Part shown: piece after piece, positions 1 through 64,000 of the stretch
How positions within the stretch are numbered: position 1 is the stretch's first letter
Layout: each line of letters begins with the position of its first letter
Source of the DNA: Neglectibacter sp. X58
GTDB taxonomy: Bacteria > Bacillota > Clostridia > Oscillospirales > Acutalibacteraceae
Assembly: GCF_009936035.1 (NCBI RefSeq)
Contig: NZ_QWEO01000004.1
Location: forward strand, 1 to 64,000
Direction of reading: 5' to 3'
DNA length: 64,000 nucleotides
The notes under the pieces: generated by a model
The model's database searches: none
What the model saw: only the letters and a program-made list of their open reading frames with translations
What the model was told of the DNA's origin: nothing
Translations under genes and position numbers: made by a program

Positions 1-1
1 A

Positions 2-376
2 AAGCTGTTTTACACCAACTTAACTGTTTCTCTGGAAGATTATCAAATTGTTGATGATGCCAGTGAAGGATTTGATATAACAGTCAAGGTGAACTTAAAA
101 CAATATAGGAACTATGGGACAAAGACTGTAACGATCAAAGAGCCTGAAAAGCCCGCTGAAAAGCCAAAGGCAACAGTAAAACCAGCGCCCAGGCCAGCGC
201 CTACGCCCCCAAAGCCAAAGACATACACGGTCAAGGCGGGGGATTGTCTTTGGAACATAGCCAAAAAACATTTGGGGGATGGGAGCCGATGGCCGGAAAT
301 ATATAACTTGAACAAAGATAAAATCAAAAATCCAAATTTGATTTACGGGGGGCAAGTGTTGACCATGCCTTCCTGA
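2..376 (+). CDS. Phage tail LysM protein (XkdP-like), 3' part
   Basis: This is the C-terminal part of a gene that is open from the left edge of the window; a GTG at 89 is internal and not a convincing start. The visible protein has a beta-rich part ([12 protein letters not shown]), a Lys/Ala/Pro linker of about 30 residues, and a C-terminal LysM domain with [14 protein letters not shown] and a closing YGGQVLTMP. LysM binds peptidoglycan. The order LysM protein then XkdQ-like protein is that of PBSX-type tail-assembly regions of contractile phages, where these proteins sit in the baseplate. It ends 14 bp before the next gene. The family call is inferred from domain plus context. Confidence 0.75.
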
Positions 377-390
377 TAGGGGGTGTTCAC

Positions 391-620
391 TTGTCAGTTG
401 AACTTCTGATTCAGCATGGCAAAACAATTCAATATCCTGTGGTAGAGGAAGGGGCACAAGTTTCTTGGGAGCGAAAGGGAACCCCCGGCAAGCTGACCTT
501 CACCGTGGTTAAATGTGCGGGCCTGAATTTTCAAGAGGGTGATCCGGTAAGGTTATCAGTAGATGGGAAGCCATTCTTCTATGGATTCGTATTCACGAAA
601 AAGAGAACCCCCAAACAGCC
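391..620 (+). pseudogene. XkdQ-like phage tail/baseplate protein, N-terminal fragment
   Basis: A TTG start preceded by GGGGGTG gives about 75 residues beginning MSVELLIQHG and reaching YGFVFTKKR, which resembles the first domain of XkdQ-type tail proteins (normally over 300 residues). After roughly base 600-620 the same frame only reads the endolysin out of frame and stops at 825. The rest of the tail genes and the first part of the endolysin are missing, so this is a deletion-truncated gene. The exact break point cannot be fixed without an intact relative. Confidence 0.65.
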
Positions 621-1697
621 TACTATAAGGGGTGTTGTAATGATACCCATATCGGGGTTGAAATGTGTGAACCCGCCTGTATCAAGTACACGGGCGGGGC
701 CAATTTCACCTGTTCTGATCCGGCCACGGCAAAAGCCGCCGCAACCCGGACATATAACGCCGCTGTGGAACTGTTTGCCATGCTGTGTAAGCAGTTCAAC
801 CTTGACCCGCTGGCCGATGGCGTGATCATTTCCCATAGAGAAGGGGCCGCAAGAGGGATCGCTTCCGGCCATGCTGATCCTGAACACCTGTGGAACCAGC
901 TTGGTATGGGCTACACCATGAACACGTTTAGGGCCGCTGTGAAGGCCGCTATGGGCGGTTCTACGGTCAAGGGGTATACTACCATTACCGGCACCGCCAA
1001 GGGCACTGTGGGCCAAATGAGGGCCTATATCAAGGCCAAAAACAGCAAGGTTCCCAATTCGGTTCTGGATATGATTCCCCTGTACCTGTCTGAAGGGGCC
1101 ATTGAGGGGATCAGGGGGGATGTAGCCTTTGCCCAATCGTGCCTTGAAACCGGGAACTTTGGCTTTGCCGGTTCTGCTGTCACGCTGGATCAGAATAACT
1201 TCTGTGGTATGGGTGTGACTGCCAACGGCCTGAAGGGAAATTCCTTTGACACCCCCCAGCTTGGGATCAGGGCGCAGATTCAGCACTTGAAAGCCTACGC
1301 CAACGCCGATCCCCTGAAGAACCCCTGTATTGATCCCCGGTTCAAGTATGTGACCCGTGGTTCTGCCGCCTATGTGGAATGGCTTGGGCAGAAAGAAAAC
1401 CCCAATGGCAAAGGTTGGGCTGGCGGGGCCGGTTATGGTGAAAAAATCCTGACCATCCTGAAGGCCATTCTTGCCACCAAAGAACCTGAAAAGGAGGAAC
1501 CCAAAGTGAGGTATAACAAGATCGCTGATATGCCCGGTTATGCCAAGGACACGATCACCAAAATGGTGAAGAAGGGCTTCATTGGCGGGGCTGGTAAGGC
1601 TAAGGACGAAAACGGCCTTCCTGCTGATCTGGACTTGTCCCTTGACATGATCCGGGTGTTTGTCACCAATGACCGGGCGGGGCTTTACGGGGAATAA
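621..1697 (+). pseudogene. Phage endolysin (amidase + glucosaminidase), 5' truncated
   Basis: The reading frame enters family sequence at NDTHIGVEMCEP, which is mid-domain for N-acetylmuramoyl-L-alanine amidase type 2, continues through ISHREG and DPEHLWNQLG, then a glucosaminidase (GH73-like) domain with FAQSCLETGNFGFAG, whose Glu is the expected catalytic acid. A short C-terminal domain (YNKIADMPGYAKDTI to RAGLYGE) resembles the repeat seen at the end of gut-phage lysins. The first amidase half, including its first zinc-binding His, is lost to the deletion that joins it to the XkdQ-like fragment. An ATG at 663 could start a 344-residue product in which only the glucosaminidase part would be complete; no clear ribosome site precedes it. 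Confidence 0.75.
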
Positions 1698-1793
1698 GGC
1701 TGTTACTTAAATGTTACTATTAGGGCCGGTTTTGCCCCGTTTAAGTGAAGCAGATAGTTCAGCGAACCCTTGAAAATACTGCTTTTCCTTGCC

Positions 1794-1822
1794 TTGCATA
1801 AGTCCGAAAGTTATGCTATAAT
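1794..1822 (+). promoter_or_regulatory. Promoter of the putative antitoxin RNA
   Basis: TTGCAT (1794-1799), a 17-base spacer and TATAAT (1817-1822), with TGC just before the -10 box, making it an extended -10 promoter. The predicted start is about base 1829, and the only thing downstream before a strong terminator is a 69-base non-coding stretch. Confidence 0.8.
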
Positions 1823-1828
1823 GATTAC

Positions 1829-1897
1829 GGATGAAATCAATATGAGGCATGGCCCTCAAAAAAGAACCCCGGAGATGGCACTCTCCGGGGTTCTTTT
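1829..1897 (+). ncRNA. Putative antitoxin small RNA of a type I toxin-antitoxin locus
   Basis: Starts seven bases after a TATAAT box and ends in the terminator at 1861-1899, giving a transcript of about 69 bases. Its 5' half carries two stretches identical to the DNA over the toxin start region on the other strand: GGATGAAATCAATA (1829-1842, again at 1992-2005) and GGCCCTCA (1851-1858, again at 2017-2024). Because the toxin is read from the opposite strand, these make the small RNA complementary to codons near the toxin start and to the start codon itself. This is the RNA II arrangement of the pAD1 par (fst) locus. No protein is encoded in it. Confidence 0.75.
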
Positions 1898-1899
1898 TT
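1858..1899. terminator. Shared bidirectional terminator
   Basis: A perfect 15-bp stem (1861-1875 with 1882-1896) around the loop TGGCAC, with an A run on its left and a T run on its right, so it can end transcripts from both sides: the small RNA from the left and the toxin mRNA from the right. Confidence 0.9.
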
Positions 1900-1908
1900 G
1901 CTCTGTGC

Positions 1909-2025
1909 TTACTTGCCTTTGCGTTTCCCATCAAGCCACTTGCAGAGGCAGCAGTATATGTAATTTGCTGCTACGCTCGCTGCGATGGAAAGGATGAAAT
2001 CAATACAAACTGACACGGCCCTCAC
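1909..2025 (-). CDS. Small hydrophobic peptide, putative Fst-like type I toxin
   Basis: A 38-residue protein from a GTG at 2025 that lies five bases after a perfect AAGGAG (2031-2036). It has a hydrophobic segment (FILSIAASVAANYIYCCLC) followed by a short charged tail KWLDGKRKGK, the same plan as Fst/Ldr membrane toxins: one membrane helix, a Trp/Leu-Asp turn and a basic end. It has its own promoter, a structured leader, a shared terminator and an opposing small RNA with matching repeats. A second GTG at 2016 is in frame. Function is inferred from layout and size; I do not recognise the exact family. Confidence 0.75.
   Translation of the reverse strand: MRAVSVCIDFILSIAASVAANYIYCCLCKWLDGKRKGK
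1992..2024. repeat. Direct repeats shared by toxin gene and antitoxin RNA
   Basis: GGATGAAATCAATA (1992-2005) and GGCCCTCA (2017-2024) repeat, in the same order and almost the same spacing, the sequences at 1829-1842 and 1851-1858. They correspond to the DRa/DRb repeats of par loci, which supply the pairing between the two RNAs. Confidence 0.85.
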
Positions 2026-2030
2026 CCCCT

Positions 2031-2057
2031 CTCCTTGCCAGTGTGGGGGCAGGCAAG
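2031..2057 (-). promoter_or_regulatory. Toxin leader hairpin that overlaps the ribosome site
   Basis: In the toxin mRNA, CTTGCC (bases 2052-2057) can pair with GGCAAG (2034-2039) across a 12-base loop. The stem takes up half of the AAGGAG ribosome site (2031-2036), so translation may be limited until the leader refolds, as in Fst RNA I. Confidence 0.55.
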
Positions 2058-2064
2058 CACCTGT

Positions 2065-2093
2065 ATTATACCATACTTCTGGCGGGGATGGAA
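2065..2093 (-). promoter_or_regulatory. Toxin promoter (extended -10)
   Basis: On the minus strand TATAAT (2065-2070) is preceded by TGG, an extended -10 box; the -35 position (TTCCAT, 2088-2093) is weak. Predicted start near 2058, about 33 bases before the toxin start codon, giving an mRNA of roughly 200 bases to the shared terminator. Confidence 0.7.
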
Positions 2094-2144
2094 GAAAAAG
2101 GCCGAAAAATGGCAGGGCAGGCGGCTGGGGCGGGGCAAAAACAC

Positions 2145-2173
2145 TTGCAAAACCGCGAATGTGCCTTTATAAT
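2145..2173 (+). promoter_or_regulatory. proS promoter
   Basis: TTGCAA, 17 bases, TATAAT, ending 38 bases before the proS start codon. Confidence 0.75.
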
Positions 2174-2211
2174 ATTTCCTATATGCTGTCAGCGAAAGGA
2201 TTGTTAAGTTT

Positions 2212-3648
2212 ATGGCACAGAAAAAAATGGTTAACGACATCACTTCTATGGACGTGGATTTTGCCCAGTGGTATACGGACATTGTGAAAAAGGCCCAGCT
2301 TGCCGACTATTCCGGCGTGAAGGGCTGCATAGTGTACCAGCCCTACGGCTATGCCATCTGGGAGAACATCCAGCGGGATATGGACAGGCGCTTTAAGGAG
2401 GCCGGGGTGCAGAACGTATATATGCCCATGCTTATCCCGGAAAGCCTGCTGCAAAAGGAAAAGGATCACATTGACGGCTTTGCCCCCGAGTGCGCGGCTG
2501 TAACCCAGGGGGGCGGGGAAAAGCTTTCCGAGACGCTTTATGTGCGCCCCACCAGCGAGGTGCTTTTCTGCGAGCACTATCAGAAAATCATCCACTCCTA
2601 CCGGGACTTGCCCAAGCTTTACAACCAGTGGTGCTCTGTTATGCGCTGGGAAAAAACCACCCGGCCTTTCCTGCGGGGCATGGAGTTTTTGTGGCAGGAG
2701 GGCCACACCATGCACGAAACCGCCGAGGAGGCACAGGCGTTCACCTTGAAGATGCTGAAAATTTATGAGGACGTGTACCGGGAAACCCTGGCTATCCCGC
2801 CGGTGGTGGGCAGAAAAACAGAAAAGGAAAAATTCGCCGGGGCCGAGGCCAGCTATACCCTGGAGCCTATGATGCATAACGGCGTGGCCCTCCAGGGCGG
2901 CACCACCCACTATTTCGGGGACGGCTTTGCAAAGGCCTTTGGCATCCAGTTTACCGGCCGGGACAACTCCCTGCAGGCCCCTTACCAGACCTCCTGGGGC
3001 ATGAGCACCCGCTTAATCGGCGCGGTGATTATGGTGCATGGCGACGACAACGGCCTGGTGCTGCCCCCCAGGGTGGCCCCGGTGCAGGTGGTTATCGTGC
3101 CCATTGCCCAGCACAAGCCCGGCGTGCTGGAGAAGGCAAAGGAAATCTGCGACGGACTGAGCCGGACGTTCCGGGTGAAGCTGGACGACAGCGACAACTC
3201 CCCGGGGTGGAAGTTTGCCCAGTATGAGATGCAGGGGGTGCCCCTGCGGCTGGAAATCGGGCCGAAGGACATGGAAAACGGCCAGTGCGTGCTGGTGCGC
3301 AGGGATACCGGGGAAAAGCAGTTCACATCCCTGGAGGGCCTGGAGGACGTTATAAAATCCCTGTTGGACACCATCCACGAGGATATGTTGGTTCGCGCCC
3401 AGAAAAACATGGAGGAAAAAACCTTCACAGCCCACAACCACGAGGAATTTTTGGATATTGCCCAGAACAAGCCCGGGTTTATCAAGGCCATGTGGTGCGG
3501 GGATTCCGCCTGCGAGGACAAGCTGAAGGAGGAGACAGGCGGGGTGAAGTCCCGCTGCATCCCCTTTGAGGAGGAGCATATCTCCGACGTGTGCGCCTGC
3601 TGCGGCAAGCCCGCAAAGCACATGGTGTATTGGGGAAGGCAGTATTAG
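2212..3648 (+). CDS. proS: Prolyl-tRNA synthetase, short archaeal/eukaryal type
   Basis: Charges tRNA-Pro with proline in the cytoplasm. The 478 residues match the short form of ProRS, which lacks the bacterial editing insertion, and include the class II core ([38 protein letters not shown]). The C-terminal zinc-type domain has clustered cysteines ([15 protein letters not shown]) and the protein ends in a Tyr, as in this subgroup. The start ATG is preceded by AAAGGA and a good promoter. It stands alone: the next gene follows through a repeated leader element beginning 12 bp after the stop. The archaeal-type enzyme is common in Clostridia and other anaerobes. Confidence 0.96.
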
Positions 3649-3660
3649 TGAAAATATAGA

Positions 3661-3737
3661 GGAAAGGGACGGTACGGGCGCAAAAAGCCGTCGTTTTATA
3701 GCTTTTTGTGCGTGTCCTGTATCGCATGGCGATTTTT
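3661..3737 (+). promoter_or_regulatory. Repeated structured leader element, copy A
   Basis: 73 bases (3661-3733) that align without gaps and with about 54 identities to the minus-strand leader of the HAD-GNAT gene (8905-8977). A Shine-Dalgarno-like GGAAAGGGA is followed by an outer stem CGGTAC/GTATCG and an inner 11-bp stem GCGCAAAAAGC/GCTTTTTGTGC, then CATGGCGAT and the start codon. Base changes between copies keep the stems paired. A leader that folds between the ribosome site and the start codon is the likely reading; a small mobile repeat is the alternative. Confidence 0.65.
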
Positions 3738-4148
3738 ATGTCAACCGCCTATTTTGGCATCGGCATTTATGTGAAGGGCAGCGTGGAAGCGGCAGAGCTT
3801 TACTGCGAGGCCTTTGGGCTGGAGCTGGGCTATCACGTTTTGAACGAGGATGGCAGTTACTTCCATTCGGAACTGATGAAGAATGGCGAGCCTGCCCTTT
3901 CTGTGGTGGAGGCTCCGGCTGCCCCTGGGGGGAACCCTGTTGAACTGGGCTATACCTTTAGCTGCCGGGAAGATCTGGAGGGGGCCTTTGCCCTTTTGAA
4001 GGCGGGCGGCAAGGTGAAGCTGGAGCCGGAGGAACTGCCCTGGTCCCCCCTGGCGGCTACAGTTACCGACCGCTTTGGCGTGAACTGGTTCCTAAGCCTG
4101 CCCCAGCACCTGCCGCCGGAGGATTTTAAGCCTGCGGGCTTCCAGTGA
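3738..4148 (+). CDS. VOC-fold (glyoxalase/PhnB-like) protein
   Basis: A 136-residue protein of the vicinal-oxygen-chelate fold, of the PhnB/3-demethylubiquinone methyltransferase-like type: beta strand FGIGIYVKGSVEAAELYCEAFGLE, then DGSYFHSEL and a C-terminal TVTDRFGVNWFLSLP. These small proteins bind metals or hydrophobic ligands; no substrate can be named from sequence. ATG 3738 is chosen because the protein then starts at its natural beta strand; ATG 3726, inside the repeated leader element, is in frame and would add MAIF. A terminator follows 60 bp downstream, so it is a single-gene unit unless co-transcribed with proS. Confidence 0.8.
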   Translation: MSTAYFGIGIYVKGSVEAAELYCEAFGLELGYHVLNEDGSYFHSELMKNGEPALSVVEAPAAPGGNPVELGYTFSCREDLEGAFALLKAGGKVKLEPEELPWSPLAATVTDRFGVNWFLSLPQHLPPEDFKPAGFQ

Positions 4149-4208
4149 CCCTACAGGCCAGTCTGGCCTACGCATCCAAACGCAAAACACAGAATAGGCT
4201 TTTACTAT

Positions 4209-4250
4209 AAAGCACCCTGGAGGAAAGCAAATCCCTCCAGGGTGCTTTTG
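4209..4250 (+). terminator. Rho-independent terminator
   Basis: 15-bp stem AAAGCACCCTGGAGG (4209-4223) with CCTCCAGGGTGCTTT (4234-4248), ending in Ts. It closes the VOC gene and, through its A run, may also act on the opposite strand. Confidence 0.85.
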
Positions 4251-4301
4251 CACGCGTGTTCAGGTTTAGGCTGGCTCTCCCAACAGCAGGCGGCGCTTTT
4301 T

Positions 4302-4505
4302 AGAACCTGTATTCATAATCGAAATTGCCAGATGAGCGAGAATTTTTGGAGCCAATCAAGGCAAATATTTCGCAAACGCATGTATGCGTTCGGCAGGCAA
4401 ACGTTAGCCGGAGGCTAACGTTTGCGCCTCTGCAAGAAAATTTAACACAGAGTGGCTTCAAAAAGGCCGCTCAGATGGTGGTTACAGGTTGTGAACACAG
4501 GTTCT
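4302..4505. mobile_element. MITE-like element with 17-bp terminal inverted repeats
   Basis: A 204-bp non-coding element bounded by AGAACCTGTATTCATAA (4302-4318) and TTGTGAACACAGGTTCT (4489-4505), 15 of 17 positions complementary. It contains a perfect 13-bp internal hairpin GCAAACGTTAGCC/GGCTAACGTTTGC (4397-4425, three-base loop). No transposase is encoded. Its right end lies inside the 3' end of the MATE gene and codes for that protein's last residues. No clear target-site duplication is visible. Confidence 0.7.
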
Positions 4506-5816
4506 TTGGTACAGGAGCAGGCCGGCGGCATCTGCCAAGGCCCAGCCGATGGGGATTGACCACCAGATGCCAATGACGCCTAAGGCGGGGATGGCGGAAA
4601 GGGCATAGGAGAGGGCCACCCGGGTGCCCAGGGAGATGACTGTGAGCACCACAGAGACGGCGGGTCGGCCCAAGGCCCGGTACAGCCCATAGAGCAGGAA
4701 CAGGCAGCCAATGCCGCAATAAAACGGCCCGATAATGCGGAGGTACTGGACACCCTGGGCGATGATGGCGGTTTGGGAGGCGTCCACGAAAATGAGCATC
4801 AGGGGCTTTGCCAGGAACCACAGGGCCAGGGAAACCAGCAGGCAATAGGACACAGAGGTGAGCACGCCCCAGCGCACCCCTTTTTTGATGCGCCCCGTCT
4901 CCCCTGCCCCCCGGTTTTGGGCGATGAAGGTGGAAAAGGCGTTGCCAAATTCCTGGGCGGGCATGTAGGCAAAGGAATCTATCTTCACCCCGGCGGCAAA
5001 GGCCGCCATCACGGTGGTGCCGAAGCTGTTCACCAGCCCCTGCACCATGAGGATGCCCAGGTTCATGACCGACTGCTGCAGGCAGGTGAGGAAGGAATAC
5101 CGGACGATTTCCCCCAGCCCCGCTTTTTCCACCCGGAAGCTTTTGAAAGCTTGGCGCAGGGGCTGGTTTTTCCAGAGGGTATACAGGGCGATGCCTATGC
5201 CGGAGATGTATTGGGCTATTACTGTGGCTGCCGCCGCCCCTGCGGCCCCCTGCCTCCACACAGCCACCAGCAGGATGTCCAGGCCGATATTCAGAGCGGT
5301 GGACAGGCCCAGGAACAGCAGGGGCACCACAGAATCCCCCAGGGCTTTCAGGTAGGCTCCGAAGAAGTTATACAGGGCTATGGCGGGGATGCCCCAGAAC
5401 ACCAGGATCAGGTATTCCCGGGCCATGGCGGCAATTTCCCCGGGAATATTCATCCAGCGGATAATCCTGTCCACCCCCAGCAGGGCGCAGGCTGTGAGCA
5501 GGCCCCCCAGGGCTGCTGTGAGGGCAAAGGCGCTGGCTATGCTGCTTTGGAGCCGCTGGGGGTTCCGGCTGCCAAAGCACAGGGAAAACACCACCCCGCT
5601 GCCCATGCACAGCCCCAGCAGGACAGAGGTGAGGAAGGTCATCAGCGCAAAGGCGGATCCCACTGCCGCCAAGGCCCCGGGGCCTACAAAGCGGCCCACC
5701 ACCCAGGTGTCCACCAGGTTATAGCCCTGCTGCAAAAGGTTTCCCAGAATCATGGGCAGGGCAAAGGCACACATGGTTTGAAACACAGGGCCTTTTGTCA
5801 GATCTTTTTGAAACAT
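4482..5816 (-). CDS. MATE family multidrug/cation antiporter
   Basis: A 444-residue membrane protein with about twelve hydrophobic helices and the MATE signature near the N-terminus (LPMILGNLLQQGYNLVDTWVVGRF, here quoted in parts: LPMILGNLLQQ, NLVDTWVVGRF). These proteins export drugs or cationic metabolites in exchange for Na+ or H+. It starts with ATG 5816, three bases after the stop of the SpoU methylase gene (5820), so the two are probably one transcript. The final residues RTCVHNL and the stop codon are encoded by the terminal repeat of the MITE-like element, so the native C-terminus has been replaced; the change lies after the last membrane helix and may be harmless. Confidence 0.92.
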   Translation of the reverse strand: MFQKDLTKGPVFQTMCAFALPMILGNLLQQGYNLVDTWVVGRFVGPGALAAVGSAFALMTFLTSVLLGLCMGSGVVFSLCFGSRNPQRLQSSIASAFALTAALGGLLTACALLGVDRIIRWMNIPGEIAAMAREYLILVFWGIPAIALYNFFGAYLKALGDSVVPLLFLGLSTALNIGLDILLVAVWRQGAAGAAAATVIAQYISGIGIALYTLWKNQPLRQAFKSFRVEKAGLGEIVRYSFLTCLQQSVMNLGILMVQGLVNSFGTTVMAAFAAGVKIDSFAYMPAQEFGNAFSTFIAQNRGAGETGRIKKGVRWGVLTSVSYCLLVSLALWFLAKPLMLIFVDASQTAIIAQGVQYLRIIGPFYCGIGCLFLLYGLYRALGRPAVSVVLTVISLGTRVALSYALSAIPALGVIGIWWSIPIGWALADAAGLLLYQRTCVHNL

Positions 5817-5819
5817 GGT

Positions 5820-6566
5820 TCATTTCTCCATTCCAGCCGGGTTTTTCTGTGTAAACAAAAATGTGCCTATGGCCACGGAAACCGCCAGGTTCAGGGAATC
5901 TACCGCGCTGCTTTGGGGAATGAACAGGCTTTGCCCATAGGTCTGGTATACGGGAGGCAGGCCGGCGGCCTCGTTGCCGAAAACAAGGGTATAGCAGGGG
6001 GACTGGGGGCAGCTTTCCGGGGTGAGCACCCTGCCCCCGTCCAGCATGAAGGGGAAGATCTCCCGGCCCTGGCCATGGGCCTGGAGATAGGCGGGGAAAT
6101 CTTCAAAGCGCTCTGTTTCCAACTGGAAGCAGGCCCCCATGCTGGCCCGCACCACCTTGGGGTGCCATAAATCCGCCCCGCCGCCGATAAGGGCCAGGTT
6201 CCGGACGCCAAAGCCCAGCAGGGTGCGCATGATGGTGCCCAGGTTCCCCATATCGCTTGGCTCCACCAGGGCCGCGTGGGGCGCTCCCGGCTGCAGGGCG
6301 CCAGGGTATTTCAGGAACTCCCCGGCGGCATAGCACGCTTCCTTCTGGGCAACGCGCTCCAAGGCCCTGGGCCACAGCAGGCAGGGCACGCCCAGCTTTT
6401 CGCAGCGGCTGAGGAGCTTCTCCCGCTCCCGGAAATCTTCCCGGAAGTATACGGCCCGGACGGCTTTTGGCCTGTGAGAGAGCAGCTCGAAGGTGGGAAA
6501 AGGGCCGAGGGCATAGGAATGGGGAAAATCCTTCTTATATTTTTTCGGCAGCTCCCGCTGTTCCAT
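5820..6566 (-). CDS. SpoU/TrmH-type RNA 2'-O-ribose methyltransferase
   Basis: Methylates a ribose in tRNA or rRNA using S-adenosylmethionine. The 248-residue protein has the SPOUT knot motifs in order: EPSDMGNLGTIMRT (motif 1), TLVFGNEAAGLPP (motif 2) and SSAVDSLNLAVSVAIGTF (motif 3), preceded by an N-terminal substrate-binding part. The ATG at 6566 has a GGAGG-type site (GAAAGGAGGCCCGTCC) before it. It heads a two-gene unit with the MATE gene. The target nucleotide cannot be read from sequence. Confidence 0.9.
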   Translation of the reverse strand: MEQRELPKKYKKDFPHSYALGPFPTFELLSHRPKAVRAVYFREDFREREKLLSRCEKLGVPCLLWPRALERVAQKEACYAAGEFLKYPGALQPGAPHAALVEPSDMGNLGTIMRTLLGFGVRNLALIGGGADLWHPKVVRASMGACFQLETERFEDFPAYLQAHGQGREIFPFMLDGGRVLTPESCPQSPCYTLVFGNEAAGLPPVYQTYGQSLFIPQSSAVDSLNLAVSVAIGTFLFTQKNPAGMEK

Positions 6567-6755
6567 GGACGGGCCTCCTTTCTGAAAGTGGGATGGGGGC
6601 TTGCTTGGAAAAACTGCAAAGAAACCCTCAGCGGCAGCGCCGCCCCAGCGGCGGGCGCCAAAGGCGCGCGCCCCCCGGCGGAGCCGGGGCAGCCGGGGGC
6701 AAAGCCCCTGGCTGGCTGGGGCGGACAGGAATTTTTGCCGGGTTTTATGATGGCC

Positions 6756-7571
6756 TCAGTGCCGGGGCTTATAGTGCCCGCCGCCTCTGCGGGGGGCCGG
6801 GCGCTCCTGGCGCGGCGAAGCGCCTTCCTGTCTGGAGGGCAGGGGCCTTGCAGGCTGCTCGGCTGGACTTTCCTCCAGCATGGCGATGAGGGGTTTCTCC
6901 TGGGCAGTGCTTTCCTGACGGGGCGGAATGCCTTCCCGCCGTGGCGGAATGCTTTCCCGCCTGGGCGGAGGGGCTTCCTCCTCGTCCTCCGCAAAACGGG
7001 CCTGTTCCCTGGAACCGCGGGAGACAGGGGCCTCATAGGGGTCTTCCCCGCCGTAATCTACCAGGGGGCCTTCCAGCCGGGCTGTGCCTCGAGAAAGCAG
7101 GATGGGCACCAGCAGCAGGGCCAGCCCCAGCACCACGAGAACTGCCAGCCCTGCCGGGGAATATAAAAACGCGGCCAAAGCCCCGCAGCCCGGCAGGAAG
7201 GTTACACACACCGCCACCACCCGGGCGGGATCCAGCAGGTTTACGTCAGGCTGGCCGAAAGCCTCCTGCTGGGTGATATACATGCCCTCGCTGGTGCCTA
7301 CAATCCGGCGCAGCAGCAGTTCCCCATCCTGCTGGAAAGCCACAATGTCTCCGGGCTGGCACTGGCTTCCCATGCGCAGGATTGCCAAATCCCCGGGGTA
7401 AAGGGAAGGCGTCATTTCCCCGTTTGCCACGGTAAAGGGCGCATAGCCCAAAAGGGTGGGGGGCGACTCCTGCTTCACGCTGGAGCTGTAGAGCAGGGCG
7501 CCGCCTGCTACAAGCAGCACCAGCAGCACCAGCGCCAGAAGAATCCGTACAATCCAGATAAAAGCCTTCAT
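6756..7571 (-). CDS. SipW-like signal-peptidase-fold protein lacking catalytic residues
   Basis: A 271-residue membrane protein: N-terminal helix (IWIVRILLALVLLVLLVAGGALL), an extracytoplasmic S26-type peptidase fold, a second helix (residues about 133-160) and a long Pro/Arg/Glu-rich cytoplasmic tail. The peptidase part has NGEMTPSLYPGDLAIL where active enzymes have SGSMxPxxxxGDL, so the nucleophile Ser is Glu, and LLRRIV where SipW-type enzymes have HRI. Both catalytic positions therefore seem lost. It could be a binding or regulatory pseudoenzyme. The start overlaps the stop of the HAD-GNAT gene by 4 bp, so translation is likely coupled. Confidence 0.75.
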   Translation of the reverse strand: MKAFIWIVRILLALVLLVLLVAGGALLYSSSVKQESPPTLLGYAPFTVANGEMTPSLYPGDLAILRMGSQCQPGDIVAFQQDGELLLRRIVGTSEGMYITQQEAFGQPDVNLLDPARVVAVCVTFLPGCGALAAFLYSPAGLAVLVVLGLALLLVPILLSRGTARLEGPLVDYGGEDPYEAPVSRGSREQARFAEDEEEAPPPRRESIPPRREGIPPRQESTAQEKPLIAMLEESPAEQPARPLPSRQEGASPRQERPAPRRGGGHYKPRH

Positions 7572-8899
7572 ACCTGTTTCAGCCCCTTTTCCATCACTGT
7601 ATTTTCAAGCTCTACCATCTGCCCCGTTTCCGGGTGCGGGCGCTTTACCCGCTGGTCTTTCACGGCCCTGTATCCCAGCTTTTCAAAAAAGCCCCGGGCC
7701 GACCTGGAAGCATGGACAGTTATCCGGGCCTGCCCCTGCCGTCCGGCTTCTTCCTCCAAGGCGGAAGCCAGGGCTTTGGCAGCGCCCCGGCCCTGGAAGT
7801 CCCGGTGGATATAGAGCCTGTCTACATATCCGCCGTCTAAGTCTGCAAAGCCTATAATCCGGCCTGTTTCATCCTCTGCCACCAGGGCGAAGTGGCGCAA
7901 AAGGGAGGAGCGCCACGCCTCTCTGTCCCACTTTTCCACAGGAAGCGCCCAGGCTTCCACCTGCTCCCGGGTGTATTCCATTTGGCAGACGGTGTGTACT
8001 GTGCCCCAAAACAGGCGGTATACCTCATCCAAATCGCTTTCCCTGAACCTCCGCAGGGAAAACTTCTTTTGGGGAGGCTTTGGCAGGTCCACATTCCGAA
8101 GCAGCCATTTTGCCACCCCGTCCTCCTCGTTGCTGCCGATAATTTCTGTGGCCGCCCCTTGCAGCTTTGGCACCGCGTTTGCCACAGCGCACTTCACGTC
8201 CGCGGCCTCAAACAAGGGCAGGTCGTTTATGGCGTCTCCAAAGGCTACCATCCTGTCGCAGCCCAGCAGCTCTTTCAGCTTCCTGGCGGCATTGGCCTTG
8301 GTGGCTTCCTTTGGCATCAGCTCCAGCCAGTATTCCTCCCGGTACAGTTCCTGCTGGAAGGTGGCTGTAAGCCAGGGCTGTGCCGCCGCCTGCTGATACA
8401 GGGGCAGAAGGGCCTCCCTCTCCCCTATAAAGGTGAAGTAAAAAGCCTCCCCCTGGTACAGCGCTTCCTGGGAGGATACCCCCCGCAGGCGCTTGTCCCA
8501 TTCCCGGTTTTGCAGGTAATAGGCCTGGCCCGGCGTTTCCTTCCCCCGCACCCAGGAAAGCCGCTCCACGCCCTCCACAAAGGCGTACACCACAGGCCAC
8601 AGGGAAAGCGCCTCCGCCTGCTTTTCCACCCAGGCGGCCTGCTCCGGCGTGAAGCCTGCCCGGAACAGGGGCTTCCCTTCCGGGCCTTCCAGGATGAAGG
8701 CCCCGTTATAGACGATGACCGGCAGGTTCCGGGTGAGGCCCTGGGTTACCCGCACTGCCGAATGGTTGGATCGTGCTGTGGCAAAGGTGAAATGCATCCC
8801 CCGCTCTATGAGATGGTTCAGCGCCCACACCGTAAATTCCGAAAGGCGCTCGTTTCGTTGCAGCAGCGTCCCGTCCAAATCGCTTACATATAATGTCAT
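7568..8899 (-). CDS. HAD-superfamily (Cof-type) phosphatase fused to GNAT acetyltransferase
   Basis: A 443-residue two-domain protein. Residues 1 to about 265 are a Cof/HAD-IIB hydrolase with motif I YVSDLDGTLL and motif IV GDAINDLPLFEAA; these dephosphorylate sugar phosphates or cofactors. Residues about 285-443 are a GNAT N-acetyltransferase with FSLRRFRESDLDEV and the acyl-CoA loop FQGRGAAKAL. I know the two parts as separate genes. ATG 8899 gives the normal HAD N-terminus; in-frame ATGs at 8905 and 8911 lie in the repeated leader element. Substrates are unknown. Confidence 0.88.
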   Translation of the reverse strand: MTLYVSDLDGTLLQRNERLSEFTVWALNHLIERGMHFTFATARSNHSAVRVTQGLTRNLPVIVYNGAFILEGPEGKPLFRAGFTPEQAAWVEKQAEALSLWPVVYAFVEGVERLSWVRGKETPGQAYYLQNREWDKRLRGVSSQEALYQGEAFYFTFIGEREALLPLYQQAAAQPWLTATFQQELYREEYWLELMPKEATKANAARKLKELLGCDRMVAFGDAINDLPLFEAADVKCAVANAVPKLQGAATEIIGSNEEDGVAKWLLRNVDLPKPPQKKFSLRRFRESDLDEVYRLFWGTVHTVCQMEYTREQVEAWALPVEKWDREAWRSSLLRHFALVAEDETGRIIGFADLDGGYVDRLYIHRDFQGRGAAKALASALEEEAGRQGQARITVHASRSARGFFEKLGYRAVKDQRVKRPHPETGQMVELENTVMEKGLKQV

Positions 8900-8977
8900 G
8901 CCCATCGCCATGCGATACAGAATCCGCACAGAAAGCCATAAAAAACAGCCTTTTATGCCTGGTATCGTTCCTTTCTG
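8900..8977 (-). promoter_or_regulatory. Repeated structured leader element, copy B
   Basis: Read on the minus strand: AGAAAGGAA (a near-complete anti-16S match), outer stem CGATAC/GTATCG, inner stem GCATAAAAGGC/GCTTTCTGTGC (10 of 11 positions pair), then CATGGCGAT and the start ATG. It is gap-free with copy A at 3661-3733 with paired substitutions in the stems. Confidence 0.65.
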
Positions 8978-8997
8978 TAAGATTTTTCGTAACACTT

Positions 8998-9633
8998 CTA
9001 AATCTTGAGATGTTTCCTGCACAATTCGTAAATCTCCCCTGTGCAAAGCCATTTCCGCAGGGTGGCAAGTCCCTGCTCGTTTTGGGGGCAGGGCAGATAC
9101 CGCCGCATATAGCCCTCTTCCCCATATTTCTCCCGGATGTGCTCCACTGCCCGGCGCACCTGGGCTTCCGCTGAAAGCTCCGGCTTTGTGGCGAGGCCGT
9201 ATTCCATCACCCGCCGGACAATGCGCTGGGGGTCAATATCCCGGTCGGCCTCGCTGACAATGCGTCCATACACAGAGCGGGGCTCTTTCCCGGAGGAGGC
9301 CCTGTGATCTTCCACAGCCTCCCCCATGGTTTTTATCTGCCCGGGAGAAAACCACCGGGAAAGGTTCTTGTCTGCCAGCAGGTAAGCCCCGGAGGTTTTC
9401 TCGTGGTTTTCCCTGCCAAACTGCAGGCCTGTGTCATGGTAGGCGGCAATGGCGTAGACCATGCCTGCGTCCACCTCTCCGAAAAGCTCCCGGGCGGCGG
9501 GGATAAGGGCCAGGCTGTTTTCCAGCACCTGCCGCACATGGGCCGGCCCGTGGGCCGCGTCAAAGCCCTGGTACAGGGGCAGGATGTTTGTTTCTATGTA
9601 CACTTTCAGTTCCTGGTTGATTTGTTCCATCAT
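8998..9633 (-). CDS. HD-domain phosphohydrolase
   Basis: A soluble 211-residue protein of the HD superfamily, metal-dependent phosphohydrolases of nucleotides. The metal ligands are visible: HGPAHVRQVL, the HD pair in AAYHDTGLQF, and a downstream Asp in SEADRDIDP. ATG 9633 follows GGGAGTGTGCAG; ATG 9630 is equally possible. It reads in the same direction as, and 98 bp upstream of, the HAD-GNAT gene. Its nucleotide substrate cannot be deduced. Confidence 0.8.
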   Translation of the reverse strand: MMEQINQELKVYIETNILPLYQGFDAAHGPAHVRQVLENSLALIPAARELFGEVDAGMVYAIAAYHDTGLQFGRENHEKTSGAYLLADKNLSRWFSPGQIKTMGEAVEDHRASSGKEPRSVYGRIVSEADRDIDPQRIVRRVMEYGLATKPELSAEAQVRRAVEHIREKYGEEGYMRRYLPCPQNEQGLATLRKWLCTGEIYELCRKHLKI

Positions 9634-9738
9634 CTGCACACTCCCATTCATTCTTTTCGTTTCGTGCGCAGCAGCCGCAGTTTTAAGTATACCATATCCT
9701 GTGCGCGATTTCCACGCGCTGGAAGAATTTTTTGCCCC

Positions 9739-9767
9739 TTGACAAAATCTTACACCCATGGTAATAT
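9739..9767 (+). promoter_or_regulatory. Promoter of the TolB-like gene
   Basis: TTGACA (9739-9744), 17 bases, TAATAT (9762-9767), a near-consensus vegetative promoter. The bases just after it include the near palindrome GGTAACGTCACC (9768-9779), a possible operator. Confidence 0.75.
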
Positions 9768-9826
9768 GGTAACGTCACCACATGGAAACGATACCATGCA
9801 CAAAAATCTGGAGAGGAAGGTTTCAT

Positions 9827-10690
9827 ATGCCGGAAAAGAATCCATATGACAGGGACTGCTCTTCCATTTTGGAAACGCTGGACGTGGCTACAGGGGAGCG
9901 CACTGTCCTGCGTGAATTTGACTATGTGATTGAGGCCCCAAACTGGCTGCCTGACGGCAGGCGGCTGCTCTATAATTCCCACGGCTCTTTGTGGCTGTTC
10001 GATTTGGAGACAAAGGAAAGCAAAAAAATCGACACAGGAGACTGCAGCCGCTGCAACAACGATCACGTCCTCTCCCCGGACGGAGATTATGTGGGCTTTA
10101 GCTGCGGCGGGATGGACTCCCAGGTGTACATTGTGCCCATAACAGGTGGCAAGCCCCGGACTGTCACCCCTAACAGCCCCAGCTTCCTCCATGGCTGGTC
10201 CCCGGACGGCAAAACCCTGGCCTACTGCGCTTTCCGGGAGGGCGGCAAGGACGTGTATGCCATTTCCGCAGAGGGCGGGGAGGAAACCCGGCTGACCTCT
10301 GCCCCCGGCCTGAACGACGGCCCGGAGTATTCCCCGGACGGCAGGCACATCTGGTTTAACTCGGAGCGCTCTGGCCTGATGCAGATTTGGCGCATGGACG
10401 CGGACGGGCGGAACCAGATCCAGATGACCACAGACGAGGACAGCAACAGTTGGTTTGCCCACCTCTCCCCGGATGGCAGCCAGGCGGTGTATATCGCCTA
10501 CAAAAAGGGCGACGTGGCCCCTGGGGATCACCCGGCCAACAAAAACGTGGAGCTGCGGCTGATGAGCGCCCAGGGCGGAGACTACCGGGTACTGTGCAGG
10601 CTGTTCGGCGGGCAGGGCACCCTGAACGTTAATAGCTGGTCCCCCTGCGGGAAGAAGATTGCCTTTGTCAGCTACCGGATGAAGGGGTAA
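9827..10690 (+). CDS. TolB/WD40-like beta-propeller protein
   Basis: A 287-residue protein without a signal peptide, built of repeated beta-propeller blades of the PD40/TolB kind; the repeat core is seen as LSPDGDYVGF, WSPDGKTLAY, YSPDGRHIWF, LSPDGSQAVY and WSPCGKKIAF. Such propellers bind proteins or sugars and are also found next to oligogalacturonate lyases. ATG 9827 is used because it follows GAGAGGAAGG at good spacing; ATG 9782 lies too near the promoter. It is a single-gene unit with its own strong promoter and terminator. Function unknown. Confidence 0.8.
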   Translation: MPEKNPYDRDCSSILETLDVATGERTVLREFDYVIEAPNWLPDGRRLLYNSHGSLWLFDLETKESKKIDTGDCSRCNNDHVLSPDGDYVGFSCGGMDSQVYIVPITGGKPRTVTPNSPSFLHGWSPDGKTLAYCAFREGGKDVYAISAEGGEETRLTSAPGLNDGPEYSPDGRHIWFNSERSGLMQIWRMDADGRNQIQMTTDEDSNSWFAHLSPDGSQAVYIAYKKGDVAPGDHPANKNVELRLMSAQGGDYRVLCRLFGGQGTLNVNSWSPCGKKIAFVSYRMKG

Positions 10691-10730
10691 AACGCCTTGC
10701 TTTAAGGCTTATTTGCAAAAAGCATCTCCT

Positions 10731-10780
10731 ATAATAACAAAAAATCCCCTGGCAGGAGCCTGGGGATTTTTTGTTATTAT
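10731..10780. terminator. Bidirectional terminator
   Basis: Long inverted repeat with arms AATAACAAAAAATCCCC and GGGGATTTTTTGTTATT flanking GGC/GCC. It separates the TolB-like gene (plus) from the HD gene (minus), which converge here. Confidence 0.9.
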
Positions 10781-10842
10781 TCCACATTATCCGCAGGAAG
10801 CGCATGGCTTTGTGTAAAGCTGCCCTGCCTGGAAAAAGGCTT

Positions 10843-11391
10843 TCAGGCCTCTGTGGCCTGGGGGCAGAGGACAGGATGCACCGGCAGGCCCGCAAGGACG
10901 CTGCGCAGGCTGCGGTATGGATCCTTCCGGCGGAAAAACTCGTATACCGAGCAGGCCTTATCCATCAGGGACACCAGGGCTGACTCCCGGAAATGAGGGG
11001 GGCGCAGGGTCAGGGGGAACATATGGCTGCGGATGATGTCTGTCTCGATGCCTGTGAGCAGCAGCTCCTTTTGTGCGTTTTCCAGGGCGATGGCAGGGTG
11101 GCGTGTCCAGTGGCCCTTGTGGGCGGGATCGCCGTCCTGGGCATCGTAAAAGAAATAGTCGTGGAACAGCGCCCCCCGCACCATCTCGTGCATGTGGAAA
11201 GTGGCAGGGGCGGCGGCAGCCAGCCGGTAGCTGTAATAGGCCACAGCCACGCTGTGGAGCAGCCGGGAGGTATTCCCATGCTGGGGGTATTGGGCAATCT
11301 GGGTCAGTCCGGAGCAGCGGGAAAGCTGTTCGTAATACTGGCAGAAAAGGGTGGCGTCAAAGCGCTGGCGGGAGGTTTTTGTCTTTCTCAA
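10843..11391 (-). CDS. HD-superfamily hydrolase
   Basis: A 182-residue HD-fold protein: LLHSVAVAYYSYRLA supplies the first His, GALFHDYFFYD the His-Asp pair, and RHPAIALENAQ a following His. This matches small HD proteins of unknown substrate that are frequent in Firmicutes. The start ATG at 11391 follows GAAAGGAAGCTGCCCCTTTGAG on the minus strand. It is transcribed from a promoter that carries a perfect palindrome, so it is probably under the control of a dedicated regulator not seen in the window. Confidence 0.8.
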   Translation of the reverse strand: MRKTKTSRQRFDATLFCQYYEQLSRCSGLTQIAQYPQHGNTSRLLHSVAVAYYSYRLAAAAPATFHMHEMVRGALFHDYFFYDAQDGDPAHKGHWTRHPAIALENAQKELLLTGIETDIIRSHMFPLTLRPPHFRESALVSLMDKACSVYEFFRRKDPYRSLRSVLAGLPVHPVLCPQATEA

Positions 11392-11440
11392 AGGGGCAGC
11401 TTCCTTTCTTCCGGTGGTTTCGTTTTTACAGTTTTATGAA

Positions 11441-11482
11441 ACTATATGCATATAGTATACCACGTTTGCGGCCCGGGCGCAA
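11441..11482 (-). promoter_or_regulatory. HD gene promoter with 16-bp palindromic operator
   Basis: Minus-strand TTGCGC (11477-11482), 17 bases, TATACT (11454-11459). The perfect palindrome ACTATATGCATATAGT (11441-11456) overlaps the -10 box and the start region, the usual place for a repressor. Confidence 0.65.
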
Positions 11483-11501
11483 GACGGGAAAAGCTGGGAA
11501 C

Positions 11502-12212
11502 TTAGCCCCCCAGGTATGCCTTGCGGATTTCCTCGCTGGCGGCAAGCTCTGCCCCGGTGCCTGTCATAACCACCCGGCCCGACTCCAGCACATAGGCCCT
11601 GTCCGCGATTTGCAGGGCCATTTCCGCGTTCTGCTCTACCAGCAGGATGGTGGTGCCGGACTTGTGCAGCTCGGCAATGATGTCGAAAATCTGCTCCACC
11701 AGAATGGGCGACAAGCCCATGGATGGCTCGTCCAGCATGAGGAGTTTGGGGTGGCTCATCAGCGCCCGGCCCATGGCAAGCATTTGCTGCTCGCCGCCGG
11801 ACAAGGTGCCTGCCACCTGCTTTTTCCGCTCCTCCAGCCGGGGGAACCGGGCGAATACGTTGTCCAAGTCCTCTTTCGATACCTTCCCCTTGCTGAAAGC
11901 CCCCATCTCCAGGTTTTCCAGCACTGTCATCTGCAGGAAAATCCGGCGGCCCTCCGGCACATGGGCCAGGCCCTTGGACACCAGCTTGTGAGGGGGCATT
12001 TTCGCCAGATCCAGGGAAGCGCCCTCCTCGGTGTAGGTGATGGCGCCGCTTTCCGGGCGGATAAGCCCTGTGATGGTATGCAGGGTGGTGGTTTTGCCCG
12101 CGCCGTTTGCGCCGATAAGGGCCACCACCTCCCCGGGGTTCACCTCAAAGGATACGTCCTTGATGGCGTGAATCTTCTCATAATATACGTTTATTTTGTC
12201 CACTTGCAGCAT
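11502..12212 (-). CDS. livF: Branched-chain amino-acid ABC transporter ATP-binding protein LivF
   Basis: One of the two ATPases that drive uptake of leucine, isoleucine and valine. The 236 residues include Walker A GANGAGKTTT, the signature LSGGEQQMLAMGRAL, Walker B KLLMLDEPSMGL and the switch His in LVEQNAEMA context. It is the last gene of livK-H-M-G-F, directly abutting livG (LivF start 12212, LivG stop 12213), so the two ATPases are translated in equal amounts. LivF differs from LivG by its short form and canonical signature. Confidence 0.95.
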   Translation of the reverse strand: MLQVDKINVYYEKIHAIKDVSFEVNPGEVVALIGANGAGKTTTLHTITGLIRPESGAITYTEEGASLDLAKMPPHKLVSKGLAHVPEGRRIFLQMTVLENLEMGAFSKGKVSKEDLDNVFARFPRLEERKKQVAGTLSGGEQQMLAMGRALMSHPKLLMLDEPSMGLSPILVEQIFDIIAELHKSGTTILLVEQNAEMALQIADRAYVLESGRVVMTGTGAELAASEEIRKAYLGG

Positions 12213-13064
12213 TTATTCTGCCCCCCTCTTGCCCAGGTAGGCTTCAATTACAGTGGGATTTGAACGGATGTCCTCCGCCGTACCCTTGGCGATAACCTCA
12301 CCGAAGTTTAAAACGCAGATGCCCTCGCAGATGCCCATGACCAGCTTCATGTCGTGCTCAATAAGCAGCACCGCAATTTGGAACTTGTCCCGGATTTTCA
12401 CAATATTTTCCATCAGCTCTGCCGTTTCCGCCGGGTTCATGCCTGCGGCAGGCTCGTCCAGAAGCAGCAGGCAGGGATCTGTGGCCAAGGCCCGGACAAT
12501 TTCCAGCCGGCGCTGGGCGCCGTATGGGAGGTTCCCTGCCCGCCAGTTTGCCATATACTCCATGTTGAAGATGGACAAAAGCTCCATGGCCCGCTCATGG
12601 GCTTCCTTCTCCTTTTTCCAGTAGGAGGGCAGGCGCAGGACGCCTTCGATGGCGCTGTATTTCTTCTGGTTGTGCAGGCCGATTTTCACGTTGTCCTCTA
12701 CGGAGAGGTTTGAAAACAGCCGGATGTTCTGGAAGGTGCGGGCAATGCCCATTTTGTTTATCTGGACGGTGGTTTTGCCGTGGGTGTCCATGCCGTTTAA
12801 GAGGATGGTGCCCCGGGTGGGGGTGTACACCTTTGTCAGCAGGTTAAAGACTGTGGTTTTCCCGGCGCCGTTAGGGCCGATAAGCCCGGCGATTTCCGTT
12901 TTGCCGATGGTGAAGTTAAAGTCGTTTACAGCCCGCAGGCCGCCGAAGTCCACCCCCAGGTGGCTGCATTCCAGCACAGGCGCGTGGCCCAGATCCCGTT
13001 CGGGGATAATAGAGTGGCTGGGCACCGGCACCATTTTTCCTTTTTCAAATTTCAGTTCAGGCAT
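12213..13064 (-). CDS. livG: Branched-chain amino-acid ABC transporter ATP-binding protein LivG
   Basis: Second ATPase of the uptake system, 283 residues from ATG 13064, which has AAGGAGG upstream and overlaps the end of livM by 8 bp. Walker A is GPNGAGKTTV, Walker B CLLLLDEPAAG, and the signature is the LivG-specific LPYGAQRRLEIVRAL rather than LSGGQ. A longer open frame upstream is not used. The N-terminal 30 or so residues before the ABC core are an extension that I cannot interpret. Confidence 0.94.
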   Translation of the reverse strand: MPELKFEKGKMVPVPSHSIIPERDLGHAPVLECSHLGVDFGGLRAVNDFNFTIGKTEIAGLIGPNGAGKTTVFNLLTKVYTPTRGTILLNGMDTHGKTTVQINKMGIARTFQNIRLFSNLSVEDNVKIGLHNQKKYSAIEGVLRLPSYWKKEKEAHERAMELLSIFNMEYMANWRAGNLPYGAQRRLEIVRALATDPCLLLLDEPAAGMNPAETAELMENIVKIRDKFQIAVLLIEHDMKLVMGICEGICVLNFGEVIAKGTAEDIRSNPTVIEAYLGKRGAE

Positions 13065-14130
13065 CCGCTGCGCCCTCCTTTCCTGAGGCTTTTTTGCGGG
13101 GCAGAAGCTTCCCGATGAGCGTGCGCACCTTCTGGCTGTTGGTGACAAGCATCATAAGGATAAGCACCACCGCGTAAATGAGCATACGGTAATCGGAGAA
13201 CTGCCGCAGCCAGGTTTCCGGCAGGATGTAGAGCACGGTTGCCGCCACAATGCTGCCCAGCATGTTGCCCAGGCCCCCCAGCACCACGAACACCAGGATA
13301 AGGATGGAGGTGTTGAAGTCGAACTTGTTGGCGGTGACGGTATTCTGGCTTAAAGCGTACAGGGCGCCCGCGGCCCCTGCCATGGCAGCGGAGATGACGA
13401 AGGCCATCAGCTTGTATTTTGTGGCGTTGATGCCCACGCTCTCAGCGGCAATGCGGTTATCCCGCAGGGCCATGATGGCGCGGCCTGTGCGGCTGTCCAC
13501 CAGGTTGAAAATGATGATGAGGCAGATAATGATAATCACAAAGCCTGAGGTGAGGGTGGAGATTTTCTGGATGCCAGAGATGCCGTTAGGGCCGTTTACC
13601 AGCATCATGCCCCCCTTCCCCAGGCCGATGTCCGGATTTAAAAAGCCGAAGCGCAGGCCCGAGGGGTTTTTCCCGATATAAAGGTTGGTCACCACGGTTT
13701 TAATAATCTCCCCAAAGGCCAGGGTGACAATGGCCAGGTAGTCTCCCTGCAGGCGCAGCACAGGCACGCCTACAATGACCCCTGCCGCCGCGGCCAGGAC
13801 AGCGCCCACGATAAGCGCCAGAATCATGCGGCCCCAGGAGGGAAGGCCGGAATCTGCCAGGGCCATGGCGGCTGTGGCCCCGGAGAAGGCCCCCACGCTC
13901 ATAAAGCCCGCGTGGCCCAGGGAAAGCTCACCTAAAACGCCTACGGTCAGGTTCAGGGACAGGGCGGCGACGATGTAGGCGCACATGGGCACCAGCAGGC
14001 CCTGGAGGGCTGAGGGCATAGATCCTGCCCCTATCACTGCCATGAGGACAATATAGGAAAGGATGACCACCCCATAGGTGATGAAATTCTTCCTTGCTTT
14101 TTTACGGATAATCAAACGTTTCATAGGCAC
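13057..14130 (-). CDS. livM: Branched-chain amino-acid ABC transporter permease LivM
   Basis: One of the two membrane subunits of the transporter, 357 residues, with eight to nine hydrophobic helices. Family hallmarks are LSLNLTVGVLGELSLGHAGFMSVGAFSGA and the loop GRAIMALRDNRIAAESVGIN contacting the ATPase (quoted in parts: LNLTVGVLGELSLGHAG, MALRDNRIAAESVGI). The start may be GTG 14130 or ATG 14124; AAGGTGTGAGG lies just upstream. It follows livH by one base. Confidence 0.93.
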   Translation of the reverse strand: MPMKRLIIRKKARKNFITYGVVILSYIVLMAVIGAGSMPSALQGLLVPMCAYIVAALSLNLTVGVLGELSLGHAGFMSVGAFSGATAAMALADSGLPSWGRMILALIVGAVLAAAAGVIVGVPVLRLQGDYLAIVTLAFGEIIKTVVTNLYIGKNPSGLRFGFLNPDIGLGKGGMMLVNGPNGISGIQKISTLTSGFVIIIICLIIIFNLVDSRTGRAIMALRDNRIAAESVGINATKYKLMAFVISAAMAGAAGALYALSQNTVTANKFDFNTSILILVFVVLGGLGNMLGSIVAATVLYILPETWLRQFSDYRMLIYAVVLILMMLVTNSQKVRTLIGKLLPRKKASGKEGAADA

Positions 14131-14131
14131 C

Positions 14132-15019
14132 TCACACCTTCTCGCTGACTTTTTTGCCCAAAAGCCCGGTGGGCTTTACCAGCAGGATGACAATCAGCAC
14201 CAGGAACACAATGGCGTTTGCCAGCTCTGTGGAAAGGTAGGCGCTGGAGAAAATCTCAATAACCCCCAGCAGGATCCCCCCCAGGAAGGCCCCGGGGATG
14301 GAACCAATACCGCCGAACACAGCGGCTGTGAAGGCCTTGATGCCGGGCATGGATCCGGTGGTGGGGATAAGCTTGGGATAGGCCGAGCAGAGCAACACCC
14401 CGGCAATGGCGGCAAGGGCCGAGCCAATGGCAAAGGTGAGGGAAATGGTGGCGTTTACGTTGATGCCCATAAGCTGGGCCGCGTCCTTGTCTTCACTGCA
14501 AGCCCGCATAGCCTTGCCTGTGCGGGTTTTCCCGGTGAAGAGGATAAGGCCCGCCATGATAACCAGGCAGGCGGCAATGGTTACCAGGGTCTTGTAAGGC
14601 ACGAGGAGATCCCCACCTAGCTGGATGCCGCCGTTTCCGAAGATGGCGGGGAAAATGCGGGGGTTGGAGCTCCACATAAGCTGGGCGGCGTTTTGCAGGA
14701 AATAGCTTACGCCGATGGCTGTGATAAGCACCGCAAGGCTTGTCACCTGCCGAAGGGGCTTATAGGCAAACTGCTCGATGAGGATGCCCAGCAGGGTGCA
14801 TACCAGCACCGCCGCCAGAATGCCCAGGATGGGGGACATGCCAAAGCCTGAGCAGATGAAGAAGCAGATATACGCGCCCACCATGATGATGTCGCCATGG
14901 GCGAAGTTCAGCATTTTGGCAATGCCATAAACCATGGTGTATCCCAAGGCGATGATGGCGTACACGCTGCCTAAGCTGATGCCATTGATAAGATTGTTGA
15001 CGAAAGACAAGAATACCAC
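14132..15019 (-). CDS. livH: Branched-chain amino-acid ABC transporter permease LivH
   Basis: Second membrane subunit, 295 residues, with eight predicted helices. Typical motifs are NGISLGSVYAIIALGYTMVYG and LNFAHGDIIMVGAY near the start (first quoted in part: ISLGSVYAIIALGYTMVYG), and GKAMRACSEDKDAAQLMGIN, the coupling-helix region. It starts with ATG 15019. The gap between it and livK holds a hairpin and a MITE-like element, so expression of the membrane and ATPase genes may be set lower than that of the binding protein. Confidence 0.93.
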   Translation of the reverse strand: MVFLSFVNNLINGISLGSVYAIIALGYTMVYGIAKMLNFAHGDIIMVGAYICFFICSGFGMSPILGILAAVLVCTLLGILIEQFAYKPLRQVTSLAVLITAIGVSYFLQNAAQLMWSSNPRIFPAIFGNGGIQLGGDLLVPYKTLVTIAACLVIMAGLILFTGKTRTGKAMRACSEDKDAAQLMGINVNATISLTFAIGSALAAIAGVLLCSAYPKLIPTTGSMPGIKAFTAAVFGGIGSIPGAFLGGILLGVIEIFSSAYLSTELANAIVFLVLIVILLVKPTGLLGKKVSEKV

Positions 15020-15086
15020 CTCAAGTTTAAGGTCGCCTCCGGCGGCTCAAGGCGCTGCCGGAGAATACAAAATTTTGACAGATATA

Positions 15087-15130
15087 GCAAGAAGAGGGCC
15101 GCCGAACCGAGGCCAGCCCTCTTTGCTTGC
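15087..15130 (-). promoter_or_regulatory. Hairpin between livK and livH (possible attenuator)
   Basis: Stem AAGAGGGC/GCCCTCTT extended by GCAAG/CTTGC, located after livK and before livH on the transcript. It has no long U run, so partial termination or mRNA protection of the livK message is more likely than a full stop. Confidence 0.5.
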
Positions 15131-15154
15131 TGCTTTGGAAAATAGTTTACAGAT

Positions 15155-15319
15155 TAGGGCTTGTTTGAAAATAGAGAAAGTGCCGAATTTTTGAGACAAA
15201 ACGGAGCGGTTTCAAGGCGGAAAACGCAAGACAGGCTGTCGCCTGTCGAGGATTTCCAACACAGAAAACGCACGTTTTGGACAAAAAGACGGTGTTTGCG
15301 ATTTTTCAAACAAGCCCTA
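15155..15319. mobile_element. MITE-like element with perfect 17-bp inverted repeats
   Basis: 165 bp bounded by TAGGGCTTGTTTGAAAA (15155-15171) and its exact complement (15303-15319), with internal segments that can also pair. It encodes no protein. Its ends begin with TA, which would fit insertion at a TA dinucleotide as in Tc/mariner-derived elements. The right-hand TA is also part of the livK stop codon. I recall similar ends in many Clostridia genomes, but cannot check this here. Confidence 0.8.
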
Positions 15320-16552
15320 GTCCAGGCCCACGTAAACGCCGTCCTGGATTACCATGCCCTTGGGGGACTTGCTGACAGCGCCTGTCTCATCCCAGGTCAT
15401 GTTCTCGCCGGTAAGGCCGTTATAGGAGAAATCTGCGCTTGTGAACTTGGCAATCAGCTTGTCGCACAGGTCGGAGGCGGAGATATCAGCGGCAATCTCC
15501 TCGTCCTTGATGGCGTTATAGATAGACCACACGCAGTCGTAGGCGTCGGCGGCAAACTGGTTGGGCACGTCGCCAAACTGCTCCTTGTAGGTGGAGACAA
15601 ACTTACTGGTGGCCTCGTCGTCAGAGTCGGCGTTAAAGGGGGTCAGCAGCATAACGCCTTCCGCCAGGGAGGTGTCGAAGCCGTCCAGGGTGAGGATGCC
15701 GTCCATGCCGTCCACGCCGAACCACTGGGGCTTGTACCCCACAGAATCGGCCTGGATGAGGATCATGGAAGCTGCCTCATAGTACATGGGCAGGAACACC
15801 AGGTCTGCGCCATTATCCTTGGCGTCGGCAATCTGCACAGAGAAGTCTGTGGAGGTGTCGTCGGTGAAGGTGGTGGCGGACACCACCTGAATGCCCAGCT
15901 CCTGGGCCTTGCTGGCAAAGGAATTATAGATGCCGGTGGAGTATACGTCATCGTTCTTATAGATAACAGCTACCTTCTCCCCCAGTTTCTGGTCGTAAAT
16001 ATACTGGGCAGAGGCGGAACCCTGGTTGGGATCCACAAAGCACATCTGGAAGATGTTGTCCTTGCGGGGGATTTCCACTGTTTCTGTCAGGGGGTTCTCC
16101 ACGCCGCCCAGCACGTCTGTGGAGGAGGCGGAGGGGGTCAGGAAGAAAATGTGGTCGTTATTGGCCTCGGTGGAGGTGGCCACAGCAGGCTTGGAGGTAA
16201 CGGAACCCAGGAATGCCTGCATACCCCAGTCCTTCAGGGTGTTGTAGGCGGTAACAGCCTTTTCGGGGTCGTGTACGTCGTCCTCATAGCGCAGCTCGAA
16301 CTGCAGGCCCCCCAGGGCGTTGATTTCGTCCACCGCAATCTGGGCGCCGTTTTTGGCGGCATTGCCGTAAATCGCCGCGCCGCCGGTAAGGGGCCCGGTG
16401 CCGCCGATTTTAATAGCCGCGCCGGTGCTTTCAGGGGAAGAACCTGTGCTGGCAGGCTGGTCTGCTTGAGAGGAGCTGCTGTCGCCGCAGGCGGCAAGGC
16501 AGGCCGCAACCATGAGCAGCGCAAGCCCCAATGCGAATAATCTCTTCTTCAT
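15317..16552 (-). CDS. livK: Branched-chain amino-acid-binding lipoprotein LivK
   Basis: Extracellular binding protein of the Liv transporter, 411 residues. A lipoprotein signal ends in the lipobox LAACG (Cys about residue 22), followed by a Ser/Gln/Thr-rich linker and a type I periplasmic-binding fold of the Leu/Ile/Val family: IKIGGTGPLTGGAAIYGN at its start, then AVDEINALGG. It has its own strong promoter and leads the operon. The TAG stop codon falls in the terminal repeat of the MITE-like element, so the last residues may differ from the ancestral end. Ligand specificity (Leu/Ile/Val versus other amides) is inferred from the operon only. Confidence 0.93.
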   Translation of the reverse strand: MKKRLFALGLALLMVAACLAACGDSSSSQADQPASTGSSPESTGAAIKIGGTGPLTGGAAIYGNAAKNGAQIAVDEINALGGLQFELRYEDDVHDPEKAVTAYNTLKDWGMQAFLGSVTSKPAVATSTEANNDHIFFLTPSASSTDVLGGVENPLTETVEIPRKDNIFQMCFVDPNQGSASAQYIYDQKLGEKVAVIYKNDDVYSTGIYNSFASKAQELGIQVVSATTFTDDTSTDFSVQIADAKDNGADLVFLPMYYEAASMILIQADSVGYKPQWFGVDGMDGILTLDGFDTSLAEGVMLLTPFNADSDDEATSKFVSTYKEQFGDVPNQFAADAYDCVWSIYNAIKDEEIAADISASDLCDKLIAKFTSADFSYNGLTGENMTWDETGAVSKSPKGMVIQDGVYVGLD

Positions 16553-16703
16553 TTCCTATCACCTTTCCTTTTCGGGGGCCGTTTCTTCATTTTCTGGCCC
16601 TCTTTCTCAAAAGAATGTCCCCGGGACAGCCGCCCCGGAGCGGGAAGCCGGGAAATGCAAGTTCCAGGATGGGAAATTGCATTTCTCTTTTTCCGTGTAC
16701 ATT

Positions 16704-16732
16704 ATTATACTGAGATTTCGCCCGGCTTTCAA
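16704..16732 (-). promoter_or_regulatory. livK: liv operon promoter
   Basis: Minus-strand TTGAAA (16727-16732), 17 bases, TATAAT (16704-16709). The predicted leader of about 150 bases is long and GC-rich. The rest of the 459-bp gap 16553-17011 shows only a terminator at its left end and no gene. Confidence 0.75.
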
Positions 16733-16937
16733 TAGGAAATTTGCACAAATGTCTTGGTGCTGCTGGAGTTTCGGGCATACATTCTACCAAGCCCCCTGTC
16801 TCCTGTTTTGCAGCTTTTATGGGTCTGACATTCAAAAAATTTCTGTTTTGTAACCCTTTTCCCCTGTTTTCAAAAGGGTTTCTCCCCTTTGCACAGTATT
16901 TTTCACCTGCGCTCGCCTATTCTGGACAGATATGCGA

Positions 16938-16974
16938 AAGCCCCCATCCCGCCAAAAGCTAAGGATGGGGGCCT
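16938..16974 (-). terminator. Terminator-like hairpin after the DUF362 gene
   Basis: Perfect 10-bp stem GCCCCCATCC/GGATGGGGGC. In the direction of the gene at 17012-17881 it is followed only by CTTTCGC, so it is a weak terminator. Confidence 0.55.
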
Positions 16975-17011
16975 TGCCATTTTCCTGCAAACGCACAAAA
17001 GGCAGCGGGAA

Positions 17012-17881
17012 TTACTCCACTTCTACCAGCTCATACTCCCGGGTGCCGTAGCCCAATTTGGCGGCGGCTTCGATGGTCAAAACGCCGTTGCGGCTTTCAA
17101 TGCGCTCCAGCAGGTGGGCCTGGCCGGGATCGTCCTTGGCGGCATACACCAAATCCAGGCAGGCCTGGTCGATGGCGATGGGATCCAGGGAAGCCAGGAT
17201 GCCGATATCCTTCATGCAGGGATCCTCTGCCACAGCGCAGCAGTCGCAGTCTACAGACATATTCTTCATTACGTTGATATAGGCGGCGTTGCCATGGAAG
17301 AACTCCACCACAGAGGCAGCCGCGTCTGCCATGGAACGCAGGAAGGAATCGTGGTCGGCAGTCCAGATTTCGTCGGGATTGCCGGCGCCATGGATATACG
17401 CCTTGCCAAAGGAGGAGGCCACGCCGATGGAAAGCTGCTTGATAGCCCCGCCGTATCCGCCCATGGGATGGCCCTTGAAATGGGACAGCACCAAGAGGGA
17501 GTCGTACTTCTTCAGGTTTTTGCCCACATAGTTCTTCTTGATTTGCAGGCCGTCCGGAATGTCCAGCTCCAGATCCGGGCCTTCCGCATCCAGCAGGTCA
17601 AAGTCGAAATACTCATCCCAGCCATGAAGGGAGATGGCCTTGAGGTGCTTTTCCGTAGTGTTGCGCTCTCCGTCATAGGCGGTGTTGCACTCGGTGACAG
17701 TGCCGTCTACAAAGTCCACTACAGGCTTCCAGAAATCGGGGCGCAGGAAATTCTGGTTGCCCACCTCGCCGGAATGCACCTTAATGGCGGTTTTGCCGGG
17801 CAGATCCTTTTGCAGAAGCTTGAAAAGCTCCAGCACCTTTTCGGGGGTGATGGTTTTGGAAAAATAGACCTTGGAACTCAT
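17012..17881 (-). CDS. DUF362 domain protein
   Basis: A 289-residue soluble protein of the DUF362 family (iron-sulfur-related proteins of unknown activity). Seen are KTAIKVHSGEVGN near the start, HFKGHPMGGYGGAIKQLSIG in the middle and the Cys-rich VDCDCCAVAEDPCM. The ferredoxin-like CxxCxxC pairs found in longer relatives are absent, so it is the short form. ATG 17881 is chosen because AGGAAG precedes it and homologous sequence begins there; the open frame extends to 17989. It stands alone between a weak terminator and the oppositely oriented protease gene. Confidence 0.85.
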   Translation of the reverse strand: MSSKVYFSKTITPEKVLELFKLLQKDLPGKTAIKVHSGEVGNQNFLRPDFWKPVVDFVDGTVTECNTAYDGERNTTEKHLKAISLHGWDEYFDFDLLDAEGPDLELDIPDGLQIKKNYVGKNLKKYDSLLVLSHFKGHPMGGYGGAIKQLSIGVASSFGKAYIHGAGNPDEIWTADHDSFLRSMADAAASVVEFFHGNAAYINVMKNMSVDCDCCAVAEDPCMKDIGILASLDPIAIDQACLDLVYAAKDDPGQAHLLERIESRNGVLTIEAAAKLGYGTREYELVEVE

Positions 17882-18088
17882 ACTGCTGACACTTCCTTTT
17901 ATTATAATGGTATTTCTTTTCGGGCTCTCCATCCGGGCCGCGTCCCTTTTCCTGTATTCTAGCATGGCGGGCCTGTAAAAGCAAGGCATAGGGGAAGAAT
18001 TTACATAAGGGTTTTCCCGGCGCGCTTTTCCGCCTGGGGGATTTCAGGAGAAAAAGACAGATTTTCTGTAGAATTTGGGAAAAACAGC

Positions 18089-18118
18089 TTGCCTTTATCT
18101 GGGGGGATTTGCTATAAT
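18089..18118 (+). promoter_or_regulatory. Promoter of the M60 protease gene
   Basis: TTGCCT (18089-18094), 18 bases, TATAAT (18113-18118), about 95 bases before the start codon. Confidence 0.6.
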
Positions 18119-18212
18119 ATTCCATACAGAACAGGTGTTCCGCCGCCTCTCGTGGGGCGGCATGATTCTTTGTCACTTTACATAATCCCTGTTTGGAAAA
18201 GGAGCTGAACCT

Positions 18213-21200
18213 ATGAAATTTTCCGCACGCATTCTTTCCCTGGCGCTGGCACTGGCCCTTGCCCTTTCCTGTGCCTGCCCTGCCCTGGCCCTGGAAAGCC
18301 AGGAGGAAATCGAAACAAAGCCTTTGACAGAGGCTGTCCCCGCTTTGGGGGAAATTCAGGCCACCCTGCGCCTGGACTATGCCCAAAAGCGCTCTGCCCT
18401 GCAAAACCACGACGTGAAGGCTGTCCTGCTTCAAAACGGCAGGCAGCTTGGTGCCCTGCCCCTGTGGGAAACAAACAGCTTTTCTGTGGGAGGGTATCCG
18501 GCACAGGTGGAGCTGAAAAACGCTGACGGCGGCCCGGACGGCACAGGCTGGCCCCGGTATGCCACGCTGTCTGTCAGCGGCCTGCCCCAGGGCAGCTATA
18601 CCTTAGCCTTTTCGGGCCTGGGGTATAAGAGCTATTCCCACAACATCGTGCTGCAAAACTACTCCCAGCACCTGATTCTCGGCACCGGGGACACCACCTT
18701 CACCCTGGGGGACTTTAATCGGGACGGGCGGGTGAATGAGATTGACCGGGACCTGCTTTCCCAGCGGCTTGCCTCCACGGATCCCAGCCAGTATCCCACC
18801 TATGATTTGGACGGGGACGGCGCTGTGGGGCTGGCAGATTTGGCCTATGTCACCCGGAACATCAAGGCAACAGGCGCTGCGGAGGTGAAGAACACAGCCT
18901 TGCTGTCTCCCCCTGTGAACATAGCCGCCCTCACCTCCCTGGGGGCCTCCGCTTCCAGCGGGAGCCTGTCCGACCTTTTCACAGACAACGGCCGCAGCGT
19001 CAGCCTGGCGTCTGCCGGGAACACCCTGGATTTGCCCATTGACTTTGGCAGCAGCCCGGTGGAAATGTCCCAAATCACCATTGACGCGCCGGAAAACGGC
19101 GGCCTGGAAACAGGCACCGCCACTGTGGAATATACAGACGGCTCCAGCGAGCCGCTGTCCTTTAACGCCGCCCTGCCCGCCGGGGTTTATGCCATAGGCC
19201 GCGGCGACGGCCTGCGCACCATCACCCTGGAATTGGGCAAGCGGGTGCCTGTAAAGAAAGTTACCATCTCTGTCAGCAAAACCCCGGACGGCTATGTGAC
19301 TGTGGAAACCATCCGGTTTTTAAAGGACATTGTGCCGGAAAACCCTGTGGCCCCTAACCGGCAGGTTACAGGGCTGACAGCGGCGGCGGGCCACGAGAAG
19401 GTCACCCTGAAATGGCGGGAGCTGCCCAATGTTACCGGATATCGGGTGGACTTCTGGCCTGTGGGGAAGGAAAGCAACCGCAGGAGCGTGCAGGCTTCTG
19501 TTCCCTATGCGGAGGTGACGGGCCTTGACAACCTGCAGGCCTATAAGTTCCAGGTGACCCCCACCGCCGAAGGCTGGACAGGGGATCCCTCCGACACAGT
19601 GGAGGCCACGCCCCAGCCCAGCAAAAAGCCGGACGCGCCGGACATGGTGCAGGTTACCGAGCTGGAAGGGGCTTTAGGCATTTCCTGGAAGGCTTCAAAA
19701 GCCGCCACCTTCTATGAGGTATATTACAAGGAGAAGAACGCCTCCGCCGCTTACCAGCAGGTGGGCGGCAGCCTGCGCGCCACCAGCGCCACCATCTCCA
19801 GCCTGAAAAACGGCACCCCTTACCAGCTTTATGTGGTGGCGGGCAACGAGGTTGGGAAAAGCGGGGCTTCCCGCATTTCAGAGGGCACCCCCAAGGCCGT
19901 TGTGTACGACCGTCCCGAGGGCCTTCCCTCTTCCGGGCTGCTGGACGCCGGGAAGATAGCCAGCATTAAGCTGGGGGCGCCGGGAAACTATGCCGGCAAG
20001 GAATATACGGCGGACAAGCCCTTTAAACCTGAGAACATGATTGACGGGGACTACCGCACCCACTGGACAGCCGCCAACTGGTATGGCAACGAGCATGTCA
20101 TCACCACCTTTAAGGAGCCTGTGGATCTGCAGGCTGTGCTCTGGTCCCCCCGGCTGGACGGCAACTATCCCCGGTTCCTGCGGGCTTACAGCGTCCAGGT
20201 CTGGTATGAAGGGGAAAACGTGAATGGCCCAGGGCACCTGCTGGTGCCGGATCCCGCAAAGGGCGGCCAAGACAGTAACGGCGGCACTGCCGGCGGAGAT
20301 GTTTTCACCTGGCCCACCATTCCCAACAAGAGCGCCATCCCCACCTCGAAATTTGCCATCCTGCCCTTCGGGCCTGCCAAAAAGGTTATCCAGATCAGCG
20401 TGGCGGTGGAGCAGGACGGGTATAATATTGTAAGCTGCTCTGAGCTGCTGTTTATGGAATATGATCCCGATCACTGCCTGCCGGACGAGATAAGCGCCCT
20501 GTTCGCAAACGAGCTGCGCACCCGGCTGCGCTCCGGGGTGACCCTGCAGCAGATAAACAGCCTGCGCACCCGGTTAAACAGCGATGAGCGCTTCTATTAC
20601 CTGGACACCGCCACCCTGAAGGATGAGCTGGATCTGGCCCAGGAGCTGCTTTCCGGGCAAAGCACCGGCGTGGTGGTGGAAGGGATACAGTCCCGCAGCG
20701 CCAGCGCGGACAGCCAGAAGCACAAGCAGTCTGGCAGCGAACTGCAGCCTTTAGGCGTGGCTGCCAAGGCAAACCAGGAAATTACTATCTATGCCTCCGG
20801 CATCCCCAGCGGGGAGAAGGTTTCCGTATATGCCACCCAGTTTAACGCCGAGGCTTCCACCTGGCGCGCCCTGGCAGGCACTTTGGAAAACGGGCGCAAC
20901 ACCCTTACGGTTCCGAAAATCGGCAGCCAGAGCACAGAGCGGGGCGGCAGCCTGTATATAAGCTATGGAGGCGCCAGTCCCCACCTGATAAACCTCCATG
21001 TGCGCAGGGCCACAGACATCCCTGTGCTGGAGCTTTCCGGCTGGTATTCCATGACGGAACCTGCCCGGAAGCAGGTTATCAGCGACTATGTGGCAGAGCT
21101 GAACAGCTATATAGGCAAAGCCGGGGTGACGGAAAGCAACAAGACCACGAAATGCTTGAATGTGACGGAAATTTCCACCCCCACCATGCTTTTGTCCCTG

Positions 21201-23177
21201 CCTGCCCTGGCTGTGAAAAACAGCGCCCCCGCAAGCGGCCTGGCAGAGGCCCTTTATAACTCCGTCCTGGCCTGGGAGGACGTGATGTACATCTGCAACA
21301 CCACCCAGGGCATTGACGGCGCATACAGCGGCAACACCATGCAGACGCGGCAGAACATCCGGTGTATGCAGATGTTCTCCGGTGCTTTCATGTATGCGGC
21401 TGGCAGCCACATCGGCGTGGGATACGGCTCCTCTGCCGGGCTTTGCGGCGGCGCCCCCATTGCAAGCCTGCCTTCCGGCGCTGCTGCCAACAGCCTGTTC
21501 GGCTGGGGCATTGCCCATGAAATCGGCCACAACATGGACAAGCTGGGCAAAGCGGAAATTACCAACAACCTGTATTCTTTAATGGTGCAGACCTATGACG
21601 GGAAGCAGGGCACCCTGCGCTCCCGCCTGGAGGCCAGCGGGAAATACCAGGGCATCTTCAACAAGACAGCCCAGGGCCTGCCCGGCGCTTCCAACGACGT
21701 GTTCGTGCAGCTTGGCATGTACTGGCAGCTTCATCTGGCCTATGACAACCAGTCCCCCACAGACTTCTACAACAGGTTCTTCAAGGCCTGGAAGGCCGGC
21801 ACCTATACAGACGGCGTTGCCTCCCCCACCTATGATGAAAAGCTGGCCCTCACCGCTTCCGGGGTGGCAAACCGGAACCTGACGGCGTTCTTCACCCGCT
21901 GGGGCCTGGATTTAAGCAGCGCTGTGAAGGAAAAGCTTTCAGATTATCCGGCGGAAACCCGGGCTGTCTGGTACTTAAACGACCAGAGCCGCCGGGACAG
22001 GCTAAACGGGGTTTCCAGTTCTACAGCCAGCTTCTCTGCCTCTGCCGCTAAACGGGCGGGCAGCGACACGGAAATCCAAATTGTCATCACGCCTCCCAAT
22101 GTCCGGAACCTGCAGGGCTATGAGATACAGCGGGACGGCAAGGCCATTGCCTTTGTGCCCAGCACCGGGGGCAGCGCTGTATACACAGACGTGATTGGCT
22201 CTGGAAACCATCTGGCCTTTACCTATACGGTAACGGCGTACAACACCCTTGGCAATGAAATCGGCAGGGCAAATGCCGGGCAGGTGCGCATTGCCTACGA
22301 CAAAACCGTACCTGCGTCTGACTACACTGTTACGCGCAGCGGCAGCACTGTCACCTTTACCCTTCGCAGCGAGACAAGCGTTTCCGGCATCAAGCTTACC
22401 GGCAGCAGCCGTCCCGCTTCCGGCAGCTATACGGTGACAGTCACCCAGGCCGGGGGCAAGTCTGTAAAGGCCCGGGAGGGGAACTTCTCCACCGGCAACC
22501 AGGCTGTGGACGACAGAAACAGCTATCTCACCTATTTCAACAAGCCCGGCACCTCCAGCACAGACACCCGGGTGTGGACTTATGACGCAAAGACTGTTAC
22601 AATTACCGGCATTCCCGCTGCCATGGCCTCGTCCGACATCCAGCTTATCAGCTATGCCGGGGACGACGTGTCCTTCCTGGAGGACCAGGGGGGCTTTATG
22701 GGCAGGCTGGAATCTGATTACCGCTATGGGGACGGCACAGGCGACGTTATCCCTGCCGGGACTTTAATCATCGCCGGCACCTACCGGGGGGATCCCGTAT
22801 ACAACACCCTGCGGCTGAAGGGGAAATTTACCAAAACCCAGGCCGTTACCAATGCCAGCGGCAGCGAGCAGGTGGTGGTGTCGGAGGAAATCCGGGACAT
22901 GGACGGCTATGCCCTGCTGTTTGCGGAGATTCCGGAGGACAAGCAGGTAAGCGATATCAGCGACGGGCTGTTCATCTTCGTGCCCAACGTCCAGAAAGAG
23001 GCGGAGCTGCAGGGAGCCACCCACTGCGACGGGGTGAATCTGCTGCCCAGCCAGATTATGGTGGAGATGGTGCGCAAGGATAACCCGGACGGAACCGGGG
23101 GCCAGCGCACCACCGCCCAGACACTCTGGGCGCAAAGCCCTGGCGGCGATACCCTGCCTGTCATCCGGCTGGCGTAA
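18213..23177 (+). CDS. Secreted M60-like zinc metalloprotease with dockerin, FN3 and discoidin domains
   Basis: A 1654-residue secreted protein. Signal peptide about residues 1-27 (SLALALALALSCACPALA). Dockerin about 163-222 with two calcium loops, DFNRDGRVNEIDRD and DLDGDGAVGLADL. A discoidin-like beta domain spans about 230-370, two fibronectin type III domains about 380-560, and an F5/8-type carbohydrate-binding domain about 580-750 (IDGDYRTHWTA). The M60/enhancin-like catalytic domain is about 860-1250 with HEIGH at about 1102-1106 and a downstream Glu (AEITNN). The last 400 residues hold further beta-rich modules. M60 proteases cut mucin-type glycoproteins. ATG 18213 follows AAAGGAGCTGAACCT. 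A dockerin implies attachment to a cohesin partner; the next gene is a candidate. Confidence 0.9.
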   Translation: MKFSARILSLALALALALSCACPALALESQEEIETKPLTEAVPALGEIQATLRLDYAQKRSALQNHDVKAVLLQNGRQLGALPLWETNSFSVGGYPAQVELKNADGGPDGTGWPRYATLSVSGLPQGSYTLAFSGLGYKSYSHNIVLQNYSQHLILGTGDTTFTLGDFNRDGRVNEIDRDLLSQRLASTDPSQYPTYDLDGDGAVGLADLAYVTRNIKATGAAEVKNTALLSPPVNIAALTSLGASASSGSLSDLFTDNGRSVSLASAGNTLDLPIDFGSSPVEMSQITIDAPENGGLETGTATVEYTDGSSEPLSFNAALPAGVYAIGRGDGLRTITLELGKRVPVKKVTISVSKTPDGYVTVETIRFLKDIVPENPVAPNRQVTGLTAAAGHEKVTLKWRELPNVTGYRVDFWPVGKESNRRSVQASVPYAEVTGLDNLQAYKFQVTPTAEGWTGDPSDTVEATPQPSKKPDAPDMVQVTELEGALGISWKASKAATFYEVYYKEKNASAAYQQVGGSLRATSATISSLKNGTPYQLYVVAGNEVGKSGASRISEGTPKAVVYDRPEGLPSSGLLDAGKIASIKLGAPGNYAGKEYTADKPFKPENMIDGDYRTHWTAANWYGNEHVITTFKEPVDLQAVLWSPRLDGNYPRFLRAYSVQVWYEGENVNGPGHLLVPDPAKGGQDSNGGTAGGDVFTWPTIPNKSAIPTSKFAILPFGPAKKVIQISVAVEQDGYNIVSCSELLFMEYDPDHCLPDEISALFANELRTRLRSGVTLQQINSLRTRLNSDERFYYLDTATLKDELDLAQELLSGQSTGVVVEGIQSRSASADSQKHKQSGSELQPLGVAAKANQEITIYASGIPSGEKVSVYATQFNAEASTWRALAGTLENGRNTLTVPKIGSQSTERGGSLYISYGGASPHLINLHVRRATDIPVLELSGWYSMTEPARKQVISDYVAELNSYIGKAGVTESNKTTKCLNVTEISTPTMLLSLPALAVKNSAPASGLAEALYNSVLAWEDVMYICNTTQGIDGAYSGNTMQTRQNIRCMQMFSGAFMYAAGSHIGVGYGSSAGLCGGAPIASLPSGAAANSLFGWGIAHEIGHNMDKLGKAEITNNLYSLMVQTYDGKQGTLRSRLEASGKYQGIFNKTAQGLPGASNDVFVQLGMYWQLHLAYDNQSPTDFYNRFFKAWKAGTYTDGVASPTYDEKLALTASGVANRNLTAFFTRWGLDLSSAVKEKLSDYPAETRAVWYLNDQSRRDRLNGVSSSTASFSASAAKRAGSDTEIQIVITPPNVRNLQGYEIQRDGKAIAFVPSTGGSAVYTDVIGSGNHLAFTYTVTAYNTLGNEIGRANAGQVRIAYDKTVPASDYTVTRSGSTVTFTLRSETSVSGIKLTGSSRPASGSYTVTVTQAGGKSVKAREGNFSTGNQAVDDRNSYLTYFNKPGTSSTDTRVWTYDAKTVTITGIPAAMASSDIQLISYAGDDVSFLEDQGGFMGRLESDYRYGDGTGDVIPAGTLIIAGTYRGDPVYNTLRLKGKFTKTQAVTNASGSEQVVVSEEIRDMDGYALLFAEIPEDKQVSDISDGLFIFVPNVQKEAELQGATHCDGVNLLPSQIMVEMVRKDNPDGTGGQRTTAQTLWAQSPGGDTLPVIRLA

Positions 23178-23236
23178 GGCGAGCCTCATTTCCCGCAAGA
23201 GTACTTTACTTATATGAGAAAGGATAGGACATATCC

Positions 23237-24550
23237 ATGAAAAAATGCAAGAAGCTGGGGGCGCTTTTGCTCTGCTGGGCCTGCCTGCTCAGCGTCCTGC
23301 CCCTGCCTGCCTCAGCCGCCGGCCTTTCCCTCACCTACCGCCAGACAGCCCAGGGCGCTGTGGTGCTGGGGCTTAGCGGCCTGGAAAGCGGCAAAACCAT
23401 TTACGGCGTACAACTGGAGGTTACCCTGGCAGGCTCTTATGAAGCCTCCCAGGTGTCCCTCACCCCCGCCGACCCCCTGGCCTACAGCCCGAGGCACGCC
23501 GCGGCGGTTACCCACAGCCAGGGACAGACCACCCTTACCGTATACCTGGCCTCCCCTCTGGCCCTGAACAGCGGCTCTGCCCTTACCCTGGGGGGCTTGT
23601 CCGCAAACGGCATGGGGGTGATACCGGAGCGGGCCAAAGTGGCCCTGCTGGACTCCCAGGATATAGCAGGGGGCGTGGAGAACCTTTCCCTGGCAGAGGT
23701 GCCGGTGGTGCAGTCTACAGACAGCGAATCCCCTGACCTGCCCTTTGGGGAAAGCCACCCCATCACAGCCCCCCAGGCCCCCCATGGCTCCTACCAGGTG
23801 CTTCAGGCGGCCCGGGAGAACCAGGTGGTCACAGTGTACGTCCAGCCGGAAGCCGGATATAAGCTAGGCTCCCTGCTGGTGACAGACAGCAAGGGCCAGC
23901 CGGTTGCCATTCTGGACATGGGCAGCGGGCAGTACACTTTCCGGATGCCCGGCAGCGCTGTGAAGCTGGAGGCCATATTCGTCACAGCGGGTAATGTTTA
24001 CCTGCCCTTCACGGATGTGAAGGAAAAGGACTGGTTTTACGCCTCGGTTCAATATGTATACGACCGGGGCATGATGCAGGGAATGGATGAAACCCACTTT
24101 TCCCCTGGGGTTGCCACCAGCCGGGCCATGATTGTCACCATCCTGCACAGGCTGGAAGGCTCTCCGGCGGCAGATTCCAGCAAGTTTACAGACGTGCCTG
24201 CCGGGCAGTGGTATACACAGCCTGTGGCCTGGGCCGCCGCCAACAAGCTGGTGGAGGGCTATGGGGACGGGCGCTTCGGCCCCACCCACATTATTACCCG
24301 GGAACAGTTTGTCACCATCCTGCACCGCTATGCTGTGATGAAGGGCTATGACGTTTCCGACTGGGCTGATCTTTCCCGGTTCCCGGACATCCAGAAGCTG
24401 GCCTCCTTTGCGGAATCCCCCATGCACTGGGCTGTGGGCTGCGGGCTGATTAACGGCATGGACGACGGCACCCTGGCCCCCAAGGGCAGCGCCACCCGCG
24501 CCCAGGCCGCGGCTATCCTCACCCGGTTCTGCGAAAGGAACGGTATGTAG
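23237..24550 (+). CDS. S-layer-homology protein with N-terminal cohesin-like beta domain
   Basis: A 437-residue secreted protein: signal peptide ending LPASAAG, a beta-rich domain of about 120 residues (LTYRQTAQGAVVLGLSGL, GVQLEVTLAGSYEA), a small linker domain (residues about 175-250) and three SLH repeats (FTDVKEKDWFYASVQYVYDRG, here cited as FTDVKEKDWFYASV; FTDVPAGQWYTQPV; FPDIQKLASFAESPMHWAV). SLH domains bind pyruvylated secondary wall polymers, so the N-terminal domain is displayed on the cell surface. It lies 59 bp after the dockerin protease and ends in a terminator. The first domain has the length and beginning expected for a cohesin, but the assignment is an inference. Confidence 0.82.
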   Translation: MKKCKKLGALLLCWACLLSVLPLPASAAGLSLTYRQTAQGAVVLGLSGLESGKTIYGVQLEVTLAGSYEASQVSLTPADPLAYSPRHAAAVTHSQGQTTLTVYLASPLALNSGSALTLGGLSANGMGVIPERAKVALLDSQDIAGGVENLSLAEVPVVQSTDSESPDLPFGESHPITAPQAPHGSYQVLQAARENQVVTVYVQPEAGYKLGSLLVTDSKGQPVAILDMGSGQYTFRMPGSAVKLEAIFVTAGNVYLPFTDVKEKDWFYASVQYVYDRGMMQGMDETHFSPGVATSRAMIVTILHRLEGSPAADSSKFTDVPAGQWYTQPVAWAAANKLVEGYGDGRFGPTHIITREQFVTILHRYAVMKGYDVSDWADLSRFPDIQKLASFAESPMHWAVGCGLINGMDDGTLAPKGSATRAQAAAILTRFCERNGM

Positions 24551-24619
24551 TTTTATAATGGCAGACGAATAAGTCAGGCTGTCAAGCTGGCGGCTGGTAT
24601 AGGCAGTTCAGCCGCTCAA

Positions 24620-24649
24620 CGTGAAAATCTGGATGTACCGATTTTCACG
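24620..24649. repeat. Perfect hairpin after the SLH gene
   Basis: CGTGAAAATC and GATTTTCACG pair over a 10-base loop. It sits between the SLH gene and its terminator; role unknown. Confidence 0.6.
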
Positions 24650-24672
24650 TGCATTTACTATATTGCCTGCAG

Positions 24673-24701
24673 AAAGCCCCCCGGATTCCGGGGGGCTTTT
24701 T
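24673..24701 (+). terminator. Terminator of the protease/SLH unit
   Basis: AAAGCCCCCCGGA/CCGGGGGGCTTT with a two-base loop, followed by T residues. Confidence 0.9.
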
Positions 24702-24726
24702 CATGGGCAAATCCCTCTTCACTGCA

Positions 24727-24772
24727 CAAAAAAGCCGGGCGAAAGGCGGTTTCTGCCTTTGCCCGGTTCTTT
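24727..24772 (-). terminator. Terminator of the V-type ATPase operon
   Basis: Stem CCGGGCAAAGGC/GCCTTTCGCCCGG (one bulge) on the minus strand, followed by CTTTTTTG. It lies just after the atpD stop codon. Confidence 0.85.
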
Positions 24773-24787
24773 GTACAGCTTATACTT

Positions 24788-25450
24788 TTAGTTCAGAGGG
24801 TCATCATAGCCATGGGCTTCCTTGAGCATCATGTCCTTGACCTTCATCAGGCGGATCTGGGTAGAGCGCTCGTTTTCGTCCAGCTTCATGGAGATGTATT
24901 TGATGTTTGCCTGCAGTTCAGGAATCATCACATGCTCCAGGGCGTTTACCCGGCGGCGGGTTTTTTCAATCTCCACCGCCATAAGCTGGCAGCCCTTCTC
25001 GCACTCGGCCAGGGCCAGCATGTCGGGGAACACGTCTGCCAAAGACTGCACCGCACCGTCCAGATCGCTGGAGGTGAAGGCGAAGCCATAGGAAAAGATG
25101 TCGTTCTGATCCGGCGTGCGGGTCTTAAACGTGAACTTGGGGATTTCCACGCTCATCACGTTTTCGGCCTCGCTCTCCAGAGAGACACGCTGCTTGGGGG
25201 CAAGCAGGGCGGTGTTTAAAACCTGATCCTGCATCCCAGCCCGGGCCAGAAGGAAATTCTTGTTGGCGGCCCCTATGCCCTCTTCCACACGTTCCCGCAG
25301 GCGCTTGTTTTCCCGCACCTTGTCCAGGAATTGGCGCATCAGCTCGTCGCGCTTATCCTTCAAAAGCTTGTGGCCCCGGGTGGCGGTTGCCAGCTTCTTT
25401 TTCAGGCGCGTCAGCTCCATGCGGGTGGGATTCACTTGTGTGCCGGCCAA
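24788..25450 (-). CDS. atpD: V-type ATP synthase subunit D
   Basis: Central-stalk subunit, 220 residues, that turns with the membrane rotor inside the A/B hexamer. The N-terminus NPTRMELTRLKKKLATATRGHKLLKDKRDEL (quoted in part: NPTRMELTRLKKKLA, GHKLLKDKRDELM) is the conserved coiled-coil opening of the family, and the C-terminal half is again helical (RRRVNALEHVMIP). It is the last gene of the operon, 6 bp after atpB. Confidence 0.95.
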   Translation of the reverse strand: MAGTQVNPTRMELTRLKKKLATATRGHKLLKDKRDELMRQFLDKVRENKRLRERVEEGIGAANKNFLLARAGMQDQVLNTALLAPKQRVSLESEAENVMSVEIPKFTFKTRTPDQNDIFSYGFAFTSSDLDGAVQSLADVFPDMLALAECEKGCQLMAVEIEKTRRRVNALEHVMIPELQANIKYISMKLDENERSTQIRLMKVKDMMLKEAHGYDDPLN

Positions 25451-25456
25451 GGGTCA

Positions 25457-26830
25457 TCACACCTTTCCGTAATACTGGTCGAGGAACTTGTCATTGATAC
25501 GCTTCAGCTCGCCTCTGGGCAGGATGGACAGAAGCTTCCAGCCCAAGTCCAGGGTTTCCTCAATGTCCCGGTTGGATTCATAGCCCTGGGAGACATATTC
25601 TGTCTCAAAGGCGTCTGCAAACTTGGCGTACAGCTTGTCAATTTCCGTCAAGGCAGCTTCGCCCAGCACCACCATCAGTTCCTTCGCTTCCTTGCCTCGG
25701 GCATAGGCGGCGAAGAGCTGGTTCATAGTGGCGGCGTGGTCAGCCCGGGTGCGGCCCTCGCCGATGCCCTTGTCCTTCAGACGGGACAGGGAGGGCAGCA
25801 CGTCGATGGGCGGGGAAATATTCTTGCGGTACAGCTCGCGGCTCAGGATAATCTGGCCCTCGGTGATGTACCCGGTCAGGTCGGGGATGGGGTGGGTCTT
25901 GTCGTCTTCCGGCATGGACAGAATGGGAATCATGGTGATGGATCCATTCTTGCCCTTCTGGCGCCCGGCGCGTTCGTACATCTGGGCCAGGTCCGTATAC
26001 ATGTAGCCAGGATAGCCCCGGCGGCCCGGCACTTCCTTACGGGCAGCGGAAACCTCGCGCAGGGCGTCGGCATAGTTTGTAATGTCGGTGAGGATAACCA
26101 GCACGTGGTAATTCTTCTCAAAGGCCAGGTACTCCGCGGCGGTTAAGGCCATGCGGGGGGTGGCGATACGCTCAACGGCAGGGTCGTTTGCCAGGTTCAC
26201 AAACATAACGGTGCGGTCGATAGCCCCTGTCTCCTTAAAGCTTTCCACGAAGAAGTTGGATTCCTCGAAGGTGATGCCCATGGCGGCGAACACAACCACG
26301 AAGGGGTCATTGGTGCCGCGCACCTTGGCCTGCCTTGCAATCTGGGCGGCAAGCTGGGCATGGGGCAGGCCGGAGGCTGAGAAGATGGGCAGCTTCTGGC
26401 CGCGCACCAGGGTGTTCAGGCCGTCGATGGCGGAAACACCGGTCTGGATAAACTCCTGGGGATAGTTGCGGGCGGCGGGGTTCATGGGCAGGCCGTTGAT
26501 GTCTGCCCGGCGGTCGGGCAGGATGTCCGGGCCGCCGTCAATGGGCCGGCCCAGGCCGTCGAATACGCGGCCCAGCATGTCCTCGCTGACCCCCAGCTCC
26601 ATGCTGCGGCCTAAAAAGCGCACCTTGGAGTTAGAGAGGTTGATGCCGGTGGAGTTTTCAAAAAGCTGCACCAGGGCGTTGCCCTCGTTAATCTCCAGCA
26701 CCTTGCAGCGGCGCTTCTCGCCGTTAAACAGCTCAATTTCCGCCAGCTCGTCATAGGCCACGTTTTCCACGTCGCGCACCAGCATCAGGGGGCCGGCAAC
26801 CTCTTGGATCGTCCTATATTCCTTGGGCAT
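25457..26830 (-). CDS. atpB: V-type ATP synthase subunit B
   Basis: Regulatory, non-catalytic nucleotide-binding subunit, 457 residues. It has the family opening [14 protein letters not shown], the degenerate P-loop region [22 protein letters not shown] (in part: [18 protein letters not shown]) in place of a true Walker A, and [19 protein letters not shown]. Three copies alternate with subunit A in the cytoplasmic head. The stop-start with atpA overlaps at one base. Confidence 0.97.
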
Positions 26831-28602
26831 CAGAATTCCTCCTTTGCCTGTTTGGCGTCATAAAGTTCCTGCTCCAACTGCTTGGAAACCTCATTAAAGA
26901 CTTCCTTCACCTTCTCAGGCTCTGTGTACTTGAAGCGGCCAATCTGTTCCCGCACAGGCAGGTCTATCAGGGTGTTGATATCGGCGCCCTCGCTTAAAGC
27001 CTCGGCGGCCTTCTCATAGTAGGCAATGATAAGCTGCATCATGTCATGCTGCTTCTCCAGGGAGGTGTAGGTGTCGATATCATCGAAGGCGTTCTGATGG
27101 AGGAAGTCCTCGCGGATAGACCGGGCGGCTTCCAGCTTCAGGCGGTCAGGGGCGGAGAGGGCGTCCATGCCAACAAGCTGCACAATTTCTTCCAGCTCGG
27201 ACTCGTCCTGCAGAAGACGCATCAGCTTGTTGCGCAGCTCGATCCAGTCCTCCCCGGCGTTTTGGTTAAACCAATCCTGCATGGTGTCCATGTAGTTGGA
27301 ATAGCTTGTAAGCCAGTTGATGGCAGGGAAGTGCCGCTTGTAGGCCAGGGAGGAGTCCAGGCTCCAGAACACCTTGACAATGCGCAGGGTGGCCTGGGAG
27401 ACAGGCTCGGAAATGTCGCCGCCGGGAGGGGATACAGCGCCGATAACGGACAGGGCGCCTTCCCGGTCGCCGGAGCACAAGGTCATCACGCGGCCCGCGC
27501 GCTCGTAGAACTGAGCCAGGCGGCTGCCCAGATAAGCAGGGTAGCCTTCTTCGCCGGGCATTTCTTCCAGACGGCCGGACATCTCGCGGAGGGCCTCTGC
27601 CCAGCGGGAGGTGGAGTCGGCCATGAGGGCTACGGAATAGCCCATGTCGCGGAAATATTCGGCAATGGTAATGCCGGTGTAGATGGAGGCCTCCCGGGCC
27701 GCCACAGGCATGTCGGAGGTGTTGGCAATCAGCACCGTGCGCTTCATCAGGGACTGGCCTGTTTTCGGGTCAACCAGCTCGGGGAACTCGTTGAGCACGT
27801 CGGTCATCTCGTTGCCGCGCTCGCCGCAGCCGATGTAAACCACGATGTCGGCCTCAGCCCACTTGGCAAGCTGGTGCTGCACAACAGTTTTGCCGCTGCC
27901 GAAGGGGCCGGGCACAGCCGCCACGCCGCCTTTTGCAATGGGGAACAAAGTATCCACCACCCGCTGGCCTGTAATCAGGGGCATGTCGGGGGACAGCTTC
28001 TGCTTGTAGGGACGGCCGCGGCGCACAGGCCACTTCTGCATCAGGGTTACCGGCACGTCCTTGCCGTCTTTGGTGGTGACGGTGCAGACGGTGTCTGTGA
28101 CCACATAGCTGCCGCCTTTTATCTCCTTGATGGTACCTGTAATGCCAGGGGGAACCATAATTTTGTGGGAGACAATTTCAGACTCCTGCACAGTGCCGAT
28201 GATGTCGCCGCCGGAAACCTCGTCGCCGGCCTTCATGGCGGGCACAAACTCCCACTTGGCGTCCCGCTTTAGGGAGGGGACTTCCACGCCTCTGGACAGG
28301 TTGTTGCCCGCAACCTTCATAATATCGTCCAGGGGGCGCTGGATGCCGTCATAGATACTGCTGATAAGGCCAGGCCCCAGCTCCACGCTCATAGGCTCGC
28401 CGGTGGATTCCACAGGCGCCCCGGGGGCAAGGCCGGAAGTCTCCTCGTAAACCTGGATGGAGGCTTCGTCGCCATGGATCTCGATGATCTCGCCAATCAG
28501 GCGCCTGTCGCTGACGCGCACCACGTCGAACATGTTGGCGTCGCGCATACCCTTGGCGATGACGAGAGGTCCGGCCACTTTTTTGATAGTGCCTTTACTC
28601 AT
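26830..28602 (-). CDS. atpA: V-type ATP synthase catalytic subunit A
   Basis: Catalytic subunit, 590 residues, with Walker [18 protein letters not shown], the Walker B region [17 protein letters not shown] and the non-homologous insertion of about 90 residues between strands that distinguishes V/A-type from F-type beta subunits. [21 protein letters not shown] is the expected nucleotide-site motif (in part: [15 protein letters not shown]). It hydrolyses or makes ATP coupled to ion flow through subunits I and K. Confidence 0.98.
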
Positions 28603-28643
28603 GTTTCTCGATCACCCGTTTCTCGATGATTTTATTGTACAGC

Positions 28644-28964
28644 TTATTTTTGGTTAAAGATAATATCAGAGCCTACGGCCTGCTCTACCGAGCGCTTCAC
28701 CATATTGATGCCAAGCCCTGTGTTGCCATGCACCCCGGGGATGGGGATAACGGCGGGCAGCAGGTTTTCCCGGCAGCGCTCCAGCTCGGGAGCCAGCTCT
28801 TCTGCCATGGCCTCGGTGATATACACAATGCCATAGTTTTGATCGCACAGGTTCCGCAAGGCCCTGGCCCCGTCCTCGGGGGTGGACACCGGGAACACTT
28901 CCAGGCCCAGGGCGGCAAAGCCGTAAATGCTGTCCCGGTCGCCTAATACGCCAATCTTATACAT
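28644..28964 (-). CDS. atpF: V-type ATP synthase subunit F
   Basis: Small central-stalk subunit, 106 residues, with the family start YKIGVLGDRDSIYGFAALGL and EDGARALRNL, IVYITEAMAEEL. It binds subunit D in the rotor. The start overlaps the end of atpC by 8 bp. Confidence 0.93.
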   Translation of the reverse strand: MYKIGVLGDRDSIYGFAALGLEVFPVSTPEDGARALRNLCDQNYGIVYITEAMAEELAPELERCRENLLPAVIPIPGVHGNTGLGINMVKRSVEQAVGSDIIFNQK

Positions 28965-29916
28965 ACATATCCCTCAGCCTTTCCCGGATAACCCCGTCGT
29001 CCAGCTCGTTAAGCTTGCCGGAGAGGATAATCCGCACAGTGTTCACCTCATTCTGCCGCGCCAATACATAGGCGAACAGAGGGCCTACTGTGAAGGGGTT
29101 GCGCTTTTGCTCTTTAATCAGATCCATTACCTGATCGTCGCACCACTTTTCAAAGGCTGAATAGGATTCCTTCAGCTTTTCAGCGGCCCCGCTGTAGGGC
29201 GTGGCGGCAAGATACCCGTAGATATCTTCCACGCTTTTGCAGGCAGCGGCGGAAAGGGAGGACACGTCCAGGGTGCCGCAGGGGGCCAGGGCCTGGTCGA
29301 TAAAGGCTTTGGACTTGCCTGTTTTGCAGGCGCGCACCGCAGTCTTAATGTTGGAGACAGCCACCCGCAACTGGGCATACTGCTCCAAAAGCTCGTTTTT
29401 GCTGTCCTTGCCGCACTGGAGGATGCCTGTCAGGCAGGCCCTGTCCAGGATTACGTCGCACAACTGCCCGTCGCCAGTCTGCAGCAGCACATGGTATGCC
29501 TCGTCCGCTGCCTCCGCCATTTGGGGGGGCAGGGATGTGAAGTCGTTATCCTTCACACAGCGCACCATCGCCTGGGGGTCAATGGAACCCCCGCTCAGGA
29601 ACACGTTCTGGGGCTGGGTGTCTGTTACCACGCACTTGACCGCAGCCTTGAGGTTGTTGTAGTCGATAGGGTACAGCAGCACGGAGAAGGGCGCCAGGTC
29701 ATCCGTCAATTCCCGGATGAAAGCCCAGGTCTTTTCCTCCTCTGCCGCAAGCAGCGCTTCGGCAGAGCTGCCGCCGCTCCAGCCCTTGTCGTTCAGCACC
29801 CGCAGGCACTCGTCGAACCCCCTGCAGGCCATGAGCTGGTCGATGTCCTGACGGCCCAGCAGGGCAAGCTCTCTCGAGCGCACCCGCGCCACCGCGTAGA
29901 TAAAATCGTCACTCAT
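28957..29916 (-). CDS. atpC: V-type ATP synthase subunit C (d-type/AC39)
   Basis: 319-residue, all-helical funnel subunit that links the central stalk to the membrane ring. Opening FIYAVARVRSRELALLG and late motif PFTVGPLFAYVLARQNEVNTVRIIL (in part: FTVGPLFAYVLARQNEV, VRIILSGKLN) are characteristic of the V-type C/AC39 family. The start at 29916 has AGAAAGGAATTCCCATCT ahead of it. Confidence 0.93.
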   Translation of the reverse strand: MSDDFIYAVARVRSRELALLGRQDIDQLMACRGFDECLRVLNDKGWSGGSSAEALLAAEEEKTWAFIRELTDDLAPFSVLLYPIDYNNLKAAVKCVVTDTQPQNVFLSGGSIDPQAMVRCVKDNDFTSLPPQMAEAADEAYHVLLQTGDGQLCDVILDRACLTGILQCGKDSKNELLEQYAQLRVAVSNIKTAVRACKTGKSKAFIDQALAPCGTLDVSSLSAAACKSVEDIYGYLAATPYSGAAEKLKESYSAFEKWCDDQVMDLIKEQKRNPFTVGPLFAYVLARQNEVNTVRIILSGKLNELDDGVIRERLRDMYV

Positions 29917-29944
29917 AGATGGGAATTCCTTTCTTTAGGGGGAT

Positions 29945-30535
29945 TTATGCCGGGAACAGCAGCCTGCCGGCAGCGTCCCGCAGTGCGTCTGCGGCATCTT
30001 CAAAAACCGCCCGGAAGGTGCAGTTGATATCCATGCCCCCATACACCAAAAGGAACCCGCTTTCTATATCGGCAGGCGCAGGGGAAATGTGCATGTCGGC
30101 TTCCGGAACAGCCTGCTTCAAACGGGCGAGAAAATCGCCGGGCAGGCGCTTTAAATCCTTCTGGTTCAGCCGCAGCTCTCCCTGGCCCTTTTGGGCGAAG
30201 CGCTTGTAAAGCTGCAGGAGCGTGTCGAAATACTCCTTGTCCGGAGCCTCCTCCAAGGAAGCCCTGGTTTCTTCAATGGCCTCCCCAATGAGGCTCTGCT
30301 TAAAGGAAAGCATCTGATTGCGTTTTTCAAGTTCCGCGGCAGACTGCGCCCGTTCCCGGATGTCCTTTGCGTCCTGCTCGCCCTTTTGCAAAATGGCGTC
30401 AGCCTGGCGCTTTGCCTCCTCCTGGGCCTCTTTAGCAGCCTTTTCAGCCCGCTCTTTTGCCCCGGCGAGGATTTCGGAAGCCTCCTGCTGGGCGTCTCCC
30501 GCGATTTGGTTGATGATCGATTCCAGTCCGGTCAT
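29945..30535 (-). CDS. atpE: V-type ATP synthase subunit E
   Basis: Peripheral-stalk subunit, 196 residues. The first half is a long Ala/Glu/Lys coiled coil (AKERAEKAAKEAQEEAKRQA), the second half a small globular domain ending in GGMDINCTFRAVFEDAADALR (in part: GMDINCTFRAVFEDAADAL), as in V/A-type E subunits. It pairs with the short coiled-coil H/G-type subunit at the head of the operon. Confidence 0.9.
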   Translation of the reverse strand: MTGLESIINQIAGDAQQEASEILAGAKERAEKAAKEAQEEAKRQADAILQKGEQDAKDIRERAQSAAELEKRNQMLSFKQSLIGEAIEETRASLEEAPDKEYFDTLLQLYKRFAQKGQGELRLNQKDLKRLPGDFLARLKQAVPEADMHISPAPADIESGFLLVYGGMDINCTFRAVFEDAADALRDAAGRLLFPA

Positions 30536-30572
30536 CCCTGTCCCTCCTCTCTCTCAGGTTTCAGCGGGTTCC

Positions 30573-33126
<2,554 letters not shown>

Positions 33127-33141
33127 CTGCATCGACCTCCT

Positions 33142-33459
33142 TTAGGGCTGCCCCAAAACGATTTTCCGGATCTCCCCCGCCACCTTCTCGCGGGCCTTTC
33201 CGGCACTGGCTTGCAGGTCTGCCTGGGTATCCGCAAGCGCCTGCGCAGACTGGGCGTGCAGCTTTTCCGCGTCTGCGCGGGCTACGCCCCGCAGCACCTC
33301 GGCCTTTTTCCTGGCCTCCTTCACCGCGCCCGCAATGGCTTCTTTGCCCTGCTCCACGGCTTTTGCCACTAGCTGTTCGCCTTCCTCTTTGGCACGCAGC
33401 ACCGTCTGGCGGGCATCCTGCTCCGCCTGGTTTACGGCCTGCATGGTGTCTTTTGCCAA
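33142..33459 (-). CDS. atpH: V-type ATP synthase peripheral-stalk subunit H/G
   Basis: A 105-residue coiled coil (AEQDARQTVLRAKEEGEQLV and AIAGAVKEARKKAEVLRGV) in the position that NtpF/AtpH holds in Firmicutes V-type operons. It forms the peripheral stalk with subunit E. It is the first gene of the operon, with the order H-I-K-E-C-F-A-B-D. Confidence 0.85.
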   Translation of the reverse strand: MAKDTMQAVNQAEQDARQTVLRAKEEGEQLVAKAVEQGKEAIAGAVKEARKKAEVLRGVARADAEKLHAQSAQALADTQADLQASAGKAREKVAGEIRKIVLGQP

Positions 33460-33567
33460 AACTTCTCACCTCCTGCAAAAGAATGCTTATGCCGCCTTCC
33501 CGGGAAAAAGACGCTCGGAAAGGCTGCCTAAAAAAAACGGAATATTTTAGGCGCGCATTACTTTATC

Positions 33568-33596
33568 ATTATACACTCCGCCTATGAAAAAGTAAA
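33568..33596 (-). promoter_or_regulatory. V-type ATPase operon promoter
   Basis: Minus-strand TTTACT (33591-33596), 17 bases, TATAAT (33568-33573), about 100 bases before the first gene. The 349-bp gap 33460-33808 otherwise contains only the terminator of the gene to its right. Confidence 0.7.
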
Positions 33597-33755
33597 GGGC
33601 AATACTGGGTAGAATCCTGAAAAATGTCAATTTAAAAAAACGCCTACAGCCGCGCGAAAGCTGGGTTTCCCGGCGGCCGGATGAGCCTCCTGCACAAAAC
33701 GCCTAAAATCCGCCTTTGTTTTTCGGCGTTTTTCCCAGAGGCTTTTGGATGGAAC

Positions 33756-33787
33756 AAAAAGCGCCCCCGGCCCTATGCCGGAGGCGC
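33756..33787 (-). terminator. Terminator of the lipoprotein gene
   Basis: GCGCCTCCGGC paired with GCCGGGGGCGC around a short loop on the minus strand, followed by TTTTTG. Confidence 0.85.
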
Positions 33788-33808
33788 TGCCCGCTTTGCG
33801 GGTTATTT

Positions 33809-34927
33809 TTACTCAGTCTCTGAACTTTCAGCGGCAGAACTTTCCCCGTCCCCGCTGGAAGAGGGGGCTACGGAAGCGCCGGTCTGGTTCTTATCTGTCA
33901 CCACATCGTCTACCTTGACGCGGCCGATGGCCTTTTCATTGACCTCCACGCCGTTAAGGGCCTTGCCTTGCTCCAGCGCATACTCGTTGAACTCGTTGCC
34001 CTTCATTTCCACCAGCAGGTCTTCCTTCTGGGTGGCATCCTCCATAACTTCCTTGAAGCGATCCTCCAGGGAAAGCTTTTGCAGCAGGTAGATGCCCATA
34101 TCCACCTCAAGCACTTTAGCTTCATTGTCCTTCATGTCGGGCAGCGCGCCGGAGATGTTGGGGTGCATTTCGCTCTTTTTGGCGGCGCCAGGCGTTTCAT
34201 GCTGGGGCGTGGTCTGGGTTTCATAGGAATAATCCGTGTACGCTTCCGAGAAGGTGGTTTCCCCGCTGTTGATCTTGTCGGCATACTCGTTTATGCTGTC
34301 CAGCATATCCTGCTTTTCCTGGTCTGTAAGGGCCACGCTGTTGCCATCTTCGTCCATTTTGCTCTTGGACACGTACATATACTCATAGCTGTCATAATTC
34401 TCTTTGTAGTAGTCCAGCATTTCGCTTTCAGAAAGCTCTTTCTCGCCGCCCTCGCCATACATGGCCAGCATGACCAGCCGGGCGCGCACGTTGTGCTCGG
34501 CATAAGCCTTTTTAAAGGACTCTTCGGAAACGCCCATGGCCTCCAGCCTGCTCTTAAAATAGGGCCAGTAAGTGGAAGCGCCGGTTTCAATGGCGGTCAG
34601 GTCGCTGGTCTGCATCTCCAGGCCCAGCTCCTCAAACTTGTCGCAGATAAAATAGTATGCGCCCACATAGGCCAAAGCCCTGTCCTTCATCCAGTCTTTA
34701 GACTTCTGCCCGTCAATTTCCCCTTCCAGGATCTTGTCGGTTGCCGCCACCCGGTTGCCGGCCTCGGTGTAAGCGCTGCTGAGGTAATAGATGTACGCGC
34801 CAATGGGCATCACGTCATCGCCGTGTTTCGCGGCCCAGGTATCGTCCTCGCTGTAGCAGGCCCCACAGCTTACCGCCAGGCACAGGGCCAGGCACAGGCA
34901 GAGGGCTTTTTTCAAAACATTTCTCAT
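33809..34927 (-). CDS. SurA/PrsA-like lipoprotein (putative foldase)
   Basis: A 372-residue lipoprotein: signal segment LCLCLALCLAVSCGAC with a lipobox Cys, then a SurA-N-like helical region (LAYVGAYYFICDKFEELGL, SEESFKKAYAEHNVRA) and an acidic C-terminal tail rich in Ser/Glu. Relatives act as extracellular folding factors. I do not see a clear parvulin catalytic domain; the middle part (about residues 190-290) could be a degenerate one. ATG 34927 is chosen over 34945 for its AAAGG and the start of the signal peptide. In many Firmicutes a PrsA-like gene follows pth-mfd, as here. Confidence 0.75.
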   Translation of the reverse strand: MRNVLKKALCLCLALCLAVSCGACYSEDDTWAAKHGDDVMPIGAYIYYLSSAYTEAGNRVAATDKILEGEIDGQKSKDWMKDRALAYVGAYYFICDKFEELGLEMQTSDLTAIETGASTYWPYFKSRLEAMGVSEESFKKAYAEHNVRARLVMLAMYGEGGEKELSESEMLDYYKENYDSYEYMYVSKSKMDEDGNSVALTDQEKQDMLDSINEYADKINSGETTFSEAYTDYSYETQTTPQHETPGAAKKSEMHPNISGALPDMKDNEAKVLEVDMGIYLLQKLSLEDRFKEVMEDATQKEDLLVEMKGNEFNEYALEQGKALNGVEVNEKAIGRVKVDDVVTDKNQTGASVAPSSSGDGESSAAESSETE

Positions 34928-35024
34928 GGGTATCATGCCTTTCACAGTATTATAGGTTTTAAAATTCCGTATTCTGGCAAAACATGCCGTACCCGCTTAT
35001 TATACAGCAAAATGCCCTGGTTGT

Positions 35025-35579
35025 CTACTGTTTATTTCGCTTTTCGCTTTCCCGGCTGTCCAGCAGCCCGTACACATAGGTGTCTTTCCAGAGGGGCCGC
35101 CCGTTTTCGTCCTTCCAAAAATAGACATTCTGCCGCAGGCATCCCTCCCGGGCAAAGCCCAGAGATTCCAGCAGCCGCCAGGAGGCCCTGTTCCGGGGGT
35201 CGCATTCGGCAAAGACGCGGTGCGCCCCCTGCTCAAACGCCCGCCCTATAAGCGCCCGGCAGCTTTCAGCGGCAAAGCCCTGGCCCCAGTACCGGCGGTT
35301 AAACACATAGCCCATTTCCAGGCTTTCAAAGTCCCGCCTGCCCAGGTACACGTTGCCAATCAGCTTTCCTTCCGCTTTCAGCTCTACTGCCGTCATCTCC
35401 TCTGTGGAGACACGCCAGGCCAGATCCTCCCGGCATTCCTCCAGGGTTTTGGGCTTATACGGCTCAAAGCGCACCACCTCCGGGTCGGAGAGGTACTCGA
35501 ACAGATCCTGCAGGTCGCTTTCCCGGTAGCGGCGCAAAATCAGCCGTTCTGTTTCCAGAATCGTATCGTTATGGTCCAT
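35025..35579 (-). CDS. GNAT acetyltransferase, RimJ/RimL type
   Basis: 184 residues with the RimJ/RimL-like opening ILETERLILRRYRESDLQDL, the acetyl-CoA loop RRYWGQGFAAESCRAL and a C-terminal FAREGCLRQNVYFW. Such enzymes acetylate protein N-termini or small amines; the substrate is unknown. It starts with ATG 35579 after GGAGGATGCATC and interrupts the foldase-mfd block. Confidence 0.88.
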   Translation of the reverse strand: MDHNDTILETERLILRRYRESDLQDLFEYLSDPEVVRFEPYKPKTLEECREDLAWRVSTEEMTAVELKAEGKLIGNVYLGRRDFESLEMGYVFNRRYWGQGFAAESCRALIGRAFEQGAHRVFAECDPRNRASWRLLESLGFAREGCLRQNVYFWKDENGRPLWKDTYVYGLLDSRESEKRNKQ

Positions 35580-35705
35580 GATGCATCCTCCTAAAATTCA
35601 AGATAGTTCTCCTGATCCGGTTAGGGCTGCATCCCACAAGTTTGTGCATAGCTAAGATGTTGATACTTTTTCCTCCCATTTCACGAAAGTCTGGCAAAAA
35701 GTATA

Positions 35706-38700
35706 TCATTTCCCCTCTGCCCTGTCAACAGGGCCGCCTGCCTCTTCCATGGCGGAGAGGACTTCCGAAAGCGCCTCCAAGGGTTCCCTGCCCTGAAGCT
35801 TTACGCTGAGGTACGGCCTGCTGCCCGCGCTTAACAGCACCCGGCCCTGCATCAGCTTTATCAGCGCGCCCACCTGGCCCATGTCAAGCTGTGCCACGTA
35901 CAGCAGGAGGGCCTCCCCCTGCTGCTTCACCTCTGTTATCCCCAGCCGGGAGGCGGTGTTCCGCAGCAGGGCAATGTCGATAAGCCCCTGGACAGCCGGG
36001 GGCGGGTCGCCAAAGCGGTCGATAAGCTCGTCTGTCACGTCCATGGCGTCGGACTCTGTCTCCACCTCGGCAATGCGCCTGTACACGTCCAGCCGCAGGT
36101 TCAGGCTTTCGATATAGCTTTCCGGGATGTGGGCCTGCACCTGCATATCCACCAGGCACCCTTCGTCCACCGGGCGCTTCGGCTCTTCCCCCTTCATCAG
36201 GCCCACAGCCTCGCTTAACAGCCGGATATACATGTCATACCCCACGGTTTCCATGTGCCCGTGCTGCTCACCGCCTAAAATGTTCCCGGCCCCCCGGATT
36301 TCCAAATCCCGCATGGCGATTTTAAAGCCGGAGCCAAATTCTGTAAACTCCCGGATGGCGGAAAGCCGCTTCTGGGCAATTTCCGTCAGGGCCTTGTTGG
36401 GAGCATAGGTGAGGTAGGCATAGGCCCTGCGGTTGCTGCGGCCCACCCGGCCCCTGAGCTGGTGAAGCTGGGAAAGGCCCATGCGGTCGGCGTTGTCGAT
36501 GATGAGGGTATTGGCAGTGGGCACGTCTACCCCTGTTTCAATAATGGTGGTACACACCAGGATGTCGATTTCGTGGTCTAAAAGCTGCCGCCACACCTCG
36601 GAAAGCTCCTCCTCGTTCATCTTGCCATGGCCGATGCCGATTCTGGCCTGGGGCACGTTCTGCTGGATGCGGGCCGCCACACGCTCTATGGAGGCCACGT
36701 CGTTATGGAGGAAATACACCTGCCCGCCCCTTCTCAGCTCCCGGAAAATGGCGTCATTTATCACGCCCTGGTCGTATTCCAGCACATAGGTCTGTACCGG
36801 GTGCCGGTCGTGAGGGGCTTCTTCAATTACCGACATGTCCCGTATGCCGGAAAGGGCCATGTTCAGGGTGCGGGGGATGGGCGTGGCGGAAAGGGTGAGC
36901 ACGTCGGCAGACTTGCACAGGGTTTTCAGCTTTTCCTTCTGGGCCACCCCAAAGCGCTGCTCCTCGTCGATGATGACAAGGCCCAGGTCTTTAAAGCCCA
37001 CGTCCTTGCTCACCAGGCGGTGGGTGCCCACAACCACGTCCACACTGCCCCTTTTCACCCGGCGCAGGATTTCCTCCTGCTGCTTTGGCGTGCGGAAGCG
37101 GGACAGCAGCTCCACGTCTACAGGGAAGCCCTCCATGCGCCTTAAAATGGTCTGGTAATGCTGCCAGGCCAGGATGGTGGTGGGCACCAGGATGGCGCAC
37201 TGCTTCCCGGCAGTGATGCATTTGAAGGCTGCCCGCAGGGCCACCTCTGTTTTGCCAAAGCCCACGTCCCCGCATAAAAGCCTATCCATGGGGGATTCCT
37301 TTTCCATATCGTCCTTGATTTCCCCCACGCACCGGAGCTGATCCTCTGTTTCGTCAAAGGCAAAGCGGTTTTCAAAGTCCCGCTGCCACTCCCCGTCCGG
37401 CGGGAAGGCATAGCCTTTTTCCTGCATCCGCTGGGCATAAAGCTGTATCAGCTCCCTGGCGATGTCCTTCACCGCCGCCCGCACCCGTGCCTTCTGCTTC
37501 TGCCACTCCTGGCCCCCCAGCCTGTGCAGCTTCACCCCCGCGTCCTCCCGGGGGCCGATATACTTGCTCACCATGTCAAGCTGGGTGACAGGCACATAGA
37601 GGGTGTCGCTTTTGGCATAGCGCACCTTGATATAATCCTTTAAAATGCCGTTCATCTCCAGCTTGTGGATGCCCTCAAAAATGCCGATGCCATGGGCGGC
37701 GTGAACAACATAATCCCCGGGGGAAAGCTCGGAAAGGGAGGAAATTTCCTTGCTGTTTTTGTCCCGCTTCTTTTTTTTCTGCTTCACAGCCCCCAGCCGC
37801 CCATGGGTTAAAAGGGAAAACTGGGCGTTTGGCAGGTCGAACCCGGCGGAGAGGGTACCCTCCGTCACTGTGACTGTGCCCTTCTGGCAGGTGGAGGGGG
37901 ATTCCACATAGGCCGCGGGCAGACCCGCCTGCTTTAAATCCTGGGCCAGGGCCTCCCCTGCCCGCCTGGTGCCGGAAAGCACCACGCAGGCCCGTTTTTC
38001 CCGCAGCAGGGCGGACAAATCCTCCATAAGCAGCTCCACGCCCCCGCCCCACACCGGGAACTGCCGCACCGTCATGTTTACAAGGGTGCGGGTGGGCACC
38101 TCATAGCTGCCCCGGGCGAACACGTCCAGAAACAGAGCCGGGGTGCGCTCCGCCTGGGAAAGGGCATATTCCCAGGTTTCTGAGAACATGTCAAGGCCCT
38201 TGCACAAAAGCCCTTCCTCCAGATAAGCCTTTACATCCTCCCCCCACTGCCACAAAGTGGTGCGCATACGCTCCTTCAGCTTATTCCCTTCGGAGAAGAA
38301 AAGGAGGCTGGTTTCAGCAGGGAAATAGTCAAAGAGGGTGGCGGGCTTTTCATACACCAGGGAGATGAATTTATCCATAGAGCCAAGGTGCAGTCCGTCT
38401 TTTAGCTTTTGGGCCTCCCCCTCCAGCACTTCCCGGGCCTTGGGCGCCCGCTTCCCCCGCAGGGAGGCTGCAAGCTTTTCTATCTTTTTTATAAGCGCTC
38501 CGGTGTTTTTCGGCAGCACCTCCACGCAGGGGGCTAAGTCCACCCTGCCCGCAGGCTCTGTGCGCCGCTGGCTTTGGGGATCGAAAAAGGAGATAGAGTC
38601 AATTTCATCCCCCCAGAACTCCACCCGCACAGGCTCCCGGGCGCTGGGGGAGAAGAAGTCCACAATGCCGCCCCTGTGGGAAAACTGCCCGGTGCCCTCA

Positions 38701-39197
38701 ATCTGATCCTCCCGGGTATACCCGCAGCTTACCAACGCTCCCAGCAACTCCTCCGGGGAAAGGCGCGCCCCGGCTTCCAGGGCAAACAGCCGGGAGGAAA
38801 GCTCTTCTGGGCCTAGGGTGTATTGCAGGGCCGCGTCCATGCAGGCCACCACGCAGTCGCACAGGCCGCTTTGCAGGCTGGAAAGGGCTTCTATCCGAAG
38901 CTGCTCATATTCATGGGAGGCTCCCGCTGTGTCCCGGAAGTTAAAGTCCCGCAAAGGATACTGGGCCACCCGCAGCCCCAGGGCCGTTAAGTCCTGGGAA
39001 AACCGCTGGCCCTCCCCCTCGTCCGCCGCAATGACCAGGGCCTTGCGCCCGGTTTCCCGGCACAGGGAGGCTATTACCAGGCATTTGTGTATCCCGGAAA
39101 GCCCTGTTACAGCCCCGGGCAGGGCGCCCGCCCGCACCGCCCGGCTGAGATTCATATATTCCGGGGAGTGTTTCAGCGCGTTAAAAAGAAATTTCAT
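35706..39197 (-). CDS. mfd: Transcription-repair coupling factor
   Basis: DNA translocase that removes RNA polymerase stalled at lesions and recruits UvrA, 1163 residues. N-terminal UvrB-like modules (FSHRGGIVDFFSPSA), the RNA-polymerase-interacting domain (LSPGDYVVHAAHGIGIFEG), then the RecG-like motor with Walker A CGDVGFGKTEVALRAAFK, DEEQ box (VIIDEEQRFGV), SATPIPRTLNMAL, and the TRCF C-terminal domain. ATG 39197 is preceded by AAGGAGGAGCC; an upstream in-frame ATG at 39236 has no ribosome site. It lies just after pth, the common order. Confidence 0.97.
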   Translation of the reverse strand: MKFLFNALKHSPEYMNLSRAVRAGALPGAVTGLSGIHKCLVIASLCRETGRKALVIAADEGEGQRFSQDLTALGLRVAQYPLRDFNFRDTAGASHEYEQLRIEALSSLQSGLCDCVVACMDAALQYTLGPEELSSRLFALEAGARLSPEELLGALVSCGYTREDQIEGTGQFSHRGGIVDFFSPSAREPVRVEFWGDEIDSISFFDPQSQRRTEPAGRVDLAPCVEVLPKNTGALIKKIEKLAASLRGKRAPKAREVLEGEAQKLKDGLHLGSMDKFISLVYEKPATLFDYFPAETSLLFFSEGNKLKERMRTTLWQWGEDVKAYLEEGLLCKGLDMFSETWEYALSQAERTPALFLDVFARGSYEVPTRTLVNMTVRQFPVWGGGVELLMEDLSALLREKRACVVLSGTRRAGEALAQDLKQAGLPAAYVESPSTCQKGTVTVTEGTLSAGFDLPNAQFSLLTHGRLGAVKQKKKKRDKNSKEISSLSELSPGDYVVHAAHGIGIFEGIHKLEMNGILKDYIKVRYAKSDTLYVPVTQLDMVSKYIGPREDAGVKLHRLGGQEWQKQKARVRAAVKDIARELIQLYAQRMQEKGYAFPPDGEWQRDFENRFAFDETEDQLRCVGEIKDDMEKESPMDRLLCGDVGFGKTEVALRAAFKCITAGKQCAILVPTTILAWQHYQTILRRMEGFPVDVELLSRFRTPKQQEEILRRVKRGSVDVVVGTHRLVSKDVGFKDLGLVIIDEEQRFGVAQKEKLKTLCKSADVLTLSATPIPRTLNMALSGIRDMSVIEEAPHDRHPVQTYVLEYDQGVINDAIFRELRRGGQVYFLHNDVASIERVAARIQQNVPQARIGIGHGKMNEEELSEVWRQLLDHEIDILVCTTIIETGVDVPTANTLIIDNADRMGLSQLHQLRGRVGRSNRRAYAYLTYAPNKALTEIAQKRLSAIREFTEFGSGFKIAMRDLEIRGAGNILGGEQHGHMETVGYDMYIRLLSEAVGLMKGEEPKRPVDEGCLVDMQVQAHIPESYIESLNLRLDVYRRIAEVETESDAMDVTDELIDRFGDPPPAVQGLIDIALLRNTASRLGITEVKQQGEALLLYVAQLDMGQVGALIKLMQGRVLLSAGSRPYLSVKLQGREPLEALSEVLSAMEEAGGPVDRAEGK

Positions 39198-39292
39198 GGC
39201 TCCTCCTTGGTTGGGGCAAAGCCCCGGCTTCCGCATAAGGAGCCTTTTCCTGAAAAGGGCTTCCTTATGCCTCCTCCAAAAACCTTTGTGCT

Positions 39293-39892
39293 TCAGCTAT
39301 TATACAGATTCATGGCCCTGTCCAGCTCTCCCTTGGCGATAAGCTCGCAGGCGGCGCAGGCGTTTTCCAGGGCTGTGCCCAGGGCTTCCCGCTCCTTGTC
39401 TGTAAATTTGGACAGTACCCAGTCCGCCAGGTTATAGTCGGGATGGGGCTTCTGGCCCACCCCGATTTTTATCCGGGGAAACTGATCCGACCCGGAGAGA
39501 TAGATGATATTCTTCATGCCGTTGTGGCCGCCGGCGCTGCCCTTGCGGCGGATGCGCAGGCGCCCCGGGGGCAGACTGATATCGTCAAACAGAATGAGCA
39601 CCCGCTCCGGAGGCAGCTTGTAAAAGGCCATGGCCTCCTGCACAGCCTGCCCGCTCAGGTTCATAAAGGTGCCGGGCTTTAAAAGCAGGGCGCGCCTGCC
39701 GCCCAGGGTACACTCCCCCACTGTGCCTTTAAATTTTATCCGCTTTATTTCCGAATGATGCTTTTCCGCCAGCAAATCCAGGGCCATAAAGCCCGCGTTG
39801 TGCCGGGTGTTTTCATATTCCCTGCCGGGGTTTCCCAGCCCCACCGCCAGAAAATCCACCGGGCCTGCCGCCGGTTTCTTCCAAAAGGGCAT
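39293..39892 (-). CDS. pth: Peptidyl-tRNA hydrolase
   Basis: Recycles peptidyl-tRNA released from the ribosome. 199 residues with the family motifs AVGLGNPGREYENTRHNAGF (catalytic His in the RHNAGF part), TFMNLSGQAV and GSAGGHNGMKNI. ATG 39892 follows AAAGGAGGGCTTTT; longer frames to 40012 are not used. mfd follows 95 bp downstream. Confidence 0.96.
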   Translation of the reverse strand: MPFWKKPAAGPVDFLAVGLGNPGREYENTRHNAGFMALDLLAEKHHSEIKRIKFKGTVGECTLGGRRALLLKPGTFMNLSGQAVQEAMAFYKLPPERVLILFDDISLPPGRLRIRRKGSAGGHNGMKNIIYLSGSDQFPRIKIGVGQKPHPDYNLADWVLSKFTDKEREALGTALENACAACELIAKGELDRAMNLYNS

Positions 39893-40027
39893 AAAAGCCC
39901 TCCTTTCCGCCATATGCAACGCCTGACGGCGGATAGGGACTGCACCCCACCCGCCTGCGTTGTTCCTCTTTACTTTCCGCGCCCTTAAAAAAGTCCGCGC
40001 CCCCATTTTCATGGGAGCGCGGAACGC

Positions 40028-40111
40028 TGGTGCGCGAGACGGGACTTGAACCCGTACGTCGAAGACACACGCACCTCAAACGTGCCTGTCTGCCAGTTCC
40101 AGCACTCGCGC
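40028..40111 (-). tRNA. tRNA-Leu (GAG)
   Basis: 84 bases with encoded CCA. Acceptor GCGCGAG/CTCGCGC, long variable arm (TGTCTTCGACG) typical of leucine tRNA, T arm ACGGGTTCAAGTCCCGT. With anticodon stem CACGT/GCGTG the loop TTGAGGT gives anticodon GAG. Confidence 0.88.
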
Positions 40112-40125
40112 AAATTACGTGTTGT

Positions 40126-40154
40126 ATTATACCATCCAAATCCGCTCTTGTCAA
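40126..40154 (-). promoter_or_regulatory. tRNA-Leu promoter
   Basis: TTGACA (40149-40154), 17 bases, TATAAT (40126-40131) on the minus strand: full consensus. Confidence 0.9.
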
Positions 40155-40238
40155 GCGGTATTTCCTTTTTTTACATTTTGACGGATGGCACAATAAAAAC
40201 AACGCTTTGCGGCAGGCTGAAACCATATCCCGGGAAAG

Positions 40239-42194
40239 CTATTCCAGCTCAAAGGCACCTGTGTAAAGCTGGTAGTATTTCCCCTTCTGGGCAATAAGCT
40301 CTTTATGGCTGCCCCGCTCGATAATGCGGCCCAGCTCCAGCACCATAATGCTGTCGGAATTCTGCACAGTGGAAAGCCTGTGGGCGATGACAAACACAGT
40401 GCGGCCCTGCATCAGCCCGTCCATACCCTGCTGCACCAGGCGTTCGGTGCGGGTGTCGATGGAAGAGGTGGCCTCGTCCAGCACCATCACAGGGGGATCT
40501 GCCACAGCCGCCCGGGCAATGGCCAGAAGCTGCCGCTGGCCCTGGGAAAGGCTGCCCCCGTCCCCGGAGAGCACTGTGTCATAGCCCTTTGGCAGGCGGC
40601 GGATGAAGCTGTCGGCGTTTGCAAGCTTTGCCGCCGCTTCCACCTCCTCGTCGGTGGCGTCAAGCTTTCCGTAGCGGATGTTGTCCCCCACCGTCCCGGT
40701 GAACAGGTTGGTGTCCTGGAGCACAATGCCCAAAGAGCGGCGGAGATCCGGCTTTTTAATCTTGTTGATGTTGATGCCGTCATAGCGGATTTTCCCGTCC
40801 GCAATGTCATAGAAGCGGTTTATCAGGTTGGTGATGGTGGTTTTGCCCGCGCCTGTGGCCCCTACAAAGGCCACCTTCTGCCCGGGCTGGGCCTCCAAAG
40901 ACACGTCGTGGAGCACCAGCTTTTCCTCATTGTAGCCGAAGTCCACCTCCCGCAGTTCCACCCGGCCTGTCAGCCGGGTGTAGGTGACAGATCCATCGTG
41001 GTGGGGGTGCTTCCAGGCCCACAGCCCTGTGCGCTCCGCTGTCTCCGCAAGCTTTCCGTCCACCTCTTTTGCGTTCACCAGGGTGACATACCCCTCGTCC
41101 TGCTCTGGGGCCTCATCCATCACGTCAAAGATGCGCTCGGCTCCGGCCAGGGCCATAATGATGGTGTTGAACTGCTGGGAAATCTGGCTGATGGGCTGGG
41201 TGAAGCTGCGGCTTAGCTGCAAAAACGCCGCGATGCCTCCCAGGGTCAGCCCGCCTATGCCGGAAAGGGACAGGGCGCCTCCGGCAATGGCGATGAGCAC
41301 ATACTGCAAGTGGCCCAGGTTGTTCATAACCGGCCCCATAATGTTGGCGTAGCTGTTGGCAGCGTCCGCTTCCCGGCGCAGTTCCTCGTTGAGAGCGTCA
41401 AAGTCCTCTTTGGCTTTGTCCTCATGGCAGAACACCTGCACCACCTTCTGCCCGGTGACCAGCTCTTCGATAAAGCCGTTCACCGCCCCCAAGGCCCGCT
41501 GCTGCCGGACGAAATACTTGCCGCTCTGCCCGCCGATATGCTTGGTTACCGCCAGCATGAAAGCCACGAACAGGACTACCAGAGCCGTGAGGGGGATGCT
41601 GGTGGTTACCATGGCGCAGAACACGGAAACCACTGTGATCACCGAGGAAAAGGCCTGGGGGATTCCCTGGGAAATCATCTGCCGCAGGGTGTCGGTGTCG
41701 TTAGTGTAGCGGCTCATCAGGTCGCCGTGGGTGTGGGTGTCGAAATACTTGATAGGCAAGGCCTGCATGTGGGAGAACAAATCGTCCCGGATTTTTTTCA
41801 GCATTCCCTGGGAAATGCCCACCATCAGCCAGTTATATAGGAAGGTGGAGCCAACGCCTAAAAGGTAGATAAGCGCCATCCTGCCAATGGCCCCCAGCAG
41901 GGCCGCCATCCCCTGCCCTACACTGGAAAAGGCCTGGGACGTGCCGGCATATACTGCCATAAGGGGTTCGATGTAATCGTCAATGAGGGTTTGCAGGAAC
42001 ATGGATCCAAGCACCCCGGCCACAGCGCTTAGCAGGATGCAAAGAAGCACCACGGCAAACCGCGCCTGATACCCCCGGCCCAAATAGCTTAACAGCCGTT
42101 TTATGGTTTTCCCCTGGTTTTTAGGCCCCTGGCCTTTTACAAAGGCTCCCGGCCCCCGGCCCGGAGGGCCTCCGTGTACTCTAGGCTGCGCCAT
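40239..42194 (-). CDS. ABC exporter half-transporter (heterodimer partner 1)
   Basis: 651 residues (ATG 42194; ATG 42200 also possible) with six N-terminal membrane helices and a C-terminal ATPase: Walker A FVGATGAGKTTITNL, signature LSQGQRQLLAIARA, Walker B PVMVLDEATSSID. An extra segment of about 60 residues (VDGKLAETAERTGLWAWKHP) sits between the two parts, as in the TmrB/LmrD-type partner. It overlaps the end of the second exporter gene by 14 bp, and both follow a MarR regulator, so a drug-responsive heterodimeric exporter is likely. The signature LSQGQ deviates from LSGGQ. Confidence 0.93.
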   Translation of the reverse strand: MAQPRVHGGPPGRGPGAFVKGQGPKNQGKTIKRLLSYLGRGYQARFAVVLLCILLSAVAGVLGSMFLQTLIDDYIEPLMAVYAGTSQAFSSVGQGMAALLGAIGRMALIYLLGVGSTFLYNWLMVGISQGMLKKIRDDLFSHMQALPIKYFDTHTHGDLMSRYTNDTDTLRQMISQGIPQAFSSVITVVSVFCAMVTTSIPLTALVVLFVAFMLAVTKHIGGQSGKYFVRQQRALGAVNGFIEELVTGQKVVQVFCHEDKAKEDFDALNEELRREADAANSYANIMGPVMNNLGHLQYVLIAIAGGALSLSGIGGLTLGGIAAFLQLSRSFTQPISQISQQFNTIIMALAGAERIFDVMDEAPEQDEGYVTLVNAKEVDGKLAETAERTGLWAWKHPHHDGSVTYTRLTGRVELREVDFGYNEEKLVLHDVSLEAQPGQKVAFVGATGAGKTTITNLINRFYDIADGKIRYDGININKIKKPDLRRSLGIVLQDTNLFTGTVGDNIRYGKLDATDEEVEAAAKLANADSFIRRLPKGYDTVLSGDGGSLSQGQRQLLAIARAAVADPPVMVLDEATSSIDTRTERLVQQGMDGLMQGRTVFVIAHRLSTVQNSDSIMVLELGRIIERGSHKELIAQKGKYYQLYTGAFELE

Positions 42195-43914
42195 GGCCAT
42201 CCTCTCCCTTCTGCTGCGATTCATATACTTCCCGGTAAATGGCGCTCTTTTCCATCAGTTCCTCATGGGTGCCCGCATCCGCTATCTTACCGCCATCCAG
42301 CACGATAATCTGGTCGGCATCCTGGACAGAGGCTACCCGCTGGGCAATGATGATTTTCGTGGTGCCGGGGATTTCCTCCCGGAAGGCCTGGCGGATGAGG
42401 GCGTCTGTGCGGGTGTCCACCGCGCTGGTGGAATCGTCTAAAATAAGGATTTTCGGCTTTTTCAGCAAGGCCCTGGCAATGCACAGCCGCTGCTTCTGCC
42501 CGCCGGACACATTGGAGCCTCCCTGCTCGATATAGGTGTCATAGCCCTCTGGGAACTGCCGGATAAACCCGTCTGCCTGGGCCAGCTCGCACACATGGGC
42601 AAGCTCCTCGTCTGTGGCCCTTTCATTGCCCCAGCGCAGGTTTTCCTTGATGGTGCCGGAGAAAAGCTCGTTTTTTTGCAGCACCATGGCAACCTCCTCC
42701 CGCAAGGCCCGGAGGGTATAGTCCCGCACGTCCGCGCCGCCCACCAGCACCCGGCCCCCGGTGCAGTCATACAGCCGGGGGATAAGCTGCACCAGGCTGC
42801 TTTTGCCAGCGCCTGTGCCCCCCAGAATGCCCACAGTCTGGCCAGAGGCAATTTCCAGGTTAATTTCGGAAAGGCACACACGCCCCTCCTTTTGATAGCG
42901 GAACTCCACGTTCTCAAAGCGCACAGAGCCGTCTGCCACAGCCGCAAGGCCCTTTTCCCCGTCGCTAATTTCGTTTTCCTCCTCCAGCAGCTCTGTAATG
43001 CGCTCTATGGAAGCCCGGGACATGGTGATCATCACAAAGAACATGGAGAGCATCATCAGGCTCATAAGGATTTGGCTGGCATAGGACAAAAGGCTCATAA
43101 GCTGGCCTGTGGTCATGGAGCCTTTGAAAATCAGCTTTGCCCCAAACCAGGAGATGAGCAGAATGCAGGCATACATGCAAAACTGCATTAACGGTGCGTT
43201 AAAGGCCAGGATTTTTTCCGCCAGGGCCGAATCGTGCCGGATGTCCTCGCTGGCGGCTGTAAACTTCTCCGTCTCGTGCTCCTCCCGCACAAAGGCTTTC
43301 ACCGCCCGAATGCCCCGCAGGTTTTCCTGCACCACCACGTTCAGCCGGTCATAGCGCTTGAACATGCGCTCGAACACCGGGTGGGCCTTGCTGGCGATAA
43401 ACAGCAGACCTGCCCCCAGAACCGGGATGGCGACAAGGAACACCAGGGACAGGCCGGGGTTCAGGTAAAAAGACATGATAAGGGAAAACACCAGCATGGC
43501 AGGCGCCCGCACCGAACGGGTCATCATCTGGAAAGCGTTTTGCAGGTTTGTCACGTCAGTGGTAAGCCGGGTGACAATGCTGGCGGAGGAAAATTTGTCG
43601 ATGTTCCCAAAGGAATAGCCCTGCACCTTGTGGAACATATCCTGCCGCAGGTTGGCTGCAAACCCGGCGGAAGCCTTGGCGGCGCTGCGTCCTGCCAAAA
43701 AACCAAAGGCCAGGGAAATAAGGGTGGCTGCAGCCAGGGCAGCGCCCACCTTGAGGATAGTCCCCATGTCCCCTGCTTCAATGCCCTGGTCAATCAGCAC
43801 TGCCATCAGCAGGGGGATTACCACCTCCATCACCGCTTCCATGGTGACAAAGGCCGGAGCCAGCAAGGCGTCCTTCTTATACTGCCGGACGCTGCCGGCA
43901 AGCTTTCGTATCAT
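42181..43914 (-). CDS. ABC exporter half-transporter (heterodimer partner 2)
   Basis: 577 residues from ATG 43914 (ribosome site AAAGGAAGCGG). Six membrane helices, then an ATPase with Walker A ILGGTGAGKSSLVQLIPRLY, signature SGGQKQRLCIARAL and Walker B ILILDDSTSAVD, where the catalytic Glu is replaced by Asp (LDDS). This is the degenerate site usual in one half of LmrCD/BmrCD-type heterodimers, the partner having the canonical LDEA. Substrate unknown, probably drugs or lipids. Confidence 0.93.
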   Translation of the reverse strand: MIRKLAGSVRQYKKDALLAPAFVTMEAVMEVVIPLLMAVLIDQGIEAGDMGTILKVGAALAAATLISLAFGFLAGRSAAKASAGFAANLRQDMFHKVQGYSFGNIDKFSSASIVTRLTTDVTNLQNAFQMMTRSVRAPAMLVFSLIMSFYLNPGLSLVFLVAIPVLGAGLLFIASKAHPVFERMFKRYDRLNVVVQENLRGIRAVKAFVREEHETEKFTAASEDIRHDSALAEKILAFNAPLMQFCMYACILLISWFGAKLIFKGSMTTGQLMSLLSYASQILMSLMMLSMFFVMITMSRASIERITELLEEENEISDGEKGLAAVADGSVRFENVEFRYQKEGRVCLSEINLEIASGQTVGILGGTGAGKSSLVQLIPRLYDCTGGRVLVGGADVRDYTLRALREEVAMVLQKNELFSGTIKENLRWGNERATDEELAHVCELAQADGFIRQFPEGYDTYIEQGGSNVSGGQKQRLCIARALLKKPKILILDDSTSAVDTRTDALIRQAFREEIPGTTKIIIAQRVASVQDADQIIVLDGGKIADAGTHEELMEKSAIYREVYESQQKGEDGHGAA

Positions 43915-43960
43915 ATGCACCGCTTCCTTTCTTTCGTTGGGGGCCTGCCCCAAACCCCGC

Positions 43961-43993
43961 TTAAGAAACTTTTTTAAGGAAAAAGTTTCTTAA
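43961..43993. repeat. Perfect inverted repeat between regulator and exporter
   Basis: TTAAGAAACTTTTT and its complement with a five-base loop. It lies in the 195-bp gap between the MarR gene and the first exporter gene, where it could act as a partial terminator. Confidence 0.6.
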
Positions 43994-44109
43994 AAATCTT
44001 CAAAAACCTTCACAAGTAAGTGTGGCGGATGGGGATGGCTGCCTTGAATTTTTATAAGTTTATATCCTTACAGTACGTTCCCTAACAATATGGGCAGAAA
44101 AGAGCGCTG

Positions 44110-44598
44110 TCACTTCATGGCGCTCTCAGCATTGCCGCGTATCTTGCCGCACAGCCGGAAAAACTCCTGCTTTTCCTCCGGGGAAAGCCCCTGGGAAAGC
44201 TGCTCCTCTGTTTTGCGGATGCACTCCCCCACCCGCTCATGCAGCTCCACTGCCTGCGGGGTCAACTGGATTTTTTTCAGCCGCGCGTCCTCCCCTACAG
44301 ACTGCCGGGTTATCCAGCCGTTTTTTTCCATCAACTGCAAAATGCCCGTCACTGTGGACCGCCGCACCCCGAACTGCTCCTGGATATCCCGTTGGAACAC
44401 ATCCCGGTTCCGGTTTTCATAGAGATACCCCATCACCCAGGTCTGGGTTTTGGTGGGCTTTTCCGCCATGTCCTGAAAGGCCTGCTGATCCACCAGCCGC
44501 TTGCACAAAATGTGCAGCCGGTGTATCTGAAAGCCGATTTCGTCCCAGTGCTCCTTGCGCGGGGCCGGATGCCCCTGAAGAGGTTCGCGATTTTCCAT
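44110..44598 (-). CDS. MarR family transcriptional regulator
   Basis: 162 residues with a winged helix: FQRDIQEQFGVRRSTVTGILQLMEKNGWITR (in parts: FGVRRSTVTGILQL, MEKNGWITRQSVGEDAR), the wing containing the usual Asp-Ala-Arg. MarR proteins repress efflux genes and release DNA on ligand binding. ATG 44598 follows AAAGGAGCAGCCAG. It is the first gene of the unit regulator-exporter-exporter and probably controls its own promoter. Confidence 0.92.
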   Translation of the reverse strand: MENREPLQGHPAPRKEHWDEIGFQIHRLHILCKRLVDQQAFQDMAEKPTKTQTWVMGYLYENRNRDVFQRDIQEQFGVRRSTVTGILQLMEKNGWITRQSVGEDARLKKIQLTPQAVELHERVGECIRKTEEQLSQGLSPEEKQEFFRLCGKIRGNAESAMK

Positions 44599-44627
44599 CT
44601 GGCTGCTCCTTTCCGGGATCCCCCAAT

Positions 44628-44687
44628 CTGTTAGTTCCAAAACTGTTAGGACACTATCATTATACCGTTGCTTTTTTCCCTTGTCAA
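44628..44687 (-). promoter_or_regulatory. Consensus promoter and repeats before the MarR gene
   Basis: TTGACA (44682-44687), 17 bases, TATAAT (44659-44664) on the minus strand. Between it and the gene lies CTGTTAGTTCCAAAACTGTTAG on the plus strand (44628-44649, given as CTGTTAG repeated with AGTTCCAAAACT between), a likely MarR site downstream of the start of transcription. The promoter overlaps the 3' end of the XRE gene. Confidence 0.7.
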
Positions 44688-44962
44688 GTGCTTTTGGAAA
44701 ATTTTGAGGCACCGGGCTTTTCCTTATCCGGGGCAGGCTCCCTGCCCAAAGGCGGCGGGCGCTGGGGATTATCCGTCAGGCACATGATATAGTCCATGGT
44801 GGTGCCGAAAAACTTTGCCAGCACCATCAGGGTTTCCGTAGGCGGCACCCGCTCTCCCCGCTCATATTTGGAAATCAGGGTCTGCTCGATGCCTGTCTGC
44901 ATTTGCAGGCCCACCTGGGTTAGCCGCCGCTTTTTCCGCAGCTCCCGCAAGCGATTTTCCAT
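44684..44962 (-). CDS. XRE family helix-turn-helix regulator
   Basis: 92 residues; an N-terminal HTH_3 domain (LRELRKKRRLTQVGLQMQTG, EQTLISKYERGERVPPTETL) and a short Pro/Lys-rich tail. ATG 44962 has GAGGAGGTGAGCCGG before it. It is transcribed divergently from a small membrane protein gene, and the shared region contains an inverted repeat over a promoter, so it probably represses that gene. Confidence 0.88.
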   Translation of the reverse strand: MENRLRELRKKRRLTQVGLQMQTGIEQTLISKYERGERVPPTETLMVLAKFFGTTMDYIMCLTDNPQRPPPLGREPAPDKEKPGASKFSKST

Positions 44963-45015
44963 CCGGCTCACCTCCTCGCCCCTGTCCTTATAGAACATTT
45001 TGGCATAAAGGAGTA

Positions 45016-45044
45016 TTGACAAAAAGGACGATTTGTCCTATTAT
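45016..45044 (+). promoter_or_regulatory. Promoter with embedded operator
   Basis: TTGACA (45016-45021), 17 bases, TATTAT (45039-45044). The spacer contains the inverted repeat AGGACGATTTGTCCT (45026-45040), AGGAC and GTCCT around a 5-base centre, exactly where a repressor would block polymerase. Confidence 0.75.
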
Positions 45045-45068
45045 AAGGGAGGAAAATTTTTGGAAGGG

Positions 45069-45329
45069 ATGGTGGCGGTGGAAAATAACAGTTCCATGTG
45101 GGAAAAGCTGTACAGGCTTTCTGCCTGGGCGCTCTTTGGGCTTTTGCTGGGGCTGGGAGGAGCCGCAGGCGTTTGGCTGTTTTTTCTAAGCGGGTTTTCC
45201 TTCATTGGCCTGGGGGCAGGAGGCGCTGCGGCAGCCATGGGGTTTGCCTTGGGGACGCGGATGCTTTCCAGCGCCATGCTGCGGCTGGAAAGCCTGGCGG
45301 CTTGCAGCGGGAAACAGCGGAAGCCATAA
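45069..45329 (+). CDS. Small two-helix membrane protein
   Basis: 86 residues with two predicted membrane helices (LSAWALFGLLLGLGGAAGVWLFFL and FIGLGAGGAAAAMGFALGTRM, each given in part: AWALFGLLLGLGGAAGVWLF, IGLGAGGAAAAMGFALG). I do not recognise a family. ATG 45069 lies after GGAAGGG; a GTG at 45078 is possible. It is controlled by the divergent XRE regulator and ends in a terminator, so it forms a self-contained regulator/membrane-peptide module. Confidence 0.65.
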   Translation: MVAVENNSSMWEKLYRLSAWALFGLLLGLGGAAGVWLFFLSGFSFIGLGAGGAAAAMGFALGTRMLSSAMLRLESLAACSGKQRKP

Positions 45330-45330
45330 A

Positions 45331-45372
45331 AAAGTGCGCGGCCCTTTTGCGGGTACGCGCACTTTCTTTGCG
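45331..45372 (+). terminator. Terminator
   Basis: AAAGTGCGCGGCCC paired with GGGTACGCGCACTTT (one bulge), followed by CTTTG. Ends the small membrane protein gene. Confidence 0.8.
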
Positions 45373-45475
45373 GTTTTATTTATGGCAATACCACATAATC
45401 CTAAGTGGTATATGGCGAAAAAAGCTCCCGCGGGATGCCGTTTAAGGCGGAAGCAGGGAATTGTGCGGTGCTGCC

Positions 45476-46246
45476 TTATGCCTTCCTGTTTTTCTCGTAG
45501 AGCAGGTGCAGGCCCTTTAAGAGCAGGTTCGGCTCATAGTGGATTTCCCTTTTGCAATAAGGGTGGACAACTGCCATCAGCCCCCCTGTGGCCACTGCCG
45601 TAACCTTCTCCCCCAGGGCTTCCTCCACCCGGCCGATAAGGCCGTCCAGCATACAGGCGCTGCCATAAATAGCCCCGGCCTGCATACAGTCCACCGTGTT
45701 GGTGCCGATAACCCGGGGCGGGGCTTCCAGATGGATATAGGGAAGCTGGGCCGCCCGGGCGCTGAGGGCGTCTACAGAGGTGCGCAGGCCGGGCATAATC
45801 ATGCCCCCCAGGTGGGCGCCGTTCTTTCCCACCACCGACATAGTGGTGGCAGTGCCCATGTCAAAAATAACCAAGGGCGGGTCGTATGCAGCCAAAGCCG
45901 CCACTGCGTCCACCACCCGGTCTGCCCCAAGCTGGGCCGGGTTGTCGATACGGATATCCAGGCCTGTTTTTAGCCCCGCGCCTACAACCAGGAATTCCTT
46001 CCCCGTCATCTGCCGGGCCGCGTCCGCAATGACAGTGCGCAGTTCCGGCACCACGCTGGCTAAAATCCCGCCCTCTAAGCCCTTGGGATCCACCCCCTGC
46101 CGGGAGAGCAGGCCCTCTAAAAGCAGGCTGTATTCGTCTGCTGTCTTGTAGCGGTCGCTGCGGATGCGCAGGGTGAAAAGGAGATTGTCCCCCTCCAGGC
46201 ACCCCAGCACTGTGTTGGTATTGCCTATGTCAATTGCAAGAATCAT
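45476..46246 (-). CDS. coaX: Type III pantothenate kinase
   Basis: First step of coenzyme A synthesis, phosphorylation of pantothenate. 256 residues with the ASKHA-fold motifs ILAIDIGNTNTVLGCLEG (phosphate 1), DNPAQLGADRVVDAVAA and VIFDMGTATTMSVV (phosphate 2). The GTG/ATG start overlaps the end of the ECF S-component gene by 4 bp, which supports a shared vitamin pathway. Confidence 0.95.
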   Translation of the reverse strand: MILAIDIGNTNTVLGCLEGDNLLFTLRIRSDRYKTADEYSLLLEGLLSRQGVDPKGLEGGILASVVPELRTVIADAARQMTGKEFLVVGAGLKTGLDIRIDNPAQLGADRVVDAVAALAAYDPPLVIFDMGTATTMSVVGKNGAHLGGMIMPGLRTSVDALSARAAQLPYIHLEAPPRVIGTNTVDCMQAGAIYGSACMLDGLIGRVEEALGEKVTAVATGGLMAVVHPYCKREIHYEPNLLLKGLHLLYEKNRKA

Positions 46247-46920
46247 GCTTTCTCCTCCTGTTCCCTGTTGGGGATAACGCGGGCCTTGTCAAGCCCCGCG
46301 CATACAGCCCCGCAAAGCACTGCCGCCGCTATGGCCTCGGGAATGCCGTTTGCCAGCATAATGCTTAAAATGGCCCCACTAACCAGGGTATGGGAAATGC
46401 CCTGGGCCGCGGCAAAAGCCTCTCCCAGCACAAGGCCCATCAGGCCCATTACCAACACGGTGTTCACCGCCGCGCCGGCAATCCCCGCCAGCACAAAACC
46501 TGCCCCGCGTCCCCAGGCCCTTCCCTTTGCCAGCCGGGACATGCCGGCAAATACGAACCAGGGCACCGCGCCTGTAAGGATGCGGGGCACAAGGCAGATC
46601 AGCAGCGCCCACAGGCTGCCCTTGTCCGTTCCGGGCAGGGGCACAAAGGGGGAAAAGGCAAAGCTTAAAAGGCTGGGGGCCATGGTGTTTTTCCAAAGGC
46701 TGACAAGGCCGAAAAGAGCGCCCAGCCCAGCCCCCCGCTTAGGGCCAAGAACCACAGAGCCGATAATGACCGGCACATGCAGGATGGTGGCCTTGATAAG
46801 GGGCAGGTCGATAAGCCCCAAAGGCGTGAAAGCCATTAAGAGAATAATGGCGGCGAACAGGGCAGTGAGCACCAGCTCCTGCATGGGACGGGCGGGGTGT
46901 GCTGTTTTGCTTTCCATCAT
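46243..46920 (-). CDS. ECF transporter S component, probably for pantothenate
   Basis: Substrate-binding membrane subunit of an energy-coupling-factor uptake system, 225 residues and six helices. The first helix VLTALFAAIILLMAFTPLG and KATILHVPVIIGSVVLGPKRGAGLGALFGLVSL (in part: ATILHVPVIIGSVVLGP) match the S-component family. Because it is translationally coupled to coaX, pantothenate is the best substrate guess (PanT-like). The ATPase and T subunits are not in the window, as expected for a shared ECF module. Confidence 0.85.
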   Translation of the reverse strand: MMESKTAHPARPMQELVLTALFAAIILLMAFTPLGLIDLPLIKATILHVPVIIGSVVLGPKRGAGLGALFGLVSLWKNTMAPSLLSFAFSPFVPLPGTDKGSLWALLICLVPRILTGAVPWFVFAGMSRLAKGRAWGRGAGFVLAGIAGAAVNTVLVMGLMGLVLGEAFAAAQGISHTLVSGAILSIMLANGIPEAIAAAVLCGAVCAGLDKARVIPNREQEEKA

Positions 46921-47013
46921 AAAAAACCTCCACTGCTGTTCCCTTTTTCCGCAGGGATACAGCGCGTATTTTTGCCGGAACGCCGCTTGCAGTATGCCCT
47001 TTTGCGCCCTGCG

Positions 47014-47037
47014 AAAGCCTGAAAGCTTTCAGGCTTT
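47014..47037. repeat. Perfect 24-bp palindrome in the ECF leader
   Basis: AAAGCCTGAAAG followed directly by its complement CTTTCAGGCTTT, about 95 bases upstream of the ECF S-component start. Operator or leader hairpin; no riboswitch recognised. Confidence 0.6.
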
Positions 47038-47129
47038 TCACACAGGTTCCTGTCCTGCCCCAGCGGGTGCAGGCTGTTATAAAGGCGCAGGCATGGCTCC
47101 AGCCTTGCCAGTATACCACAAAAGCTTTG

Positions 47130-47176
47130 AAAAAGAAAGAGCAAAGGCAAAAAGAAACGTTCCTCTGCCTTTGCTC
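47130..47176 (-). terminator. Terminator of the pentapeptide gene
   Basis: GAGCAAAGGCA (47139-47149) pairs with TGCCTTTGCTC (47166-47176); on the minus strand a T-rich run follows. Confidence 0.85.
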
Positions 47177-47183
47177 CCGTCTG

Positions 47184-47783
47184 TCATCCTCCGTCAATCT
47201 CCAGCCCCAGGCCATACAGAAGGCTTACCGCCTCGGGCATGGAGAACTTCGCCCCCTTCACCTGGTTGCCCTCTATAGAGAAGCTGTACTCCGCGGCCCC
47301 CCGGAAATCCGCGCTGGAAAGGTCGTTGTGGGAAAAAGCGGCGCCCCGCAGCAGGCAGCCGGAAAAATCCGCCCCGCTAAGGCGGCAGTCCTCAAAAAAG
47401 CTGCCGGAAAGATCGCAGCCAGCAAAAGAGAACTTCCCCAGCTCCAGGTGGAAAAAGAGGCAGTGGTGCAGGGTGCAGCGGGCAAAGCTGTCAAAGGGCA
47501 GGAAGCCCAAATCCTGCTTGCGGGGGTCTAAGAGGGCGGCCCAGTCTATTCCCAGCACCGCGCAGTCCTCAAAGGAATTGCCCATGGCCTGGACGTTGTC
47601 AAAGGAAAGCCCTCCTAAGCGGCACCGGGCAAAATGGCACCCGGTGAAGCGGCAGCCCTGGAAGGAAAGCCCCTGGAAGCGGCAGTCTGTAAAGAGGCAG
47701 TCCTCAAACAGGACGCCGCGAAAATCCCCCTCCTCCAGCCGCAGGGCAGAAAATTCCTCTCCCGCATATTCCTTTTTTACCAT
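47184..47783 (-). CDS. Pentapeptide-repeat protein
   Basis: 199 residues folding as a right-handed quadrilateral helix: F/L at every fifth place, as in FRGVLFEDCLFTDCRFQGLS and CDLSGSFFEDCRLSGADFSG. Some relatives mimic DNA and protect gyrase (Qnr/MfpA); nothing here shows that role. It is 23 bp after maf and ends in a terminator, so it may be the last gene of galE-maf-pentapeptide. Confidence 0.88.
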   Translation of the reverse strand: MVKKEYAGEEFSALRLEEGDFRGVLFEDCLFTDCRFQGLSFQGCRFTGCHFARCRLGGLSFDNVQAMGNSFEDCAVLGIDWAALLDPRKQDLGFLPFDSFARCTLHHCLFFHLELGKFSFAGCDLSGSFFEDCRLSGADFSGCLLRGAAFSHNDLSSADFRGAAEYSFSIEGNQVKGAKFSMPEAVSLLYGLGLEIDGG

Positions 47784-47806
47784 AAGCTCCCTCCATGGGG
47801 GACGAC

Positions 47807-48388
47807 CTATCCCAGCATGGCCCGCAGCCGCCGCAGGGTTTCCGCCACAGGCAGGCCCACAATGTTGGAATAGTCTCCCTGAATGCTTTCCACCAGGATA
47901 ACCCCCGCGCCCTCAATGCCATAAGAGCCGGCCCGGCCCCGGGACTCCCCCATGGCCACGTAAGCGGCGATTTCCTCGTCAGTCAAATCGTAAAACTTCA
48001 CCTGGGTCACTTGGTGGAACACCTGCTGCCCGCCTTTTGCCAGCAGGCATACCCCGGTGAAAATCTCGTGGGTGCGGCCGGAAAGCCTGCGGAGCATCCG
48101 GCAGGCGGCCTCGTCGCTTTCCGGCTTGCCCAGCACCAGCCCGTCGATGGACACTACGGAATCCGCCGCGATAACCGCCCTGCCCGGGCACAGGGGAGCC
48201 ACAGCCCGGGCCTTCCGGGCGCTTAATTCCTCCACAGTCCGGGCGGGGGTGAAGCCCTCCGGCACGTCCTCCTCCACCCCGGAAACCACCACGTCAAAGG
48301 CTATCCCCGCCTGTTCCAGCAGCATTTTCCGGCTGGGGGACTGGGAGGCCAGCACCACCCTCTCCCCTATCAGCAGCTTATTCCCCAT
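47807..48388 (-). CDS. maf: Maf-type nucleoside triphosphate pyrophosphatase
   Basis: Cleaves non-canonical or pyrimidine nucleoside triphosphates. 193 residues with VVLASQSPSRKMLLEQAG, the ELSARKARAVA helix and VIAADSVVSIDGLVLGKP. ATG 48388 overlaps the end of galE by 11 bp; ATG 48394 is a second option. Homologues in B. subtilis sit in the cell-shape cluster, but here it is with galE. Confidence 0.93.
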   Translation of the reverse strand: MGNKLLIGERVVLASQSPSRKMLLEQAGIAFDVVVSGVEEDVPEGFTPARTVEELSARKARAVAPLCPGRAVIAADSVVSIDGLVLGKPESDEAACRMLRRLSGRTHEIFTGVCLLAKGGQQVFHQVTQVKFYDLTDEEIAAYVAMGESRGRAGSYGIEGAGVILVESIQGDYSNIVGLPVAETLRRLRAMLG

Positions 48389-49400
48389 AGCCATCGGGGT
48401 TCTGCCTCTGCCAGCGCAGGGAATCTGCGCACATGTCCTGCAAGGTTCGCTTTGCTTCCCAGTGCAGTTCTTCCTTTGCTTTGGAAACGTCGGCGTAGCT
48501 TTCCGGCAAGTCCCCGGCCCGGCGGCCTTCTATCACATAGGGGATCTCCTGTCCGGCAGCCTCGGAATAGGCTTTCAGCACCTCCAGCACAGAATAAGCC
48601 CGGCCTGTGCCCAGGTTATACACCCGCAGGCCGCAGTTCCCCTTTTCAAACAGCTTTAAAGCCGCCACATGGCCCTCCGCCAAATCCACCACATGGATAT
48701 AGTCCCGCAGGCAGGTGCCGTCGGGGGTGGGATAGTCGTTGCCAAACACGTGGAGCTTGTCCCGCTTGCCCACTACGGTTTGGATGATATAAGGGGAAAG
48801 GTTGTTGGGGATGCCGGCAGGATCCTCCCCTATGCGGCCGCTTTCGTGGGCGCCCACAGGGTTAAAATACCGGAGAAGCACTGGGTTAAAGCCCTGGTTT
48901 GCGGCGGCATAGTCCTTCAAAACCTGCTCAATCATCAGCTTGGTGGTGCCGTAAGGGCAGTTGGCGTGGTTTGGCAGGGGAGCGTCCTCCCGCAGGGGAG
49001 GCTGTGTCAGGTCGCCATATACTGTGGCGGAGGAGCTGAACACAATGTTCTGCACATGGAACTCCTCCATAACCTTTAAAAGGGTGATGGTGGATCCCAG
49101 GTTGTTTTCATAATACCGCAGGGGGATTTCCACAGACTCCCCCACCGCTTTCAGCCCGGCAAAGTGAATTACCGCGTCAATACCCTCTTTGCGGAAGATC
49201 TCCCTAAGGGCCTTTTCGCTGCACACGTCCTCCTCATAGAAGGTTACGTCCTTGCCGCTCAATTCCTTAATCCTGTCCACCACCACAGCCTTGCTGTTGC
49301 AGAGGTTGTCCACAATTACCACCTCATAGCCCTGTTCCAGCAGGACAATGCAGGTGTGGGAACCGATATACCCGGCCCCGCCTGTCACCAGAATTTTCAT
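48378..49400 (-). CDS. galE: UDP-glucose 4-epimerase
   Basis: Interconverts UDP-glucose and UDP-galactose, 340 residues. NAD-binding GxxGxxG as VTGGAGYIGSHTCIVLL, catalytic SSSATVYG (Ser) and YGTTKLMIEQ (YxxxK), and the C-terminal PYVIEGRRAGDLPESYAD. Start ATG 49400; the frame upstream is open to 49562 but lies over its promoter. Confidence 0.96.
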   Translation of the reverse strand: MKILVTGGAGYIGSHTCIVLLEQGYEVVIVDNLCNSKAVVVDRIKELSGKDVTFYEEDVCSEKALREIFRKEGIDAVIHFAGLKAVGESVEIPLRYYENNLGSTITLLKVMEEFHVQNIVFSSSATVYGDLTQPPLREDAPLPNHANCPYGTTKLMIEQVLKDYAAANQGFNPVLLRYFNPVGAHESGRIGEDPAGIPNNLSPYIIQTVVGKRDKLHVFGNDYPTPDGTCLRDYIHVVDLAEGHVAALKLFEKGNCGLRVYNLGTGRAYSVLEVLKAYSEAAGQEIPYVIEGRRAGDLPESYADVSKAKEELHWEAKRTLQDMCADSLRWQRQNPDGYGE

Positions 49401-49448
49401 GCCGCACACCGCCTTTTCTTTATAAAATAAAGTAACGTCTGAATCTAT

Positions 49449-49477
49449 ATTATAGCGAACCAGGGGGCAAAATACAA
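49449..49477 (-). promoter_or_regulatory. galE promoter
   Basis: TTGTAT (49472-49477), 17 bases, TATAAT (49449-49454) on the minus strand. Confidence 0.75.
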
Positions 49478-49570
49478 GCGGCCCGGGGAAAAAACACCCG
49501 CCCCTCATAAAAAGCCCCCTTTGTGGCAGAATACAGGAAAGCCCGGGGAATGGGCAAAGCACGCATAAAA

Positions 49571-49630
49571 AGGAGGAACGGATGCATGTTTCATGGCCCT
49601 GTGCGGGAAGCCTGCATCCTATGGCGATTT
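49571..49630 (+). promoter_or_regulatory. Repeated structured leader element, copy C (diverged)
   Basis: AGGAGGAAC, then outer stem GGATGCA (49580-49586)/TGCATCC (49613-49619), then TATGGCGAT and a start ATG at 49631. It shares with copies A and B, in the same order, TTTYATRGC, TGTGCG, CTGYATC and YATGGCGAT, but has a shorter inner part. The stem sequence differs completely yet remains paired. Confidence 0.5.
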
Positions 49631-50005
49631 ATGGACGGACTGCTGTTTTTAACCGGAAGCTGCGCATACCCCACCTTAGAGATGATTTGGCGGGGACGCA
49701 CCCACTATTCTATGGCCCTTGCAGGGGGCCTGTGCCTCACCCTGATAGGGCGGATCTGCTGCGGCCCTCTGTCCCACAGAAGCCTTGCCCTGCGGTGCCT
49801 CACAGGCTCCGGCATTATCACCGGGGTAGAGCTTTGCACCGGCCTTGTGGTGAATCATCTGCTGGGCTTCGAGGTGTGGGATTACAGGGACATGCCCCTG
49901 AATATCCTGGGACAGGTGTGCCTGCCCTATTCCCTTTTGTGGTGCCTGCTCACCCTGCCCGCCATGGCCCTCTGCGATCTGCTCAAGGGCATAAAGCTGG
50001 ACTGA
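49631..50005 (+). CDS. CmpB-type putative permease family membrane protein
   Basis: 124 residues with four hydrophobic segments and the pattern of the small membrane family annotated as putative ABC-transporter permease (CmpB/PF06541): LEMIWRGRTHYSMALAGGLC (Glu-x-x-Trp-Arg-Gly then the Trp/Tyr-Ser-Met), VVNHLLGFEVWDYRDMPLN and GQVCLPYSLLW. Transport has not been shown for the family as far as I know. ATG 49631 matches the family start; ATG 49586 with AGGAGG is in frame and would add 15 residues. Confidence 0.75.
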   Translation: MDGLLFLTGSCAYPTLEMIWRGRTHYSMALAGGLCLTLIGRICCGPLSHRSLALRCLTGSGIITGVELCTGLVVNHLLGFEVWDYRDMPLNILGQVCLPYSLLWCLLTLPAMALCDLLKGIKLD

Positions 50006-50019
50006 GCAAATTTTCCTTC

Positions 50020-50048
50020 TTGACAGGAAAGGGAATCCGTTTTATAAT
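50020..50048 (+). promoter_or_regulatory. Promoter of the TetR/methyltransferase pair
   Basis: TTGACA (50020-50025), 17 bases, TATAAT (50043-50048): full consensus, with the -10 box inside a 40-bp palindrome. Confidence 0.9.
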
Positions 50049-50080
50049 AACAAATGTTACGTAACATATGTTATTATAAA
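50041..50080. promoter_or_regulatory. 40-bp near-perfect palindromic operator
   Basis: The two halves (TTTATAATAACA ... TGTTATTATAAA around ATGTTACGTAACAT) are complementary at all but one symmetric pair. It covers the -10 box and transcription start, and ends 11 bases before the TetR start codon, so autorepression is the obvious reading. Confidence 0.85.
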
Positions 50081-50091
50081 GGAGGCCGGGT

Positions 50092-50664
50092 ATGCCCCCA
50101 AAACCTACCATCACCAAACAGGAGATTCTTGCCGCTGCCGTACAACTTGTGCGGGAGGGCGGGCTGGGAAACGTCAACGCCCGCAGCCTTGCCCAGGCCC
50201 TGGGCTGTTCCACCCAGCCCCTTTTCCGGGTGTATACCTCTATGGAGGCGCTGCGGACAGACTTAAAGGAAGAGCTTGACCGGCAGTATGACGCCTTTAT
50301 GGCCCAGCGGATGACAGAGGAAAACAGGCTTTTAAGCCAGGCCATTGCCTATGTGGCCTTTGCCCGGCAGGAAAAGCACATCTTCAACGCCTTGTTTATG
50401 AACCTGACTATGGCGGGGGCCTCCCTGGAGGACATCCTGAAAGCCCCCTGGAACAGGGCTTCCATTGAAAACGCGGCCATAACGGCAAATCTGCCTTTAG
50501 AGCAGGCAGAGCGGCTTTTCATCCATGTGTGGCTTTATTCCCACGGCATTGCCACCCAGATTGTGTCAAACTGTATCCACCTACCGGGAGAGCAGGTGGA
50601 AGCCCTGCTGGAGGAAGCCTTTTGGCGGCTTGCGGGGCAGGATAAGGAGGAACCAGTATGCTAG
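50092..50664 (+). CDS. TetR/AcrR family transcriptional regulator
   Basis: 190 residues. HTH in TKQEILAAAVQLVREGGLGN and VNARSLAQALGCSTQPLFRVYTSMEALR (in part: ARSLAQALGCSTQPLFRVY), followed by an all-helical ligand domain. It probably binds the 40-bp palindrome at its own promoter. The next gene, a methyltransferase, overlaps by 7 bp, so both are induced together by an unknown ligand. Confidence 0.9.
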   Translation: MPPKPTITKQEILAAAVQLVREGGLGNVNARSLAQALGCSTQPLFRVYTSMEALRTDLKEELDRQYDAFMAQRMTEENRLLSQAIAYVAFARQEKHIFNALFMNLTMAGASLEDILKAPWNRASIENAAITANLPLEQAERLFIHVWLYSHGIATQIVSNCIHLPGEQVEALLEEAFWRLAGQDKEEPVC

Positions 50665-51386
50665 AAAGCAAAAAACGCACGCCGGAGGAAACAGCGCAGT
50701 ACCTGAAGGATTTAAAAAACTGGCTTTTGCAGACACGGGAGGATCCAGCGGAAGGCATGGCGGATTTTTTCGCTGCCCGGCTGGACAAATACGAAGATGT
50801 ACATATGGGAAGCTGGGGGGCAGAATACCGGGAAATCGCGGAATTTTTCGATGAAGGGCTTGCCAGCCTGCTGGACATCGGCTGCGGCACCGGGTTGGAG
50901 CTGGAGGCCATGTTCAAGCGCTTCCCCCAGCTTCAGGTGACAGGCATTGACCTGTCCTCTGCCATGCTGGGCAGGCTGCGGGAGAATTTCCCAGGAAAGG
51001 GTATCCGGCTTATCCAAGGCGATTATTTCCAGGTGCCTTTTGGGGAGGAAGCCTTTGACGCGGCCCTGTCCTTTGAAACCCTGCACCACTTCGATTTTCA
51101 AAAAAAGCAGGCCATTTATGAGAAGCTGCACCGCGCCCTGGCCCCAGGCGGGTATTATATAGAGTGCGACTACATTGCCTGCTGCCCCGAGGAGGAAACC
51201 CTGTGCCAGGAGCACCTGCGGCGCAAACGGGAGAAGAGCGGTATCCCTGAGAGCCAGTTTATCCACATTGATACCCCCCTAACCTGGGAGCACCAGAAAG
51301 CCCTGCTGGAAAATGCAGGCTTTCAGCAGGTGCGGGTGCTGTATGAGCGGGAGAGCACCATGGTTATCCGGGGCGAAAAAGGGTGA
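50658..51386 (+). CDS. SAM-dependent class I methyltransferase
   Basis: 242 residues with motif I LLDIGCGTGLELEAM, a motif II acidic residue in VTGIDLSSAML, and DAALSFETLHHF. Small-molecule methylase of the Methyltransf_25/UbiE-like group; substrate unknown. Translation is coupled to the TetR gene by overlap and AAGGAGG upstream. Confidence 0.9.
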   Translation: MLESKKRTPEETAQYLKDLKNWLLQTREDPAEGMADFFAARLDKYEDVHMGSWGAEYREIAEFFDEGLASLLDIGCGTGLELEAMFKRFPQLQVTGIDLSSAMLGRLRENFPGKGIRLIQGDYFQVPFGEEAFDAALSFETLHHFDFQKKQAIYEKLHRALAPGGYYIECDYIACCPEEETLCQEHLRRKREKSGIPESQFIHIDTPLTWEHQKALLENAGFQQVRVLYERESTMVIRGEKG

Positions 51387-51419
51387 AACCATCCCTGAAA
51401 AGTTTTTTGCCCGCAGGGG

Positions 51420-51448
51420 TTGACAAGGCGGCTCGAACCGTGTATAAT
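51420..51448 (+). promoter_or_regulatory. tRNA operon promoter
   Basis: TTGACA, 17 bases, TATAAT, 36 bases before tRNA-Asp. Confidence 0.92.
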
Positions 51449-51483
51449 ATTGACTGTCGCTCGAAGTGATTCGGGCGCCGGAT

Positions 51484-51560
51484 GGCCCGGTAGTTCAGTT
51501 GGTTAGAACGCTAGCCTGTCACGCTAGAGGTCGACGGTTCGAGCCCGTTCCGGGTCGCCA
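51484..51560 (+). tRNA. tRNA-Asp (GTC)
   Basis: 77 bases with encoded CCA; acceptor GGCCCGG/CCGGGTC, anticodon loop CTGTCAC giving GTC, T arm ACGGTTCGAGCCCGT. Confidence 0.97.
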
Positions 51561-51603
51561 TCCAGCTTTTAAAGTTGGCATAGTTCACTTGGTGAACTAT
51601 TGC

Positions 51604-51679
<76 letters not shown>

Positions 51680-51680
51680 T

Positions 51681-51725
51681 GAAATCCCTTGAGCCACAAC
51701 GGTTTGAGGGATTTCTTCTTTTTGT
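51681..51725 (+). terminator. Terminator of the tRNA pair
   Basis: GAAATCCCT (51681-51689) pairs with AGGGATTTC (51707-51715), followed by T-rich sequence. Confidence 0.75.
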
Positions 51726-51834
51726 GTTCGACGGGGTGATTCCGGGATTTGTTACCGATTTGTTGCCGGGGCAAGTGAGAGAAATGCAGAGGAAAACAGG
51801 GAAGAAAAAAGATTAAAAATTTTTCAAAAACCTG

Positions 51835-51863
51835 TTGCCAGAATCAAGATAATCATGTATAAT
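51835..51863 (+). promoter_or_regulatory. Promoter at the island edge
   Basis: TTGCCA, 17 bases, TATAAT, with TG before the -10 box. Between the tRNA terminator and this promoter I see nothing else. Confidence 0.7.
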
Positions 51864-51918
51864 ATCTAAATAAGATCAAAGTCTGCAAAAAGTGAATAGA
51901 ATTTCTTAAGTGCTTAGT

Positions 51919-51958
51919 TGAGCGGAGCTACCCAGAGAGGGCGGCTTGGCTCTTTTTT
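51919..51958 (+). terminator. Attenuator-like terminator in a leader
   Basis: GAGCGGAGCTACCC can pair with GGGCGGCTTGGCTC (two mismatches), followed by TTTTTTG. It lies between the promoter at 51835 and the gene at 51981, so it would give a leader RNA of about 90 bases or regulate the gene by attenuation. Confidence 0.6.
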
Positions 51959-51980
51959 GTTTTTTATAGGAGGTGAGGCA

Positions 51981-52298
51981 GTGGAAAAGGTACGGCTGAA
52001 CAAAAAGAAGTGCCAGCAGGGACTGGATGGGATGAACCTTGAACTTGCCTTGGGGCTGGAAGATGTGGAGTACCGCAATCTGCCGCCAGCGGAATTGAAG
52101 AACGATGCCGGGAACACGATTGTAAGAATCGAGTGCATCGGTGGGCGGCTACGGGCCTATGCAAATGTTGTTCACTGTATCCGCTCTGATAATGTCAAGC
52201 CGTTTGGTATTGTGGACATGATTAAGCTGGAACAGATGAGAGGTCAGGTGACTGACTTTATACGAGAGTACCTACAGAAGCATTTTCCGATAAAGTAG
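51981..52298 (+). CDS. Small protein of unknown function, probable mobile-element gene
   Basis: 105 residues from GTG 51981, nicely placed after AGGAGGTGAGGCA. The protein is soluble and charged (EKVRLNKKKCQQGLDGMNLE, NTIVRIECIGGRLRAYANVV). I do not recognise a family. The 3' end overlaps the oppositely oriented gene at 52244-52489 by 55 bp. Confidence 0.6.
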   Translation: MEKVRLNKKKCQQGLDGMNLELALGLEDVEYRNLPPAELKNDAGNTIVRIECIGGRLRAYANVVHCIRSDNVKPFGIVDMIKLEQMRGQVTDFIREYLQKHFPIK

Positions 52299-52489
52299 TC
52301 GCACCAAATTTCAACGGTCGGATCGTACCACGTTTCTCCGCTTTCAACGCTCTTTGCAAGATTGCGGATAATGTTGTTCGCGTGACAACTCAATTCGTCG
52401 CCGTTCTTCTGCTTCGGTGCGGTCAGCGCGATTTTCAAGCACGTGTGAAGTTTGTTATAAAGGTCGATCCCTCTTGCTTCATTTGCCAT
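52244..52489 (-). CDS. Small protein of unknown function, probable mobile-element gene
   Basis: 81 residues from ATG 52489, preceded by GGAAAGGGG at nine bases. The protein begins MANEARGIDLYNKLHTCLK and is Cys/Trp-bearing toward the end. No family recognised. It follows the 52-residue gene below by 24 bp, so they look like one small unit carried by an integrated element. Confidence 0.55.
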   Translation of the reverse strand: MANEARGIDLYNKLHTCLKIALTAPKQKNGDELSCHANNIIRNLAKSVESGETWYDPTVEIWCDYFIGKCFCRYSRIKSVT

Positions 52490-52513
52490 GTTGAATATCC
52501 CCTTTCCTGTGGA

Positions 52514-52672
52514 TTATTTCGCGGCGGCGGATTGACGGTTTCCGCGCTTCGCGATATTGTCTTGAAAAACCGTCTGCGCGCGGTCGGCGCTGTAAATCTT
52601 CCGTTTGTTCGCGTTATGCAGTTTTTCGATCTCGCGGCGCTGATCGAATGTCAAATACGTGTATTTGTCCAT
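52514..52672 (-). CDS. 52-residue basic protein of unknown function
   Basis: ATG 52672 follows a perfect AAGGAGG (spacing seven). The protein begins MDKYTYLTFDQRREIEKLHN and is strongly basic; the opening resembles the N-terminal helix-turn-helix of IS30-like transposases or small phage regulators, but is too short to name. Its base composition (many CGC/GCG codons) differs from the AT-rich genes to its right. Confidence 0.55.
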   Translation of the reverse strand: MDKYTYLTFDQRREIEKLHNANKRKIYSADRAQTVFQDNIAKRGNRQSAAAK

Positions 52673-52787
52673 CTTTTAACCTCCTTCCGCCGTCCTTCGA
52701 GATAAAAAATAAGCAGTAGAAAACACTCTGGTTTTCTCTGATTTTAATGTTACTCTCTTCACCACACAGCTCTGATTAAGGTTACTA

Positions 52788-52816
52788 TTGTGAAATTATA
52801 CATTTTGTAGTATGAT
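52788..52816 (+). promoter_or_regulatory. Restriction gene promoter
   Basis: TTGTGA (52788-52793), 17 bases, TATGAT (52811-52816), 55 bases before the first endonuclease gene. Confidence 0.6.
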
Positions 52817-52871
52817 AGTTGTGTGTAATTTCTAGTATAAATTTCACGGGATTAATATATAGAGGTGAAAT

Positions 52872-53624
52872 ATGGGAAAAGAAAATGTGCTTGCTAATTC
52901 GTATATGTCAGATGACGAATTATGGGATTTGTATGAAGACATTAAGTATGAAAAGGGGATAGAGAATGAAGATATGGATGATATTTTCCAAGTTGCAATG
53001 TTGGATAGGAAAAATTTATTCCCAAATCAAAATAAGAACTCGGAAGAAAAATGTTTGAGGAACTGGATTAATAGATACATCCAAAGTATCATTAATTTAC
53101 CAAGTTCACATATAGGAGAGGCAAAAAGGACATGCTCCGATCCCGCACTGGCTATGATTGTTAAAATCGCGTGTGATTTGGATGACGATGAGATTGAGGA
53201 GATGGGAAATGCCCATAACTTGTTCATGTCGGCTGAAAATATCCAAGGCGAGTTATTAGAAGAATACATAGCAGAAAATGTGGAGGATTATGGCTGGGTA
53301 TGGTGTTCTGGTAATGCTCTCAGAGCTGTTGATTTTTGTAAAAGAGATGGTTCGGTATTATTACAGGTCAAAAATAAGAATAATACAGAAAACAGTTCCA
53401 GTAGCGCTATTAGAAATGGTACGAAAATTGAAAAATGGTTTCGCCTTAAAACGAAAAAGAATAATGGGAGACCGTATCCTTCATATGAATAGGATAAGCT
53501 AAACGAAATTATTAATAGGGATTTAAAATATGGTGAAGTATCATGTGAAATATCAGAGGAAGATTATCGAGATTTCTTGTATAGGGTGGTAATGGAAAAC
53601 CCAAGTATTATTACAGAGGATTAG
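52872..53624 (+). pseudogene. SinI-like type II restriction endonuclease broken by an in-frame TAG
   Basis: The frame runs 206 codons to TAG at 53490-53492 and then, without shift, another 43 codons (DKLNEIINRDLKYGEVSCEI to NPSIITED) to a TAG at 53622. The first part has the likely catalytic strand pair LRAVDFCKRDG and LLQVKNKNNTENSSSSAIRNG, the pattern of SinI/AvaII-type enzymes that cut GGWCC. A single TGG to TAG change would explain the stop. The shortened protein keeps the catalytic part but loses the C-terminal 44 codons. The gene is AT-rich, unlike the core genome. Family assignment is by recall of motif and cluster context. Confidence 0.65.
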
Positions 53625-53632
53625 GGGGAATT

Positions 53633-54388
53633 ATGGATCAAAGATACCGGCAAATGATAGCAAATGAGTTTAGAAATTGTGTAAATAACACGATTAAGAG
53701 ACTGCAGGGTGAAGCAACCTATCGTCCATTCCATTCTGCATTATTGTCAGAAGAGGCCCTTTTTGGGAGCAGATTTGAACGATCCTTTAGCACATCGTTT
53801 GGGCAGAGGGTCATTGAAGAAATAGCAAGGCTTGTTGCTTTTTCAAATGGTGCTTCTGAGGCGCAGAGGCAAAAGGAAACCTTTATTAATTTGGACAATG
53901 CTTATTCTGTGGCAATTTCAGCACATATGCAGGGGTTAAGAAATGGTCGGCATTCTGATTGGAATACCACGATTGCCACACTTAGGGCGATTCCTTTATC
54001 AGGGACAGTGACCCCTATAAGAATAATATCGGATTTATGGTGGCAAAAAGATGGAATTAACAACTATATCAGTTTGAAAACGGTAAAGCCTAATATTGAC
54101 CAGACGGCAGTAGCTAAGGAGGATTGTCTGCGTTTAACATTGGCAGATCCAAACTGTAATACTTATTTTGGTCTGCCATATAACCCATATGGTGAGAATA
54201 AAAGTGATTATGCCCATACTCCGCCAATGGGGATTTTTGATTTCCACCATGATCCAGTCGTTTTGATTGGCAAGGAAATGTGGGATACAATTGGAGGACC
54301 TGGCTGTTATGAGGAATTGATAGATATTGCGCGGGCAGTAGGTGTGGAAACAAAACAGTCGATTTCCAGGATGCTTAGTGGAAGATAG
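53633..54388 (+). CDS. TdeIII-like type II restriction endonuclease
   Basis: 251 residues, intact. The opening YRPFHSALLSEEALFGSRFERSFSTSFGQ (in parts: RPFHSALLSEEALFG, FERSFSTSFGQ) and the PD-(D/E)xK-like core ISDLWWQKDGINNYISLKTVKPN (Asp in SDLW, Lys in SLKTVKPN) fit the TdeIII family, whose prototype cuts GGNCC. It starts nine bases after the second stop of the SinI-like gene and is followed by the ASCH gene. The recognition sequence is inferred, not shown. Confidence 0.65.
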   Translation: MDQRYRQMIANEFRNCVNNTIKRLQGEATYRPFHSALLSEEALFGSRFERSFSTSFGQRVIEEIARLVAFSNGASEAQRQKETFINLDNAYSVAISAHMQGLRNGRHSDWNTTIATLRAIPLSGTVTPIRIISDLWWQKDGINNYISLKTVKPNIDQTAVAKEDCLRLTLADPNCNTYFGLPYNPYGENKSDYAHTPPMGIFDFHHDPVVLIGKEMWDTIGGPGCYEELIDIARAVGVETKQSISRMLSGR

Positions 54389-54402
54389 GAGCTTGCTCAA
54401 GC

Positions 54403-54804
54403 ATGAAAGTTTTAACACTGAGGGAACCGTGGGCAAGCCTTATAGGAAATCAGGTAAAGACGATTGAAACAAGAAGCTGGTCAACTTCTTACAGGGGAGA
54501 ACTATATATTCATGCTGGATTAGCAAAAGTGCCCACAAAAGATGAGAGGATAAAAAGGCTTACCTCATATTTAGATGGGAAACCATTTATGTACGGGATG
54601 ATAATTGCTAAATGTAATTTGGTGGACTGCGTTTATATTGATGAAGAATTTGCAGCAAAAACCTGTAAGGAAAATCCTTCAAATTATGACTGCGGAGATT
54701 ATGCGGTTGGCAGGTATGCTTCGATTCTTAAAGACATCGAATATATCAATCCAATACCTGCAATTGGTTATTCAAGTATTTGGAATTATAATCCACAAGG
54801 TTAG
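54403..54804 (+). CDS. ASCH-domain protein
   Basis: 133 residues, one ASCH (PUA-like) domain: VLTLREPWASLIGNQVKTIETRSW and YRGELYIHAGLAK are characteristic (first quoted in part: TLREPWASLIGNQVKTIETR). ASCH proteins bind RNA or modified nucleosides and some have amidohydrolase activity on N4-acetylcytidine. In the middle of a restriction cluster a role in sensing modified bases or controlling the nucleases is possible but unproven. Start ATG 54403 follows AGGAGCTTGCTCAAGC. Confidence 0.85.
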   Translation: MKVLTLREPWASLIGNQVKTIETRSWSTSYRGELYIHAGLAKVPTKDERIKRLTSYLDGKPFMYGMIIAKCNLVDCVYIDEEFAAKTCKENPSNYDCGDYAVGRYASILKDIEYINPIPAIGYSSIWNYNPQG

Positions 54805-54827
54805 CATTTGGATGGGAGGTTTCGCTT

Positions 54828-55565
54828 GTGGAAGGAATACTAATCTCATTAGACCGGGAGGCAAAAAGAGGACAAGTAGATACAAGAAATGATGATATAG
54901 GGATACTGACAATTTATTTTCAGGAAATTCCTGATGTGGTGCAAATGGACTGCACCATTGAATTTAATGTAGCCATAAGCAGAATAGGAAACTGGTATGC
55001 AAAGTTTATTTCAGTTGCAGATAGGAATCAGGCATTGTTTAACACAGAAGACCGAACACAATGGTATGTTTGGGGAGAAGGGGAAGAGAATGATTTTGTT
55101 GAACATATTGTTCCCAGGTTGGGCATAGACATACGGATCAACCCCGAAAAAGACCAAAAACCGTGGGAAATTGATTTGTTTGATTATACGCATAACCGTT
55201 ACGCGGATTTAAAGACACAGAATACCCCGTTTTTTACAGCGGGGAGGTATATGTATGGAGGGGTACCATATGATCCGGCCTACACAGTTACCTTTAATAA
55301 AAAAGATTATGAGAATTACATAGAAAAACATCCAGACTGTGATATCTATTTTTGGGTATATTGGTCGCAATTAGCCTATAGAAACATAAAGGTTAACGAG
55401 TTGTACGGTGTCTGGAGGGCACCTTTCCAAAGAATGGCAGAAAAAATTCAGGCTGGAGAAGTAGTCTTGCATGCTTACATGCATAGGGTGAATGATGACC
55501 ATAATGCTAGGGAAAGTTATTTGTTTAATTTGGCGGATGCCGCTGTCTTTGAAAGGATGATTTGA
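54828..55565 (+). CDS. OB-fold/PD-(D/E)xK-like putative nuclease of the restriction cluster
   Basis: 245 residues from GTG 54828 (GGGAGG upstream). Residues 1-65 look like a cold-shock/OB fold: GILISLDREAKRGQVDTRND and FNVAISRIGNWYAKFISV. The second part contains KPWEIDLFDYTHNRYADLKTQNTPFF (given as PWEIDLFDYTHN and ADLKTQNTPFF), in which an acidic residue followed about 12 places later by Asp-Leu-Lys resembles a PD-(D/E)xK active site. I recognise no named family. Its place between two endonuclease genes and the methylase suggests a third nuclease or accessory factor. Confidence 0.5.
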   Translation: MEGILISLDREAKRGQVDTRNDDIGILTIYFQEIPDVVQMDCTIEFNVAISRIGNWYAKFISVADRNQALFNTEDRTQWYVWGEGEENDFVEHIVPRLGIDIRINPEKDQKPWEIDLFDYTHNRYADLKTQNTPFFTAGRYMYGGVPYDPAYTVTFNKKDYENYIEKHPDCDIYFWVYWSQLAYRNIKVNELYGVWRAPFQRMAEKIQAGEVVLHAYMHRVNDDHNARESYLFNLADAAVFERMI

Positions 55566-55570
55566 AAGAA

Positions 55571-55597
55571 GGCATGCATCCTATGGGAATGCATGCC
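55571..55597. terminator. Hairpin between convergent restriction and methylase genes
   Basis: GGCATGCAT and ATGCATGCC pair over a 9-base loop, with short T-rich tracts on both sides; likely a weak two-way terminator. Confidence 0.65.
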
Positions 55598-55606
55598 ACT
55601 TGATTT

Positions 55607-57016
55607 TTAGATTAGATCGGCAACAGAAAGCTGTTGGTTTTCATTCCGTAATTTTGAAAGATTGCTATCCATCTGCTTCTGCCAAGATGTATCGCTTGTG
55701 CTTTTGTATCTGGAATAATCAAAACCAGGAATTTGCGGCAGGGGCGTCCCGTCCATATCGGCAATGATTGTACGCGCTATTGCTTCGCCCAATTTTATAG
55801 GAACAGCGTTCCCTATTTGCTTGTACTGCTCCAATATGGAACCGCAAATTTTCCAATCAGAAGGGAAGCCTTGGATACAGCCATATTCCTCAACACTTAA
55901 TGGGCGGTCTTCCGTTGGATGGCATAAATCCGTGGCAGGCATGGTTGGATTGGTCACCAATGTCGGGGATGGTTTTCCGAAGGACAGCCGACGGTAAAAT
56001 CCTGTTTTACCTCCACCAAGTTTCAATTTATCGCCCATGGCTTCAACTTGTATATCCGGGGGAAGGTCTTTCCAATATTGCCCTTCTGTGAGCATACGGT
56101 AATATTTCAACCTCTTTTCAGGAAATTCTATGTAGTGGTGTTCAGTATCAGATGGCAGGTGTTTTAATGCATCTGCTAATGTGTTCCAACCTGGCAGGCC
56201 ATATTTCTCTTTATCGCTGTTTGTAGGAGAAAGATAAGGGACTTTGTCTCCGTTTAATTTGCCTATCATCACAACCCTTTCCCGGATTTGCGGGGCGCCA
56301 AAGTTGGCGGCATTATACAGTTCGAAGGAAAGGGTGTACCCAAGTTCTTGCAAGCGATCAATGATTATAAGCAATGCTCCACCTTTGAATGGCTTTGAAA
56401 TGTCCTTGTATGGATACTCTGCTGACAGCAATCCACGGACATTTTCTATAACAACATAGGTTGGCTTGATCTCGCCAACTATATCGAGGTAGCGGAGAAA
56501 GATATTCCCTCTGGAATCATCAAAGCCCTTACGGTTTCCGGCGGTACTAAAAGCTTGGCATGGTGGGCCGCCAAAGATTACATCGACATGAGCCTTCGGC
56601 GGGAGGTTGGCCATTTTTAAAATGTCAGGGGCATCGTATTTTGTTATGTCCCCAATTAATCCAATATTGGGGTTGTTTTCATTTATGGTCATTCGGCAGT
56701 AGTTGTTGAACTCGCAGGCAAGGAGGGCATCAATCCCGCCGTTTTTCATACCGATGTCTAAGCCCATGGCTCCGGAGAAAAAGCTCAGTGCAGTAATTTG
56801 GGGAATATCATCACCAATTCGTGGATGGTCATCTGGCTCGATTATCACATCATTTTTGGTAATATATGAATCCAGGTCTTCAGGGGTAACAACCCATTGT
56901 TTGCCGATTCTCTGGGCAGACAAGAGCTCGCTCTTAATAAGAGTCCGAACCGATGGTGCCGTGATCTTTAATTTGGCAGCAACATCAGAAACTGTCATGA
57001 ATGATATGTTTTCCAT
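55607..57016 (-). CDS. DNA (cytosine-5) methyltransferase with N-terminal HTH
   Basis: 469 residues. An excisionase-like HTH (residues 1-55: MTVSDVAAKLKITAPSVRTL) precedes the methylase: motif I ALSFFSGAMGLDIGMKNGG, catalytic motif IV GGPPCQAFSTAGNRKGFDDS (Cys nucleophile), motif VI YVVIENVRGLLS, motif VIII QIRERVVMIG, a target-recognition region and motifs IX-X (GKPSPTLVT, YKQIGNAVPIKLGEAIA). It would protect host DNA from the neighbouring endonucleases. A methylase acting on GGNCC would cover both predicted enzymes. The HTH may let it repress transcription, as in some M.Ecl18k-like enzymes. Convergent with the nuclease genes. Confidence 0.93.
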   Translation of the reverse strand: MENISFMTVSDVAAKLKITAPSVRTLIKSELLSAQRIGKQWVVTPEDLDSYITKNDVIIEPDDHPRIGDDIPQITALSFFSGAMGLDIGMKNGGIDALLACEFNNYCRMTINENNPNIGLIGDITKYDAPDILKMANLPPKAHVDVIFGGPPCQAFSTAGNRKGFDDSRGNIFLRYLDIVGEIKPTYVVIENVRGLLSAEYPYKDISKPFKGGALLIIIDRLQELGYTLSFELYNAANFGAPQIRERVVMIGKLNGDKVPYLSPTNSDKEKYGLPGWNTLADALKHLPSDTEHHYIEFPEKRLKYYRMLTEGQYWKDLPPDIQVEAMGDKLKLGGGKTGFYRRLSFGKPSPTLVTNPTMPATDLCHPTEDRPLSVEEYGCIQGFPSDWKICGSILEQYKQIGNAVPIKLGEAIARTIIADMDGTPLPQIPGFDYSRYKSTSDTSWQKQMDSNLSKLRNENQQLSVADLI

Positions 57017-57288
57017 TGGTCTATAATTCCTTTCGATAAAGAAAAAATGCTAAGTACCACTATAGCATATAAACGTTGGAATTTCAATTGATATGAGGTG
57101 AAAGGTCGTGTTTTTCTATTAAATTCCCTGAAACAAAGGACTTTGAGTATCTACTAAATCTATATTTTTCCGCAAAAGCTTTTTTCAGTTTCATTTGTAA
57201 CAGGCAAAATATTGGATTAAGGAGTGCAACGCTCATTGGGAAATATCCCGCAAAAGCCCTTGAAGATAAAAAATTTATTATAAAAAGC

Positions 57289-57317
57289 TTGCACTTCCCG
57301 CCAAATACCTGTATAAT
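57289..57317 (+). promoter_or_regulatory. tRNA-Leu promoter
   Basis: TTGCAC, 17 bases, TATAAT. Confidence 0.85.
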
Positions 57318-57331
57318 AACTTTGTACATAT

Positions 57332-57414
57332 GCGGGTGTGGCGGAATTGGCAGACGCGCCAGATTTAGGTTCTGGTGGGAGACTGTGCAGGTTCGAGTCC
57401 TGTCACCCGCACCA
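57332..57414 (+). tRNA. tRNA-Leu (TAG)
   Basis: 83 bases with encoded CCA; acceptor GCGGGTG/CACCCGC, anticodon loop TTTAGGT region giving TAG, long variable arm, T arm CAGGTTCGAGTCCTG. It marks the right edge of the restriction island. Confidence 0.96.
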
Positions 57415-57416
57415 CG

Positions 57417-57460
57417 AAAGTCCTCAGTCGATGATACAATCGGCTGAGGACTTTTTAATT
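57417..57460 (+). terminator. tRNA-Leu terminator
   Basis: AAAGTCCTCAG pairs with CTGAGGACTTT, ending in Ts. Confidence 0.88.
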
Positions 57461-57490
57461 TTGCCTATGAAAAAGCCTTGTAATCAGGGG

Positions 57491-57539
57491 AAAAGCGGGA
57501 CGCAGGGGGTGCGGATATCCTCCGGCGTCCCGCTTTTTT
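57491..57539 (+). terminator. Second terminator
   Basis: AAAAGCGGGACGC pairs with GCGTCCCGCTTTT; it flanks the truncated GIY-YIG gene and may be left from a lost gene. Confidence 0.8.
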
Positions 57540-57653
57540 CGTTTTGCGGGGTCAATACACCATCAGGAAAGATTTGCAATTTGCACCCTCCCCCTGCCCC
57601 ACGGGAGGGAAAATTAAAAGGTTGGGGGAATCGTTGAAAGGTTGTTGCCTCAC

Positions 57654-58400
57654 TCACTGGTCACTTTCCAAGTCATGGAGGGTCTTCCCATCTTGGGTTT
57701 TCCAGGAAGTCCATCCGTTTGCGCTTTTTCCTATAACAAACATAGCCGCTCCAGATGGGCTGGCAAGAAGGACGTCTTCCAATAGAACATAGTTTTCATC
57801 TACTTGAGCCGACTTTCGGCGTTCCCTGATTCCGGCTGAGACAGTGCTGTCATCCTGCGGCGAAATGCTGCTGCCCCGCAATACAACAAAGCCATCACTG
57901 GTTTGCCTTGCCACAGCGTTGACGGTTATGCCATACTGCTTAATTGTGCGGGTAAGGTAAAATATAGTTCCTTCGTCTGCTTCTACCCCATCCACTGGTA
58001 GCTCTTTTGATGACTGAACTTGGCTCAGCGGGACAAAAACCTTGTGTCCTAATGTACCCATGATGAGCTTGGCGAAATCAATGAATTCCTCCAACTCACT
58101 TTCTTTCTCCTCGGTTATATTCCCAGAAGTGGGATCATTGCCATTTTTCACTTCATAGCGGTTGGCAGCGATAGCGAGATTGCAGAAACGATTTTCAAGA
58201 TAGCTGATTTCTGTGGGGCCAAAGGAATTATTTGATGTGGTAAACACTACCGCCTCTGCCCAGTAATCCTTTTCCGGATTGCGTTTATGCTCCCGCAGAC
58301 GGTTAAGGATGCCTTCGCCGTTTTTCCTGGCCCCGGCCTGTCCTATGTAGACAACCAGCTTTCCTGTTTGGTCGGAGGTTCCAAATAACACAATCTGAAA
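57654..58400 (-). pseudogene. GIY-YIG nuclease-domain protein with DUF4357, 5' truncated
   Basis: The frame reads TGKLVVYIGQAGARKNGEGI at its beginning, so the GIY half of GIY-YIG is cut and replaced by unrelated sequence, then continues through a C-terminal DUF4357-like domain (WTSWKTQDGKTLHDLESDQ) to a TGA/TAG stop at 57654. No native start codon is left; the frame is open into the antisense of the phage fragment. The break is at about 58390-58405. Intact relatives are often phage or plasmid accessory nucleases. Confidence 0.75.
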
Positions 58401-58583
58401 ATCAGCGTGTCCAAGGAACCCCAGAGCGGCGGCATCGTGCAATGCCGGAACGTGTCCCTGCGGGAAAAGCTGCTCACCCGGCTGCTGGGGCGGCAGGAAA
58501 AGGTGATGATCCTGGTCCCCGGAAACAGCGTGGAGTCGGTGTGCATCACCGAGGTGCCGGAGGGAGGTGCGGTCTGTGAGTAG
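58391..58583 (+). pseudogene. Phage small gene, 3' fragment
   Basis: A frame without a start reads LKISVSKEPQSGGIVQCRNV and ends at TAG 58581 with VPEGGAVCE. It is the end of a small phage protein, function unknown; the first codon(s) are lost at the junction with the GIY-YIG fragment. Confidence 0.55.
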
Positions 58584-58914
58584 GATCAAGCTGCTCCTCG
58601 ATGTGGTCGAGGACATCCGCTCCCTGGCGGACAGCCTCCAGGCCGTGGCCACCGCCTTGGGCCAGAGCGACCCGGAGGACACCCCCGCTCCTGTCCCGGC
58701 AGCACCCCCGGAATCGGCTCCCGCTGGTCCGCCCCCCAAGGCCATCACGCTGGAGGAGGTTCGGGCGGTGCTGGCGGAGCGCAGCCACGATGGGTACACC
58801 GCCGAGGTGCGGGGCCTGCTCCAGAAGTACGGAGCCGATAAACTCAGCGGCGTGGGACCCAAGCACTATGCCGCCCTCCTGAAGGACGCGGAGGTGCTAG
58901 GCCATGGCAGCTAA
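58576..58914 (+). CDS. Phage protein with C-terminal helix-hairpin-like domain
   Basis: 112 residues from GTG 58576, which overlaps the previous stop and follows GGGAGG. A helical N-terminus (LLLDVVEDIRSLADSLQAVA), an Ala/Pro linker, and a domain LEEVRAVLAERSHDGYTAEV to GPKHYAALLKDAEVLG. Gut-prophage relatives are annotated only as hypothetical or rrp5-like. It is coupled by overlap to the DUF2800 gene, so the two are normal neighbours in a prophage early region. Confidence 0.7.
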   Translation: MSRIKLLLDVVEDIRSLADSLQAVATALGQSDPEDTPAPVPAAPPESAPAGPPPKAITLEEVRAVLAERSHDGYTAEVRGLLQKYGADKLSGVGPKHYAALLKDAEVLGHGS

Positions 58915-59740
58915 CGCACACGCAATCCTCTCTGCATCGTCTAGCCACCGCTGGATGAACTGTACCCCCTCCGCCCGTCTGGAGCGGGAGTTCGCCGACC
59001 GGGAAACGGAGGCCGCGGCCGAAGGCACCGCCGCTCATGCCCTGTGCGAACACAAGCTCCGCCGCGCTCTGAAGATGCGCTCCCGCAAGCCGGTGTCCAA
59101 GTACGACTGTGACGAGATGGACGCATACACGGACGGCTATGTGGAGTTCGTGCTGGAGCAGCTTGCCCAGGCCAAGCTGGAGTGCGTCGATCCGCTGGCC
59201 CTCATCGAACAGCGGCTGGACTTCTCCTGCTGGGTCCCGGAGGGCTTCGGTACCGGGGACTGCCTCATCGTGGCAGACAAGCTGCTCCACATCATCGACT
59301 TCAAGTACGGACAGGGCGTTCTGGTGGAGGCCGAGGGGAATCCCCAGATGATGCTGTATGCCCTGGGCGCACTCCGGCTGTTCGACTCCCTCTACGACAT
59401 CTCTGAGGTGAGCATGAGTATCTACCAGCCCCGCCGGGAAAATGTGTCCACTTGGACGATCTCGGTGGACGAGCTGAACGCCTGGGCGGAGAACATCCTC
59501 AAGCCCAAAGCGGAACTGGCCCATAAGGGTGAGGGGGACTATCTCCCCGGCCCCTGGTGCCAGTTCTGCAAGGCTGCGGTGAAGTGCCGCGCCCGCGCCG
59601 AGGAGAAGCTCCAGCTTACTTGCTTTGCTTTTGACGTGCCTGTTGCTGGCCGGATGTGCTGGCGACACGCCCCGCACTGTGGAAAGTTCCGAAAGGCCGG
59701 AGAGTTCCAGTCAGGCGGCAGCGCCCACTCCTGCCGCTGA
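58904..59740 (+). pseudogene. DUF2800 phage protein, 3' truncated
   Basis: The first about 237 residues are DUF2800, a RecB/Cas4-like nuclease family of phage replication regions: HAILSASSSHRWMNCTPSAR, TAAHALCEHKLRRAL, ADKLLHIIDFKYGQGVLVEA (metal and catalytic Asp/Lys) and GPWCQFCKAAVKCRARAEEK. At about 59613-59617 the sequence switches to the aldo/keto reductase gene, and the last 40 residues are read out of frame from it. The normal protein is over 350 residues, so the C-terminal Cys-containing part is partly missing. Confidence 0.8.
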
Positions 59741-60593
59741 TAGCAAAATTCCCTCCAGCTCACTGGCGGAAGAAGCGTCTGTGGAACCCGAATCCAGCCA
59801 AGCGGAGAGCGAAGCACCGGCAGAAAAAGCTGTGGGTGAATTTGACCTGGAGAGCGGCACGGTCCTGCTCAACAACGGCATTGAAATGCCCATTTTGGGC
59901 ATCGGCTGTTTCCGGCTGTCCTCAGAGGAAGCGGAGAACTCTGTCTATTGGGCATTAAAGGACGGCTACCGGCTCATCGACACCGCCCGCATTTACGGCA
60001 ACGAAGATGGTGTGGGCCGGGGTATCCAAAGAGCCATCGATGAGGGCTTTGTCACCCGGGAAGAAATTTTCGTCACCACAAAAATGTGGACGTCGGATTA
60101 TGATGACGGCCCGGCAGCTATCGATGCTTCTTTACAGCGCCTGGGCCTGGATTATATCGACCTGATGATTCTCCATCACTCCCAGCCGGAAAACGATGTT
60201 GCCGCATACCAAGCCATGGAGCAGGCTGTGACCGATGGCAAGCTGCGTTCCATTGGCTTGTCAAACTACTACGAGCCGGAAGATTTTGACCGGCTGATAA
60301 GCGCCACGACAATGAAGCCTGCCCTGATTCAGAACGAAACCCATCCCTATCACCAGAGCACCGTCATGAAAGAGCACATCGCCCAATACGGCACGGTGAT
60401 GGAAAGCTGGTTCCCATTGGGAGGGCGGGGAAATACTCAAACGTTGTTCAATGATGAAGCTATCTCAGCTATCGCGGCAGCTCACGGCAAAACCTCTGCC
60501 CAGGTGATTCTGCGCTGGCACTTGCAGGCCGGGAACATTGCCATCCCCGGTTCCAGCAACGAGGCGCATATCCAGGAAAATTTTGAGATCTGA
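59625..60593 (+). pseudogene. Aldo/keto reductase lipoprotein, truncated at both ends
   Basis: The frame begins in the hydrophobic part of a lipoprotein signal (LLTCLLLAGCAG; the only starts left are TTG codons), has a Ser/Glu-rich linker and an aldo/keto reductase barrel with catalytic residues in place: DTARIYG (Asp, Tyr), TTKMW (Lys), LMILHHSQ (His). It ends at HIQENFEI, about 25 residues before the usual end. The start was lost at the junction with DUF2800 and the end next to dapL. Secreted lipoprotein forms of AKR are unusual. Product may be inactive. Confidence 0.75.
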
Positions 60594-60614
60594 CGCTCCG
60601 TGACGGGCCAGCCC

Positions 60615-61804
60615 TTAATACCCTTTGCCTTTGAACAGCCATACAAGCCTCCGGGCCGCTTCTTCTGTGTCCTGGGGATTGCCAAAGGTAGAGAAGCGGA
60701 AAAACCCTTTTCCACAGGCCCCGAAGCCCTCGCCGGGGGTGCCAATCACCTGGACCTCTTCTAACAGGTAATCAAAAAGCTGCCAACCCGTCATGCCGCC
60801 AAGGCATTTTAACCAAATATAAGGGGCATTTTTCCCGCCGCAGTACCATAGGCCCAGTTCATTAGCCGCACGCATAAAAACCTTGGCATTGTTTTTATAT
60901 ATCTGCAGGTTTTGCCGGATCTGCCGTTGGCCTTCCTCTGTAAAGACCGCCGCGCCGCCTTTTTGCAGGATGTAAGATACGCCATTGGTCTTAGTGGTGC
61001 GGTTGCGTACCCACATGGCGTGCAAATCCATACCGCCGCGCTGAAGGCCTTTCGGCAAAATGGTATAGCCTAATCTTGTGCCTGTAAAGCCTGCCGTCTT
61101 GCTTAAGGAACATATCTCAATGGCACAGGTGCGGGCGCCTTCCAGCTCAAAAATGCTGTGGGGCAGGTCGGGGTTCTCAATGAAGGCTTCATAGGCTGCG
61201 TCAAAAAGAATGAGGGCCTCTTTTTCATTGGCATAATCCACCCAGGCTTGCAACTGTTCTTTAGAAAAAACCGCGCCAGTGGGATTGTTTGGCGAACAGA
61301 TGTAGAGGATGTCCCCTTCCAGGCGGTCGTCTGGCTGCGGTAAAAAGCCGTTTTCCTCCCCCGCCGCCAGACGCACAATTTTACGTCCAGCCATAAGATT
61401 GGCATCCACATAAGCGGGGTAAGCCGGTTCCATAACCAAAGCCGTGCTGCTGCGGTCAAACAGATCAAGGATGTCGCCTAATTCATCGCTGGCCCCGCTG
61501 CTGATAAAAACCTCGTCTGCGTCCAACGAAACGCCGCGTTTTTGATAATGGGCCGCAATAGCCTCCCGCAGAAAGGGGGCGCCGCACTCTGGCATGTAAC
61601 CGTGGAAGCGTTCTTTTACCCCTTGATCCTCCACTCCCTGATGCAAGGCTTCGATCACGGCGTCGCACAGGGGCAGGGAAACGTCCCCGATGCCCATCCG
61701 GTACAGCTTTGCGTCTGGGTGGGCTTCCAAATAGGCTTGGATTTTCTGGGCAATATTATAAAACAGGTAAGAGTCTTGTAAATCCCCATAACATTTGTTT
61801 GGCT

Positions 61805-61811
<7 letters not shown>
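60615..61811 (-). CDS. dapL: LL-diaminopimelate aminotransferase
   Basis: Makes LL-diaminopimelate from tetrahydrodipicolinate in one step, for lysine and cell wall. 398 residues; substrate loop VSLPLCDAVIEAL, PLP lysine in CSLSKTAGFTGTRLGYT, and YICSPNNPTGAVF. Its start overlaps dapF by 7 bp, which supports the assignment over other class I aminotransferases. Confidence 0.95.

Positions 61812-64000
<2,189 letters not shown>

Follow-up and report, generated by a model that had tools for sequence, protein, structure and literature searches.

A dispersed hairpin element that probably brings its own split translation-initiation region to genes of Neglectibacter sp. X58

The genome of Neglectibacter sp. 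X58 contains a dispersed family of RNA elements, each about 95 nucleotides long and built around a hairpin. Most copies lie in front of start codons and not inside coding sequences. Judging from sequence comparison, we think it fairly probable that this is a non-autonomous and probably mobile dispersed element, equipped with a split translation-initiation region of its own. As read from alignments of many copies, both stems of the hairpin are maintained as RNA by compensatory change.

Copies, anatomy and position

Two copies lie in the window, which is the whole 64,000-nucleotide stretch of DNA that was analysed. Copy A lies between proS and the gene for a VOC protein, and copy B precedes a gene for a HAD-GNAT fusion:

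3643..3740, + strand: copy A, whole element to start codon, a covariance-model match between proS and the VOC gene
3646-3648: stop codon of proS, the upstream neighbour of copy A
3662..3669, + strand: copy A, Shine-Dalgarno half GAAAGGGA, which pairs with the 16S tail ..CCUCCUUUCUA
3670..3675, + strand: copy A, P1 (outer stem), 5' arm CGGTAC
3678..3688, + strand: copy A, P2 (inner stem), 5' arm GCGCAAAAAGC
3701..3711, + strand: copy A, P2 (inner stem), 3' arm GCTTTTTGTGC
3719..3724, + strand: copy A, P1 (outer stem), 3' arm GTATCG
3728..3734, + strand: copy A, conserved GGCGATT, the right end of the element and a possible second Shine-Dalgarno half
3738..3740, + strand: VOC start codon, 3 nt past the element; the aligned codon is the start of the ortholog in the congener G027, where it follows a plain Shine-Dalgarno
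8897..8994, - strand: copy B, whole element to start codon, before the HAD-GNAT gene
8969..8975, - strand: copy B, Shine-Dalgarno half GAAAGGA
8962..8967, - strand: copy B, P1 5' arm CGATAC
8948..8958, - strand: copy B, P2 5' arm GCATAAAAGGC
8926..8936, - strand: copy B, P2 3' arm GCTTTCTGTGC
8913..8918, - strand: copy B, P1 3' arm GTATCG
8897..8899, - strand: HAD-GNAT start codon ATG

The original prediction was that these two leaders are alike. Aligned without gaps, 3661-3733 (+ strand) and 8904-8976 (- strand) are indeed identical at 54 of 73 positions, although the minus-strand span that had been given (8905-8977) was one base off. Shuffled sequences of the same length and composition reached 18.7 identities on average and 36 at most (2000 shuffles). 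The Shine-Dalgarno, the outer stem, the inner stem, and CATGGCGAT all stand where they had been placed in both leaders, and the downstream genes are unrelated, as claimed (a VOC/glyoxalase protein versus a HAD plus GNAT protein). The similarity is not due to chance: a 79-nt leader used as a BLAST query has 41 matches in the same genome, and a covariance model built from 26 copies has 107 (E ≤ 1). We inspected 92 of these 107 matches, namely the best 72 and 20 lower-scoring ones. The other 15 are weaker (E about 0.004 to 0.94), and one of them (C89:115703) was scored for P1 only.

The consensus order is GTGTGAAAAATACnAAGAAAGGAA, then P1 (CGATAC/GTATCG) enclosing P2, then CATGGCGATT, three arbitrary nucleotides, and the start. 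When the copies are aligned on sequence anchors, the left end is fuzzy: (TA)GTGTG-AAAAATAC is followed by AGAAAGGAA and by the 5' arm of P1, CGATAC. P2 is a hairpin nested within P1, with consensus arms GCACAAAAAG/CTTTTTGTGC. The right end is sharp, with GTATCG (the 3' arm of P1) running directly into its final motif. The profile of the 60 best copies shows AAAGGA as conserved. Two pairs of copies stand in tandem, head to tail (#43/#11 at G000:C101:10908-11096 and #65/#34 at G000:C32:28817-28997), and in each pair the downstream copy is at a start codon.

The original prediction knew of no riboswitch with this consensus, and Rfam has no match to the element either. At the gathering score, the window gives only three tRNAs, and 3600-3800 has no match up to E = 5. 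Within the limited collection of literature that we searched, we found no paper that apparently describes the element.

Other repeats occur in these genomes. Near-perfect over its length, a long palindrome at 4297-4506 of the window (predicted at -96 kcal/mol) has 17-nt terminal inverted repeats beginning AGAACCTGT and partial copies elsewhere in the same genome and in congeners (for example G013, G020, and G026); it belongs to a MITE-like family that is separate from the hairpin element. A 106-nt repeat at L205 11417-11522 (G000:C102:89416-89521) has tens of copies in G020 and G027. Its ending, ..GTTAACTATAAA, also immediately precedes element copies #56 and L076. Many partial copies of a 146-nt repeat (L205 17542-17687) are present in G001.

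The position of the element relative to start codons is regular. A start codon that opens a reading frame of at least 40 amino acids lies 0-5 nt past GATT in 60 of the best 72 copies. The distance is 3 nt in 40 copies, 4 nt in 12, 0 nt in three, 5 nt in two, 2 nt in two, and 1 nt in one. Among the remaining 12, the start is farther off in five and there is none in seven. The 20 lower-scoring matches include 11 with a start at the end of the element and a reading frame of at least 45 amino acids, two with an ATG that lacks such a frame in the fetched stretch (L318 and L323), and seven without a start there. Outside this genome, the 18-mer scan of GTDB genomes described below returned 35 Clostridia stretches with 39 copies; the start lies at exactly 3 nt in 30 of these copies and at 0 or 4 nt in five. 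GTG and TTG starts stand at the same distance as ATG (#42, #45, L139, L150, and L293). Within CATGG, GG is kept in 66 of 72 copies and RTG in 57; the other 15 have neither ATG nor GTG.

We noticed one copy in G027 (L157 / L078) in which GAT-ATT-AAG comes after the right end and no usual start for a 40-aa frame lies within reach. Its gene may be broken or may begin at a rare ATT. Also, the lists of open reading frames run the genes at 3708-4148 and 7568-9052 in frame into the element (..YRMAI.. and ..YRMAM..). Because the element can be read in frame in this way (..YRMAI..), automatic annotation and gene callers may misplace N-termini.

Both stems are maintained as RNA by compensatory change

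The original prediction held that stem differences between copies A and B were mostly compensated. This does not hold for these two copies: five pairs differ and none of the five is changed on both sides. In four, a change on one side creates or removes a wobble pair, and in the fifth the pair is broken. Compensation is visible only when many copies are aligned. The proposed check, a covariance model, did bear out the idea on that scale: covariation exceeded that of shuffles by far, and the copies were regularly placed just ahead of start codons. Across 86 aligned copies, P1 and P2 are paired in 93.5% of cells, and there are 54 double-changed cells versus 17.7 in shuffles; none of 500 shuffles reached any of five measures. 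The second set, with 39 copies from other species, agrees (0-1 of 500 shuffles).

P1 was imposed in covariance model R2, so pair counts on the alignments derived from it (A2-A4) lean towards P1. Because these alignments were fitted to structure, we re-tested P1 on ungapped sequence anchors, which use no structure. Among 72 copies, 402 of 432 cells are paired (the maximum in 1000 shuffles was 393), and there are 18 double changes versus a shuffle mean of 5.1 and a maximum of 11, so that none of the 1000 shuffles reached this count. With the partner arm slid out of place, just 22-47% of cells are paired in three slides. At one position of P1, a tree of the copies implies at least nine changes to or from C, and a G stands opposite in nine of the ten C-bearing copies. 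This tree was built without the P1 columns and is poorly supported; its supported branches give only one independent pair for that position. The independence of the P1 changes is therefore likely but not proven, and the compensatory changes may partly have been inherited within a burst of copies. Excluding the innermost pair, G-U combinations outnumber A-C ones by 111 to 32, which points to folding of the sense RNA.

The stems also persist where the sequence around them has changed. An orthologous gene in G001 and G020 (L075 and L080; 67% protein identity) carries the element in both genomes, with stems that have been rewritten and are still complementary. In this genome and in G001, P2 is missing or the interior has been replaced in several short copies, yet these are still predicted to fold with a free Shine-Dalgarno, a stem, a free 3' part, and a start.

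P1 is better kept at start codons than elsewhere. Among 21 low-scoring matches in structure-fitted alignments, counting L318 and L323 as starts, a mean of 5.2 of the 6 P1 pairs are kept at starts (n = 13) versus 3.3 elsewhere (n = 8; one-sided p = 0.008). For P2, starts and other places do not differ in this way in the low-scoring set, and L316 is a start copy that has lost P1. The contrast is smaller in the top 72, where the means are 5.7 for the 60 start copies and 5.0 for the 12 others.

Thermodynamic prediction gives a more mixed picture. The predicted probability of P1 exceeds 0.5 in 47 of 72 copies. For copy A it is about 0, and a small hairpin, P3 (ATCGC-ATG-GCGAT), has a probability of 0.93. 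When we folded 19 hand-chosen leaders, the minimum-energy fold lacked P1 in copy A and in L066 from G017, and the hairpin of L077 from G026 barely beat shuffles (z = -1.4). The RNAalifold consensus of 26 copies contains P2 plus P3 and not P1. We rejected P3 as the main structure, given its weak covariation overall and its absence from several divergent forms.

Spread and insertion sites

The element is patchily distributed. With stricter filters and E ≤ 0.01, we searched 60 genomes, including this one, with the model and found 69 copies in this genome, 18 in the congener G027, four in G001, three in G020, two each in G005, G026, and G028, and one each in five others; the remaining 48 genomes had none. 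An order-wide sample of 396 genomes, again with strict filters and with 10 candidates scored per genome, had the element in six, this genome included. The 18-mer scan of GTDB genomes returned 48 stretches, and 35 of these are from Clostridia and continue into the rest of the element. The other 13 (12 from proteobacteria and one from Acidobacteria) do not and look like chance matches. There were no exact matches to GTATCGCATGGCGATT-NNN-ATG in the IMG/VR viral contigs.

Orthologous sites without the element occur in relatives. We considered a set of 11 copies: for #53 and #70 no alignment was possible, and #43 forms a tandem pair with #11. At all eight alignable sites (#11, 13, 21, 22, 25, 48, 52, and 59), which include both sites in the window, the long element is missing from at least one relative. 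Six of the eight element-free sites have a plain Shine-Dalgarno leader; #13 and #21 are not at a start. At the proS-VOC site, G027 has CAGTATTGAAAGGAGCTGAATTATG with no insert. At the HAD-GNAT site, G002 has TCAAAGGAGGGAAGGGCATG, versus ..GGCGATGGGCATG in this genome. At site #11, G001 has a short hairpin form. The copy number, the patchy distribution, and the element-free sites suggest that the element is probably mobile and non-autonomous.

Its ends are unlike those of a plain MITE. A permutation analysis of 62 copies gave no general target-site duplication (largest z = 1.8); only copy #21 has a possible direct repeat of 7-9 nt, seen by eye. In the end profiles there are no terminal inverted repeats, with GTGTGAAAAATAC on the left versus the GATT-ending motif on the right. 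Without general target-site duplication and with ends that are not mutual inverted repeats, the element is not the plain MITE that the original prediction had named as evidence against an RNA element. A longer element with this right end did not turn up in the assembly either: among 64 matches to the right end (up to three mismatches), 62 are known copies, and the other two look like chance.

How the copies came to stand at start codons may be explained by random insertion followed by selection, in which neutral copies decay, or by aimed insertion. The better preservation of P1 at starts than elsewhere fits selection on random insertions. Well-preserved copies are scarce elsewhere, which is still compatible with aimed insertion. 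As a full account, we consider it rather doubtful that the element is aimed at translation start sites, inserting a few nucleotides before the start and behind the native Shine-Dalgarno, and that it is harmless because ribosomes initiate across the folded hairpin, which would make it the initiation-stage counterpart of the mitochondrial bypassing elements. As ATG, GTG, and TTG starts are all at the same distance, such aiming could use the initiating ribosome or the mRNA and not a DNA motif. A Shine-Dalgarno-like pentamer is found upstream of the insert in 17 of 72 copies, versus 30 of 288 control stretches (single-base shuffles: mean 11.4, maximum 20), which is no more than suggestive of a native Shine-Dalgarno that remains upstream of the insert.

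Initiation across the hairpin and related systems

The 16S rRNA of this genome ends in GGATCACCTCCTTTCTA, which is complementary to AGAAAGGA in the element. The 5' Shine-Dalgarno part alone pairs with the 16S tail at a mean of -11.1 kcal/mol across the 60 start copies, and the stretch between the hairpin and the start pairs at -6.1 kcal/mol. The plain leaders of relatives (n = 8) have a mean of -12.9 kcal/mol. Because the 5' part comes near the energy of plain leaders and the 3' stretch is weaker, the working Shine-Dalgarno is probably 5' of the hairpin. The consensus distance from there to the start is about 68 nt, of which about 14 are unpaired when P1 is folded; an effective spacing of about 14 nt exceeds the usual.

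The arrangement is thus that of a split initiation region: a Shine-Dalgarno complementary to the 16S tail lies 5' of the hairpin, the start lies 3' of it with no good Shine-Dalgarno between, and the stem that separates them is conserved by compensatory changes that are probably independent. On this reading, the ribosome would bind AGAAAGGA while the P1/P2 hairpin stays folded and looped out, which would present the start codon on the far side at a usable distance. Copies that happened to land as the initiation region of a gene would be kept by selection, so that their P1 is preserved, and copies elsewhere would decay. Of the two readings in the original prediction, the one that fits best is the small repeat that brings an initiation region with it; that the element is a structured 5' element that "controls" initiation is unproven.

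The pairing might even be bipartite. When the hairpin is notionally removed, AGAAAGGA runs straight into GG(C/T)GATT; the joined sequence is complementary to nearly the whole 16S tail, and its core lies 8 nt from the start. GGYGATT past the hairpin could possibly pair with AUCACC of the tail as well. Joining the 3' half-site gains 3.7 kcal/mol, versus 2.6 for shuffled 3' parts. Because this excess is just about 1.1 kcal/mol, we treat bipartite pairing as a weakly supported suggestion. The better retention of GG than of RTG does not decide the matter.

An unlikely alternative to the split initiation region is that the element is a true regulatory leader that a protein, temperature, or a small molecule would switch between a P1 and a P3 state, making a regulon of about 100 genes. 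The P1 state would expose the Shine-Dalgarno with the start close by, and the P3 state would bury GGCGAT; the two share ATCG and are mutually exclusive. There are hints of P3 in the sequences. At its second pair, a G stands opposite in 7 of 10 copies with C versus 7 of 62 with T (p = 2e-4 among 71 of 72 copies, uncorrected for relatedness), #4, L322, and L293 have matched ATCAC..GTGAT forms, P3 is in the RNAalifold consensus, and it is predicted to be dominant in 11 of 72 copies, with copy A among those that prefer it. However, P3 as a whole barely exceeds shuffles (7 of 1000 reach its pairing and 6 of 1000 its double changes), and it is missing from several short and divergent forms that retain P1.

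The genes that carry the element do not look like a regulon either. We scanned 29 of them for Pfam families (along with ProRS, which is merely a neighbour and not a carrier), and they are functionally mixed. Families include PRA-PH (HisE-type), TruB, GreA, RapZ, ribulose-phosphate epimerase, an RNB-domain exoribonuclease, MinD/ParA-type ATPases, several transporters, a family-32 glycosyl hydrolase, a glycosyltransferase, and acetyltransferases. We also compared 66 downstream proteins of this genome, all against all, with 57 from elsewhere (some records appear twice). Only two clear ortholog pairs between genomes emerged among those compared, both within the genus (G000_64/L079 at 81% and L075/L080 at 67%). 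More distant family members are G000_62/L152 (35%), L124/L151 (38% over 76 amino acids), and ABC ATPases (24-28%). Neither the Pfam scan of 29 genes nor the protein comparison links the element to one pathway across species. Since carrier genes of different species are seldom related, this argues against a conserved regulon of the riboswitch type.

It is quite unlikely, in our view, that the element is a plain selfish repeat, that is, a MITE- or REP-like DNA hairpin that favours purine-rich start regions and whose RNA stem is a by-product of a hairpin used in transposition. Such a repeat would account for the copy number, the patchiness, the element-free orthologous sites, and the tandem pairs, and a hairpin of single-stranded DNA would tolerate G-T as well. 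But it would not explain why P1 is better kept at start codons, why P1 is rewritten yet still paired in an orthologous gene pair, or why P2 can vanish while P1 stays; and terminal inverted repeats, a general target duplication, and a longer element with the same right end are all lacking, as described above.

We think it very unlikely that the element supplies the start codon itself, with the ATG in GCATGGCGATT beginning a fused N-terminus (MAI-x-M...). This ATG would be a short distance from the Shine-Dalgarno with P1 folded, most copies have RTG there, and it shares the reading frame of the gene in 43 of the 60 start copies. But the other 17 are out of frame, so we rejected it as the general start. 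Also, the ATG is intact in out-of-frame copies (#10, 26, 31, 44, 50, 56, 58, 62, and 67), versions with ACG, GCG, AGG, or GGG stand beside intact genes, and the preferred spacing is accounted for by the native start. Conserved coding of the 3' arm (VRILYRMAI) or a GTG-AAA-AAT leader peptide was set aside because, by inspection, the frames differ between copies.

To our knowledge, hairpin-split ribosome-binding sites have been described only from single genes. If the element does carry a split initiation region, this one genome seems to hold about 100 such sites, before genes that include likely housekeeping functions, and they would form a natural panel of variants (in stem length, in spacing, and with the second stem lost) for initiation across a folded insert.

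The closest comparison is with genes 25 and 38 of phage T4. According to PMC3014915, RNA structure cuts the spacing between Shine-Dalgarno and start from 27 to 11 nt in one gene and from 22 to 5 nt in the other. Initiation becomes less efficient when mutations weaken the structure, and the gene 25 arrangement is restricted to certain lineages. There, as in our element, structure between the Shine-Dalgarno and the start shortens the distance. The T4 cases are single genes, whereas here there are about 100 copies with element-free sites, the two-stem insert is much longer, and the function is inferred. Another single gene is thrS of E. coli, which is autoregulated and whose hairpin is bound by ThrRS. 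This hairpin is inside a split ribosome-binding site and is reportedly accommodated without unfolding (PMC3936740). Both systems place a hairpin within a split site, but our carrier genes are unrelated.

The TAACTGA repeats of Beggiatoaceae are, according to PMC4679880, numerous and dispersed, a few nucleotides from start codons, without a pattern in gene function, and patchy across lineages; they are 7-nt direct repeats that overlap the expected Shine-Dalgarno position and have little Shine-Dalgarno character. Our element is likewise dispersed near the starts of mixed genes and patchy, but it is long and structured and carries a Shine-Dalgarno.

Mitochondrial byps are spreading hairpins inside coding sequences that are thought to be skipped by the ribosome during elongation. 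The element in Neglectibacter is also a hairpin that has probably spread, but it stands before the start codon: most copies precede a start and so are not byps in that sense. Bacterial MITEs and REP elements are short, non-coding, multi-copy, and patchy, and they lack a transposase of their own. The element differs from them in having neither terminal inverted repeats nor a general target duplication, and in its fixed place and orientation at starts. Although short and without an enzyme of its own, the element is placed precisely at start codons.
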